Shown one piece after another: positions 1 through 64,000 of a stretch of 64,000 nt of DNA; the first letter of the stretch is position 1; each line of letters opens with the position of its first letter. Made by a program: the position numbers and the translations under genes. The DNA is taken from assembly GCF_002234675.1 (NCBI RefSeq), contig NC_019875.2, forward strand, positions 29,261,818 through 29,325,817, written 5' to 3'. Source of the DNA: Oryzias latipes. Taxonomy: Eukaryota > Chordata > Actinopteri > Beloniformes > Adrianichthyidae. The notes under the pieces were generated by a model that did not search any database, was not told the DNA's origin, and saw only the letters and a program-made list of their open reading frames with translations.

Positions 1-3000
1 AACCGACATGGGTCAGTTAGCTCCATCAGTCGTCATCCAATTAACCCAAATACCACAGCAGCTGTGCTTCTGGACACGCCAAGCGCTGTAATAAAGAATG
101 GTTTCCGTGTAGAACAGATCTGTACGTCTATGACGCTGAGAAAACTGCAGTGGACCAAACATTAGCAGCTCTGATGAAGCCTATGGAGGAATATAAGAAG
201 AGAGAGAAAAACAATCCGCCTTCTGAGCACTGGATGTGTGTGAGTCACCTGCAAAGCTGCAGTGCATAAAAAGACATGGCAGCATTTATATTATTTTATT
301 ATTTAGAGAAGTGCATCACTTCTGCAAAAATAAAACAAAACACAAGAGTAAACCTGAAAAAAGTACAGTTATAACAAGAGGAAACACTGAGATGATGTCT
401 TCAGTCTCATGCATGATTGTGTAAGCGTGCACGAGCACATGCACGCCTTATGCTTGTCTCAACAGATGAAGATTGAAACTCCATAATGATTTTTCACAGA
501 AGATCGAGCCCTTCCATGGGTGATGGAGGTTTTAGGATTTAATCTTCTAAAAAAACATTTCCAATAAAGCCACATGCAGCGCTGCAGGAACAACAACTGC
601 ATGGCTGTCAATGTGCAAGAATGCAGTCTTTGGAAGATGCTTCTTTTCACCTTCATTTCAGGACAGGTTATGCAGATAATATTTTGATCTTTAAAAACAT
701 TTTATATGCAGACGATGTCATTAAGAAGAAGAAGAACTGTATCTTCTACAAATAAAAGGAGAATAATACTTTTGCCTCCACATAAAGGGGTCAGAAAATC
801 ATCTGTTTTTATCAAAGCCTATTTTCTCTTCTCTTTTTCAGAAATCTTCTGTCACCCACACATCCATCTGGATGACCTTCGCTTACAAAACATCTAAAGA
901 AGACGCTTCTCCTTATTTGCTGTGCTTTTACCCGGTTCTCTAACGCTTTTCTTATTTCTGTCAGGCAAGGGAAAGCTCATGGAAACATGCAGGGTATGAA
1001 TCCTCAATGAATCAAATGCAGCAAAAGCTGAAGAGTCAAAAGCTTTGCAGCACAGAGAACAAGCCAGAGGAACTCACCAACAGATGCAAACAATGTCTGC
1101 ATGAGAAGCCTCCAACATCCACAGATCCTTTTCCATACGGGCTGTCTCCTGAAACACGAAAAGGTGCCGTTTCTGCTGCTGCAGGACGCGCTCTGCCCGC
1201 GTTGTCTGCTGCAGCAGCACGACGAGGACGGAGAGCAGCAGGAGGAGGAGGAGGAGGAGGGGGAGGAGGAAGGCGCCAGCTCCTTTGGGGTTTGCACCTC
1301 GTCAGACACAGAGGCAACAAACCGAGACAGTTATTTCTGCAAACGATGAGACCCGGCTGGAAGAAGAGGAGGAGGAGGAGGAGGCAGGATCTGCATCCTT
1401 CTACGTTCAGCTACAGAAAATTCTGTCCTTTGCAATGACTTTACCATCTTTTTGGTCATTTGAAATAATGGAAGACATCTTTTGCAGCTTCTGCATGCGT
1501 GGGGCTGTGACATCCAACTGAAAAGTGGGATCAAGCTGGCAAAGCTCTGTCTGCTCCTCAGCTGGGATCACTTTGTGGACCGCGGGGCGAGCATGACTCA
1601 CAGCAGCCACTCAAACGTTTTTGGCTCTGAACAAGTGAGCTGCAAATTATGTGGAAAGAAGTTTGAGAAAAGTTTGATCCACAAGCCTGATTGTTTTCAG
1701 CACCATGGACAGTGACCAAACAATGACCTCCACCCTTGAGGTCAAAGGACAAAGCTGTCAAGAAGGGGCAAAGATCCAAGGAGAGCAGGCGGCACCAGAA
1801 TCATTTTTGAATCTCCGGGTTTCTTCCTGTGAAGATGCAGATCTCCACTGTGTGAAGAAGAAACACAAATACATGTTCAGGATTTGTATTCAATGTGAAT
1901 CCATGTGTTTTAATAAATCAGCAGGAGTCATTTATCCCAACACCACAATGTTGATTACTCATACGGTGATGGAAACGTCTCTCTGTGTCAAAGGTCAAAG
2001 ACGCAACCCTCTGACTAATAAAAGACCTTCAGATCCTCAGGCCAGCACGGAGCTGTGGGACACTAACGGTCATCATTTGTTGAGTCTGCCTTTTATTTTG
2101 TAAGGAACACTTAAAAAAATAGTTTATTAAACAACTAAAATCCTGAAACTGTTGCAAATGTTTCTAAATAATTCAGATAAACTGCATTTTTGGTGTCACC
2201 AATGTTGGATGGTTCATCAATATCTCTTTCAAGCTTGATGGTTCGGCAAAACAAAAAAACCTGGAGTCCTTAAGCCTCTTTGGCAGCTGGTCGCACACGC
2301 TCACAGACGGTCAATCTTCATTTGAGATCTGCCATTACCTGCTGCAAAGTGAACATCTTTTTCTTCTTTCCGTGCATCATCCTCATGAAGCACAACTCTC
2401 CTTCAGTGAACCAGCACCGCGGTTGATTCAATTATGGCAGAAATCCAAAGAAGCCACAAAAGGAGGATCAATATTTTAAAACAGAACAGAGTCAAAGCTG
2501 AACAAGAACTCAAGTCAGGACATTGCCTGGAACACCGGAGGACGAAGAGATCCTGTAAAAGACCAGATGAGGGATCAGCATCACAGGTGAGATGATGAAG
2601 CCACATAATTACACACATTCAGCCTCCTGTGTGCAGAGTAACAGGGTCGGATGTTTGAGCCGTTTAGAATTTGAGCTTTTGGGCTGAAGTGCTGCCCCAA
2701 TGCAGTGACGGCGGCACCGCCACACCGAAGTGCTGGTAAACCCAAATGTACTTGACACTTTGTTTCTTTTTTTCCTGTTTAATAAGTTTAAAACTTCAGA
2801 CTGTTTGTTCTTCAATAGGTTTGATCATATTTTTAGGTTAAAATCTACAGTTTTTCTTTGTTTCTAGTTTTTTTAATATGTGGCACTTATGTAGATACTT
2901 GAATAATTTGGTTCAGTCTACTGGATTAGGTTTGTTTAATTAAAATCACCTGTTTATGCGTTTCCACCTTTGTGGCTAAGGGTTCTTCTTCTGCTTGTTC

Positions 3001-3241
3001 TTTTCCTTCCAGGCTCAGAACCTTTTAGTGCTTGTCCGCCACCTACTGGTATGGAGTGTTAATCTTGTTTTATTCCTACTAATTTGCAGTGTGATTCCAT
3101 CTGGTCGTTTTACGTTTTTCCCGTTTTTCCCATCCTCATATTTTCTCCCTCTCATCTTTCTTTTCCCTAAAAATGAAAATGTCGTCTATCTTTATCTATT
3201 TTCATCATTACAAATGTTTTCTTCAGTATTTTAAAACACAG
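1..3241. other. Intergenic sequence, no gene recognised
   Basis: AT-rich, low-CpG sequence with only short open frames. A purine-rich GAG/GGA stretch lies at 1231-1273 and again at 1361-1386, and makes acidic or serine-rich frames that look like protein but are broken by stops. A frame open from 46 to 268 has a protein-like composition but matches no family I know and shows no clear splice sites. Nothing else is supportable. Confidence 0.5.
1231..1386. repeat. GAG/GGA-rich simple sequence
   Basis: Two purine tracts (1231-1273 and 1361-1386) built from GAG and GGA triplets. They give Glu-rich frames on the plus strand and Ser/Pro-rich frames on the minus strand. No complete exon can be defined around them. 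Confidence 0.7.
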
Positions 3242-3780
3242 CAAAGACCTTAAAGACCCACTCCAAGGAAAATGGTGTTCTTGACATGTTTCTTCTGATG
3301 GTTGAGGATGTAAGAAAATTGAACAAAAAGTGCCTTTCTGAGAATTTCTTTATTTAAATTGTTTTGAATCGGGAGCAGATGAAAAAAAATGCATTTTGAA
3401 ACAGATTGTATCTGTGAAAAAATGCTGGGCAGTCATAATTTCCCTGCTCCGCCCCATTCTGAAGCACCCACCTGCAGAAAAATAGATCCATGAACGTCTT
3501 CGTCTGAGCTGGAATCTGGATCCAAACTGTACGGCTGGAGAGCTTCAACGTTGCTCATTATTTTTGTTGCCCCGCTAAAGTTGGGTTTGAGGGTCTGTAA
3601 GCTGGCAGGAGAGAGTGTAAACAGATGGATGACGGGAAGGGGAGGCCAGGTTGCTCAACACCAACAGTCCCGTCCACAGCTCAAAGGTGAATAGCTAAAA
3701 GAACTCTGCAGAAACTATGTCCTAGAAAAACAACACACGTACCTTTGATTTAGCCTAAAAACGACATAATCATAATTAAA
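3242..3780 (+). repeat. Dispersed repeat R1, copy 1
   Basis: The sequence reappears in this window at 20625-21070 in the same orientation, at about 16755-17105 inverted, and partly at 23385-23480. Shared landmarks are 'AAACTGTACGGCTGGA' and 'GGGAGCAGATGAAAAAA' or close variants. Copies are clearly diverged. There is no coding capacity, so it is probably a non-autonomous element; I could not define its ends or class. Confidence 0.7.
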
Positions 3781-6629
3781 AGTCTTTAAACACAGCATTC
3801 AGGCAATTGGGCAGGCGCCATCTACACGGGAAAAACCATGAACTTATTTAATGTTTATTTGCTTTACTTCTCTTTTATTGTTATTATTTGTTAATCCTAT
3901 TTCTAAACATTTTTCCATATTTCTTTTTCCACTGAAAGTTTTGTCCTCAGTCTTTATTGAATTGTGTGTTTTTCAGGTGCTCTGATCACGTGGTTTGTCT
4001 GCTGGTCAGGTTGGTTTACTCTGCCTGTGCAGAGTTAGTATTGTTTCTTCCTGTTGACCCCTTTTAGGGGCCAGTTTTTTAATATTTAAACTCTTCTTTC
4101 TTGGTGTTTTTTTTCTGGTCTCCCCTTTGACTGCTTGGTCGACAAACCTAAAGCTACCACACCTTTTTGGGACGAGACTGGGTGGGCTTGGTCTCTCATT
4201 AAAACAATTGCTGGCGTGAAATCTTTGGAGAAAACACACATGAGGCAATAAACATCAACAAAAATACCAGCTGACCTGTTGGTTAACATGTCAACTCCGC
4301 TTTAAGATGAAATAATTTTCATTAGTGAAACCCATTTATTTTATCCTACCAGCCTCCTAACAAGATTTATTAGATTATTTTATTTATTTTTGCTGTTTGT
4401 CATTTGTTGTCTTCTTTCTGGCTGTACAGACCATCAGAATTCACATCTTTTATGAGGATTTAGTAAAAATGATCTTTACAGTTTCAAATGCTTCTACAGG
4501 AACCCGGCCGCATGTCCACAGTGTGTTTGCTCATTGGCTTCATTATTCTTCTCAAAATGTACATGCGCCATCGCCCCTCCACTCAATGAAGCCCTCCGCG
4601 GGACGTCTCTCCCACTCTGTCTGCCACTCACCAATCAGACAGCTGGACTGCATGGAGACTCATCTCTGACAGCATGTGGTGGAGAAAGCATCGACTCTTT
4701 AAACGCAGACCCCCCCCCCCCCCCCCCCCCCACCGCTTACCTTTTTTAGTTCTCCTCCTACACAATGGAGTCCTGCTGAGCTCCTCACTTGTCCGGGATT
4801 AATCAATCATTTGATGTGATGGAAAGCAGGCGGGGACGTTTTTCCATTCAAACTGCTGATTCGAAATGCAGATGAATAAATGAAAATGACTCACATTCCG
4901 TCTTCACATTTATGACAAGTTTAGAAAATCAAACTTTTATGGTTGATTCATGTTTTATAAACAAAACGATTTGACTACATTTCGAAAGTACGTTGGGAAA
5001 ATTGAATGTCCAGTAGATTTTCTGTTTTTTTAAAACATTTGAAAAACTTTAAAATAGAAGATTAAAAACACAGCAATTTCAGATTTTTGTTTTCTGATTT
5101 ATCTGTGGCGAGATCCTAACAACATTTTATTTTTAAGTCTTTGCATATTAGCACCTGTGCTTTTATGAAATAAGAGGCTTATTCTGCTGAATGGGTTTAT
5201 GGCATCTTTGCCCTATTTTTCCTTGACTTTGTGCCGAATATCTCCCATGTTTGACCATCACGCAAGTATTCAGCTTGGCCAAAATCCGGAGAAAAGTGGT
5301 CAGCAACAAATGCAGCAAAGGGAAACCGTCGACAAATAAAGATGCTAAAAAAGGGTTGAGAAAAGTCAAAGTTCAATAAGTATGAAATCAAATCTCACGT
5401 TTGAAAAGAAAAGTGCAGAAATCCTGCAGACATGCGGAAATCAGACTATCAAGATAAAGAAACACCTTTTGGTTTTCTTTGTTTTCGTTTGTTTGAACAG
5501 ACTCTTTGGTTCTTCTTTTTGGAAGGGGAACCTACAAGATGATCCTGTGACATCAGCTATGGTGACCAAAGACAGTTCTACACAGGGGTGCAGCGAGAGC
5601 ATTTTAGATGGGGGCAGAAGGGTGGCAAATGAGTGGAAGGTCATTTAAAATAAAGTGATTCAAAAATTAAAAAAATAAAAAAAATAATAAAAAAATAAAA
5701 ATAAAGTGATTCAAAATCCATCTGTCCGATTCATTCATTCATTTTCTTCCCTTAAATCTTTCTGGTGTCACCGGAGTCTGCCCGGCTACTGTTGGTTAAG
5801 GTGAAGCTCATACTAGACAGCATACTGGAGCGCTGGGAAAAAACCTGTCACTCCACACAGAAGTGTCCCAGCTGGGCCTTCTCGCTGTGCGACGAGAGCG
5901 CCACACCGTGTAACCCAGGACCAATGCTGCCTATTTCAATCAGTTTTATTATTGTTGTCATGATTCATGTAAAAAAATCCAACTCTTCTTCTTTTATTTG
6001 AGGTGCCACTAATGTAAGGTAGTAGTAAAAAAATTAAAAAGTGGTACAAATTCTTGAATAGCATGGAAACAGTAGTATTTTGGGCCGGCATACACAACAC
6101 AGGGGCGAAGTAAATCATTTTAAGGGCTCTACGATTTCACTTAAATTTATTTCCCTTGATAGTTTTGCATTGGTTAAAGAAGCTTGTATTGATGACTTTT
6201 TTAATTTTTTGTCAAATATGATACTAAAGCTACCTCAAACATTGTGGACCTGGTTCTAACACATCCAAAGCTATCAGGACCTTAGATCAGGGCTCCATCA
6301 CCATGAAGGCTTTTGATTTGCTTAGTGTCCGATCTCAGTGATGAGCAGCCCAAATCAAGAGTCAATACTCTTTGTTGCCTTGATGGTTCTTGGCTAAAAT
6401 TAGGAAAAACAAAATATATAAAGGAATCTTCCAAAACTTGAACAAATAGAGTCAGCATGCAAAAACAAAAACACATCAACAGTCACTAAAACCTCTCAAA
6501 TCGACCAAGTAGGTGCATTTTTATAAAAGATTTGGCTTTGGGAGGCCATTTTTACGGCCATCTTGAAAAATGGCAGCTATCTTGAAATTTCAAATGGCCA
6601 ATTGAGCAGTATTGACAATAATCTCGTAC
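3781..6629. other. Intergenic, no gene recognised
   Basis: AT-rich sequence with a poly-C run of 22 (4710-4731) and an A-rich tract (5665-5710). A frame at 5763-5935 looks protein-like, with Cys/Trp-containing residues, but it has no usable donor site and follows the A-rich tract, so it is more likely a relic. No other signal seen. Confidence 0.5.
4710..4731. repeat. Poly-C run (22 C)
   Basis: An uninterrupted run of 22 cytosines, followed by ACCGC. Its length is probably polymorphic and prone to assembly error. Confidence 0.95.
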
Positions 6630-6634
6630 AGAAC

Positions 6635-7170
6635 TGTGACAAAGCAGTTTATCTACTTGTCACGGGTCTATCATAACTCATCACTTTTAGACACATAACG
6701 CATAATCACCACATGTTTAAGACTTCTTTGATTTTTGTAATGTTTCTCACCTTCTCTTCCTGTTGCCCAAGGAACAAAATGGTGGCCAAGGCCTTTACTT
6801 CCTGTTTAATAGTTGGGCACAGGAAGTGGAAAGAATTTGGATTTCTTTGTATATACATTTTGTTGTAATGATTTCAGTTTGTTTATTTATGTATGTCTTT
6901 ATTTGGAGGACTTTAACTTCATTATTTACAAGACATTTCTATCTTTTGTTGTAATTATTTGAAATGTTTGTTTAAATGTGACTTCCTTCCTGGGTGTGGC
7001 CAGCCAATTAACTGGAGCCCATAAAAGAGAGGGAGCTCAGTGTGAAAAGGGGGCATGTGTTAGCTGTGTGGCCAAGGTGTGAGACCAGCAAATAAAAACC
7101 TGGACCTGAAGTTAAGAGTCATCTGCCTCCTTTGTAAATCAGGCCACTCTTGTCACATCACATTGTGACA
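6635..7170 (+). mobile_element. Solo LTR with AGAAC target duplication
   Basis: A 536 bp segment starts TGTGACA and ends TTGTGACA, so it has the TG...CA ends of a long terminal repeat. It is flanked on both sides by the same five bases, AGAAC (6630-6634 and 7171-7175). Inside are a TATA-like CATAAAAG (7020-7027) and an AATAAA signal (7091-7096) in the right order for transcription on the plus strand. No internal retroelement coding sequence is attached, so this is what LTR-LTR recombination leaves. The superfamily (Gypsy, ERV or other) cannot be told from the LTR alone. Confidence 0.85.
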
Positions 7171-7175
7171 AGAAC

Positions 7176-8429
7176 CATCATGCCTAATCTGGTGCAAAAT
7201 CAATATTGTGAGCCCCACTGTAAGACTCCGCGACTTGATGTTCTCTGGTGGACACCATAGAGTTCAAGACAATGACACATATGTGACCAAAACTGAGGTC
7301 AGCATGAGTAGAGGAATAAGTCTTTGAGGTCTTTGTAACAGCTTCCTCTGCCAAAACCTCCGCCATGCTTTCACTTTACTATCAGGCCTGTTTCTCCACC
7401 ATCATCTGATCCAATAAACCACCAGGTGGGAATCAATTGACAGCAAAGCCCCTTTTTTTATCCAAGAGTCCAGAAGTTATGGGTCCAAGGTCATCCCACA
7501 ACCACAAAGGCAGATGCCAAATTATGCATGAACATGTTCTGCTGCCATACGTATTCATGGAGAAAAGAGGAAGGACAACGATTGTGAATGATCGTGAATG
7601 AACACACCACAAACCTTTGACAGCATCAACAGCAGGCCTTTCCATTTTGGTGGATTTGCACAGGAAGTCTGCAGGGTTGTTTGATGGAACAGAAAATAGA
7701 AGCCTGAGCACCAAGAGTAGGAGGGCTGCTGATCCTCCTGCACAGAAGGAGAAAATGATTTTTTTTTGTTTTTTGCAGTGGCAGATGGCATGATGTGCAA
7801 AAAATCAAAAGACAAAATAAAACTCTCAGTTTCAAGCTTTTACTTCTTTCCTTTTATTTAAACAAACAAAGGTCACGGAGGGATGAAGAAGGAGAAACGT
7901 GCAAACATCCAGCTTCAACCGATGCAACGTTCTAAAAACAAAACAGGGCTTTTTTCAATTTACATTATTTTTAAGTAAACAAAACTATGTATTCTTAATG
8001 GCAATATTGTATGACATGACTAATCCAGTTAATCAACCAAACCAGCAGATTAATAACCTTTAATGTGAAGCTCGGCGTGGAGCATGACTTCACTCTTCTT
8101 CCTGTTTTTTTTTTTTTTAGGTCTTCAGAAAAAAAGCAGCTCAGTAAAACACTCTGCGATGCCTGCCATGGCGTCATCAGGCGCTTTTATTGATGAGGGG
8201 GAGGAGAATGACGAATCAGAGGTCTCAGTAGGAAACCTTGCACTGTATTTATGTGAGGATATGGAAGCAGGGGGAGGGGGGGGTTGTTTCAGTCATCATA
8301 GAGTTTTGACAGTTTCATAAAAGGGAGAGCACAATAAAAACTAGAATTAGGGCAAAGTTTTTATGCCTAAATGTTTGTAATTATTCAGAAATCTGGGGTG
8401 ACCTCACGGCTTTCATCATTGGCTTTTTC
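7176..8429. other. Intergenic, no gene recognised
   Basis: Ordinary AT-rich intergenic sequence. Open frames on both strands are short and mutually overlapping. No repeat ends or gene signals found. Confidence 0.5.
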
Positions 8430-8545
8430 TTAATTTCTTTTTAACATGTGTTTTTACTGTGTTTTACTGTGAAGCACTTTGTGATTTTTATCTGGAAAGG
8501 TGCTATACAAATAAAGTTTATCATTATTATTATTGTGTCGCAGCT
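8430..8545 (+). mobile_element. 3' tail of an L2/CR1-like LINE
   Basis: The segment carries the motif 'GAAGCACTTTGTGATTTT' and then 'GCTATACAAATAAAG' followed by a TTATTATT tail. This is the 3' end of L2/CR1-type non-LTR retrotransposons common in fish. Only the tail is present, as expected for strong 5' truncation. Confidence 0.6.
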
Positions 8546-9299
8546 TGAAGGACCGGACTCAAGTCTGGCTTTCATCCTGGTCCATGGATGCCGTTCACTT
8601 TGGGAACTCTTGATCAAACCAGCAGTGACAGAGGGGGGGCTTGTGGGTGTTTGGCTTTCATGTGAAGATCTACTAGGAATTATAGACTTTTTAAAAAAAA
8701 AAACTTTAACGATTCAGTCATCTTGCACAGAACAACAGAATAAACAACATTACCAAGAATAACAATCACCATTGCCTATCATAAAACGTATATAGAACAT
8801 AAAAGTAAAATAATAAACATAATATACACACACAAAGAATATAAGCTATCTAAATAGTTAAATACTTGTTGGGGGTTCCCATTAAGTTTATATTTCTTAA
8901 TAAAACCAAGTAATTTCCAGCAATTCTTCTTTTTAATATAATTGAGTGATTGAAAATAAAAACAGAGCTCTTTATGAAAAGGAATTATAGAAATGTACTC
9001 AAATTCAACGTCTAACATTTTTACCATATGGTCATGTTGTTTCCTTCTTAAAACATGTTTTTCTGTCCTACCACTTTATTTTTTGCTAAAAATGTAAATG
9101 ATTCCTACATGCTTTCATTATTTTGTTTGCATGCACATTTTAAAAATATGTGGTTTTTTTTTAAAGAAACCTTCATTGAGCTGACAAAGAAATGTCAAGA
9201 TTTATATTTCATAGGATGACATCCTAAAAAAATATTTTATCAATGATAGGGATTTTACAGGGAAAGTATGGTTTTTAAAATGATTAAAAAAAGACCAAC

Positions 9300-9766
9300 T
9301 CAGGACCAATTAGATTAGATTAAATTCAACTTAATTTTCATTACTATGTACAAGTACAAGGCAACGAAACACAGTTTATGTCTAACCAGAAGTGCAGTAG
9401 CAGCAAGTGCAGGATAAAGGTGACAGTGCATATTTAATTATTTTAAAAAATGTACAGGTTATTAATAATTAACTTCAAAATTGGCAGGTAATACTGAATT
9501 TAATATTGTGCTGGATAAAAAAGTTAAAAGGTCAGTGGGTGGCAGAGTTCAATAAAGAGAAAAGAAACTGTTCCTCAGTCTACTGGTTCGAGTCCGGGGG
9601 AACCTGAGACGTCTGCCTGACGGCAGGAAAGAAAACAGTTTGTGCGCAGGGTGAGAGGAGTCCTTGAGGATACTGTGTGCCCGACGGAGACAGTTTTTCT
9701 TCTGAATGTCCTCAATGGCTTGGAGTGGGGATCCTATGATGCGTTGGGCAATTTTCACCACCTGCT
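9300..9766 (-). mobile_element. LINE reverse-transcriptase C-terminal relic
   Basis: On the minus strand the frame at 9549-9770 reads ...QRIIGSPLQAIEDI... and ...KLFSFLPSGRRLRF..., then RTSRLRNSFF. This is the conserved C-terminal stretch downstream of the reverse transcriptase in a large fish LINE group. The AT-rich part towards 9300 fits its 3' region. The copy is short and decayed. Confidence 0.7.
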
Positions 9767-9900
9767 GCAATTCAGTGGCCTAGTGGTAGAGTGGGAAGGT
9801 CGGGGTTGTAATCCACTCAACATTAAAGCGTTAGATTGGGGGTAAAAGAATGAAATGGGTCCCAAGAGCAGCTCACTGTTCCTCCACAGTGATGAATGTG
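9767..9900 (+). mobile_element. tRNA-derived SINE fragment
   Basis: 'CAGTGGCCTAGTGGTAGAGT' resembles the A-box end of tRNA-derived fish SINEs, followed by a B-box-like 'GGTCGGGGTTGTAATCC' and a body with 'GGGTCCCAAGAGCAGCTCAC'. It abuts the LINE relic at 9300-9766. Part of the usual SINE body seems deleted. I identify it from motif memory, not a search. Confidence 0.5.
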
Positions 9901-10129
9901 AACAAAAAACTTTTTCAAAGTATGTGCACAAAAGCTCAATAAATGTTAATCAGAGGAACATTTTGGCAAAAGACAACCTTTCTGTAAAGACCTGATTTGA
10001 AAAAAAAAATATCTCAAAAATCTTTGGCGTTTGTTTATCCTTTTTTTTATACTGTGAGTATGTTCAGTTTTCTTTGAGCAGTGGAGATTTCCACCATTTT
10101 CAGGTTCCCTGAGCTTCTTATCGTGGGAT

Positions 10130-10603
10130 TGTTAATCATCAGTGTCTTTTGAACATCTTAATCACTGCTTATTTCCTCTTCTTTGTGTCAAGGGCACGGA
10201 CCATGTCATCTTAGAGATCAAATGTCTTTGCATTCTCTTTTGTGTTTCAACAAAAACTACTCAAACCTTTTGCAGGATTCTGTGTCAAATGGATCAAATG
10301 GACTCCAGGTTGATCTGACGGCTTCAGAAGAGTAGCAAAAAAGTAAAATAATTATGTGAACAGATGCAAATATCAAGGAATCTCTCAGACCCTCGCCTGT
10401 TACTTGGCGGGGGTGTTGGTGGAAATTCGTGATGGTTATTGTTCATGTATGGTCATGTTAAACAGGACTATTCACTCACCATGCAGTCATGCAACAACAC
10501 ACCTTACTGTTATTGTGTTTTTTAAATGTATAAAAATATTGAAAGTGCTAAAACCCGCTTTGTCTCCCCTCTAATTTGTAACAGTCCACGGCCAATCTTA
10601 ACA
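10130..10603 (+). mobile_element. Probable LTR next to a primer-binding site
   Basis: The right edge is set by the primer-binding-like site at 10607-10624, since an LTR should end a few bases before it; the sequence there ends ...CTTAACA. The left edge is a guess: TGTTAA at 10130 would give matching inverted ends TGTTAA/TTAACA. A TATA-like TATAAAAATA lies near 10529. No second LTR or coding region follows, so the element is truncated. Confidence 0.4.
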
Positions 10604-10606
10604 AAT

Positions 10607-10624
10607 TGGGGTCTCGTCCGGGAT
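10607..10624 (+). other. tRNA-Pro-like primer-binding site relic
   Basis: TGGGGTCTCGTCCGGGAT differs at one position from the 18-base complement of the 3' end of tRNA-Pro (…GGGGGCTCG…). Such sites prime reverse transcription in many vertebrate retroviral-like and some other LTR elements. It lies three bases after a plausible LTR end. Directly after it the sequence turns into ACCT/ACCA/TCTG tetranucleotide repeats (10628-10690), so the internal region is lost. Confidence 0.6.
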
Positions 10625-10627
10625 GTG

Positions 10628-10690
10628 TACCTACCGACCTACCTACCTACCGACCAACCAACCAACCAATCTGTCTATCTGTCTGTCGGT
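10628..10690. repeat. Tetranucleotide repeats (CTAC/CAAC/TGTC)
   Basis: Consecutive blocks of imperfect ACCT/CGAC, CCAA and TCTG units. Simple sequence that probably replaced or interrupted the retroelement internal region. Confidence 0.8.
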
Positions 10691-11524
10691 CTATATATGA
10701 ATTACATAACAGAACTATCAATGATTCATAGACATTAAAGCCAGACATTTTTCATTTTCACACGTTTTTTTTGTGTTAATATGATGCCTTTTGTGCTTTT
10801 TCTTATTTTATTTTTGGGGAGACGCACGCCGGTTTCGTTTCCAGTAAAAATAATTCTCGCTGATTGAATAATAGAAATCTCGTCTCCAAATCTGTCATGA
10901 GCGCAAATAGTTCTGGGCTTGGATTTAAACTTATTTGAGATAAAAAGCTGGACTTTTGAACATCAAAGAAATTCACTCCCTCTTGAAATCCCCCTCTAGT
11001 GGTTGATTGAGGAGCTGCCATATTTTCTATTAGCATCAAATTTAAAACAGACTTTGGGGCTTTTTATACATCCTTGGAACAACCTTTTCCATCAAGAAAA
11101 TTCATCCTTGTCGTTTGAAATTTTACTTTATTTTTTTTAAATTACTATTTTTTCTTTTTACTTGTCCTGTCCAACAGCTGGGCAAACAGATGAGAGCTAA
11201 AGGCCTCTTGTGTTGGACATATTTTACTTTAACAACAGGGATTTGAATCCTCTGACAAACCAGAGGTATGTCTGAATAAACCCCTTTTGTAATCTAGGCT
11301 GAACTTTATTCATTTTAGTCATATTTGAAATCCTTTGTGTTGGATCGGACAGAAAAGGAAAGGAGGGAAGAAGAGAGAGGGATGTTAGAGAGGGGAGTAT
11401 AGGAGGGTGAATATAGAAGGGAGGGGGGTTGACTGCCCATCTGCACCTGGGGCTGGGATCACTCTTTCTCTGGTCTGGGGCGGGGTGGGGAAACCCTCTT
11501 GGGGCCTGCAGTTGCTCCAGGTGT

Positions 11525-11798
11525 AAAATGGTAAATGGCGTATACTTATATAGCGCTTTCTACCTTCTTACGAAGGCCCAAAGCGCTTTACAGTCACAGT
11601 CCCATTCACCCATGCACACACACATTCACACACTGATGGCGGCTCCGCTGCCGAACACTGGCGCCAACCTCCCACCAGAGGCAAGGTGGGGTTCAGTGTC
11701 TTGCCCAAGGACACTTCGACACATAGGCGTGCAAGGCGGGAATCGAACCTGCAATTTACGATCATGGGGCGACCGGCCTACCGCTGCTCCACAGCCGC
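11525..11798. mobile_element. Nested 274 bp teleost element, 8 bp duplication
   Basis: A short sequence starting near 'AAATGGCGTATACTTATATA' with 'AAAGCGCTTTACAGTCACA' and 'GGACACTTCGACAC', a widespread fish repeat. It interrupts copy A of the GC-rich retroelement. It is flanked by CCAGGTGT at 11517-11524 and 11799-11806. An 8-base duplication suits a hAT-type MITE, but the class is uncertain. Confidence 0.75.
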
Positions 11799-12061
11799 CC
11801 AGGTGTCCCCCACTGGGGCCTCGGTGTCTGGGGGAGGTGTGCGGGTGTGTGGGTCGGCCCCGTCCTGGGGGTGGCTGCTTGGGGGAGAGAGTTGGTTCTC
11901 TATCGATATGGGGCCCTAGAGGTTTGACAAGTTGGGGTCTCCACTGCCCTGGCTGGTCGGCTTCCACAGTCCCATCGAGGCCTGACCAGACCTTTCCCAG
12001 GGGGAGTGCTTGGGGGCGGGGGCCTGCGCTTGCTCCTGGTTCTTCGCTCCTCTCTCCTTGT

Positions 12062-12092
12062 GTGGGCTGGGGGGGGGGGGGGGGGGGGGGGG
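12062..12092. repeat. Poly-G run inside retroelement copy A
   Basis: A long G run broken only at its edges, within the GC-rich retroelement. It makes artificial glycine or proline frames and may be mis-sized in the assembly. Confidence 0.85.
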
Positions 12093-12390
12093 TCTGGGGG
12101 TCAGCGCTTCAGGCGATGGGGCCCCTGGGCTGGGGAGGCCTGGGCCGAATGCTGGGGGGGGGGCTGGGGGACGGTTCTGGCCCAGGAAGCCAGCACCTAA
12201 GGGACATGGTCGCCGTTGCCAAGGATCCAGTTCCCCTTTCCAGGGATGGGGTAGGGGACAGGTGGTCCGAGGTCCCACCTTCCTTGGGAAATGCGTGTGT
12301 GTGTGTTCGTGAGGGCGTGTGTGTGCATGTATTTGTGTTTATGTTGGAGTGTATATTTTGAAGGGTAAAGGTTGTGTGTACTAAGGGGAT

Positions 12391-12600
12391 GCAGTTAAAA
12401 TTGGTGGGTAGGGCCATGAGGGGACATCTCCTGATTACTCACAGTGATGTCCCACCACCCTCCCCACCAAGGGGCCCTAAATGTCTACGGTGCAGTTAAA
12501 ATTGGTGGGTAGGGCGCTATGAGGACATCTGCTGCTTGCTGGCAGTGATGTCCAAGCACATCCCCACCAAGGGCCCTACACATCTAAGGTGCAATTAAAA
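12391..12600 (-). repeat. Tandem ~110 bp units near the retroelement 5' end
   Basis: Two successive units each contain 'GCAGTTAAAATTGGTGGGTA' followed by a short 'GAC/AGTGATGTCC' palindrome-like part and 'CCCCACCAAGG'; a third, shorter start (GCAATTAAAA) follows at 12591. The same arrangement occurs in copy B at 61090-61310. Being in both copies, they belong to the element itself. Confidence 0.75.
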
Positions 12601-14039
12601 CCGAGAGGGGGGGGCTATTCCATACGGCAACCATGAGAGGGGGACCACTGCCAAGTAGCTCCTCCCCCCAAGGTGCATCGCAGGCAGATCCCCCCTCCTC
12701 CATCACCCTAATAAGAGATTATATGTGTAAGGGGCTAAGTCGGGGACAGCTGGAAGACTGTCCCCCGGTGGTCAAACAGACGGCCACCCCAGCATAGTGC
12801 TCCGGTCTCCTCATTCCAGGGGTACCATCCCTCGAAGCGCCGACCCCCCAGGCCCCACCCCCCCCGTACCAATAGTCGACCCTCTGCCTCTCCCAGGCAG
12901 CCCCCCCCAGACTCACATCCATGGTAGGTGTCACCTAGAGTGACCATGGGCCCCAAGAGGGTTGCCTTGCCCCCCAGCACAGGCAGAAAGACGCCGTTTG
13001 AAATTTTAAAACAATCTTCACATGGTGGACTTTTTTCATCCTTAAGTATTTTGCTTAGAAGAAGGATGAGGTATTAAACTTGTCAAAAGAAGATGTTACA
13101 AACACCATTATCATCAGAGTCATAGTGTTTTGTTCTGGATAGCTGATGGAACATCCACAGCTAAAGGGGCTGGTCATGTGACCTAAAGTTTAGCAATGAC
13201 ATGTGATGGTTGAATGAAGATGTAATTTATGATCCATAAATCCCATTAAGCAGCCACTGGAGGGTTGTGTGTTTGAGTCCAAACAGATACAGGAACTAAT
13301 GAAATAAAAGCATCAGAATGGAACCGTCAGACAGCAGATAGAAACCGAATCAGTCAGATACCAGCCGCTGAACTCATTTGACTTACACAGCATCAGAGAA
13401 GAAATCTGGAACAAAAAAAATGTCTTGGTTGTCATGGAGACAAAGGATTCTGAAATACTTTATTTATACCGTAGTTGCTGGTGCAGTAGACGAATGCCAG
13501 TAGTTCTGTTTTAGATTGATAAAAAACAGAAACAAAAAATATGACTTCCTGCACAACAACAATGAAACAAACATCCTTACATATCAGTAAACAATAAATG
13601 TATCTCCATGTTATAGATGCTATACTGTGCATACCATTTTCTAACCCTTTTTTTGGGTAGACCAAACCATGACTCATTTTCATGAAATGTCTGAGTATAA
13701 CTGGTGTTTTTTGCATACTTTGACCAGGCGTGCAACTCCAGAAAATACTTTCCTAGAAAATACTTTTTTGCATTTGTTCATCTCGGACAGTTATACACTT
13801 TGCACTCGGGAAAAAGCACATATAAACACATGTTTATTACATAATAATGTGTCACTATTTGCAAAAAGAATGTCCCCAGCTGTAATCACATAGTTAATGG
13901 AAAAAAATCTTTGGCATTTAAAAAGTTTTTGCTAAATAAATGGATTTCCCAGACATGTAATTAAAATGTGTAAATGTAATGTAATGTGTAATGTTATTTA
14001 TTTATCTATTTACGTCTACTGACATTTTTTACTAGTATT

Positions 14040-14177
14040 TTTATTTTAACTCTTTCTATTTGTTTTTCCAGCTGTTATATTTCTCGTTTGGTTGCTGTAA
14101 CAACTCAAGTTCCCTCCAGGGATCAATAAAGCCCTATCTTGTCTAGTCTAGTCCAGTCTTGTCTTTTCTTGTCTTAG
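14040..14177 (+). mobile_element. LINE 3' tail with TCTTG/TCTAG units
   Basis: The phrase 'CAGGGATCAATAAAGCCCTA' followed by short tandem units is the usual 3' end of an L2/Rex-like fish LINE. Nothing upstream is identifiable as coding. Confidence 0.5.
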
Positions 14178-15839
14178 AATTTCCCAGTTTATGTATTTTA
14201 TGCGTAGTCTATACGCAATTATAACGTAAATCTTGCGAGGTACATACTCAAATGTGTGTCTTTCCACTATTGTTCCATGTATGTCTAATGGCTTTTCACG
14301 CACGTACAACCAATGTATAACTTTTTTATCGCGTACACGACGCAGAATTATGTAATTGATGCACGAATCACAAAGGAAATGCATACAAACAACAACAAAA
14401 TCATGGACAGTTCACTTACTTTGATTGACGCGTTCTTTGTGTGGTTATTTGTGCTTTCAATCTGGATATATTTGGGAAAGTTTCAAGTAAAGACCACAAC
14501 TTATCTTACTTTTTCCACACATCTAAACCTAAGATCAATACCTGCAATATGCGCAAAATGTACGTACAAACTATGAAGAAGCAGAGACTGGTACATTATG
14601 ATGTTAATTGAGTCACAAAAGTTGATTTGATCCCAACTTGTGACTTCTGAAAGGTTAAAGTTTGATCTTGAGCTACCCATCTGCTCCTGTGGACGGGGCT
14701 GCTGTCAGCACATTGTGCCCCGACTGCCCTTCACTTCAAAACTGATCACACACAAATAATCCCGGAGCTCGGATGGTTTCCCACCCTCCTTCTCTCGCTC
14801 CATCGTTGTCAGTCCAGCTGGTGGTTTTCAGCGCAGGCTGTCAGATGCTCAGCTCCCTGATGCGGAGGCGAGGCGCGCGGAAAAGGGAACAAAGTGATGA
14901 ATAAAGCAGACAGATTTGCCTTCATTCAATTCTAGAAAAGGGACGTGTAGATTAGAAACATGAAAAATAAAATGAAGATTTTTTTTCTCATTCTGGCTCA
15001 ATTTTTACAGTTTTTGATATATGACGGAAAATCCACCCACATGGGTTGCTTGGGTTGAAGATAAATGGTAAAGACAATATAAGTTCCCACCTAATATTTG
15101 TACTTACGCACACAAAAATGGTCAAAAGTACCGCACATTAAAAATGCACAGGACTATTATAAATGTAGATATTTTTGTGAAGAGTATTTTGTGAGAGTGA
15201 CAGCTGTAGCTGTTGTCTTCCAGCCAATGAGTAAATGTGTGATAATCCATCTGACGTTTATAAAATAGAAAATGCTTCTCTACTCAGAAGAAGGTCCATT
15301 TTTAGATCTTAAATTTGGACTTTTTAGAAAAAAACTAACATTTAGTTATGCCCGGTAACATCCATGGTTCAGCTTTCTGCTTATATCGAGTATTTTCCAA
15401 ATGAGAAACGCCCCAAAAATACATTTCAGACTTTCTGTATCATAAAATGCCCCACAATATTGTCATTTGTAGTTCCTGCTTGGTTACTTTTTGCATTTTT
15501 TTTCATCTCCGACAGTTTATGTGCCCTGGGGAACATAAAAAGGCCAGCAACGGGGACAACATCACACCAAAAAACACCACATTTGGAAACTCCATTCGCC
15601 AAACTAACACATTTTAAAAACTGCTCCAATATTAAGGAGGTAATACATGGAAACTTCTGGAAAATACTAAAGATATAGATATACATTTTTAATTTCAAGA
15701 TTGCAACCATTTCTTGAGGTAAAAGGTCAACAAAACTTTGGTTGTGGTCGTGTGACGTGTGTGAAATTTCATGAAGATCTCTCTGACAAAATTTTCATTT
15801 TTTTTTCATATTGTGGGGAAAATGTGAAATATCACACTT

Positions 15840-15912
15840 TGCAAGAACAGAGCCGCCAAGCTGTAGGTCCTGTGGCCATCCCATAATAGTTTTAAAACTT
15901 CCTTTAGATGGC
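15840..15912 (+). repeat. Dispersed repeat R3, copy 1
   Basis: Matches the reverse complement of 26085-26160 through a stretch with GCCAAG...GGTCCTGTG.CCATCCC...TTTT.AAACTTCC. Non-coding, class unknown. Confidence 0.5.
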
Positions 15913-16754
15913 CCCAGCATGTGTGTCCTGGTTTTGTTAGTGGATTTTGAAATAAAGCGGGCTGAGAGAGAAGAATTGTGAAAACAATCCCGTCCTTCAG
16001 TCCAGGACTGCTGTGGGCCATCATTTGACCCAGCAGGTTCTTTTTCTTCTGCTTTCTCTAAATAATGCAGCTTTGGGTCTTTCTTTTTCCTTAATAGGTG
16101 TTCTGGTCCAAACGTCTTATGCTGCACACATAGACCAGGAAAACCCTAATTTTCTTTTTACAAGAAGCCTTGGTATAAACCGATTCGCCTTTTGCTGTTT
16201 AAAGCTGTTTGCTCTCAAGCGTTCACTTCTGAAAGCGTCCTCTGAGTAAACATCACAGCCTCCCCACCAGCACTCCCCTCTGACGAAAAATGAAAGTAAT
16301 TGTGTGCTTTTCTGTGGCCCAAGGTCCCCGACGTTTTATCCCAGTGATTGAATGTGGAGCCGGCTGCTGTAATTAGTGGGGTTAATATCTCGGGCAGCAT
16401 CTCCAAATTAAATCTGTAACTCCACGGTGATGTGGCTGAGTGATGCACCTGTTCATAGTAATTACAGATGCAGCCTGGGACTGTGCTCCTAATGAGTTGA
16501 GATAGTCGAGGTTGAATCGCTTTAAATCCACTTCCCGCCCCTCTGCCATTTATGTTTGTTATGGATCTTCATCCACACTAAAACCTCTTTGGCTCAAAAC
16601 CTTCTTTTGATGTGTTGATCTTTCATGCATTTTACTGGAGTCGTTTCAGTTTAGAGATGTAGCAGAACACGGAGAACCCGAAACGTTTCCCTGTACATCT
16701 GCAAGTTTTCATACTTTCATGCCGACAGGATGAACTCTGATCCAGAAGAACTTC

Positions 16755-17105
16755 AACTCTTTAAAATCCCGCTCCGATCACCTTTTGATGATCCAGTTTT
16801 TAGTTCAAATCAAAAACCTGTGTCGGTTTCTAGGACATAGCTTCTGCAGAGCGGTAGAGGTTCAGTAGAAATTTACCTCTAAGTTGTGGGTTTGGACTAT
16901 TGACACAGAGCAACCCCGCCCCCACTTCTACACTATTTACACGCTCTCCCGCTATCTTAGAGCCGCTCCCAACCTGACATTAGCGGTGCAACAAAAATGG
17001 TGAATATTGCAGCTGTCCATCAGTACAGTTTACATCCAGAGGATCTAGAGCTCAGACGAGGATGGATCTATTTGTCTGCAGGATGCATCAGAATGGAGCA
17101 GGGCA
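16755..17105 (-). repeat. Dispersed repeat R1, copy 2 (inverted)
   Basis: Reverse complement of part of the R1 sequence at 3445-3770, sharing the 'AAACTGTAC.G.TGGA' block, the 'AATAGATCCAT' block and 'GTCCTAGAAA'. Diverged, non-coding. Confidence 0.65.
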
Positions 17106-17510
17106 GGGAGCTTCCGACCCACCTAACATATTTCTGGGTGTGCGGTGGGGACTGGGAGTGGTCAGGGCCTGGGTCTGGGCCGGGAGCCCCCTTGGGGTGG
17201 TGCTGAGGGGCTCCTGCTCTGCGGTGATCAATGTACACTCTAAGAAGAACACATTTGTTCAACCCCACCTGCTTATTCACTTTTGCACAAATATGGGCAT
17301 GGTTACTGTTTGTGATAATTAAGTCATACATTTAACTTATGACATTGTTATGTATGTAATATCAAATGTAATTATTATAATTTAAGCTTAGCCTCAAATA
17401 CAAAAGAGGTTTATACAAATGCACACTTCCTTTGTCTGAAGATTCAACACAAGAGGCCTGATGCTCGTATCTGTTCACTCAACTGCTGGGCAGGACAAGC
17501 TGAAAAGAAA
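17095..17510 (+). mobile_element. GC-rich retroelement, fragment C
   Basis: The last 130 bases (17380-17510) match the 3' end of copies A and B: 'CCTCAAATACAAAAGAGG', 'TTGTCTGAAGATT', 'GGACAAG'. A G/C-rich block at 17095-17225 resembles the body. The middle is AT-rich and different, so this copy is internally rearranged. I saw no clear target duplication. Confidence 0.6.
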
Positions 17511-18394
17511 AAGAGGATTAATGTTCTTAAAATGAATAAAATGAGTTAGTATTATAACATTGCTAGCTTTGTTTACATTTTTTCTTAGGTTTATGAAAAA
17601 AAGTTTTTATATAAGATATATGTTATTTGTTTATTTGATGGAATAAATAGATTCTTTTGAAACTTTACCAATGATTAGGATTTAGTTGAATGTTAAATGA
17701 CAAAAAGATATTTTATGACTCGTAAACAATTTATTTATATGATGTTTAAATGTGAGGGACTGATTTGACTGTGTGGATCAATAAAAGTACTTTTGAAAGT
17801 GTGATTAGTCGGTTTGTGTTAAGAAAAAAATAAGTTTATTGGAAGTTATTTTGGTCTTTATCTTATCTTCTTCATTAATGTCTTAGCATGAAAGTGAGCC
17901 AAAACTCACATCACAAATGTCACAATAAAAACATTTATTTTGTAAAGCGTTCCTGCTTTTTTTCTTTCCAGTGTAATCCAAACTCCCAATCTTGTCCGGA
18001 TGATTTCCTCCTGGCTCGCTGCATAAGTATGTGCTTCTGCAAGAAGGACTTTTGCACTAATTGAAGTCAATGGCACAAGCTGCGAAATGTTGTCTCCATG
18101 GAAACACACGCTTGCAATGTGTCCATTGAAGAACCTGCAGTGCTGCATTAGAAATCCTGCGTTCGCTCGTCTGAAGACGTAAAAGGGAATAAAAATCCAT
18201 AAAAAAAGCAGAGAAAAACGCAGAGGGATCAAAGCAACGACAACGGTGAATCGCTTGAGCAGGAAAGTTGATCAAGTGAGCAGGGAGGCCTTTGATTGGC
18301 TCCTACTGTTTCCTTACATCAAGATTTGAGTTGTGAAAGCTAAAAGACGTGAAGATTTGACAGATTTTGCGTAGCCCGCTTTCAAGTTGTAGAG

Positions 18395-18579
18395 GAGTGG
18401 ACTTCCAACAAGCTCACTCCTGATTGGTGAGGTTGGTTGCCATAGAAAAGTTGACCAATTACTGTTACTTACGACATCTGGCTCCAATATGGCGGTTTCT
18501 GTATCATGAAAAAATGAAGATTGAATTAACTTCATCTGGTTGGAGTTGGATTAAAGCTTCTTATTATGTGTGACGCCAC
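18395..18579 (+). repeat. Repeat R2 fragment left of the gap
   Basis: 'CCAACAAGCTCACTCCTGAT' and 'GGCTCCAATATGGCGG' match the R2 copy at 54220-54330 in the same orientation. It runs into the N gap at 18580. Confidence 0.7.
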
Positions 18580-19579
18580 NNNNNNNNNNNNNNNNNNNNN
18601 NNNNNNNNNNNNNNNNNNNNNNNNNNNNNNNNNNNNNNNNNNNNNNNNNNNNNNNNNNNNNNNNNNNNNNNNNNNNNNNNNNNNNNNNNNNNNNNNNNNN
18701 NNNNNNNNNNNNNNNNNNNNNNNNNNNNNNNNNNNNNNNNNNNNNNNNNNNNNNNNNNNNNNNNNNNNNNNNNNNNNNNNNNNNNNNNNNNNNNNNNNNN
18801 NNNNNNNNNNNNNNNNNNNNNNNNNNNNNNNNNNNNNNNNNNNNNNNNNNNNNNNNNNNNNNNNNNNNNNNNNNNNNNNNNNNNNNNNNNNNNNNNNNNN
18901 NNNNNNNNNNNNNNNNNNNNNNNNNNNNNNNNNNNNNNNNNNNNNNNNNNNNNNNNNNNNNNNNNNNNNNNNNNNNNNNNNNNNNNNNNNNNNNNNNNNN
19001 NNNNNNNNNNNNNNNNNNNNNNNNNNNNNNNNNNNNNNNNNNNNNNNNNNNNNNNNNNNNNNNNNNNNNNNNNNNNNNNNNNNNNNNNNNNNNNNNNNNN
19101 NNNNNNNNNNNNNNNNNNNNNNNNNNNNNNNNNNNNNNNNNNNNNNNNNNNNNNNNNNNNNNNNNNNNNNNNNNNNNNNNNNNNNNNNNNNNNNNNNNNN
19201 NNNNNNNNNNNNNNNNNNNNNNNNNNNNNNNNNNNNNNNNNNNNNNNNNNNNNNNNNNNNNNNNNNNNNNNNNNNNNNNNNNNNNNNNNNNNNNNNNNNN
19301 NNNNNNNNNNNNNNNNNNNNNNNNNNNNNNNNNNNNNNNNNNNNNNNNNNNNNNNNNNNNNNNNNNNNNNNNNNNNNNNNNNNNNNNNNNNNNNNNNNNN
19401 NNNNNNNNNNNNNNNNNNNNNNNNNNNNNNNNNNNNNNNNNNNNNNNNNNNNNNNNNNNNNNNNNNNNNNNNNNNNNNNNNNNNNNNNNNNNNNNNNNNN
19501 NNNNNNNNNNNNNNNNNNNNNNNNNNNNNNNNNNNNNNNNNNNNNNNNNNNNNNNNNNNNNNNNNNNNNNNNNNNNNNN
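18580..19579. other. Assembly gap, exactly 1000 N
   Basis: A run of exactly 1000 N is a placeholder of set length, not a measured distance. The R2 repeat faces it from both sides in opposite orientation, which probably caused the break. Confidence 1.
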
Positions 19580-20010
19580 TTTTTTACCTTCACATCATGG
19601 ACGGCGCCATGCTGGAGCCAAACAGCGTCAGCGAGAAGTGATTGGTACAAGTCACTCTCAGTCAACGTTTCTATGGCAACGATCTTGTTGGAAATTCACA
19701 CCCCTGCCACTGAAAGCGGCAATCTGTCAATCAGAGGTTTTGGACATTGGCGGCCAGCAGGCTCCACCTACTTTTATTGAGGCATCTGATTGGTCAGTTA
19801 ATAACTTGAATAACTTGAAGGACAAAAAAAAAAAAAAAAAAATGAAGATTATCAGGAAGATGTTAAAAAAAAAAAGTATCAAAGCAAGAATGATGATTCT
19901 GACCGACTGAGTAACAGCTGTTTATTTTTCTATAGAAGTCTATGGGATTTTGGAATCTTTGAGCCAGCGGGTACTTCCTGTTTGGAACACCAGGGGGGAG
20001 GAGTCACTCA
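19580..20010 (-). repeat. Repeat R2 right of the gap (inverted)
   Basis: Reverse complement of the R2 repeat: it reads 'GCCATGCTGGAGCCAAACAG', 'AGCAGGCTCCACCTACTTTT' and 'TATAGAAGTCTATGG', each matching the complement of 53990-54330. Contains a poly-A run at 19826-19841. Confidence 0.7.
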
Positions 20011-20241
20011 GTTGAGGTCTCTAAAGTCTGTGGTTCAGGCTAAAAGGGAATTTTTAGTACTACTAGCTACATTAATCCAACATTTACTCAAACATGGGCC
20101 TGCGCGGTTCGTCTTATATGTCCTACATTTGCCAGAACCTTTATTTAACTGTTTCCTACTTTACTGCAGACTGCTGGGGTTGCCTGACACTGCCGGGAGC
20201 TGACCAGAAGGTTATAGGAAGGCAAGTGTTTGTGCCTTACA

Positions 20242-20432
20242 CAGGAACAGATGAGTAATCGGGCTGGAAGTCCAAATAGGCCTCTCTGGATGACACTGGG
20301 GAGCAGGAGGAACCCTCAACAGGAGTCTCCGCTGACGTCTGATCATGGAAACATTGCAGCACAGAGGATATTTGAGGAACTAACCAGAGAGACGTTTTCC
20401 TACGAGAAACCGATGAGGTCGTTGGAACCAGG
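20242..20432 (+). CDS. Possible coding exon, unrecognised
   Basis: A 191 bp stretch open in one frame (…QMSNRAGSPNRPLW… then …RIFEELTRETFSYEK…), preceded by a pyrimidine-containing acceptor ending TTACACAG and followed by CCAG|GTATGA, a usable donor. The composition is protein-like with balanced charged residues. However, the minus strand is also open here and ends in a stop (…YLDFQPDYSSVPV), so the strand is not certain. I recognise no family. No partner exons were found on either side; the gap at 18580-19579 could hide one. Confidence 0.3.
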
Positions 20433-20624
20433 TATGACAATGAAGAAGAGAAGTAAAATAAAAAACGGATGGAAACAACACTGAAGAGAGAAAAGGTCAA
20501 GAGCTTTGACTTTATTTTCCCTTTTCCTAGTCAAAAGAAATGGTGTTTTAATTAAAACAGGGTTTTTTGTAAACTGGTACTGGTACTCAAACACTTTTTT
20601 TTAAGTAAAGTTAGGTGTTAAAAC

Positions 20625-21070
20625 TTTAAAGACCAATAAAAAATGTGTTTTTTGGCATTTCTAACATGTTCTTGTGGAATTTTTCTGATGATGGCGATCA
20701 GATATGGAGAAAATTAAGGTTAGAAATTACATTTCTGGGTATTTCTTTATTCAAACCGTTGTGAATCAGGAGCATTGAATCAGAGATTGTATTTGTGACT
20801 TAGAAAAATTTGAGCACCCTGCTCCACCGCATTTCATGCATCCACCGTCAGACAAAAAACCGTGTTCGTCTTGGTTTTCCTTGTCCGACCATAAATCTGG
20901 ATCTAAACTGTACGGCTGGATAGCTCCAACACAGCTAGCCGTTTTGTTACACCGCTGATGCTAAGGTCGGGTTGTGAGGGGCTGTAAGCTAGTGGGAGAA
21001 AGCATAAATAGATGGATAACCGAAAAGTGGAGAGGGCTGCTCCATGCCGGAGACAACAAAAAGGAAGTTA
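20625..21070 (+). repeat. Dispersed repeat R1, copy 3
   Basis: Same orientation as copy 1 (3242-3780), sharing 'AAACTGTACGGCTGGA', 'GTGAATCAGGAGCA' and 'GGGCTGTAAGCT'. Non-coding. Confidence 0.65.
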
Positions 21071-22004
21071 TTTAAAATATGAAGACGGTGAAGCCTTTAT
21101 CTCAATGTGAAATAATCTAAAACTTCATGGAATATTTTTTTCTAAATTAACACCCATTTGGGAAACTGTAGTTTCAGTCAGGAAATGGTTTCCACACATT
21201 TTCATTTGGGTTATTTCTGTCACAGCGACGTCTCATATATCAAAGAGATGCTTTGCTTGTGGAGATATGCTGCATTGAAGCCGGTCTTCAAAGGCTCAGC
21301 GTTTATTCAGAGCTTCTTTTTTTTTCTACGAGTATATTCACTTAACCCTCTGAAGTGAACAATTGTCCTCCTTTATAGAAAAAATAGGGGTTTTATATCA
21401 ACAGAAAAACAGAGACCTGCCACAACAATCACACTGCAGCCAGCAGGAAACTCACGTGAACTGGAAAAACACGGTAATTTAACCAGCAGTAAACAAATCA
21501 ACACCATGTTTGCTAAATTACCTGTCAGACATATACTGGAACACTTACAAAAGAAAAGAAATCCGCCTGCAGTTTGTCACAGTGCAAAACTGTGTTTTAA
21601 TCACAGAGGAGTTCATGTATTTGGTGCAATGAAACCATTTTTGCCACCTAAACAACAAAAGTTTCTGACCTTGTAAAAATGTGTAAAGCACAAACACCAA
21701 AGCTGAAATAATACATGTTCTCTGCTTGGTCACGTGACCACACTGTTTTAATAAAAAACCTAAAGTTCAGTCTTTAGAAAAACATCAAAAACAAGTTGAT
21801 AACCACTTTGTCCCTAAAAGATCTTACAGTTCTGACTGATTATGTTTCATGTAGATTTTTACTTAATATTTTTTTTTAAAAAGAGCACAATTTAAGAAAA
21901 CACTTTTGCATTTTTTTCTTTGTGGTTAATAACAAAAAAAATAGCCAAAGTGCCCAGAAGATGCGCTCCAGAATGACTTGTGACCGTCTGGGTTTCGGAC
22001 TCAC
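21071..22004. other. No gene or repeat identified
   Basis: AT-rich sequence without recognisable features, leading into the GC-rich exon at 22005-22260. If that exon is real, this would be its first intron. Confidence 0.5.
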
Positions 22005-22260
22005 CGCCCTGCTGACCGTCAGAAACCTTCTTCCGTGTACTTTGCTTGTTGGAGTCCTGTCTGCTCAGGACCTCGGACAGCGACTGGCGCGAGCTTTGCC
22101 GCGCGGTCTGGCTGGACGCGTTGAAGCACGCGCCTCTCTTCCTGGTTCGGTCCGACTCCGGCGCGGACTGGCTCCTCTCCGGGTCATGCTTGTCGGGCTC
22201 GGAGCCCACTTTCACTAAGGCGTTCCGGGTTCTGGTGAAGGCGGAGGTGACCGAGCCCAT
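22005..22260 (-). CDS. Putative first coding exon of an unrecognised gene
   Basis: The minus strand has an ATG at 22260 in a GC-rich, CpG-rich setting and stays open for 85 codons to GGCG|GTGAGT, a strong donor (exon end 22005, phase 1). Third codon positions are mostly G or C, unlike the surrounding AT-rich DNA. The protein starts MGSVTSAF, which fits an N-myristoylation signal (MGxxxS/T). It is rich in Ser, Arg, Lys and Gln (…DPERSQSAPESDRTRKRG…, …RQSSRQSLSEVLSRQDS…), so it looks disordered with many possible phosphorylation sites. I do not recognise the family. Later exons would lie below 22000, possibly in the gap. The gene would be head-to-tail with vim on the same strand. Confidence 0.5.
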
Positions 22261-22604
22261 CCCGGAAGCCCTGAGCTGAAGAAGTCTGGGCAGGAACTAG
22301 CGCGCGCCCTCCGAGCTCACCTGTCGTCTTCCTTTGTACCTGTTGGAACCGGGCGGCTCTGCTCGCCATCAAAAACGCGCAGTTCGTTCATCACCGGCAA
22401 GTGTTCAGCTGCAAACCGGGAAACAGGTGGAATGTCGGAGTTTTAGGGAAGCACCCCCTCCCCCCGTGTTTCCTCCAGCTGACACGTCACGTGGGGAAAG
22501 TTGCCCCGTCAACAAACGTGCCTCTCCCGGGAAAATGACGGTGAGTTTTATTCTGATTCACACCGGAGGTTTCTAGGAAGTTTTTATGGATCAGTGACAG
22601 AATG

Positions 22605-22637
22605 GAAAATGTGTGTGTGTGTGTGTGGGGGGGGGTT
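22605..22637. repeat. GT repeat followed by a G run
   Basis: (GT)n directly followed by GGGGGGGGG. Simple sequence. Confidence 0.85.
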
Positions 22638-22917
22638 AAAGTCAGTTGTAACTCTTTATTGTTGTTTTCCTTAAGGAGAACTAGTATCTGAATAATCGCG
22701 GGGTTTTTACTGAATTCAAACTTTTTGATGAACTTTTTTGTTTTTGCTTGTTCAGGGTCCTCCAAAATCCGTTACCGTATTTCACCGACAGGTGTCAGGA
22801 AAAAACCCCTCTGCTTGATGAAGTCACGCAGGTGTGTTTCATCCCCTCAAATCAGACCTGGTGAGGTTGAGGCTCTGCAATAATGTAAAGGACCCAAAAA
22901 GTGTCAAATAAATCAAA

Positions 22918-23125
22918 ATAAACCCCCCGCGGGTGGTTTCTCCTCCAAGCTCGGGTCCTCTATCAGAGGCCTGGGAGCTTGAGGGTCCTGCAGGATCTTA
23001 GCTGTTCCTGGTACTGCTCTTTTCTGGACTGAGAGGTCTGAGGTCTTTCCAGGAGTATAGCCACTCCTCCAGCTTGGGGGTTGCTGCCCCGTCCCTGTTC
23101 TCATCCCCACCTTGTGACTAGAAGT
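22918..23125 (-). mobile_element. Possible LINE-related fragment
   Basis: The minus strand is open for about 90 codons with low-complexity Pro/Ser content (…LSVQKRAVPGTAKILQDP…). The sequence is much more G/C-rich than its flanks and lies next to R1 and RTE-like pieces. I believe it is a transposon relic, but cannot name it. Confidence 0.3.
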
Positions 23126-23384
23126 GAGAACAAATACATATGAATAAAATTTTACCAGGATTAGTTGTGGTTTAACCCAACTCATTTAATTAAGTTCATT
23201 TAAACTGTGGGTCATTTCATTTATTCATAATTCAGACCATTTTTAATGCCGTATTTCTTGTGAGCAGATGCAGAAAGTTTATTATTATTTTTAGTTGTAG
23301 TTATTTACCGTATAAAGAACAACTCTGATGAAATTGTTATTTTGTCTTAGTGTGTTGAATATTTCCTCTGCATTATTCTGATAA

Positions 23385-23480
23385 TGGAGGACATGTATGA
23401 AGAAAATTTGGCTTAAAATTGTATTTCTGGTTTTCTTTATTTAATTTGCTGTGAATCAGGAGCAGATGAAAAAAGGATCA
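23385..23480 (+). repeat. Dispersed repeat R1, partial copy 4
   Basis: Shares 'GTGAATCAGGAGCAGATGAA' and 'TATTTCTGG.TTTCTTTAT' with R1 copies 1 and 3. Only the central part is present. Confidence 0.5.
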
Positions 23481-23539
23481 TATTTAGAGGAAAGTCTGCT
23501 CTGCGGGCCACCCTTTCTTTTTATTTTGTACTTTATGAA

Positions 23540-24150
23540 TCACAGAAAAGCAAAGTTCCATGAGCAGAATTTGGGCCGCTGAGGCACCTGCTTTTGACTG
23601 CAGCCCAAAGCACATAGCCAACCTTTAAACCCTCCAGCAGGAGGAGGGCCCACGGGGGAGTGATCCCACGTCATCACTTTGAGCTGGATCCAAACAGGAC
23701 CTCTGGGAGGAGTCCCCGCCACCAGGCGATCACCTGCGAAACCCAGCTCCAAAGTGGTGCCCCGGTGACGCCGATCCGGGTGACAAAACTCAATCTTGTT
23801 GATTTCTACTCATAGAGGGGGGTCTAAACCGCTCTTTGTCTGGGTCATCACTAAGGAGCTGTCTGCCATAGGACACCCCACCATGAGAATGAACCCCTGG
23901 CAGCTCAGCTCCTGGGATAGCAGGAGCTCTTCAACCGTTCCACCACGTCAAGGGGGCAGTCAGGAGGCGGCTCAGGCATCGGGTCCCGATGCTTTCTGGA
24001 CACCCCCCCTGGGAAGGTGTTTCGGGCATGTCCCACTGTGTGGAGGTCCCGGGGAGGAAGCGGTCGGGGAGAGGGAATCTGGGCATCTTTGCTCCGACTG
24101 CTGCCCCCATGATCCATTTCCAAATGAGAGGATGGAGCGGCAAAAAGTGT
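23540..24150 (+). mobile_element. 3' end of an RTE-like LINE
   Basis: Phrases such as 'GTGGTGCCCCGGTGACGCCG', 'CGCTCTTTGTCTGGGTCATC', 'GGAAGGTGTTTCGGGCATGT' and 'GGTCCCGGGGAGGAAGCGG' mark the 3' region of a very common fish LINE family that I associate with the RTE group. G/C content is far above the flanks. No intact open frame. It lies about 0.4 kb downstream of the vim stop codon. Confidence 0.6.
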
Positions 24151-24261
24151 TCCTCTAAACCCAGACAATCTTATTTCCCTTTTAACTAATGGAAATTAAT
24201 ACAAATGAAAGGTTGTGTCCATAAAGTGTAATAAAACATCTCAGAGTTACAGTCTCCAGAG

Positions 24262-24267
24262 TTTATT
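24262..24267 (-). terminator. vim: Candidate vim polyadenylation signal
   Basis: AATAAA on the minus strand, 307 bases past the vim stop codon. This distance suits a vimentin-sized 3' UTR. It lies before the RTE-like LINE remnant begins. Confidence 0.5.
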
Positions 24268-24573
24268 GCTGCATTCAGGAAATAGTGAACTTCTTCTTCA
24301 TAGTGCATGCTCAATCAAAATACCACTTTGGTTACAAATAAATGTTTTTGCAGACCTCAGTGAGGATTTTTATAGTTTGTTCATCAATCCATCTAAACAA
24401 ACGTGACAAAGTGCTGTCAGCAGAGAAAAAAAGCAAAGCACAGTGTGGAAACTAACAAGCTTACTGGATCATCACATGTAAAAGGCACTTTCCACGCTCC
24501 TGGTGGTCGTTGGATTGATTGGGGAAACGTGGATCTTCTTATTGCTCGCATCAGCTGTTTGGAAAAGGCGTCA

Positions 24574-27500
24574 TCACTCCATGTCATCATGGTTCTGGGT
24601 CGACTCATTGATCACCTGAAAAGGGTGAACTAAATTATTAAAAATGAGAGATCAATCAAACCGATCAAAAGACTCTTAAAGGTGACTTTACCTGACCGTC
24701 CCTGGTCTCGATGGTCTTGATGAGAACTTTCTTGGTTGTTGTGGTTTCAAGTTGGGATCTGGAGTCAACTATTGCATCTGAGGAAGAACATTTGTCAAAG
24801 ATCATTAAAATAAAGTTGAATATTTTGGGTTGGAAATAGGCTTTTGAATAAATAAATCACCTCTAAGGTTTAGAGAAGACAAGTTTGGCAGAGGAGTGGA
24901 GATTCTGCAAAGACAAAAATTTACAAACAAGAAAAAAGGCTTTTTGTTAAAACATTTACAAAAAGAGAGCGCTAACAGCAGCTTATGCCACACACACAAA
25001 CACCGGGCATGTAAAGAAACACACCAAACAAGCATTCTTGAATGTGCTTTTATTTCATGGAATTTGATCTGGACTGTCGCTATCCAATAGTGCATTTACC
25101 TACAGTTGGAAGAGGCTTCTGGGCCACCGTAGAAATGTCTAAATCTGGTGAGTCTTTGCTCCAGACTTTTTCTTTGACAGCTCGATTCCGATATATCAGA
25201 CTTGGGGTCATTGAATTCTAGCCGGGCACAAACCGCAATTATCATTTTATCTTTCAAACGGTCGGCACGTTGGTGCCTTGAAAAGGACGCCATCCATACG
25301 TGACTACCAAATTCGAGTCTCTGATTGTTCAAACCTGTTTAACTTTTAATGTGCATTCAGCCTGAAACAGACTTAAAATCATGTGTAGCGATGCGTGGAC
25401 ATGAGAGCTTTGAACCCGAGAGCTCAAAACGCGCATATGCATGTCCATAGACCTTTCATTGGAAGTGGTGAAGGCCCATTTCCGACCCTGATGTGAACGT
25501 AGCATTACACAAACCAAATCGTGGATCCGTCACCTGCTCTCCTCTCCTTCCAGCAGCTTCCTGTAGGTGGCGATCTCAATATCTAGAGCCATCTTGACAT
25601 TTAGGAGGTCCTGGTACTCGCGGAGGTGACGGGCCATCTCATCCTTTATGTTATGCATGTCCTCCTCCAGGCGACCGATGGTGTCCTGGTATCCGTTAGA
25701 CTCCAGGGAGAAATTCTCCTCCATCTCCCTCAGCTGACGCTCCAAAGACTCATTCTGGGACGCAAACAGATAACAAGCAAATACAAAAAAGCTGATGGGT
25801 GCTGGTTTTCAAGCTGCATTGATTGACACACCCCAAGGCTGACGATGAAGGTATCGTTTTCCTTAACTGCTCACTCACAGTTCCTTTGAGGGCGTCCACC
25901 TCACAGGTGAGAGCCTGAACTTGGCGCCTGTAGTCGTTGGCCTCCTGCTTGGCCATCCTCAAAGCTTCGTTGTTCCTCGCCGCTGCTTCAGTGAGGTCAG
26001 CAAACTTGAAACGACAAACAGAGGACGGGCAGGGAGCTGAAGGTGCAGAAAGTCAACTCTACGGGGGTTTTTTTCCGCAATTCTTCTTTCCAAGGGAAGT
26101 TTTGAAATTATTAAGGGATGGGCACAGGACCAACGACTTGGCGGCCATTTAGTGGCAAAGTTGGGAAAGAAAACTTTTGCTGGAGCGATCTTCACACACG
26201 GTTAGGCCTAGAACCATAGTCAAAGTTTTGACCTCGTAAAGAGGCGGCCATCTTGAATTAAAAAGAAAATGTCCCCTTTGGCCACCAGCCACAAATTTAA
26301 ACTCCTTTTAGAGATGTCAATCTATCGCCTTCTTACTCCTCGAGTATCATTGGGATTTTGAACGGCGTTGGCGTGGCGAGTTCACAGAAGTGACATTCTC
26401 CTGTTGCTTGCACATTTTTTACCAGAATTCTGTATAAATGTGTAATCCAAGAATGCCGGGCTCAAATGATGTACCGTACCATGTGACCATATTAGGAATG
26501 TAGGCGTGGTTAACATAAAACCTCCGTTGCCAAGGAAATCCCAAAATTTACTTTTCTCTGATTCGTCTAAAAATTACATCGCCCTGTTCGTCACCTTCAG
26601 GCAAACAAGGAATTATATGGTTGCTATGGAGATAAAACCAACAGAAAAGTTAACATTTGGAAAAAAAGTGTTTTTTTTTCATCAATTTCTTTCACATTTA
26701 GCTTTGACCGGGGTGGCTGGGGAAGATTGGGGGATTGAGGCATGTAGATGCTCAGCCAGTAAGGCTAGGTCTAAAGGGGGCAACGAGGGCGGTAGATATT
26801 CTGATTCAGCATATTCAGCATTTTATATTTAACGATTTACTGAGCAGGAAATGATCAGTTGGTTTAAAAAAAATTTGTGAAGAAGGAGGCTTTTACTATA
26901 GTAGACAAAAACATGATGAAGTCTGAACTTGCAGTTTTTTTATTTATTCATATTTCTGTATTTACTCCATGTTATACTTTCAAATTTCACCCTGAGTTCT
27001 TACCTTCGATTTGTACCATTCCTCTGACTCTTGGATGTTCTTGGTGGCCAGGTTCTCATACTGCAGGCGAACGTCCCTCAGAGCTGCAGTCAGGTCGGGC
27101 TTTGCCACGTCCATGTCAACCTGGACGTGCTGTTGCTGCTGCTGCACCTGACTCTGAAACTCCAGCATTTCCTGCAGCAGACATGTTCACGTCAGTCTCC
27201 AAAAAACACTAATCAAACTCCTATTCCTGCACTTTTCCAGGCATCTTCAGACCACCTGGAAATTTGATAACACCAACAACATCTATGCGGCTTCTTTTTG
27301 TGCATCCCTATGAGATTTTCAAGTGCAAGCGCAGTGTTTCTGCAGCAACCCGACGCCGCCTGGCCTCACACCGAAGCTTACCTCATCATGCAGCTTCTTC
27401 AGGAAGTTGATTTCCTCCTGAAGCGACTCAATCTTCCGCTCCAGGTCCAGTCGAGCCAGGGCAGCACTGTCCACGTCCTGCGCCATGACACTCACTCTTA

Positions 27501-30500
27501 ATAAGGTGACTTGTGAAGGTGACATGAATTATGCATTCTGCTGACATATTCTGATGCACATGCTGTGAAGAGGACTCACAGCACCTATAAACAGTGTGTG
27601 TGTGTGGGTTGTGTTGTCACCCAAGGTCATAACATGAATCCAAAAACAGAAAAAGCAGCCGTGGGCAGGCCACACATGTCCTTGCAGGTGCTGCTAACAT
27701 CATGTATTTATTGACACCTTCTGTTGGTTGTTTTTAAGATATGACACAAAAATACAAATTATTTATTCCTTCTCAACTGCTTTACCCTGGAAAATGCGAG
27801 AAAAATTGTTTTCTGGGCTTTTTCAGGTAGTTTGACACAGGTAACAAAATGATATTAAAGTCTTGCACGATGTTGGGTGTTGGATGGCCCCCAGCGACCG
27901 CCCTAGTGGCCCCCTTTCTAACTGCCCTCGCGGGCTGAAGGCCGTGTCACACAGCCACTATACGTGGTCATACGTGATAGTTGCGCCGTGTGCACAATAA
28001 AAATATTATGCATCTGGAGATTGTGCGTGAAAAGTCTGTCAGACAAACGTGGAACGGTTGTAGAAGGTCACAAATTTGCAAATGCATCTTGCAGAAATCA
28101 CACACAATTGCGTGAGTCTTACGCGTATACTGTACTTTAAATATGCGTAAACTGCGTAATTTTATACCGACCAAAAATTTTGAGCAGCTCAAAACCTAAA
28201 ATCATGTAAAGGCCCGTTGGCTGAAACCCTCGACGGACATCTGCGCACATCCACGAATGACGAACGCAAGAAACACTAATGAATGACGTAAATCACGCAT
28301 GGATCAAAACAGACAGACATGTCATACGAGGGAAAATGTGCGATATGTAGGTAGTGGCTGTGTGACACGGCCTGCTTCCTCGCAACCAAAATTACCTTTG
28401 TACAAAGACACTAATTAAGCTAAAACTGCTAATATTTTGTTCAACATAATCAGCCGTTCAAAATCTGAAACTTACAACCGACATTTTTTTCCCAAGTAGG
28501 TTGCCAGTGTTGTTCGAAGAGCTTTGAGGTGATAGACTAAAACCACTATTAGCACTTTATTAAAGATCTTTTAATGGAAGAGTCCAGATGGCAGCCTAAA
28601 AAAAAACAGTGGCCAAATTTGACTCCTTGGGTTCTCCAGGGTTACTACGGCTGAAAATAGGTGTCTCATTATTTGTCCACATTCTGACCAGATGTGCACC
28701 TAATTTATGACAGGAAACCAGCAGATTTGTGTGAATGAATAGAAAGGAACCTGAGGTGGCCTTTGTGTGCCTGCATAGCTTTATTTTAGGAGGGACAAGG
28801 GAGCAATTCACTGGGACTTTTCTAAAATACCTTTTGTTCAGAGCATCCCAAACCACCAAGCATTCCTGTAGAGCTTCCTAATCTCTTTTTTTTATTATTA
28901 GCTGACTCCACTCTCAAACTAAAACTCTCCACGGTTCATTAGACTAGAAAATTAATTCCATTATTAAAAGTTTCCCTTTTTTTTTCTTTTAATCAGTTTC
29001 TTTTTCTCTTAACTCACATGCACTTGCAGTGGCACCGTGCAGCTTTGCAGCTTTGTCGGGGCGCTGGCAGGCTTGTAATTGACGTATCAGCAAATGAAGC
29101 AGCAGCACCCCCCTCCCACACTAATGCCACAAACAAAGTGGGCTATTCAGCAGGGTTTTCCCAGCAAGCCCCAGGCTGGGAGAGTGACTGTCTGCCTGAC
29201 TGAGCAGGAGCTGCGGCCGCCGCATTGTTGTCTCAGTGCCATCCATCCTGTCGCTCACACAAATTCCACATCAAGCCATTTATTTTCTTAAACAGTCGTC
29301 AGAAAATGTTCACTTATCTTGAAACATGAGGCCTTTTTTTTTTGCATTTACATGATTCACCATGACACCCTGTGACGGCGGGACAGTCCCACTGCCACAC
29401 CAAAACAAGTGAGAGTCTGATGATCCGGGAACGGGACAGCTCTGGTCACATGTCTGATCCCTCTGAGATCCACACTGTAGTCCTGCCCTTTCTCTGTGAC
29501 TAGTCAGACTCAAACAATCTGCTTTCACTGCAGGCCTGACTGAGCACAACACGCCAAAACTTGGCCTCTGCAGCCAGGGCCAGGTCAGCCTGTACTCTAC
29601 CGTTCCACTGGCTCAGCAGTAATCTGCTGGGGAGCACATCCGTCCCACGGCATATAAAAACCTGCTGTTAAATAGATGGAAATTAAGGTAACAGATTTAA
29701 CGTTTTAAAAGGTTTGGAAGTGGAAGAACACTGCAGAACTGGAGAAATTAAGATCAGCATCCCGGTTCTCACTAAGAGTTCTGCAGCAAAAACCTTTGAA
29801 AATAAGACATTTGTGTTTTGTTGGGGTGGAAAGGATTGAGTTGGATCCAGCAGTACCTGTCTAAAGCTTTGCATGGTTGCCTCAGCCTCCTCCCTCTGGG
29901 AAATTTCATCACGCAGCCTGCAAAAGTCAGAGAAAAGACACTTTTTCAAGACTTATTGGAATTGGGAACTTTCTCTTAAACTTTTTTCATGTGTTTCCGT
30001 TTCTATTTCTGCAAACTTTATTTCTATAATATCAGTGATGTGGGGATATTTTACACGACCAGCCACACAGGCCTACAGAAAAGCGGAACCACGAGGGCCA
30101 CGCCCCCTCCCCTACTTCTCTCTCAGCCTCTCGATGTCGTCCGCCAGGTTGTCCCGGTGCACCTCCACGCGCGCCTTCTCGTTGGTGAGCTGGTCCACCT
30201 GGCGCCGCAGCTCCCGCATCTCGTCCTCGTAGAGATCTCCGATGCGGGAGGTGCCTTTGCCCCGCAGCTGCTCCAGCTCCGCCAGCAGGATCTTGTTCTG
30301 CTGCTCCAAGAAGCGCACCTTCTCGATGTAGCTGGCGAAGCGGTCGTTGAGGGACTGCATCTGGGCCTTCTCGTTGGTCCGGTTCGTGAGGAACTCGCTG
30401 TTGACGGCGTCGTGCAGGGAGAAGTCCAGGCTCTCGGAGGCCAGCCGGGGCATGGCGGCGCTGCTCCGGAGCCTCTGCGTCTTCACTGCGTAAACTGGGG

Positions 30501-30639
30501 CAGAGGAGAGACCAAAGGAGACCCGGCTGGACCGAACCGGGCTGGAGAACTGGCGGCTGGAGTAGCTGCTTCTGGCCGAAGCTTGTTCACCCCCAAACAT
30601 CTTCTTGTAGGAAGAATGGGGGGCAGATCTGTAGGACAT
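24574..30639 (-). CDS. vim: Vimentin (type III intermediate filament protein)
   Basis: Vimentin builds the cytoplasmic intermediate filaments of mesenchymal and glial cells. Nine exons join in frame to 455 aa: 30116-30639, 29857-29917, 27382-27477, 27004-27171, 25879-26004, 25534-25754, 24861-24904, 24692-24777, 24574-24615. All have GT/AG borders, and sizes 61, 96, 126, 221, 44 and 86 equal those of the mammalian gene. Head about 1-88 with the SSYKKMFGG motif; rod about 89-399, starting at [20 protein letters not shown] and ending [11 protein letters not shown]; tail to the RDGQVINE…HDDME end. The rod Cys (C317, human C328) is kept. Exon 4 is 168 bp, not 162, from two extra Gln just before linker L12. 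The RDGQVINES tail separates it from desmin, peripherin and GFAP. Confidence 0.97.
26005..26870. repeat. vim intron 4 repeats: R3 and R4 copies
   Basis: 26085-26160 is R3 inverted (partner at 15840-15912). 26500-26830 is R4, which recurs inverted at 52330-52580; both contain 'CCTCCGTTGCCA.GGAAATCC' and 'AAAAATTACAT.G.CCTGTT'. Neither has coding capacity. The rest of the intron shows nothing else. Confidence 0.6.
27939..28373. mobile_element. MITE with 22 bp terminal inverted repeats
   Basis: A 435 bp element in vim intron 2. It starts AGGCCGTGTCACACAGCCAC and ends with the exact complement GTGGCTGTGTGACACGGCCT, with a further TA continuing the match. The interior is full of ACGTA/TACGT-like CpG motifs and has no open frame. 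No clear target duplication is visible. Superfamily unknown. Confidence 0.85.
28374..29856. other. vim intron 2 remainder, nothing identified
   Basis: AT-rich intron sequence with short T runs. No gene or repeat ends seen. Confidence 0.5.
30116..30639 (-). CDS. vim: vim exon 1: head, coil 1A and part of coil 1B
   Basis: Starts at the only good ATG (30639) and encodes residues 1-174 plus two bases of codon 175. The head has the SSYKKMFGG motif and many Ser/Arg. The donor is AGAA|GTAGGG, completed by G from exon 2 to give Lys175 in RLREK. The exon is GC-rich, so a 222-codon frame opens on the other strand (29989-30657); that one is a shadow. Confidence 0.95.
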
Positions 30640-30733
30640 CTTCAGCTCCGGGGGTGATGCTGCGCGCGTTTGGTGCGTCCTGAGCTGCGTCCGCGGACTG
30701 CGCCTGGATGGGCGGTTCCTGCATCTTCACCCG

Positions 30734-30739
30734 CTTATA
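30734..30739 (-). promoter_or_regulatory. vim: vim TATA-like box
   Basis: TATAAG on the minus strand, 95 bases before the vim ATG. This would give a 5' UTR of roughly 65-70 bases. It lies 11 bases downstream of an octamer motif. Confidence 0.6.
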
Positions 30740-30750
30740 GTCTCCTCCTT

Positions 30751-30758
30751 ATGCAAAT
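30751..30758. promoter_or_regulatory. vim: Octamer motif ATGCAAAT upstream of vim
   Basis: A perfect octamer (ATGCAAAT; ATTTGCAT on the vim strand), 11 bases upstream of the TATA-like box. POU-domain factors bind this sequence. Octamer next to TATA is a classic promoter layout, but the effect on vim is inferred. Confidence 0.5.
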
Positions 30759-30759
30759 G

Positions 30760-33019
30760 CGGCGGTGGGTTTTGAGTGACGCGTGGTGGGTCCAGTAAAG
30801 GATCTCCTCCTCTTCGGGCTCCATTTATAAACTCTGAATGGAGCTCGTTATCCAAGGAAGAGAAGAATTTGTGATCATCAGATTCTTTCACACTCAATTT
30901 TCTTTGATTCCTGAAGAAAAGCATAATCCACAAACCAAGTGACTATTTGGAATCAGATCTTCATCCATTTCATGCTTTAACTTAGTTAAATATTTGCTTT
31001 TTTTTAATTTGTTTTTTTCCTCCTTGGAGCCTTTGGTCATTTCAAATGTGTCATGAGACTCCCCCCTCCCACCCCACCCCAACCATACTAAAAGGGTTGA
31101 TCAGTGCATGAGGTGGTCTTGTGCAAATGTGTCACACGTTTTGGAAATATTTTCCAATGCGAGGACAATAAATACTCCATGTTTGCAGTGTTTCACTGTC
31201 AGTGATCTGGAGAGAAACTGGGAGACCGACTGCTCCAGGATTTGAAAATGCAGCTTTCCAGACAGACTGCCGCTTCAACCAGTTTCAAACATGACAAAAA
31301 TTAGTCATGATGCTCTAATCCTTTTTTTCCTTCCTCTTGTGCTCTCTTTTCTCACTAGATTTGCTGCTTTCTCGCTGCTGAATTGCACAGATTCTGCAGG
31401 AAAACATGCAGCAAAGCTGAGTCAGTGACACTTTAAACCTCCAAAGCGAGCCTCCTTTGGTGTTGCTGGGACCTTCGGGCGTTGGTTTATCATCAAACTT
31501 TAATTTATTGACAGGCAGGTAATGGTGTGAAAGCTGCAGTGTTACTGAGTTGTGTTCAGGGATACACTGAAAACATGAGTAACCTAAAAATTGGAAAAGA
31601 ACACTAAAGATCACTAGAAAGCAGTAAATGTATCTGTTCATGCAGCAAGTCATTTTAGTTTATGAGAAATCTTTTCATAAAATATCAACGTAAAGAAACA
31701 AGGAGTTCCACATTAAAAAAGGGAGAAATAAGCTCAAAAAGTTAACAGAATTACTTCAAACTGAAGGTTAAACAACCCAATAAAAAGGTTTTTTTACAAA
31801 GTTCTAAGCAAATTGTTGTATTTATTGAGTTTTAATGAACCTAATTGTACTTTTTCTTTTTTATTACAGTGACAAAACTCTAGTGTAATTAGTGGAAATG
31901 ACTCATTTTAGACGTTAGTCCATTTGAATAAATCCTCATCAAATCTCAAACTAGCATTTATTCTTTGAACATAAATCTAAATTTCTGTTTCCAAAATAAC
32001 GAGTGTCAGTCGAACATAGATTGAACTTTTGAGATTTTTTGAGTCTTAAATCAAGTTTTTCTTTTGTCAAGAATACGCAGCAAAAGGATTTGGATTCATT
32101 TTGGAGAATCATGTCCTAGCTCCTAATGGGACGAAACATTCTGGACTGTGCTGATTTTGAGAAAAGCTTGTAGCCTTTTCTGGCTTCGATAGCCAGAGCT
32201 TAGCTGATTTAAACAGATCCAAAGCACTTTGACCCTGCAGGACCCTCGACCCGACTGGGAAAACACTGGAGTCTGGCTCTAAACAAGCTGGTGAAATCCA
32301 AAGGAAAGCTCTCAGTGAGAGCGAGGGGCGTGCAGCGTGGAAATTCCTGTTCCTGAGCCCATTATGAGTCAGCTCTGTCAGAGTGGACAGACGCAGCGGC
32401 CCCAGGATTGTCCCACACAGAGCGGGGATTGTGTATTGCTGATCTATCAACTACAAGGACAGTATGCAGACAGCCGACGGTAACTTGTTGTTTGCAGCTG
32501 GTGACTCAGTGTGAGGCGAGAGCAGGGATCTCATTTTTGGCTAAATCTGGATTTTTGAAAATTATTTTAATTTTTCCGTTCTGGTTGTAATCTGGTGGAG
32601 CTTTTATGAAGCTTAACTGTTTGAGAACAAAGAGTTACAAGAATCTAAAAAGCAAAAGACAACATCAGTCAGACTCAGCGTGAAGTGCGACTGAGAGCAA
32701 AACAGTTTGTTTCTGGGTGTCTTCACTTGAAAACTGCCGACTGCAGAAAAAGAATCCTTTGTTTCTTCTCCCATGATGCTGAATCACCAACCCGTGCAGC
32801 CTGTAGCCATAGCAATCACTGCAAATGTTATGTTTATGACATAAAAACGATGAAGATGGCCTTGTAAAAAAACAAAAAACCCTGAATGTTTGCTGTTATT
32901 TGATCTATTGAAAAAGTGTTTGATCAAGTTATTTTGTAAATTCTTTTGTTTTATCCCACTGGGAATTAGATGCCTCTTAAATAACTGACATACCTCTAAT
33001 CGAGGTCTCCTAGACATCT
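30760..33019. other. vim upstream and intergenic sequence
   Basis: No gene. A C-rich stretch at 31061-31080 can form a G-quadruplex on the vim strand. Beyond that the sequence is AT-rich with no recognised repeat. Confidence 0.5.
31061..31080 (-). promoter_or_regulatory. vim: Predicted G-quadruplex upstream of vim
   Basis: On the minus strand the sequence is GGGGTGGGGTGGGAGGGGGG: four G tracts of three or more with single-base loops, the most stable class. It lies about 420 bases upstream of the vim start codon. A regulatory role is inferred. Confidence 0.6.
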
Positions 33020-33024
33020 CAAAC

Positions 33025-33420
33025 TGTTACGAGGGAGAAGGGAAGTACCCAGGCGCAGAGAGGAGAGGAGGCAGGAGGTTGCAGGGGAACGGGGGCTTTA
33101 ATAAACAAAACTAAAGATACCAAACCGAAACCACTGCATGCGGCAGGCTAGAGACTCGAAACATGAAAATACAGAAACGCTCAAAACCAGGGACCAGCAC
33201 AATTACAAACTATGGACCAGCACAGGAGGAAGGGAATGACAAGACTTAAATACAGACAAACGAGACACAGGTGGAAACACTCAGGAAGGATGGGGACCAA
33301 AGTAAAACTCAAAACTACAACAAACCAGGAAACACTACAAAATAAAACAGGAAGTAACTCAAAACATGCCAGAACAAAAAGGAAGCAAACCACAAGGGCA
33401 AAGAAACAGAAACCGTAACA
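33025..33420 (-). mobile_element. Solo LTR with CAAAC target duplication
   Basis: 396 bp with inverted ends TGTTACG and CGTAACA, flanked by CAAAC on both sides (33020-33024 and 33421-33425). On the minus strand a TATTTAAG motif precedes an ATTAAA polyadenylation signal, so it is transcribed leftwards. It contains no coding sequence. The TGTTACG start is common in fish Gypsy-type LTRs, but I cannot assign the family firmly. Confidence 0.9.
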
Positions 33421-34668
33421 CAAACAACTAAATTGGGGTATTCTTGGAGGTTTTTTTTAAAAAATGTATTACATTTACATCTTTAAAGCCCATTAAATTC
33501 CTTTTGGGGTCACCATTGCTGGAGTCAACCCAGCCACTGGTGGGAAGAGCGGAGGTCACCCTGAACAGGTTGCCAAGGGACAATTTACCCCAACACTGCT
33601 CAGACATTGCACAGCTCGAAGTGCTTTACAATAAATTAAAATAAAAACCCAACCCTCCCCAGCTCCCTTTACTCATGCTTCCCATGACCCCATACACAAC
33701 TTATAAATGTAATTTCAGAAAAAAGGTATAAATGTCAAGGATAATGCCATTCTCCAGTTTTTAGATACTATCAGATTGTCCTTTAGCGTTGCAGCTCTTT
33801 TTGTATTCCTCTTTCTGAAAACTGTCCTTTCTGACATTATTGAACGTTAGGATGGCCTCTAAAGGACACAAAACCTGAATTACTTCAAATTCTAAATTAT
33901 TCTTTATCTTATTTTATGAATGACTTATTATTTTTTAATTAATTTACTCCTCAGGAAAAAAATGGCAGCATCAATGCACTTTATCATGGGACTTCAACGG
34001 TACCCACTGTGGGAACAGCGTCCACTGGAGACGTGCGATAGGCTTCTATGAATGGATGACTATTGGATGCATATTTATAGCTGTAAATGTCTAAAAAGCT
34101 ATGATTCAGACATCAACTAGATGTGTCCGTTGGGTCTTTATTTGGTGCTTCTATGGATTCCACCGTTAAACCTGTCAGAGAGGGAATGCAGAGCAGACAA
34201 GTGAGGGTCTGACTGTGACAAAGAGAGGCTGTAAATCCCCGTCAGGCTTCCATCAGTGCATGACCTTCAAGCAAAAAGCAAACAGAACATAAACAAGATC
34301 ATTTGTTTCCACTTAATTGAATGCAAAATAGCTTTTGACAAATGTAGATTGCTGTCTTGTAATTAAGAAAAATCTATTTTTTGGTTAACTTGTTTAGCTT
34401 AAAGATAATCTTGTACTATCGTTTTTTTAAGACGTGTTTTTTATTGTTATTAAAGCATTTTGTTTTTTAAATCTCTGGACAGTCAAAGTTCGCCTACACT
34501 GCAGCAGAAGCCATAAGCTGCTTATTTATTTTTTATTTTTTAATTGTCACTGAGATACAAAGCAATAAAACTGGCAGCGAAAAAGTAAAAAATCTCTCAT
34601 GGATCGACCTTCAGAAACAACATTTCCAGCAGAGCCAGAAGATTTGCTTTGACGTCTCTGATTGCTTC

Positions 34669-34790
34669 TCTTGTCTTATCTTATCTTATCTTATTTTATC
34701 TTTTATTTTACCCCTGCGACAGACTGATGACCCCCGGCGACCCCGTGACCCCGACAGGGATACTCCGGGTTAAGAAATGGGTTTATTTTA
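34669..34790. repeat. CTTAT microsatellite plus fish repeat remnant
   Basis: Tandem CTTAT units followed by a short piece with 'GCGACAGACTGATGACC' and 'CCCCGTGACCCCGACAGGGA', a phrase of a very abundant fish repeat. Confidence 0.6.
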
Positions 34791-35058
34791 CCTGGCCAAG
34801 GAGTTGCACACGACAGCAAGATTAGAAAATATCTTTATTAACCCCCCAGGACAGGGCAGTAAAAAGAGCTAAAATGGAAAAGGATTTAGAAATATAACTT
34901 TAAACAACATTTACAGTTTTCAAATACACAATTTAACACATATGTTTTTCTCAAATCAACAAACAGACTATCTCCACATTCCCTGCTTTTTACTGGCAAC
35001 ACACACCTGATCCAGGTAATCAGCAGCAGAAGTCTGGTCCCTGGAGGTGGCAGTTTGA

Positions 35059-35084
35059 CCCCCCCCCCCCCCCCCCCCCCCCCC
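35059..35084. repeat. Poly-C run (26 C)
   Basis: Uninterrupted run of 26 cytosines. Confidence 0.95.
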
Positions 35085-36384
35085 ACAGATAAGTCTGAAA
35101 CATTTTATTTCTTTCAAAACATGAGAGGATTTTATTGATTCTGATAACTTTGTTTGCCAAACTTTAACTGCACGAGAAATCGAGCTTTTTCATCTAAAAC
35201 CATCTCTGCAGCTTCGTCTGCACCACGGAAGTGGCCAAGAATTTGAGGAGTGAAACTGTTCCATGACTTAATTTTCCAAAGCTCATTTATGGGAGTGATG
35301 CTGATAACGACTGCACAGAAAATTCCAACGGAAGGAATTCAAAGCATTATTTCGTTTTGTGAATTTATGACCTGTCAATTTAAAAGCAAAAACCGTTGTA
35401 GGGAGTCTTAAGAAAGCTGTTGATTTTTTTATTTATTGAAACAAAAATTATCCCTTTCTTTTTAAGTAATAGTTTGTGACTGAAACAGTAAAAAGTTATC
35501 AGTGTAAAAAAAAAGGAGTATGTGGGAATTTTAGGACTAATAAAAGTAACTATTTGCTATCGAAACCTGACCTGTTTTCAGCAGAGAAAATCAAATTATT
35601 TTCATTTATTTAATTGAAATTCCAGCAGTATTTTGATGTGACCTTCAGTACCAAAGCTCCCGGAACAAGCTGCATATTATGAGTCTAAGACCAACTTGGA
35701 TTTCTCATGCTTCACTCACTTAAGAGCTTCAGAAAAGTCAAATGTCACCAGAGTGCAGAGACGTCTGTAGGGCAATCACCAAATATGGAGTTTGGGGAAC
35801 ATCTGAGCAACTTCAAAGGAGGAGGGAAAACATTTTGGTTTGAGGGCGATGTGTGTCGTTCTGCAGGACTGAGGGAAAATCATTAAGAGGACCGTGCAGG
35901 ATTTAGTTTAACCTTCCAATTTTGATTTGGAAATTCTGCTTTTCAAAGTGCAAAACGGCTTCTTTTTTGGCAGATAAAGACATTAATGTTGAAGAACAGT
36001 CTCCATAGAAACAGTTTAAATCTGTTTATAGCAGCGTTTGGATGGATGTGGATCTGTAGACAGACTTTTTTGGTTTGTTGGTGAACGTTTTCTCTCAAGC
36101 AAACATCAGAAGGATAAGAAAGTACAACAGTGTGACTTTGGTTTACATGTAGGAAGCATGAAAACAAAGCATGACTCTAAAAATATATATATTTTTTTTA
36201 AAAAGTACATTTGTGTATAACTATTTTGAAGCTGTTATAAAAAGATTTGGATATAATTTACTGGTATTTGCATTAAAATTTCCCTTTAAAGATGAGGCAC
36301 AGCTCCTCCTCAGTCACCACACACATCTATGAGGTTCATGTTGATGATCTACACACTAAAATGACAAACTCTGACCCCGTGCTC

Positions 36385-39300
36385 TCATAGAATGGGGCAG
36401 TATTGGCCGCACCTGAGATGCAGCGAGTCCACAGAGTCTTGTGGCTGCAGGGCTCCCTGCTCGCCACTAGATGTCCCTCTTGGCTGCATGGCAGCTGAGG
36501 ACTCCTCTGGATGCACCTTTCTGTCGGGTATTTTCAACTCTACAGAAGCAAAAGAGGACAGGCTGCCGTTCCTGTTGGCCCAGGTCTTGGTGGTGTCGAC
36601 GGTCGGCGACACCCTGAAGCCTCTACCTTTCACGACACTGGCATCGAGCCTGCCGCTGTGGATGCTGCCGGCGTCATCCAAGAAGGGGTCAGAGTCACTT
36701 CCATGTGGCAAGTTGTAGTACTTGCAACTTAAGGCGCCTGGTTTCGCCATCTCCTCCAGATCGGAGGAGGATATCACTGCGAGCGGGCTGTGCTGGCTTT
36801 TGGAGTAGTGGGGTGGCGAATCCTCACTGGTGTTGTCCTGACCCGTGTCTACGGATGTGCTGTCCAGATTCCCATACATTCCCATTGAGAGGGGAGGGGA
36901 TTTTCTGATCAGGTGGTTCTCCTTCAGGAGCCACCGACCCCGATCAATTAAAACTCCATCGGCTGAGTCTTTATCGGAGGTGACACAAGCGGTTTGTGCG
37001 CTCCGGACGACAACCTCAGCGTCTTCCTTCAGTGAGCTGGCAGCGCTGAAATAAGAGAGATCTTCTCTCAAGGCTTTTGTGTCGGCGTCACCAGGAGACA
37101 AACTGCCTGTGCTTTTTAATGAAGAACTGTTCAAGGCCTCTGAGCTGCTGGGAACAGACACTTTTGACCTGGTCTGCTCCACATTGGTTTCCTCACCGTT
37201 TGCTGAGCGCGAGGAGACCAAAGAGGACTTCTTTGGGGCTTCTCCTCCGCTCTCTGAGGCAATATCGACAGACCCCTGACTTTTGTATCCGCCGCTCTCG
37301 GATGTCTCTGGTCTGTAATCAGACAAATCAGAGGTGAACGGGCTGGGGAGGCATTTCAGACCCTCCTTTTCACCCGTGTGAGTCGTGCTCTGCTTTGTTT
37401 GTACGACCCGAGCATTTTCAGGCTCGATCCGGATGTTTCCCTGAGCGTCACACGTGAATCTGAGAGAACAAGACCGGAGAGCGTAGTTCACAAAGTCAAG
37501 GAGATCCTGAGAGATCTCGACAGGATGGGACGAACTGCTGCTTTTTCTCTCCTCCCCTCCTTCTTTGTCTGTTTCGTGTACAGATTCTACGACTTTGTCA
37601 TCCTCAACCTGGCCGTCCGTGGAAAAATTGGTTGGAGATTCTGTCATGTTCTCGGCAAGTCCTTCCTCCACGTTACTTCTGCTCTGCTTCAGCCCTGAAG
37701 CATCTTTTAATTCACTTGTGTCCTCGTCATTTTCGGCAGAACTCAGAGGATCTTCCTCTTCTTTTGTTTGGTCCTTTGGTTGATGGTCCAGCTGCCTCAA
37801 ACTCTCATTCTCTTCTTCGTCTTCGTTGCTGTTTCTCTCTTCTTCATCTTCACTCTGCTCTGAAGTTGTATCCTCTTCTGCCTCCAGATTATCATCCATT
37901 TCTTCCTCTTCCACTCCTTCCATGCCACCTTCACCTTCATCATGTTTTTCTTCTTCCAAAACTTTTTCAGTATATTTTCTTTCTTCTTTCTCATTTTCTT
38001 CACTGGTTTCCTCACTAACCACCTCTGAGAACTGTCCCTTCTCTTCTTCTTCTGTGTGTCCTTCATCTACCTCCTCGGTATCTTCTTCCTCCTCAACCCT
38101 TTCCTCAACTGCATCTGCCTTATTCTCCTTTTCTTTCTCTTTATCAACATCCTCATCAATACTCCCCAATTCCTCACCGTTTGCCTCCTCTTCCTCCTCT
38201 TGTCCCTCTTGCACATCTTCATGATCCTCTCCCCCAGAGTTTCTTTCCTCTTCCTCCTCTTCAGCTGTCTCCACAGCGCCCTCTCTCTCATCTGTATCCT
38301 CAGTTCTATCTGAATTTCCTGTTTCCTCGTTTGCTATTTCCTTATCTGTGCCTAAGCTTTCTTCTTCCTTAAACTCCTCCCTCGTTTCCTCTTCACCTGG
38401 TATTTCCTCATCCTCTGGCTCCTCCTCCTCCAGTTTCTCAACTGACGTTTGGTCACTTTCTCTGGTCTGATTCACTTGCTGATCATTCCTTCCTCCCGTG
38501 TCTTTCTCCTCTTCTTCATCTTCCCGCTCCTCCCACTCCTCTTCCTCAGCATCTGCCTCTGATGAACATTCGTCCTTTTCCACATTTTCCTTGCCTTCGC
38601 ATTCAGATTGGTGCTTTTCTGCCTCGTCTTTGCGTTCCATGCCCTCCTTTGTCGCCTCAGTTAGATCCTCAGAAACCTCAGTTAAACGTTGAACTTCCTC
38701 CTTGCTTTCGCTGACAAACATCTCCACGTCTTCCTCTGAGTCTGACTGGTTTTTGACCGTTTCCACGTACGTGCTCTCCTCGACCGGGTAGAAACTTTTA
38801 ATGGTTGAAGATATCTGTTCTCTGAGGTCTTCTGGCATGTGCATTTCCTCCATCAGCTCATCGATGGCCTGATGCTGATCCTCGAAGATGTCTCCCCCCT
38901 CAGAGACGACGTCCAGAGCAAATTCTGTTTCGGAGATTTTGGGGGAAAGCGGTTCACTTTCAAGCCTTTCCCTCAGAATCTGGAAGTCCTTCCAGCGCTC
39001 CCTGAGGTGAGAAGACGCTGTGCTCTGCAAATCTGTCAGACTCGCCCTTTGCTCCTCTTCGTCTTCAATGTTGGAGATGTGCTGCAGGGATTCCAGCATC
39101 AGCAGGGCCTCTGGGGCTTCAGACGGCTTGCTCTCTCCTGCTGCTGAGCCTGTTAGGTTTTCTCTGAGCGTCATCACTGACAAGAAGGAAAGGAAGGCCT
39201 TGCATGACGAGCCGAACACTGACGCCACCTGTGTTGAGAAGTTAGGAGTGCTGCTGGAGGTGTGCAGAGCCGGCGTTGAGTTGCTGGTGGACGATCTTCT

Positions 39301-41417
39301 GATGCACTGAATCGATGAGCAAAGCTGTCGAAGGACAGGTTTGATCTTCTCTTTGGGACTCAAAAGGTGAGATGATGACGCTTCGCTGCCGTCTGGGCCG
39401 ATGACGTCAGCAGATTTGTGCGACCTCAACCTGTTCTCCTGGTTTGCCGGCTCAGCTCTGATACTCGGCATTGAAACGCACAAACCCAGGGTTCTACGTT
39501 CTCCGTGAAGCAGAGCTGCTCCTTCATGGGAAAGAGGAACCGACAGACATGAAGATGACTTCTTCAAAGAGTCTTGGAAAACAGCCTGGCTCTCGTTAGT
39601 TTCGTCTGATTCGGAATCCGCTCCTATCTTGAAGATAACTTTTGCATGAGGTTCTGGTCCAGCTGCTTCCTCTGCGCACGGCACCTGATCTGGGCTGACG
39701 TTCTCCAACCAGTTCTCCACATACTGGTGGACTTCTGAAGGAGATGGATTAAGGGAAGGCCTTGAACTGCACTCGCTCTGCTGTGAGGAGGATTTGGGTG
39801 CAGACAGTTTATATTCGATCATTGATTTTGGTTTGCTGAGGGACTTTTTGCCTGAAAAAGCCTTTTTTGTTTCTAAAATGTCCGACATTTTCTTCTTCAT
39901 TTGGGGCCTTGCAGTGGGTGTGTCTATGTTGTGGCCGTTCTCCTTGGCAGGTGGTTTCTTTGTGCTTGGACTCTTTGATGAGGTTCTTCTGAGGTTGCCG
40001 GAGCTCGGGGATGCGGTTGATTCCTTCGTGGGGCGTTTTTGTTGAACTGATTTGGTGGAATGGGGCGTTTCCGCTGTTTTGTTCTTCAGTCCATTTTTCA
40101 GAGTCTCCACTGAGTTCAGACTCTTCCTTCCAGCGCTGGCGTCACTGCTACCTTTGTCTGGGGATGACCGCTTGCTACGCTTTGAGGGGCTCATCGTTCT
40201 GCGATTCAGTTTTTTATCCGTGCTGCTCGTTGAAGTCGAACTTCCAACTGTTTTCTTCTTGGTGCTTTTGGCCGGGTTTTCCTCCAGATCTTCAGCTTGT
40301 GCTTGAATCTCTGCATTGTTTGGAGCCTGATGTGTCAGACATTCTGGCTCAGATGACAGTGACAGCATTTCTTCTTTTTGCCTTAGCAGTGAGTCACTGG
40401 TGGGGGGCTGCCAGTTGCAATCTATGTCACAGTCATTGTTGGAGGAGAGAGACCTGGAGTCTGGGGAGGGCTTGCCTTCAGACTCCAGAGGGGACTCGTG
40501 TAAAGAAGCCCCATCTGCACTGTATTCTTCATTTGCCAAGTAGTTGTCGTAGCAGCTTTGAGTTTCATAGATGTGCATCACAGTTTCTGTGACGTCGTTC
40601 GGGACTCGGGGGACCTCGGATCCTCCTGACGACCTGATGGAGGTGGGTGGGTTCCTCCCTCCCGCAGAGGCAGTTTTCCGCGGTTTGGGGATGGGTTTGT
40701 TGCTGCTGCTGTGTCTGACAACGCAGTAACCCTCAGTCGTCTCTCCATCTGCTGTCCTCTCCATGTAGGAATAGTGTCCCATCATGCTCTCCTGAAAGCT
40801 GTTCTCTGTAACCATCTTCACGCTCTCCACAGAGGTTTTCTTGTTTACACGTCGAGGACCGGGCGTAGACGTGCGCTTGAAGCTGGCTTTTGCTTTCCCC
40901 AGAGCTGCTGAAGCGTCACCAGCAAAGCCCACGCCTCTTCCAGCTCCACCTTGGTAATTCTCCTCTTTGGTTTCATCCTCTTGAATATTTGAGGAGTCTT
41001 TGGCAACAGTGTGGTTGGAGTCAGGAGAGCTGTTGCCTGACTCTGAAGCAGAGGCACAAACTTTCCTCCTGCTAAGGCTGGAGCGGCTGACCGTGGTGGT
41101 CCAGTGGAGCATCTCCTCCTCCTTGATGGTCAGATGAACCTTCATCTCCACAGTCATGCTGCCATCTTGATTCACGCGGAATGACTTCTCGATGTCATCC
41201 TCGTGTGGTATGATGCAGGACGGATGCTCGGCATCTTTTTGACACGTCTCCACGGGCGTGGGACACTGGTGAGCCTCAGTTTCATCCGAGCCGTGGCGCC
41301 GCTGGAACCCGTTCACGCCGCCATTCCGAGAGTTTTGGATCTGGTTGATTATGTATCGCTCCGATGACAAGGAGAAGTTTTTTGAGCCTCTTCCACTTGT
41401 AAGAGATTTCTTCTTCT
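36385..41417 (-). CDS. rp1: rp1 exon 4, the large last coding exon
   Basis: A 5033 bp exon after the acceptor TTATCTTCAG (AG at 41418-41419) encodes residue 294 to the stop. The first codons read KKKSLTSGRGS and then the TTG at 41370, which is internal and not a start. The giant last exon is typical of RP1. The Glu-rich part corresponds to 37700-38700, where the plus strand is almost pure TCC/TTC. Confidence 0.95.
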
Positions 41418-44400
41418 CTGAAGATAAAGGTCGGAGAAGCGTGGAATGAAAACAGAAAAAGAAATTATGTTAAACATGGTCAAAATAACTAAAATTGTGA
41501 TCAATTCCTTTCAAATTAATGAGTAACCTTCTGGTGCAAAGAGGTCACTGCAGTGGACAGTTTCTAAAAACTCCCTCTCTCTTTAATTGGTTTCTGCAGA
41601 GAAACTGTACATCAGTCACTGAAGTGCTCTCCGCTGCCAAACGCCATTGAGTTCAATTCAGTGGTGAGTCGGTGTAACTGCATATCAATTTATATTTATT
41701 TTATTTATTTTATCAGCCTCCCCTGTTTCCAACTCTGGCATATCCTGTTAATTTTTCTATACTAAAAGAGCATCACTAACTAAAAGAAAAAGATGAAAGA
41801 GAATAGTATTTGTTTGAGAAACAAAAGGTAGAAAATTAGAATAAACTAAGCGTCCAATGTCCCCAAATCATGTGAATGTTTCACTGTTGTTGTGACACAC
41901 TGGAGATGTTTGTAACTTTGATTTAAAAAATCACAGTTTTGAAAACAAAAACACTTCAGAATAAAATTTTGACCTGGCGACTTCCATTCATGCGTCAAAG
42001 GGTGAAATAAAAATAGATGATAGATCACTTATTCAACTCTAAAATGAAACAATGTAATGTCTTTTGATTCAATTAAGCTGGCAAACGCTGTCTTATGAAC
42101 AAATGGGGGGGGGGGGGTATGCTGAATTCATTCATATTTACTGTAATGTCCTCTAGTAAAAAGGTTGAAGACTCATTGATGTGAGTTTTACCTGAACGCA
42201 TCATCACATCATCAACCAATAAAAGTGATTTTTCCTCTGCTTCTGAAAAAACAAATTCGTTTTAGATACATCTAAATAGCCCAAACAGACTTTTCTAACT
42301 AAATACAATTCAAAGACTGAAAAACTGCTTCTTTGGCTCCTGTGGATCAGATTTATGGCGCCAAAGCTGATGGTTTATTTCAGAATGGAAGGCTAGTCAC
42401 AAGATCATAGTTGTGTGATTTTGTATGAGGCAAAAAATAAATTAGACATAGAAATATGTCAATAGAAAAAATATTCAAAGCAGATTTGTCCCGTTCTTTG
42501 TCCTTTCCGTTTGCCAGATCAAATGTTTGCAGTTTAGAGCGTCAGCTGTGAATAAATTCAAGGAAGCTGAAAATGTAAGAAAATAAATAATTAATTTTGT
42601 TTTAACACGTGAAAACAAAAAGATAACTGAAAAGGTTTCAGTTAAAGCGATTAGTTTTACCTTTTCATTAAACATATCAAAACAAAAGCTGTTGCTTCAA
42701 TTTAAAAAAAATGCAAACATTTTCCAAAAGCCTGTTTAAGGTTGTAAAGCCTTCACTCACAGCAAAACATCACAATAAAAGAATACCTTGTTTTTAAATC
42801 CATAAAACAAAGCAGACATTTTATTCCTTGTCTCTAAAGGATCTGTTCTTTGGATTTGTTCTTACTTTGAGTTTTTTTTCTTTTTCTCTGTTCACTCCTT
42901 TCAAATTATTTTTTAAATAAAGTTAAGAATCAGATACTGCAGATTTGGTTTAATGTTTTTAGTTTGCTTTATTATTCAGTGTTCCAAGTGGGTCTGTGTG
43001 TGGTTCTTGTACCTGTCAGTGGGAGGTAACACTTACGGATTTTGGCCTGCTGTGTTGCTGGTTCCACCGTTTCCACGTACAGGACTTGAGCCGCCTGACT
43101 CGTTCTTTGGAAGCGAAAACCTCCTAATTTGAAAGCTTCTTTGCCTGCAGCCACAACGACTCCAGAGCAGAGAATGAGAGCAGCCAGACCATCCACCTGA
43201 AAAAAGGAGGACAGAAAATGACCCTTCTTACTTTAAAACCTACGTTTTATAGACTCCTTTGCCTTTAAGAACAGGTAGTGAACGTTATCCGCCTGGTCAC
43301 CCGCTGAGTTTGTGGAGCAATGCAAGATTAAAGCGGTAACTCAGTGGGTGGAGTTTTTCTTCTCTTCTGGGAATACTTTGGCTGAACACAAGAAGTTAGC
43401 AGCAGCATCCTTCAGTGAACTCTGCGTGAAATGACCTTTAAGTGAAGCTGTTGTTATCTATGGAGTGATATTTATGCCACCATGTTGCACATAAATATTT
43501 GCTTTCACATTTTTTTTTTGGTTTCAAAATTTTTTGTTTTGCTTTAAAAATCTTTATATTTCCATTTTTTTTTTGCTTTCAAATTTTATTTGTGCCTTCA
43601 AAAAATGTTTTTGCGTTTGCAACACAAATGTTTTCGTATCCGCTGTGTCTCATCTTGCTTTTTTTTTCTATCTTTTTTTTTTATCGCACAAGTTTACGTT
43701 TAGCGTGACATAGCTGCCATCAAACAGCCTGCTGATTAGTCAAGATTCTAACCAATCAGGTGTCTCTGTCTCATAGAACAGAGAAATAATAATAAAATAA
43801 TAATCAATCAATCAATCAATAAATAAAGTATAAATTATTTTTAAAATGATTAAAAATGAAAATTTCTTCAGCCAAAGAGACTAAATCAAGGGTAAAAAGA
43901 GCTGGTTGCAGACACCATGTTAGATGAATGTGTCTGGACCAATCAGCAGCTGCTTGAAGGCAGCTTTATGGAGTTAATTCAGTCTCAATAATCAGAAATG
44001 CACACAACCGGTTTTACAAATGCACACGCTCCGATTCACAAATGTCATTTTATGCAAACGTGAAAAATAAATTCGGAAATACACACCCTGTGTTTCACAA
44101 ACACACAGATTGTGTTTCACACATGCACACTAAATGTTTTACAAATGCACAATAAGTGTTTCTCACAAATGTGCACACTGTATTTCACAAAAACATTTTA
44201 GAAATTCACAATAAATGTATCAGAAATGCACAGTAAGTGCTTCACAAACGTGATTTTTAGTTACACATGTGATGTGAACTCACAGATCATTCGAACTGCT
44301 GACTGTGCATTCAAAATCCCGTTCTCGTTTGTGAATCTCCCCGTGTGTGTGAGAGATTTTTCTACGGTGAATATTGAGACTCATCTGACGGAGCGGGTCA

Positions 44401-47400
44401 ACTAATGTCACCATTGGCTAGTGAATCTGTCAATCAAACTCATCGGCAAAGCAGGCGGGTTCGCTTTTAACCAATCGAATGGCCCCTTACACTTCTCACT
44501 TTCAAAGTGACGAGGGAGGGAGCTGTTCAGCACAGCAGTTGAAAGGACGCGGGCGGCAAACATGGCGGAGAGGTCTTCTGAACGGGATCAGTCTCAGCCC
44601 GTAAGTAATGCACTTATTTGATCATTCCCTCGTTGTGCGTCCTGTAATGTTATTGAATACTAAGTTGAAGTGTTCTCCTTTGCCAAGTGACATGTGTGAA
44701 TGCTTTATGAACACTGCAGCCGAGTCGTTTGCAGAGTACCCCCACCGCAAATTAGCTTAGCTTTGTTTTGCTTAGCCTGTGCAAGTTGTGTCTGCCTGTG
44801 AGTGTGAGTGAAGTTTAAGCCGGTGTCGGTTCAAGCTAGCGTCTATAGCCAATGATCTGTAGGTTCTTAACATGATTCATAAGGAACTAAGGGGAAAAGC
44901 ATGCCGGATTTACAGCAGCAAAGAAAGTTTAATAAAAAGTATTGATTTGGAGACGGCGATTTGTTTAAACACTGATGCTATGCTATGCTAACTAGCTAGT
45001 TGTTCCGTGTGCTGCCTTTATGTAAACGCGATCCGGGTTAAAGTTAGACACAGCATTTTCACAACCCAGACTTTAAGACGGGGTGGACTGTGCAACAAAG
45101 TTAATTCATATGACATTCATGAAAACGGCATTTTTTAAATATAACAGACGTGAATCCACTGTTGAATGAAAGAAGCCTCATTAAGTTTCTAACGTTAGAA
45201 CCCGTATTGTGCTGAAAAGCCCTGTGAGATTGTGTCAGAGTGACAGCCACTAAAATCCCCGTATCTTTACTTCCAATGACGTAATGACAAGAATCCCAAA
45301 CATTATGTTTTTAGGCTGTTTTGTAGTCTATAAGTAGTCACAGAAAGGGTGGATGGGAGAAATCTGCTGTCAAAAGTGATTAGAGTAGAAGTTACTGTAA
45401 GTATTACACACAGGCTTCCTGTGATCAGAGTCTTGTCTCTGATTTTTTTAAAGGTGTTCTTTACTACAAGCTCAAGTAATCATAGCAAGAGTGTTTTAAA
45501 AAAATTCCCCTTTCATATATTTGAAAATTATGTAATTTAAGATCAGACAGCTAAATGATCTAATCCATGTTTGTTGTGTTTTTATTTATTCTCTAGGAAT
45601 TACTGAAGCGTGACAGCGTGACAATCTTTTGTTCCTTGTGCCATCAGGCAATACAACTCTCTGGCAGGGCATCTTACAAGTAATTTCTTTTAATTTTACC
45701 CACTGATTTTCCAATTATTTACCTTTTTTTATCAATCTTTTTATTTTGTGATATTTCTATTTGTAATGCATGTGTGTTTATGTGTTTTTTTAAGATGGCC
45801 ATTTTAAAAAATTTTCCTCAGGGATTATTAAATACCCTTCTATTCTATTCTATTTCATATTTTATCATCCTGTTGTATTACTGTTTTACCTGTCAATTGG
45901 GAATTTAGCATTTTTGCCGCCGTAAACATCTGTCAGTTGAAAGTATTTGTACTTGTATTCCATGTATCCTGTACCTGAAGATAGCAGAGAACAACTGTGC
46001 AGACACCCACTTGGCCTTCTTCAGTGACGCTGTGAACGTTTATGGCTTTCCTCTGAGGTATTCATGTCATTCATAAAGAAATATTTTATTCACATATCAG
46101 GCAGTATAAGTACTTGGTTATTTGTACAAAAATAAAATTACTTTTTTTAGACTCCTCTCCATAAACAAAGGCAACTCTAAAACTCTTTCCCCTCATGAAT
46201 AACATTTTACCCCCCCTTAACAGTCTCTCTCACCTCATTTTTTCCCCAGTGATACATGTAACCCACTCCTGGAATTTTTTTAACCTAGAAATTCTACTTA
46301 TTGGCATCATACATAAGAACATTACATTTTAAACTGATGTGTACCGTATTGGCGATGCATTTGTAATTATGTGTTTGAGACATGATTTTCATGTTATTGT
46401 CAGGGTGAGAGGAGATCACGGAGGAGAAAATGTGGGCATAGCCGAGTTAATGCTCACAGTACGTACAACTGACACAAACGGCTTCATTGTGGGAAAAGTG
46501 TACACACAATCAACGGTGAGTTGAACCTAGTTTTAGAAGCTTTAATATATACACAGGGCTCCAGACTGCGTCCATTTGGTCGCATTTTGCGACCAAAATT
46601 TGAGAGTGTGCGACTGAATTTTACACCCAGTCGCACATGTGCTACCAGTAAATTTGCCTCCTCCACCCTCCGTATTTTTTATACATTAAACATGAAAGGA
46701 GCACGTCAGTGATCGATGAAATGAGAGATGAAATCATCAATGAGACGCGAGCGCACACGCACGCAGGCAGACACACACACTCGCGCGAATACTCATGAGA
46801 CTGGAGCACACGCGAGCACACGCGAGCACACACTCGCGTTTCATTGAGTGATGCCTGAGGCGGCCAATGCGTCTGAGAAGAATAGGGAAAGTCACTGCAA
46901 GTGGCTAAAATATGTGGAGGGGCGGGGCCTAGAGATAATCGAGCGCGCGTAAACATCCGTGGGAAGGAAACGGAGACAAATATCATCACAACCTGATATG
47001 TGCGTCTGAGCTATGAGCAAGCGAACTATTGATTCGTTCTTCCGACCTGCAGCTAGTGTACCAGTGACAGAGTGTACAGCAGGGGTCTCAAACTCGCATG
47101 AAGTCGAAGCTGCAGCGAGACTGAAAGAGACCAGGAATTAGTTGTCCTTAACATTCAATTTCGTTTTAATATGCCTCTCCCCCTAAGTATGAACTGTGAT
47201 ATTACATCTTTTATAATTATTTTAATGTTTTGTAATGGATGTAGCCTTTTTTTAATCAGTTGGTATTTTAAATTATTTTAATTGATCAGTGAACTACAAA
47301 AAACCCATCAGGACGCATGTCCCATAATGCATTGTTTTGTAGTCTGTAGGGCAGCTTTTAGTCAGTTCAATACTAAATTTCCAGCTGCGTTCGCTCTGAT

Positions 47401-50400
47401 TGGTGTCTTGCTCTCACCCCTTTCTCGTGATATTTTTGTTTTGATTGACAGGTGATGTTGGAGCAAAAACAAAAACATACATCTCACACCAGGTGATCTG
47501 TGCAGTGTTGGGTCCATCTGGGTGATCTCAAACACGCTTATTGTGCATCTTGGCTAAACCTATTTGGTGTCACCAACATGAATTTCCATCCCCTAATGTT
47601 TACATACATTTAAGTATTGTTTGAAACTGTGAAATTACGAAAGGTTACTACGGTAATCACTTGTTACTAAAAACTTTTTTTATTCTAAATGTATGGTATT
47701 TTTTTTACTATTTTTACTTAGTTGTACTGTCGTGACAGCGATGGTGCTGTCAGTTTACCTTCATGTTGCATCTTCAAAAGTGCAGAATAAAATATGACAC
47801 TGAATTAGAAACAGCACATTGTAATTTCTGCATCTATTATTAAAGTATTTATTCGTAATACAGTGGAAATTAGTAGATTTGGTTAGAATGTTGATTTACG
47901 GTATGCGCCCCTACATTTTCTGGTTGTGCCCCTAAAATTTTCAGTTAGGGGCCACTATGCTCCTAGTGAAAAAGTTAGTCTGGAGCCCTGATACATAAAA
48001 GTGAATGATGTATTAAAAATAAATCTGACAATATAATATTTCTTTTTGCTTTTTTCCAAATACAGGATTGAGCTCCTCTGGTGTGATGTCTTCGTGAGTG
48101 TTACTGGTTTATATTACAACATCCTGCACTCTCCTGAGGACCAAGACTTTCTCAATATCAGTCACATCACATATTCTGCTGCCATTACATTTTCCTACCA
48201 CGCATTCAGGCCAGTTTGGATGTCTTTAGTGACGCGTGGGACAGCCATCCAATCAGGACGGAGCAAAGCATGACACCAAATCAGCTGTGGCAGTTGGGCT
48301 TGACCCAAAACCCTGTTTCTGATCCCCGGGTAAATGCTTTATTTAATCTCACTGTACTGGACAACTGATTTCTGTGCAGTTCGACTAAAGTGGAAAGTAT
48401 CAAGAAGAGTATCATGAAATCATAATGACTACAGTGAATTTTCATCGAAAATGAATGAAAAGGATTATTGTTGTGTGGTGCAAACAATTTCCCTAAATTG
48501 TTTGTTTGTAGGAAGAATAGCACATCTGCAAGTTCAAAATGCATCACAATGCATGGCCTTATGAGCCATCAGATGTACTAATGTCACTACTTTGTTAAGA
48601 GTCACTTATTTGCAAATTATAAACAGTTATGGAGATATGAGGTCTGCCTGCAAGCAACAATATAAGTTATTATTAGTCGGTCACTGTTCCTACATAATCT
48701 AAAACACAAAAAAACAGTGCTGTTCATAAACAGTATCTTTTTTTTTTTTTTTTGTCAGGGTGTGCTGGTTCCAGAGATTGAATGGGAGGAGAGTGGATCC
48801 ATGACTGAACCTCATCCTGGGATCAATGTCCCGGTATGGGACAGTCCTCTTTTGGGTCCACAAATGTTGGAACTGCAAGACGACATCAATCCATTGTGGA
48901 ATTCAGACCGTTTGGGAGTGGACCTATATCTTTACTGTCCCGTTTGTTTAGAACTTAATTTAGGCGACATAATTTCATACAGAAGAAGAGAGACTGAGGG
49001 GAGGAAGACAAAGTTCAAATCAATACTGCTGTATTGTTCAAGGGACTTCATTGTATGTAAGGAAGTTATGAAAATTAGTTCCAGTTTAAATAAAATTCAA
49101 ATCAGTAGAGATCCCACATTTGCTTAAATTTTGATGTTTTAATCTGTCCATGTTTTCACTGAATTTTACTCTGCAATAAAGGGTGAATGTTTGCAGTTTG
49201 TTGTTCTATGACCATCTTTTGTTGTGTAGTATTTAACCAGCTATAAAACCCAGAGAGATGAGGATCTTTTTTGCAAGGGTGACCTGGCCAAGAGGTGTAT
49301 ATGTATATGGTTACAATATAAAATAAATGACATTTGAGTTATTAAAAAAATAAAATTAAGGTCAAGCAAAGTGACTTCGGGCTGAGCAGGGGATGTGTAT
49401 TGGGTATCTGTGATTGACAGTGAGATGAACTTGAGGTAATGTAGTCCCACTGCGTGGTACGGAGCAAAGTGATGCCAGTTTCTCCACAAAACCTGTGGAA
49501 GTTGAAGATTTTTCTCCTCCACCTTCATATGATCAAAACCGTGTCTGAGTGTTGAAATGACGCTAGCATGAAAGCTAAGAGAATAACGTACAAACAATCC
49601 CGAGTGAAACATTCATTTTAAATCTCATGACCAGTACAGAGTTCGATGGATTCAATGTCAACTGCATTCAACCACTGTTGCCTTGCTTCCAGGTCCACTG
49701 AAAAGTTGCACAAGCCAGTAATTTTTGACAACCGAAGGCAATAAACCGACAAGCCATGCTAAGGCTAACACGCTAACGACCGACTGGTCCAGAATCAAAT
49801 ATGGGCGGGGCTTTTGCCACCCGCAGAAAGCGTAGAGAAAGTGTAAGGGGCCATTCGATTGGCTAAAAGCGAACCCGCCTGCTTTGCCGATGAGTTTGAT
49901 TGACAGATTCACTAGCCAATGGTGAGATTAGTTGACCTGCTCCGTCAGATGAGTCTCAATATTCACCGTAGAAAAATCTCTCACACACACGGGGAGATTC
50001 ATAAACGAGAACGGGATTTTGAATGCACAGTCTGCAGTTCGAATGATCTGTGAGTTCACATCACATGTGTACCTAAAAATCATGTTTGTGAAGCACTTAC
50101 TGTGCATTTCTGATACATTTATTGTGAATTTCTAAAATGTTTTTGTGAAACACAGTGTGCACATTTGTGAGAAACACTTATTGTGCATTTGTAAAACATT
50201 TAGTGTGCATTTGTGAAACACAATCTGTGTGTTTGTGAAACACAGGGTGTGTATTTCCGAATTGATTTTTTCACGTTTGCATAAAATGACATTTGTGAAT
50301 CGGAGCGTGTGCATTTGTAAAACCGGTTGTGTGCATTTCTGATTATTGAGACTGAATTAACTCCATACAGCTTTGTCATGCCAGACTGAAACTTATAAGA

Positions 50401-53400
50401 GCAAAAGATAGGAAAAAAGCGAAATGACACACAATGCCTGCAAAAACATTTGTGTTGCAGGCGCAAAAATGTTTTTTGAAAGCAAAAAAAAACTTTGCTT
50501 TATTTAATATATTTTATTTGCAACTTAAAAAGTTTTGTTTGCAACATGGTAGTGTAAATATCACTCCATATTTTCTCTGCTTGGACAAATTTGAACTGTT
50601 TTGATGCTGAAATGTTTTAAATTGTAAATTCAATTCAATTCAATTCAATTCAATTCCATAAAACAATAGCCCAAAATCACAACAACAGTCGTCTCGATGG
50701 GCTTCGAAGTAAAACATGAACTCAAAAGGATCGTGAATACAAAGAGTTCAATAGGAAAATACTAAAATGAACTAACAAACTGACTAAGCTATACTGGCAT
50801 CCCTGCCCTTAGACCCCCCTTCCCTGTAAGGAAAAACTCCTAAAAAAAACAGATTCCGGAAAAAACGAAGAAACCTCAGGGGTGCCCACATGAAGGAGGG
50901 ATCCTCCCCCAGGACGGACAGGCGATTTACCAGAACTCTTAGAGAAGAATTAACTTCTCTAACCCTAAAACTACATATATAAAGTCCAGCAGACGAGCTT
51001 CATCCAGCTGTGGTTGGGGAGACAGTCAGAAGCGCAAGTTGGTCTCCAAAGGTCTCCATCAAATCAACGCCTTGATTTACCATAAACATTGCTGCTCGAA
51101 ATTTAAGGCAATGATCTCTTAAGTGAAGAATTGATTGCAAAACTGTTAATTCATATCTATTTCCTAACATTTGAATTGGTTAGTTCAAAAGGGGCCCAAG
51201 TCCAAGAGGTTGGTTTTCCAGGAAATGATTTTAATTGCATAGCTTAAAGGGAGGCTACACCAAATGATTTATACTTTACCCAGATTTAGCATCAGTTCAT
51301 TGCTTACAAATGCTATAATATGAAGCACCTCACTTTTATCATTTCAGAGGACTAGCAAACTAAAGTCTCTGGACTTGGGCCCTTCTTGAATTAAACTGGG
51401 GTGCTGCCATATTGGATAACTAGTGCTGCCATCTATGGGAAAAGCTAAACCCATGCAAGAGAGGCCCAAGTCCAGGAATTTTGCACTTAATGCACTTTAA
51501 ATGTCAAGCATAGTCAATACATTACAACAGACTTGGGACTGTTTTGCACATAATCAGATAGCTTGTCACCTGAGGACCATAGAACATATAATATCTCTAT
51601 TTTGAAAAAGTTGTGGAATTGGGCCCCTTTTGAACTAACGGATTTATTCGTTTGGTGACATGTTTGGATGATCCAAACATGCCGTTGCCTTAAAAAGCCA
51701 GAAGCTTCTAAGAAAGGAAGTCCATTAAGGACACTAACAGAGGTGGCATTAAGAAGCACGATACCCCTGCAGCGGGCAATGCAATAAAGTTTTTCCTACT
51801 TTTAAGACAATGAGGAAGATTGTTTTTTAGATTGATTGCTGAAACATTTCATGCTTTAGAGCAGAAGTATGTCAGACATTGATTGTTGTGCACGTTCAGC
51901 CCCTTTACGACAGTGTGTCTGTCTTGTATTGGGACCACATCGCTCCAATCTTGGCAACCCTTCACTGGCTGCCTGTGAATTTATGAGTTCAGTTTCTTTT
52001 ATTTGTTTTTAATTCTTTAAATGATCTTTTATCACCGTAGCTCTCTGATCTTCTCTGTTCCTACATCCCAGTGCCAAAGGTCAGCTGATCAGCTTCTTCT
52101 GGAGGTACCGCGGTCCAAGAGGAAGCTCAGAGGGGAACGAATGTTTTCAGCCTGAGGCCAAAAACGCACAACCGCTGACTGTTCAGCAGCCATTCTCACT
52201 GTCCATTTAAAAAAGAGCATCTTAGAACTTATTTTTACAGCCAGGTTTTAAGCTTTTATCAGTGTTATTATTATGTCACATATTTTGTATTTTGCCATTT
52301 CACTTTTTCATCTTTTAACCTATGAGATGTTGTTTTTATATCCTCATTGGCTGAGCTGCTGCTTCAGGCTCTTCTGCCTCTGCCACTCTTTCCAGAGCTG
52401 CTGTGGTGTAAATCCATCAAAAAAACAAACATTTTATTTCTAAATGCAGGTTTTATCTTCATTGAAACCATTTTAATATTTGCTCGCCTGGGTGTGGCAA
52501 ACAGGTCCATGTAATTTTTAGAAGAATTTGCACAAGTAAAGTCTGGGATTTCCACGGCAACGGAGGTTTATCTCTAAATAACAAATTCTCTATTTGTTCA
52601 TGAGGAATCCCTCACATCCCCTACATGAGGCCTTCACCAGCAGGAGGAGGACATTCAGCAACAGACTGCTGTCCCAGCGCTGCTCCACAGAAAGACTGAA
52701 GAAATCTTTTGTTCCACGTGCCATCAGGCAATGCACCTCTCTGGCAGGGCATCTTAAAAGTAATTTCTTGTAATTTTTCTTTTTTTTTTACCGACAGATT
52801 TTTAAATTAGTAATCCATTTATTCCATTTATTTTTTAATCTAAATATATACACACACACATATATATATATTATATATATATTGAGCCCTATAAGAGATG
52901 TTGGCCCCCATTTATTTTTTTGACCATTTCTCCCGCTGTAAGTCATCATTTTTTGGCAGGGGGGGGTTGTCATTGACTAAGCCCACAATTCGTTTTCACC
53001 AGGTACTAGGTGTGTGCAAATTTTGTTGAGTTTTTGATTTTGTGGCAACAAAGACATAGTGATTTGATTCGATTTGATTCCTTTTTTTAGTGACTCAGAA
53101 TTGAGGATAATTTGTTGGGACAACCCAACCTGAAAAATATTTATGAGATCTCAAACAGGTGAAGAAGTTAAGTTCTCCCTCTTTGACGTGTCTACCGGCT
53201 CCTTCGGTTTGTCACTTACTCTTCTGCCATCGGTAGAGTAGAGCTTCAGGACCGGAAACTGCAGGATCTGGGACAGGTAATCCAGCAGAGTGTCAAATGT
53301 TGGAGCTGTTCTTCTCTGCAGCACTATGGTCCGTTTCACACTGGGATCTTTGTTCTTGATGACCACCAGCTTCCTTGGTGTCCTGACTGCCGCTCTCTCT

Positions 53401-53888
53401 GTGACCTTTGCTGGTCTGCCGCTGTCATTGTTTCCTCTGCCAGGAAGCCCAGACCGCAGACCTTGGCGCCTTCGTCGCTCTGAACTTAGCACTCTGGTGG
53501 TGTTCCAAGGAACCTGCCGCCGAGTCACCTCGTCCAGGTTCAGTGGCTTCACCCGTTTCTGATCAGAACACACGTAGGCTCCCCCGTCTTGCAAGTCGTC
53601 CAAAGCTTTGACAAGGCGAGTTCCTCGAGGTGTGGTGATGGTCCTAACTCCAAACGGCAGAGGCACTTTCTTGGACAGAGCATCTAACAGAGCATCGAAA
53701 GTCTTGAAGGTGCGGGAGGTGATGATCATACGGTGCCCAGTGAATTGGTAGTCCCCGCTTTTGTAGAAGCAGACTCTTTTGGATGCTGAAGCATCATTGA
53801 CGGGCAGCAGAGGTCGAGAGGGTAGAGTGTGCCCGCTGTCAGACGACCCTCCCTGGGCCGGGGGGTCCTGCACAGGTGTGTTACTCAT
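36385..53888 (-). CDS. rp1: RP1, photoreceptor axonemal doublecortin-domain protein
   Basis: RP1 binds microtubules of the photoreceptor connecting cilium and outer-segment axoneme and helps stack discs; human RP1 mutations cause retinitis pigmentosa. Four coding exons join in frame to 1970 aa: 53220-53888, 43037-43196, 42192-42242 and 36385-41417. Two doublecortin domains sit at about 36-117 (KRVCFYKSGD…PFGVRTITTPRG) and about 171-250 (RKLVVIKNKD…LYSTDGRR|VDGLAALIL). An IEKSFRVNQDGSMTVEM block follows at about 370-385. Residues about 1190-1535 are extremely Glu-rich. The C-terminus has the RP1 blocks LIDRGRWLLKENHL, YYNLPHGSDSDPF and CGQYCPIL, then stops. Human RP1 (2156 aa) continues about 240 residues further. 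Position beside tcea1 supports rp1 over rp1l1. Intron 1 (10 kb) holds the 7.1 kb transposon. Confidence 0.95.
37700..38700 (+). repeat. 1 kb TCC/TTC-rich tract (rp1 Glu-rich coding region)
   Basis: The plus strand is a near-continuous pyrimidine tract of TCC, TTC and CTC triplets because the minus strand codes for GAG/GAA. It is not a perfect tandem array; the units are irregular and mixed with Asp, Ser and Gly codons. Confidence 0.8.
42192..42242 (-). CDS. rp1: rp1 exon 3 (51 bp micro-exon)
   Basis: Bounded by TTTTTTCAG and TTCAG|GTAAAA. It joins exon 2 (ending C of a Gln codon) to exon 4 (starting AG of a Glu codon) and keeps the frame, giving QAEEKSLLLVDDVMMRS. Found from splice sites and frame alone, so slightly less sure than its neighbours. 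Confidence 0.75.
43037..43196 (-). CDS. rp1: rp1 exon 2, end of second doublecortin domain
   Basis: 160 bp between TTTTTTCAG and AAATCC|GTAAGT. Encodes VDGLAALILCSGVVVAAGKE… which completes DCX2; human RP1 has a matching SGAVVAAGREPFK segment. It lies about 260 bases outside the left end of the 7.1 kb transposon. Confidence 0.93.
43197..43458. other. rp1 intron 1, between exon 2 and the transposon
   Basis: Short unique-looking intron sequence. No feature seen apart from the polypyrimidine tract before exon 2. Confidence 0.5.
43461..44495 (+). repeat. Left inverted repeat of the 7.1 kb element
   Basis: Pairs with 49838-50568. The inner part (43966-44495) is nearly identical to its partner, including 'CACAAATGCACAC'-type repeats and 'GAATGGCCCCTTACACTT'. 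The outer part is T-rich and more diverged. 43710-43966, with TCAA tetranucleotides, has no partner on the right. Confidence 0.9.
43985..44275 (+). repeat. Subterminal array of ~25 bp units
   Basis: About a dozen imperfect copies of a unit like TTTCACAAATGCACACTAAA, spaced 20-30 bases apart, mirrored in the right arm at about 50060-50345. Such subterminal repeats often bind the transposase. Confidence 0.75.
45617..45856 (+). mobile_element. LINE 3' end inside the 7.1 kb element
   Basis: 'TCTTTTGTTCC..GTGCCATCA' and 'CTCTCTGGCAGGGCATCTTA' recur at 52709-52760 and, in one frame, read SFVP.AIRQ…SLAGHL, a LINE C-terminal motif. The tail 'CCTCAGGGATTATTAAAT' plus TATTC units is a LINE 3' end. The apparent coding exon 45597-45679 is therefore mainly LINE. 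Confidence 0.6.
46555..47989 (+). mobile_element. hAT-type element, copy 1 (1.4 kb, deleted)
   Basis: Ends AGGGCTCCAGACT and AGTCTGGAGCCCT are exact inverted complements. An ATG at 47013 opens MSKRTIDSFFRPAASVP, the N-terminus seen in many fish hAT transposases, but the frame soon ends, so it is non-autonomous. It matches the reverse complement of 59821-63573. No clean 8-base duplication is visible at this copy. It interrupts the integrase gene. Confidence 0.75.
49838..50568 (-). repeat. Right inverted repeat of the 7.1 kb element
   Basis: Complement of the left arm, from 'AAGGGGCCATTCGATTGG' near 49846 to the terminal CACTCCA. It contains the same array of TGTGCATTTGTGAAAC-type units. Confidence 0.9.
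50630..50945. repeat. Common teleost repeat after an ATTCA microsatellite
   Basis: (CAATT)n at 50630-50656 leads into 'CCCAAAATCACAACAACAGT', 'CTAAAAAAAACAGATTCCGG' and 'CACATGAAGGAGGGATCCTC', phrases of an abundant fish interspersed repeat. It lies just outside the right end of the 7.1 kb element. Confidence 0.65.
51179..51639. mobile_element. MITE-like element with inverted ends
   Basis: GTTAGTTCAAAAGGGGCCCA at the left is the complement of TGGGCCCCTTTTGAACTAAC at the right, giving about 461 bp. Internal copies of CCCAAGTCCA and its complement occur near 51378 and 51468. No open frame. Confidence 0.75.
51880..52310 (+). mobile_element. LINE reverse-transcriptase relic
   Basis: One frame reads WDHIAPILATLHWLPV, a conserved stretch after the reverse-transcriptase core of L2/CR1-like LINEs, followed by broken remains of the C-terminal part up to FKKEHLRTYF. 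Several stops and shifts. Confidence 0.65.
52330..52580 (-). repeat. Dispersed repeat R4, copy 2
   Basis: Inverted relative to 26500-26830, sharing 'CCTCCGTTGCC.TGGAAATCC' and 'TCTAAAAATTACAT'. Non-coding. Confidence 0.6.
52610..52795 (+). mobile_element. Second LINE C-terminal fragment
   Basis: One frame reads NRLLSQRCSTERLKKSFVPR followed by AIRQ, a typical LINE C-terminal motif, then a T-rich 3' part. Similar to the piece inside the 7.1 kb element at 45617-45700. Confidence 0.6.
52842..52882. repeat. CA/TA microsatellite
   Basis: Alternating ACACAC and TATATA blocks. Confidence 0.85.
53220..53888 (-). CDS. rp1: rp1 first coding exon with DCX1 and most of DCX2
   Basis: 669 bp, residues 1-223. 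The start is the ATG at 53888 (MSNTP…), right after an acceptor ending CTTTTCCAG|ATACC, so one or more non-coding exons lie upstream, as in human RP1. The same frame stays open upstream to 54023, but that part crosses the acceptor and lies in repeat R2. The donor AGAAGA|GTAAGT joins exon 2 in phase 0. Confidence 0.95.
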
Positions 53889-53944
53889 GGTATCTGGAAA
53901 AGTGTAGAGAGTTAGGATTATTACCTCAAAGTATTTTTTTCCCC

Positions 53945-54350
53945 GTTGTACCCATTGAAGTTTTATGAGAACTGGACTGATGGGCTCTGCCCCGCCGGCA
54001 TTCCAAACAGGAAGTGGCTCCAAGAAGCCAAAATTCCATAGACTTCTATAGAGAAGTAAACAGCTGTTCCTCAGTCATTCTTTTGGTCAGAATGAGGTTT
54101 TTCTTTTTTTTTTTTTGCTGTAGTTCAAGTTGTAAACTCTCCACTTAAATCCTTCAATAAAAGTAGGTGGAGCCTGCTGGCCCCCACTTCCCACGTTCAA
54201 AGCAATTGTTTGATAGCCCTTTTCCAACAAGCTCACTCCTGATTGGTGGGAGTGGTTCCCATCATAACAATGACTCTGACCGACTCGGACTGTCTACTTA
54301 CAACGCTTGGCTCCAACATGGCGGCGTCCGTATAGCCAAAAAATGAATGA
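53945..54350 (+). repeat. Repeat R2 just upstream of rp1 first coding exon
   Basis: Matches the two arms around the assembly gap (18395-18579 and, inverted, 19580-20010). Landmarks: 'CCATAGACTTCTATAGA', 'AAAAGTAGGTGGAGCCTGCT', 'GGCTCCAACATGGCGGCGTC'. It begins about 55 bases from the rp1 acceptor and explains the false N-terminal extension of the rp1 frame. Confidence 0.75.
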
Positions 54351-57000
54351 ATTGACTTGTGTTTGGTTGAAGCCACTATAAACCATCATCTGTGGGGGAT
54401 ATCACACTCAGTTTGTCCAATTCTAACGCACAATCAATGATTATGCTGAAGTTTCCACACTAAACGTTTTTACTGAACTCAGTTGAATCATAACTAAAAA
54501 GTGATATAAAGCTTTGGCTACTTATTATTATTGTCCCAACATGATACCTGTGCAGTTTCTATTGAACACTAGTGACATTAGTGATAAATGTATAGTTCAG
54601 GTGAAAAATTGAATTGTAAAATCAAACTCAAAAATTGAAATCTCTGCATATTTTCTCACTTGTGTTATTCTTAATATTTTAGATTCAACTGGCTAAATTA
54701 TTATTAAAACATTACAAAAGCTCATGAGTCTTTTTTCTGTTTTTTTATTTAAGATTGTGTAGATTTGTGCTCACTTGTGACTCTCTTTGAAAGAGATAAT
54801 TTGAAAGACATCATAGACTGCAGCAGAAACTAAAATTAAAAAACAAAAGTAAACCTTGCTTCAAGAAAAAAAATGTCTTGCAAGAATTTTCTGATCAAGG
54901 TTTTTCGATATCAAAATAATCTTTTTTTCTTCAAATAAGAAATTCTTGGTTAGATCGTTTTTCTCAACCTATTGGCAGATTTTTGGTTCCTGTAAGAAAA
55001 GCTTTTAAGTATTTTATTACCAATTTCTACAAGACCTAATTTTGCATTGTATATAGGATTGAAAGTGTAATTAAAAGAGGCTGTACGCATAAAACACTAC
55101 TGACCAATAAACGCAAATAAACTGAGATCTCCCTCTATTATATCAATTTATGGGTTATAAAAATATGGAAACACCTGAGAATATGTACTTGATAATAAAG
55201 TGCCGGCAGGAATAAAGGTTTTCTTTGGAAAACTTTGTCAAAAGGCTCTTTTATGAGCTTAAACCTCCAGCTAAAGTGAAAGCTGCATGTAAACAAACAC
55301 CTGAAGGAACCCAATGCATTCAATGTGCTTAAAGTAAACCAGATACTTTCCTCAAACAGAGAAATTGTGTAATTGCGGAAATAAAATTAGCTGTTTCAGT
55401 AAAATCTACCTGCTAATGCTTAGCAGCTATATGTAAATATGGAACTAGGCCTTAAGGACCTTTAAACACAAAAAGTAATTGGAAAAAGGGGGTAAAAATA
55501 AATCAGTAAAATAAAAAAAGGGGTGTAAAAAGCACAAACAATGAGTTCTTACCGTAAATCTTGCATTTTTTCCTCGTAAAAGGCCAGGCTAAAACAACGT
55601 AAAGGGTGCATCTGTTGCTGCTTGGAGCAGTCCTCAAAGCCTCTCAGCAGCATTGGAGGGCTATTTTGGGACATGCAACATCATGGCTAATTGCTTAATC
55701 TTTGCCAACACTTTATGAGCACACAAAGTAAAGCAAAAAGGAAATACGCTGTTACACTGCAAAAAGCTGCTTATAAGGTTTTAATAAATCAGGTTTAAGA
55801 GTGAAAAATAAAGAGCGAATGGATAAGCATTAAAGAATTTAAGCTCACAATAGAAAAATATCTCTGTTTCTAAATTAGTTTGAATGTGTGGAGAATGGTT
55901 TGAAGTACATTTTGAAATTTAAACATCCTTTTCTTGTTTTTTTTCTGTTCCTGGTGAATGCGACAGGTGTTACTTCGTCTCTGCAAGCGGCCCACGTAAT
56001 CTGATTTGCAAATTCCTGGCCTGACAGGGATTAGTTAAAAGATTTTACACACTTGCTGACAGCACGGGGCAGAATACGGTCTTAAGAGGGCACTTTTGCC
56101 TCACGGTAGGTATGGGTAAGTCTGCAGTTAAACCCAAGTCACATGCACCAGGGCTTCTAACAGTAGAGTCTATCTTTTCCAAGATGGATTTGAACTTTTA
56201 ACATATTTTTATTGCCTCTACATCTCCAATGCTACATTATGTTATAGCTAATCGAGAGTTATGCATTCCACATCAGAGCTTTTTAACTCACCAAACTTGT
56301 AGAACAGCGCCTACACACCTCTTTATGTAAGTAGTCGCTGGTCTATAAGGATCAAGCAAAAATCAACCTTCCCCTCACTGGATAAAAGCTGCTTCAGACT
56401 GACACGTGCACACAGTTGGAGTTGAGGATCACAGGATTCAGCTCCAGCTGCCAGATTATACCATGTGCTTAGGGGAAAACGCTCAAGAAAATGTTTGTAT
56501 GTATAGATGGATGTAACTTTGGCTTCTCTCATTGAAGAAGAGTGAGTTGATGTCACAGCCACACAAAGTGTCCCACAGGGAGCCACAGTCTCATTTTTAG
56601 TCGACCCGACCTCGAACCCACAACCCCCCAGCCCCCAAGAGACTCTACTACATCATTCAGCCTCTGAGCTGTTAATACAATCAGCTCTCTGGTGCCCCCC
56701 TAAGATAGATTTTTATGCATGTTAAAAGGATAGTTCATATGCAGCGTTTATCATTTTTAAACCATTTAATTGTTTGACATCCAATATAAATACAAAAAGA
56801 AACTTTTTCTTTTCATTTAATACATTGATTTTTTTCATTATTGCTTTTTATCAATAATTTAATCACTCAATAATATCAACCAAAACCTATTTTCCAGGAA
56901 AATGATAACATTATTTTAAATTATTATTTGCAACTTTATTATTTTTACTAAATATTTTACTATTATTAACTATTGTTACTTATTTTTGTTGTGCTTTTTG
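54351..57000. other. rp1 upstream / intergenic sequence
   Basis: AT-rich. The non-coding first exon(s) and promoter of rp1 must lie here or beyond, but I could not define them. A CRX-type site is at 56027-56034. No repeats with clear ends. Confidence 0.5.
56027..56034 (-). promoter_or_regulatory. CRX/OTX-type homeodomain site
   Basis: CTAATCCC on the minus strand is the core sequence bound by CRX and OTX, which drive photoreceptor genes. It is about 2.1 kb upstream of the rp1 start codon. An eight-base match can occur by chance. Confidence 0.35.
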
Positions 57001-57071
57001 CACAGCAATTTAGATAAATCACCAATTCAACAGGTCGATCGTTGGCTCCGTCTCGATTACTTTGCCCTTTG

Positions 57072-57081
57072 TGCGCATGCG
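57072..57081 (+). promoter_or_regulatory. tcea1: NRF1-type site in the tcea1 promoter
   Basis: TGCGCATGCG is a full NRF1 consensus core, 136 bases upstream of the tcea1 ATG, in a local CpG-rich patch. NRF1 sites near the start are typical of housekeeping promoters. Confidence 0.55.
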
Positions 57082-57216
57082 GGCATCGACTACTCAGGTC
57101 TGCTACACAGCAGCTGGTTCGGGTCCGCCAAGTTGACGTCGTTCGTGGCGTGGTCTTTGTCACAAATTTGTTTTATTTTGCACCTTATTCTTTTGGATTT
57201 TACCGGATCGGGTATC

Positions 57217-59820
<2,604 letters not shown>

Positions 59821-60594
59821 AGGGCTCCAGACTAACTTTTTTCACTAGGAGCACAGTGGCCCCTAACTGAAAATTTTAGAGGCACAACCAGAAAATTTAG
59901 GGGCGCATACCGTAAATCAACATTCTAACCAAATCTACTAATTTCCACTGTATTACTAATAAATACTTTAATAATAGATGCAGAAATTACAATGTGCTGT
60001 TTGAGATTCAGTGTCACATTTTATTCTGCACTTTTGAAGATGCACCAAGAAGGTAAACTGACAAAAGCATCGCTGTCATGACAGTACAAATAGTTAAGAA
60101 AACGGATGGAAATTTATCTTTGTGACACCAAATAGGTGCAGCCAAGATGCACAACAAGCGTGTTTGAGATCACCCAGGTGAACTCAACGCTGCGCAGATC
60201 ACCTGGTGTGTGACCTATATTTTTGTTTTTGCTCCAATATTAACTGTCAATCATCACAAAAATATCGCGAGAAAGGGGTGGGAGCAAGGGGCAAACCTAC
60301 CCGGACACAGCTGGAAACTGAACTGACTGAAAGCTGCCCTACAGACTACAATACAATGCATTATGGGACATGTGTCTTGATGGTTTTTGTAGTGGAGTGA
60401 GTAATTAAAATAATTTAAAATACCAATTCATTAAAAAAGGCTACATACATCACAAAACATTAAAATAATCATAAAATCTATAATAACACATATAATACTA
60501 AGGGGGAGAAGAATATTAAAACTAAATTGAATGTTAAGGACAACTCCATCTTCCTGTTCTCCTTCAGTCTTGCTGCAGATTCGCTTTCATCTCA

Positions 60595-60623
60595 CCCCCC
60601 CCCCCCCCCCCCCCCCCCCCCCC
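60595..60623. repeat. Poly-C run
   Basis: About 28 consecutive cytosines inside hAT copy 2. Confidence 0.9.
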
Positions 60624-60958
60624 GCCTGGTGTCCCCAACGATCCAGGCGAGCCGCCGGTTCATCTCAAACACGTCTATCGTTGCATTTTCCCCACGTATT
60701 TTCAGTGTGTCTAAAACTAATGTTGTTGTTGCTCGCACGTATTTAAAGTTCAAGCCCCGTTAGCTGTCACGCATGTAGGTGTGGGACATTTATTCTCCTC
60801 AGCTGACCCGACTCCCGCGGGACGGTGTGCTGCCGTAACAACCGTGCATAACCGTTTGATGCGCCGCCGTAACCAAAACCTAAATCTTCCTCCGGTTCTG
60901 TGCGTCTCAGAGAAAAGTTCAGCACGGACTGCATGTATTTAGAAAATTACGAGCGAAT

Positions 60959-62793
60959 TCCCCCTTCCTCATATAACCTCATAATAGGGTGAGGGGGTGG
61001 GGGGCTTAGCCTGCGATGAGCCTTGGGGGGGGGGGTTTACTAGGCAGTGACCCCCCTCCTGTGGTTGCCGTATGGAGTGGGCCCCCCCTCTTTCGGTTTT
61101 ATTTGCACCTTAGACATGTAGGGCCCTTGGTAGGGGGGGTGCTTGGACATCACTGCCAGCAAGCAGCGGATGTCCTCCTAGCACCCTACCCGCCAATTTT
61201 AACCGCACCTTAGACATTTAGGGCCCCTTGGTGGGGAGGGTGAGGGGACGTCACTGTGAGTAATCAGGAGACGTCCCCTTAGTGCCCTACCCGCCAATTT
61301 TAACCGCACCCCCCTTAGTACACACACCCCTCCCCCCTCAATATATACATCCCAACATAAACACACACACATGCACACACACACTCTCTCAAACACACAT
61401 ACACGCACACACATTTTGCAAGGAAGGTGGGACCTAGGACCATCTGTCCCCTGCCTCTTCCCTGGTGGGGGGTACGGGCCCCTTTGCAACGGCGGCTGTG
61501 TCCCCGGGGTGCCGGCTTCCTGGGCCCGGCGGTGCTCTCTCCGCGCGGTGGGGGGGTTCACATTACATCTGAGCCGGGGGTGTTCGTGTCCCTGGGGGGT
61601 GGGTTCTGGTCCTTGCTCCTGAGTGCTGGGCCCCGCCAAATTTCCAACTGTGGCCGAGCCTGGTCGGGCCATATTTACAACACCCCTTGTGGGCCCTCTT
61701 TTTTCCCTGGGGTTCCCCCCTTCTGGGCGGGGGCGGCGGGCCCCTGCCTCGCTCCTCCCTGGACCAACCGTGGGCCGGGCGGATGGCTGCCTGGAGTGCG
61801 GAGTGGGTCTCCCTTGGGGGGTCCTGGCTCGTACCTGGGGTTGGGGCGGGGGGATGCCCGGAACTCCTGGGTGGTGGTGGGGTGCTCGTCTGGGGCTGTG
61901 GGCGTCCTTCTCCGGTGGGGCCCTGCGTTGGGTTCTCCCGGCGCGGCGGGGGGGCTGCTCTCCTGGTTGGGCTGGGGCGGCGCCCTCTTTCCCTCCGTGC
62001 CTCCCTGCTCTCTGGCTCTGGGGGCCTTGCGGCGGCCCTGCTGGCCCTGGCCTGGGTGGCGGGCTTGGTCGCCCGGGGGGCGGTTGTTCCCTGCCGGTTC
62101 CCGTGTGGCGTTGGGGGGATTCCGGCTGCCGCTGCTGGTGCGGTGGGGGTCTTGGGGTGGGGATGGCTGGGCACTCTCCCTCCTTCTTTTCACGTTCCAC
62201 CATCCATTTTAGAAGAACATAAACACTCACCTGAGCACAGGTGTTAGCTCAACAGACTGAATGACTGAAATATTTCACACTAGTTGGTTTTAAGGCATAA
62301 GTATGCGTGTGAACACTATCTGTTTTGTGTACATGTCGACAGGTGGACATTTTTGCAACTAACAGGTGTGTTTATAACATTTGAGTGTGTGTGTGGACAG
62401 GCTCCGCCCTTTTTTTGTTTGTTTTTTTTTTCATTTGAACCTTACCATAATGATTAACAACCAGTAAACTTGCTGCTTTATGCTGCTTCATGGTCTTATC
62501 CCCCTTCCCCTCCTATTATCACCCCCTACCCCCCCTCTCTCTAACGTCCCTCTCTCTTCTTCCCCTCTTTCCTTTTCCGTCCGGTCCAACACCAAAGATT
62601 TTCAGACATGTTTGAAACTAATAAAGTTTGGCCTCAATTACAAAAGGGGTTTATTCAGACATACCTTTGGTTTGTCTGAAGATTAATAACCCCTCTTGTT
62701 AAAGTAAAATATGTCCAACCCAAGAGGCCCTCAGCTCTCATCTGTCTGCCTAGCTGTTGGACAGGACAAGTTAAAAAAAAAAAAAAAAAAGAA
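60959..62793 (+). mobile_element. GC-rich retroelement, copy B (plus strand)
   Basis: A 1.83 kb insertion flanked by the 18-base duplication AGAAAATTACGAGCGAAT (60941-60958 and 62794-62811), with a poly-A tail just before the right copy (62775-62793). It holds two ~110 bp units at 61090-61310 ('CGCCAATTTTAACCGCACC'). The 3' 200 bases match copy A. The body (61430-62200) is over 65% G+C and opens long frames on both strands, none with a recognisable domain. Perfect duplications and an intact tail point to a recent insertion. Confidence 0.88.
61090..61315 (+). repeat. Tandem ~110 bp units near the 5' end of copy B
   Basis: Two units each run from 'TTAGACAT.TAGGGCCC' to 'CCGCCAATTTTAACCGCACC'. 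They correspond to the units in copy A at 12391-12600. Confidence 0.75.
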
Positions 62794-62819
62794 AGAAAAT
62801 TACGAGCGAATAAATTTGT

Positions 62820-63095
62820 TCTAAAGGAAAGTAAGGAACTCCTTAATGTGGTCCGGGGAGGGAGGGGGCTGTCAGGTTTCCTGCTTTCAAACCCTGTCAT
62901 TGTCACGCCCCCCAAGAGTCATATACCCCACTGTGATTGGTTGGTCAGCTCCGCGCACGACAATGAAACAGTGTCATTCATACAAACTGGCGGGCTGCAG
63001 TAACATTAAACCTTCATATTAAGGCGGGGACCGCAAAATATCGTCTTGGGGGCCGCAAATAGCCCGCGGGCCGCGAGTTTGAGACCCCTGCTGTA
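62820..63095 (-). mobile_element. Second hAT-like fragment inside hAT copy 2
   Basis: On the minus strand it starts 'CAGGGGTCTCAAACTCGCGG', a start typical of another vertebrate hAT-like repeat group. hAT copy 1 has only the first 20 or so bases at 47081-47100, so the piece was deleted there or inserted here. Right end not defined. Confidence 0.4.
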
Positions 63096-63573
63096 CACTC
63101 TGGCACTGGTACACTAGCCGCAGGTCGGAAGAACGAATCAATAGTTCGCTTACCCATAGCTCAGACGCACATATCAGGTTGTGATGATATTTGTCTCCGT
63201 TTCCTTCCCACAGATGTTTACGCGCACTCGATTATCTCTAGGCCCCTCCCCCTACACGCATTTTAGCCACTCACAGTGGCTTTCCCTATTCTTCTCACAC
63301 GCAGTGGCCGCCTCACACACAGGCATCACGCGAGAGTGTACGTGCTCGCGTTTCATGAATAGGTGCGTGAGTGTGTGTCTCTGCCTGCGTGCGTGTGCGC
63401 TCGCATATCATTGATTATTTCATTGATCATTGACGTGCCCCTTCCACGTTTAATGTATAAAAAAATACGGAGGGTGGGGGAGGCAAATTTACTGGTAGCA
63501 CATGAGCGACTGGATGTAAAATTCAAATTCACACTCTCAAATTTTGGTCGCAAAATTCGCACTCTGGATCCCT

Positions 63574-64000
63574 GTTTATGCTGAAACGGGACGTTTCGTC
63601 TGTAGGAGGGGGCGTATGTAACACAGTTTACTTCCGCATTGGTGTTGGGATGACAGGTTCATGACGTAAGGTGACAAATGAACTTCAGGTTATGTGAATG
63701 AAAAGGAGAATAAAGGCTGCAGCAGCGGTCCTCTACACCCAAACGTGTCTCTGAGCTCCTTATTTTACAGATGAAACTCCGCTTTACCGACACCGAACCC
63801 TGGAAGGCCGGCTCCACGTACAATAATCTGATTTTGAGTCGCCAAAAGGTTCAGAATCTCTTTGTTTTTAAACTTATCCGGAAATAAAGCTTCACAAAAG
63901 GCTCCATATATTTCATCTTCAAGCTGGGCTCCGATAAACGGAAAACTTTAGTGTTTTTTCCTCGTTGATCTATGACTTTTTTCTCGTAAATTTACGAGAT
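63574..64000. other. tcea1 intron 3, last part in window
   Basis: No gene. Contains an AATAAA-bearing, LTR-like stretch (63705-63770, ending TTATTTTACA), a minus-strand frame at about 63765-63945 (…EDEIYGAFCEALFPDKFK…) that could be transposon coding, and an 18-base palindrome at 63982-63999. Confidence 0.35.

Follow-up and report, generated by a model that had tools for sequence, protein, structure and literature searches.

The superfamily closest to this locus is IS3EU. In the excerpts of published accounts consulted, complete IS3EU families have TA..TA ends and usually 6-bp duplications (PMC10045372), and rust-fungus families have 6-bp duplications, ends of the form TAYGG..CCRTA and arms given as 'longer than 30 bps' (PMC12730594); IS3EU is also tabulated for teleosts (PMC4746887) and for killifish (PMC12763893). 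No paper mentioning IS3EU was among the 10 matches listed, of 69, for IS3EU in fish with subterminal repeats, and a search for literature joining any two of rva_4, PF24764 and 'integrase core domain' found none. In the window (the whole stretch of 64,000 nucleotides of Oryzias latipes DNA that was analysed), the original prediction had described a single TA-flanked transposon of 7.1 kb that fitted no known type, and had named IS3EU only as an outgroup for a tree. As far as the excerpted description goes, TA..TA ends with a 6-bp duplication are those of published IS3EU (PMC10045372).

We conclude, with a probability of roughly 90%, that the locus consists of two nested IS3EU-type cut-and-paste elements, placed by the published description of IS3EU, as excerpted. 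The predicted complementary ends with TA were found at 43459/50570. Because a second pair of ends, at 43967/50367 (TATGGAGTTAATTC..GAATTAACTCCATA, the right end being the complement of the left), and a 6-bp repeat lie within them, the apparent new TA-flanked transposon is better explained as two nested elements of known type, with the gene in the inner one. Both ends of the inner element (TATGGAG..CTCCATA) are adjoined by an exact repeat, CAGCTT, whereas start offsets of 1 to 4 left a flanking repeat of at most 2 bp. The features of the two elements are as follows.

43459..50570, no strand: outer element, with ends TATGGAGTGATATTTA and complement; non-autonomous.
43967..50367, + strand: inner element, probably of IS3EU type, 6,401 bp, TATGGAGTTAATTCAG..CTGAATTAACTCCATA.
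43961..43966, + strand: left copy of the target-site duplication CAGCTT, abutting the left end of the inner element.
50368..50373, + strand: right copy of the target-site duplication CAGCTT, abutting the right end of the inner element.
43967..44494, + strand: left terminal inverted repeat of the inner element, ~528 nt, 98% identical to the right arm, with 22-bp subterminal repeats.
49839..50367, - strand: right terminal inverted repeat of the inner element, with 22- and 44-bp repeats.

The arms had been thought to be homologous over 700 bases or more. Inverted homology is indeed present, but not as one continuous repeat: it is patchy in the outer arms (37 nt at 86% and 137 columns at 75%) and reaches 98% (522 of 534 positions identical) from 43962/50372 inwards. 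The arms of 98% identity and the integrase-core gene belong to the inner element and not to the whole 7.1 kb unit. Once the inner element and one CAGCTT are removed, the outer element is 705 bp long. Its flanks carry no exact duplication beyond a 2-bp TA or AT, with TTATC and TTTTC agreeing at four of five positions. The first 100 bases of the outer and inner elements have only TATGGAGT in common, and short subterminal repeats occur in both (22 bp in the inner element and ~19-21 bp in the outer). Judging by its ends alone, we take the outer element as a putative older, non-autonomous member of the same superfamily as the inner one.

The prediction of a spliced integrase-core gene was borne out. 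Of four window pieces scanned, three match Pfam PF24764: one exceeds the curated cut-off, and the other two fall slightly short of it. The full-length fish relative P0068 (Oryzias latipes, 477 residues) has six matching pieces on the + strand, all inside the inner element. As predicted, a DNA transposon carries this integrase-core family.

44562..44600, + strand: first coding exon, whose 13 residues are those with which P0068 begins; GTAAGT follows.
45966..46058, + strand: integrase-core coding piece, P0068 residues 253-283.
46399..46497, + strand: coding piece with the putative second catalytic Asp, P0068 residues 282-314; the frame is broken after 46497.
48064..48329, + strand: coding piece with the putative catalytic Glu and the helix region that follows, P0068 residues 320-409.
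48756..48935, + strand: C-terminal coding piece, P0068 residues 409-468.
46554..47990, no strand: hAT-like element in the transposase intron, with complementary CAGGGCTCCAGACT ends; not part of the IS3EU element proper.

The first exon, just inside the left arm, is matched with E 0.014 when the window is searched and 0.001 when the element is searched, and 48064-48174 and 48168-48329 are read in different frames. Residues ~20-252 of P0068 were not found in the gene copy, including the first conserved Asp, D230, which is invariant in alignment A3. Profiles of residues 14-97, 95-200, 200-255 and 14-255, run against all frames of the window, gave a best E of 0.69, whereas profiles of residues 253-320 and 253-470 recovered the known pieces with E down to 4e-28. 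D287, the second Asp, and E322, the Glu, which P0068 has at a spacing of 34 residues, are both retained; by analogy with the family, D230, D287 and E322 would be the catalytic residues. Because about half of the coding sequence is missing and the frame is broken, we conclude that this gene copy is not autonomous. The original prediction mentions neither this damage nor the hAT-like element in the intron.

A reading of ~45597-45680 as the second exon was mostly dropped: agreement with P0068 is limited to the first six residues of this piece (ELLKRD), and from 45623 onwards the sequence belongs to a repeat that recurs at 52703. The two copies of this repeat (45623-45746 and 52703-52836) are 76% alike over 135 columns, the first lying where the missing exons would be; we presume that the repeat resembles a LINE 3′ end. 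The hAT-like element is 1.4 kb long, and parts of it recur at 59817-60590 and 63073-63556. This second copy lies on the opposite strand, is 84-94% alike and is split by ~2.5 kb (60591-63072) that starts with a poly-C run and contains, at 61105-61310, a tandem pair of 101-bp units that are 82% alike. No Rfam family matched at its gathering score in the window.

All four relatives compared match the NF033577 (IS481) and NF033516 (IS3) models with E from 1.1e-10 to 2.9e-7, scores that lie far under the curated cut-offs. An integrase-type fold is predicted for one relative of the gene, and searching the PDB by sequence returned weak matches only, the best being HTLV-2 integrase (E 0.017). The family is large: 2,664 of 5,183 candidates were retained at E up to 1e-3, and among the best 120 of the 2,664 those with names are nearly all from fish. 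Public gene sets label such members uncharacterized or integrase-core. One relative from Labeo rohita (P0090) bears a neurotoxin name in its source, yet its listed Pfam domains are PF24764 and PF27079; this looks like a wrong automatic name. The locus links this large family of uncharacterized or integrase-core genes to a transposon whose ends and 6-bp duplication can be seen, which favours regarding such genes as mobile DNA until the contrary is shown.

In genome contigs, 51 pattern matches yielded three confirmed loci (L001, L002 and L003), all in one sponge-symbiont record. Their contigs, recorded as belonging to a Cycloclasticus symbiont of a sponge, encode PF24764 relatives at 47-54% identity and may be host sponge DNA in a bacterial bin. 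These contigs, just 3.4-4.2 kb long, contained no long inverted repeat and no TAYGG..CCRTA pair with a spacing of 300 bases or more and at least 12 of 20 matches; given their shortness, this search speaks neither for nor against our explanation. Viral contigs gave no match to the inner end, one pattern match but no confirmed relative for P0001, and 29 pattern matches but no confirmed relative for alignment A4. The arm DNA had no match among phages, and P0057 had none among plasmids.

The inner element shares with IS3EU and GingerRoot, as described in the excerpted sources, the TA..TA termini, whose position is fixed by the 6-bp repeat together with the junction test below, and the 6-bp duplication (CAGCTT on both sides). 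The inner and outer ends alike read TATGG..CCATA, which agrees with the excerpted TAYGG..CCRTA. The relatives have an IS3/IS481-related DDE transposase, and the window pieces match PF24764 and these relatives. Since ends, duplication length and an IS3/IS481-like transposase all fit the published marks, the inner element is best regarded as a new member of the known superfamily IS3EU, its long arms being a modest peculiarity. One alternative is that it represents an undescribed superfamily in its own right, which would have arrived at TA..TA ends and 6-bp duplications by convergence with IS3EU: its ~528 nt arms are long compared with the 'longer than 30 bps' excerpted for rust-fungus IS3EU, and IS3EU is known here by its published description. 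We consider this very improbable, given the agreement with published IS3EU in ends, duplication length and transposase. A related idea deserves equally little credence: that the PF24764 fish elements, which have ~0.5 kb arms and 22-bp subterminal repeats, are a lineage apart from IS3EU whose ends and duplication length are convergent.

The outer arms also provide an empty-site control, since the left arm is expected to pair with the right arm. We compared removals of 0, 3, 4, 5, 6, 7 and 8 bases and a TA model. With the inner element and one CAGCTT (6 bases) removed, the outer arms pair gap-free across the junction, with a score of 136. Removal of 7 bases was nearly as good (134), and lower scores were obtained with 5 (131), 4 (129), 3 and 8 (both 127) and none (123). 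The model in which TA is a 2-bp target duplication of the Tc1/mariner kind, as originally proposed, scored 119 and required an 8-base gap. The part of the pairing that starts at the junction and runs on into what is now the left flank of the inner element scored 41 alone; 5,000 shuffles gave no more than 33, and the 18,156 other pieces of the window no more than 27. Because the pairing is gap-free with 6 bases out and the TA model is gapped, we conclude that TA is part of the terminus; the inner insertion is real and its duplication is most likely 6 bp.

On the same test we reject a single 7.1 kb transposon that duplicated a 2-bp TA and has arms of 0.7-1 kb whose outer parts are just more diverged. 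Both outer ends do include TA, and there are patches of similarity between the outer arms, but identity leaps from 75-86% in patches to 98% exactly at the second ends, where the exact 6-bp repeat stands, and the outer homology does not stop at the insertion site but carries on to the left of the inner element; we regard that account as very improbable.

Under the preferred reading of two nested IS3EU-type elements, a small non-autonomous element with TATGGAGT ends would have landed at this site first. Later, as the repeated CAGCTT and the pairing of the outer arms show, the gene-carrying IS3EU-type element entered the right arm of the outer element and duplicated 6 bp. The transposase of intact relatives would bind the ends, with the 22-bp subterminal repeats as possible contact sites, cleave at the TA termini and link the ends to target strands 6 bp apart, presumably using an integrase-type DDE active site, for which the fold is predicted in a relative and the chemistry is that expected of the family. 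With about half of the transposase and its frame lost, the broken copy would be mobile only with enzyme from an intact copy elsewhere. The nested elements at 43459..50570 imply no new mechanism; rather, they illustrate that a nested insertion can mimic a new transposon type.

Polintons carry many genes, for example for a polymerase and a capsid. None of these was recognised in the ten other open reading frames scanned (no Pfam match below E 0.05), although in a degraded copy spliced genes could escape. A decayed Polinton or Ginger-type element is the least credible account: Polinton, Ginger1 and Ginger2 all have an integrase-type DDE enzyme, and Polinton also makes 6-bp duplications, a length found here that is not Polinton-specific, but the ends are TA..TA, no such Pfam match was obtained, and the excerpted duplications are 4 bp for Ginger1 and 4 or 5 bp for Ginger2 (PMC10045372).

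Tc1/mariner elements likewise have TA at their ends; there, TA is the duplication, whereas in the inner element it belongs to the terminus. IS481EU is similar in having an IS481-related DDE transposase, but in the excerpted account it is described from parabasalids, with TNT..AYA or TGT..ACA ends in place of the TATGG..CCATA seen here, terminal inverted repeats mostly <50 bp, and duplications of ~4, 15 or 25 bp in contrast to 6 bp (PMC10045372). The inner element differs from IS3EU and GingerRoot in its ~528 nt arms, its 22-bp subterminal repeats and its broken state; it is like them, as far as the excerpted descriptions go, in combining TA..TA termini and a 6-bp duplication with an IS481/IS3-related DDE transposase, and also in the N-terminal helix-turn-helix region seen in relatives of the window gene.
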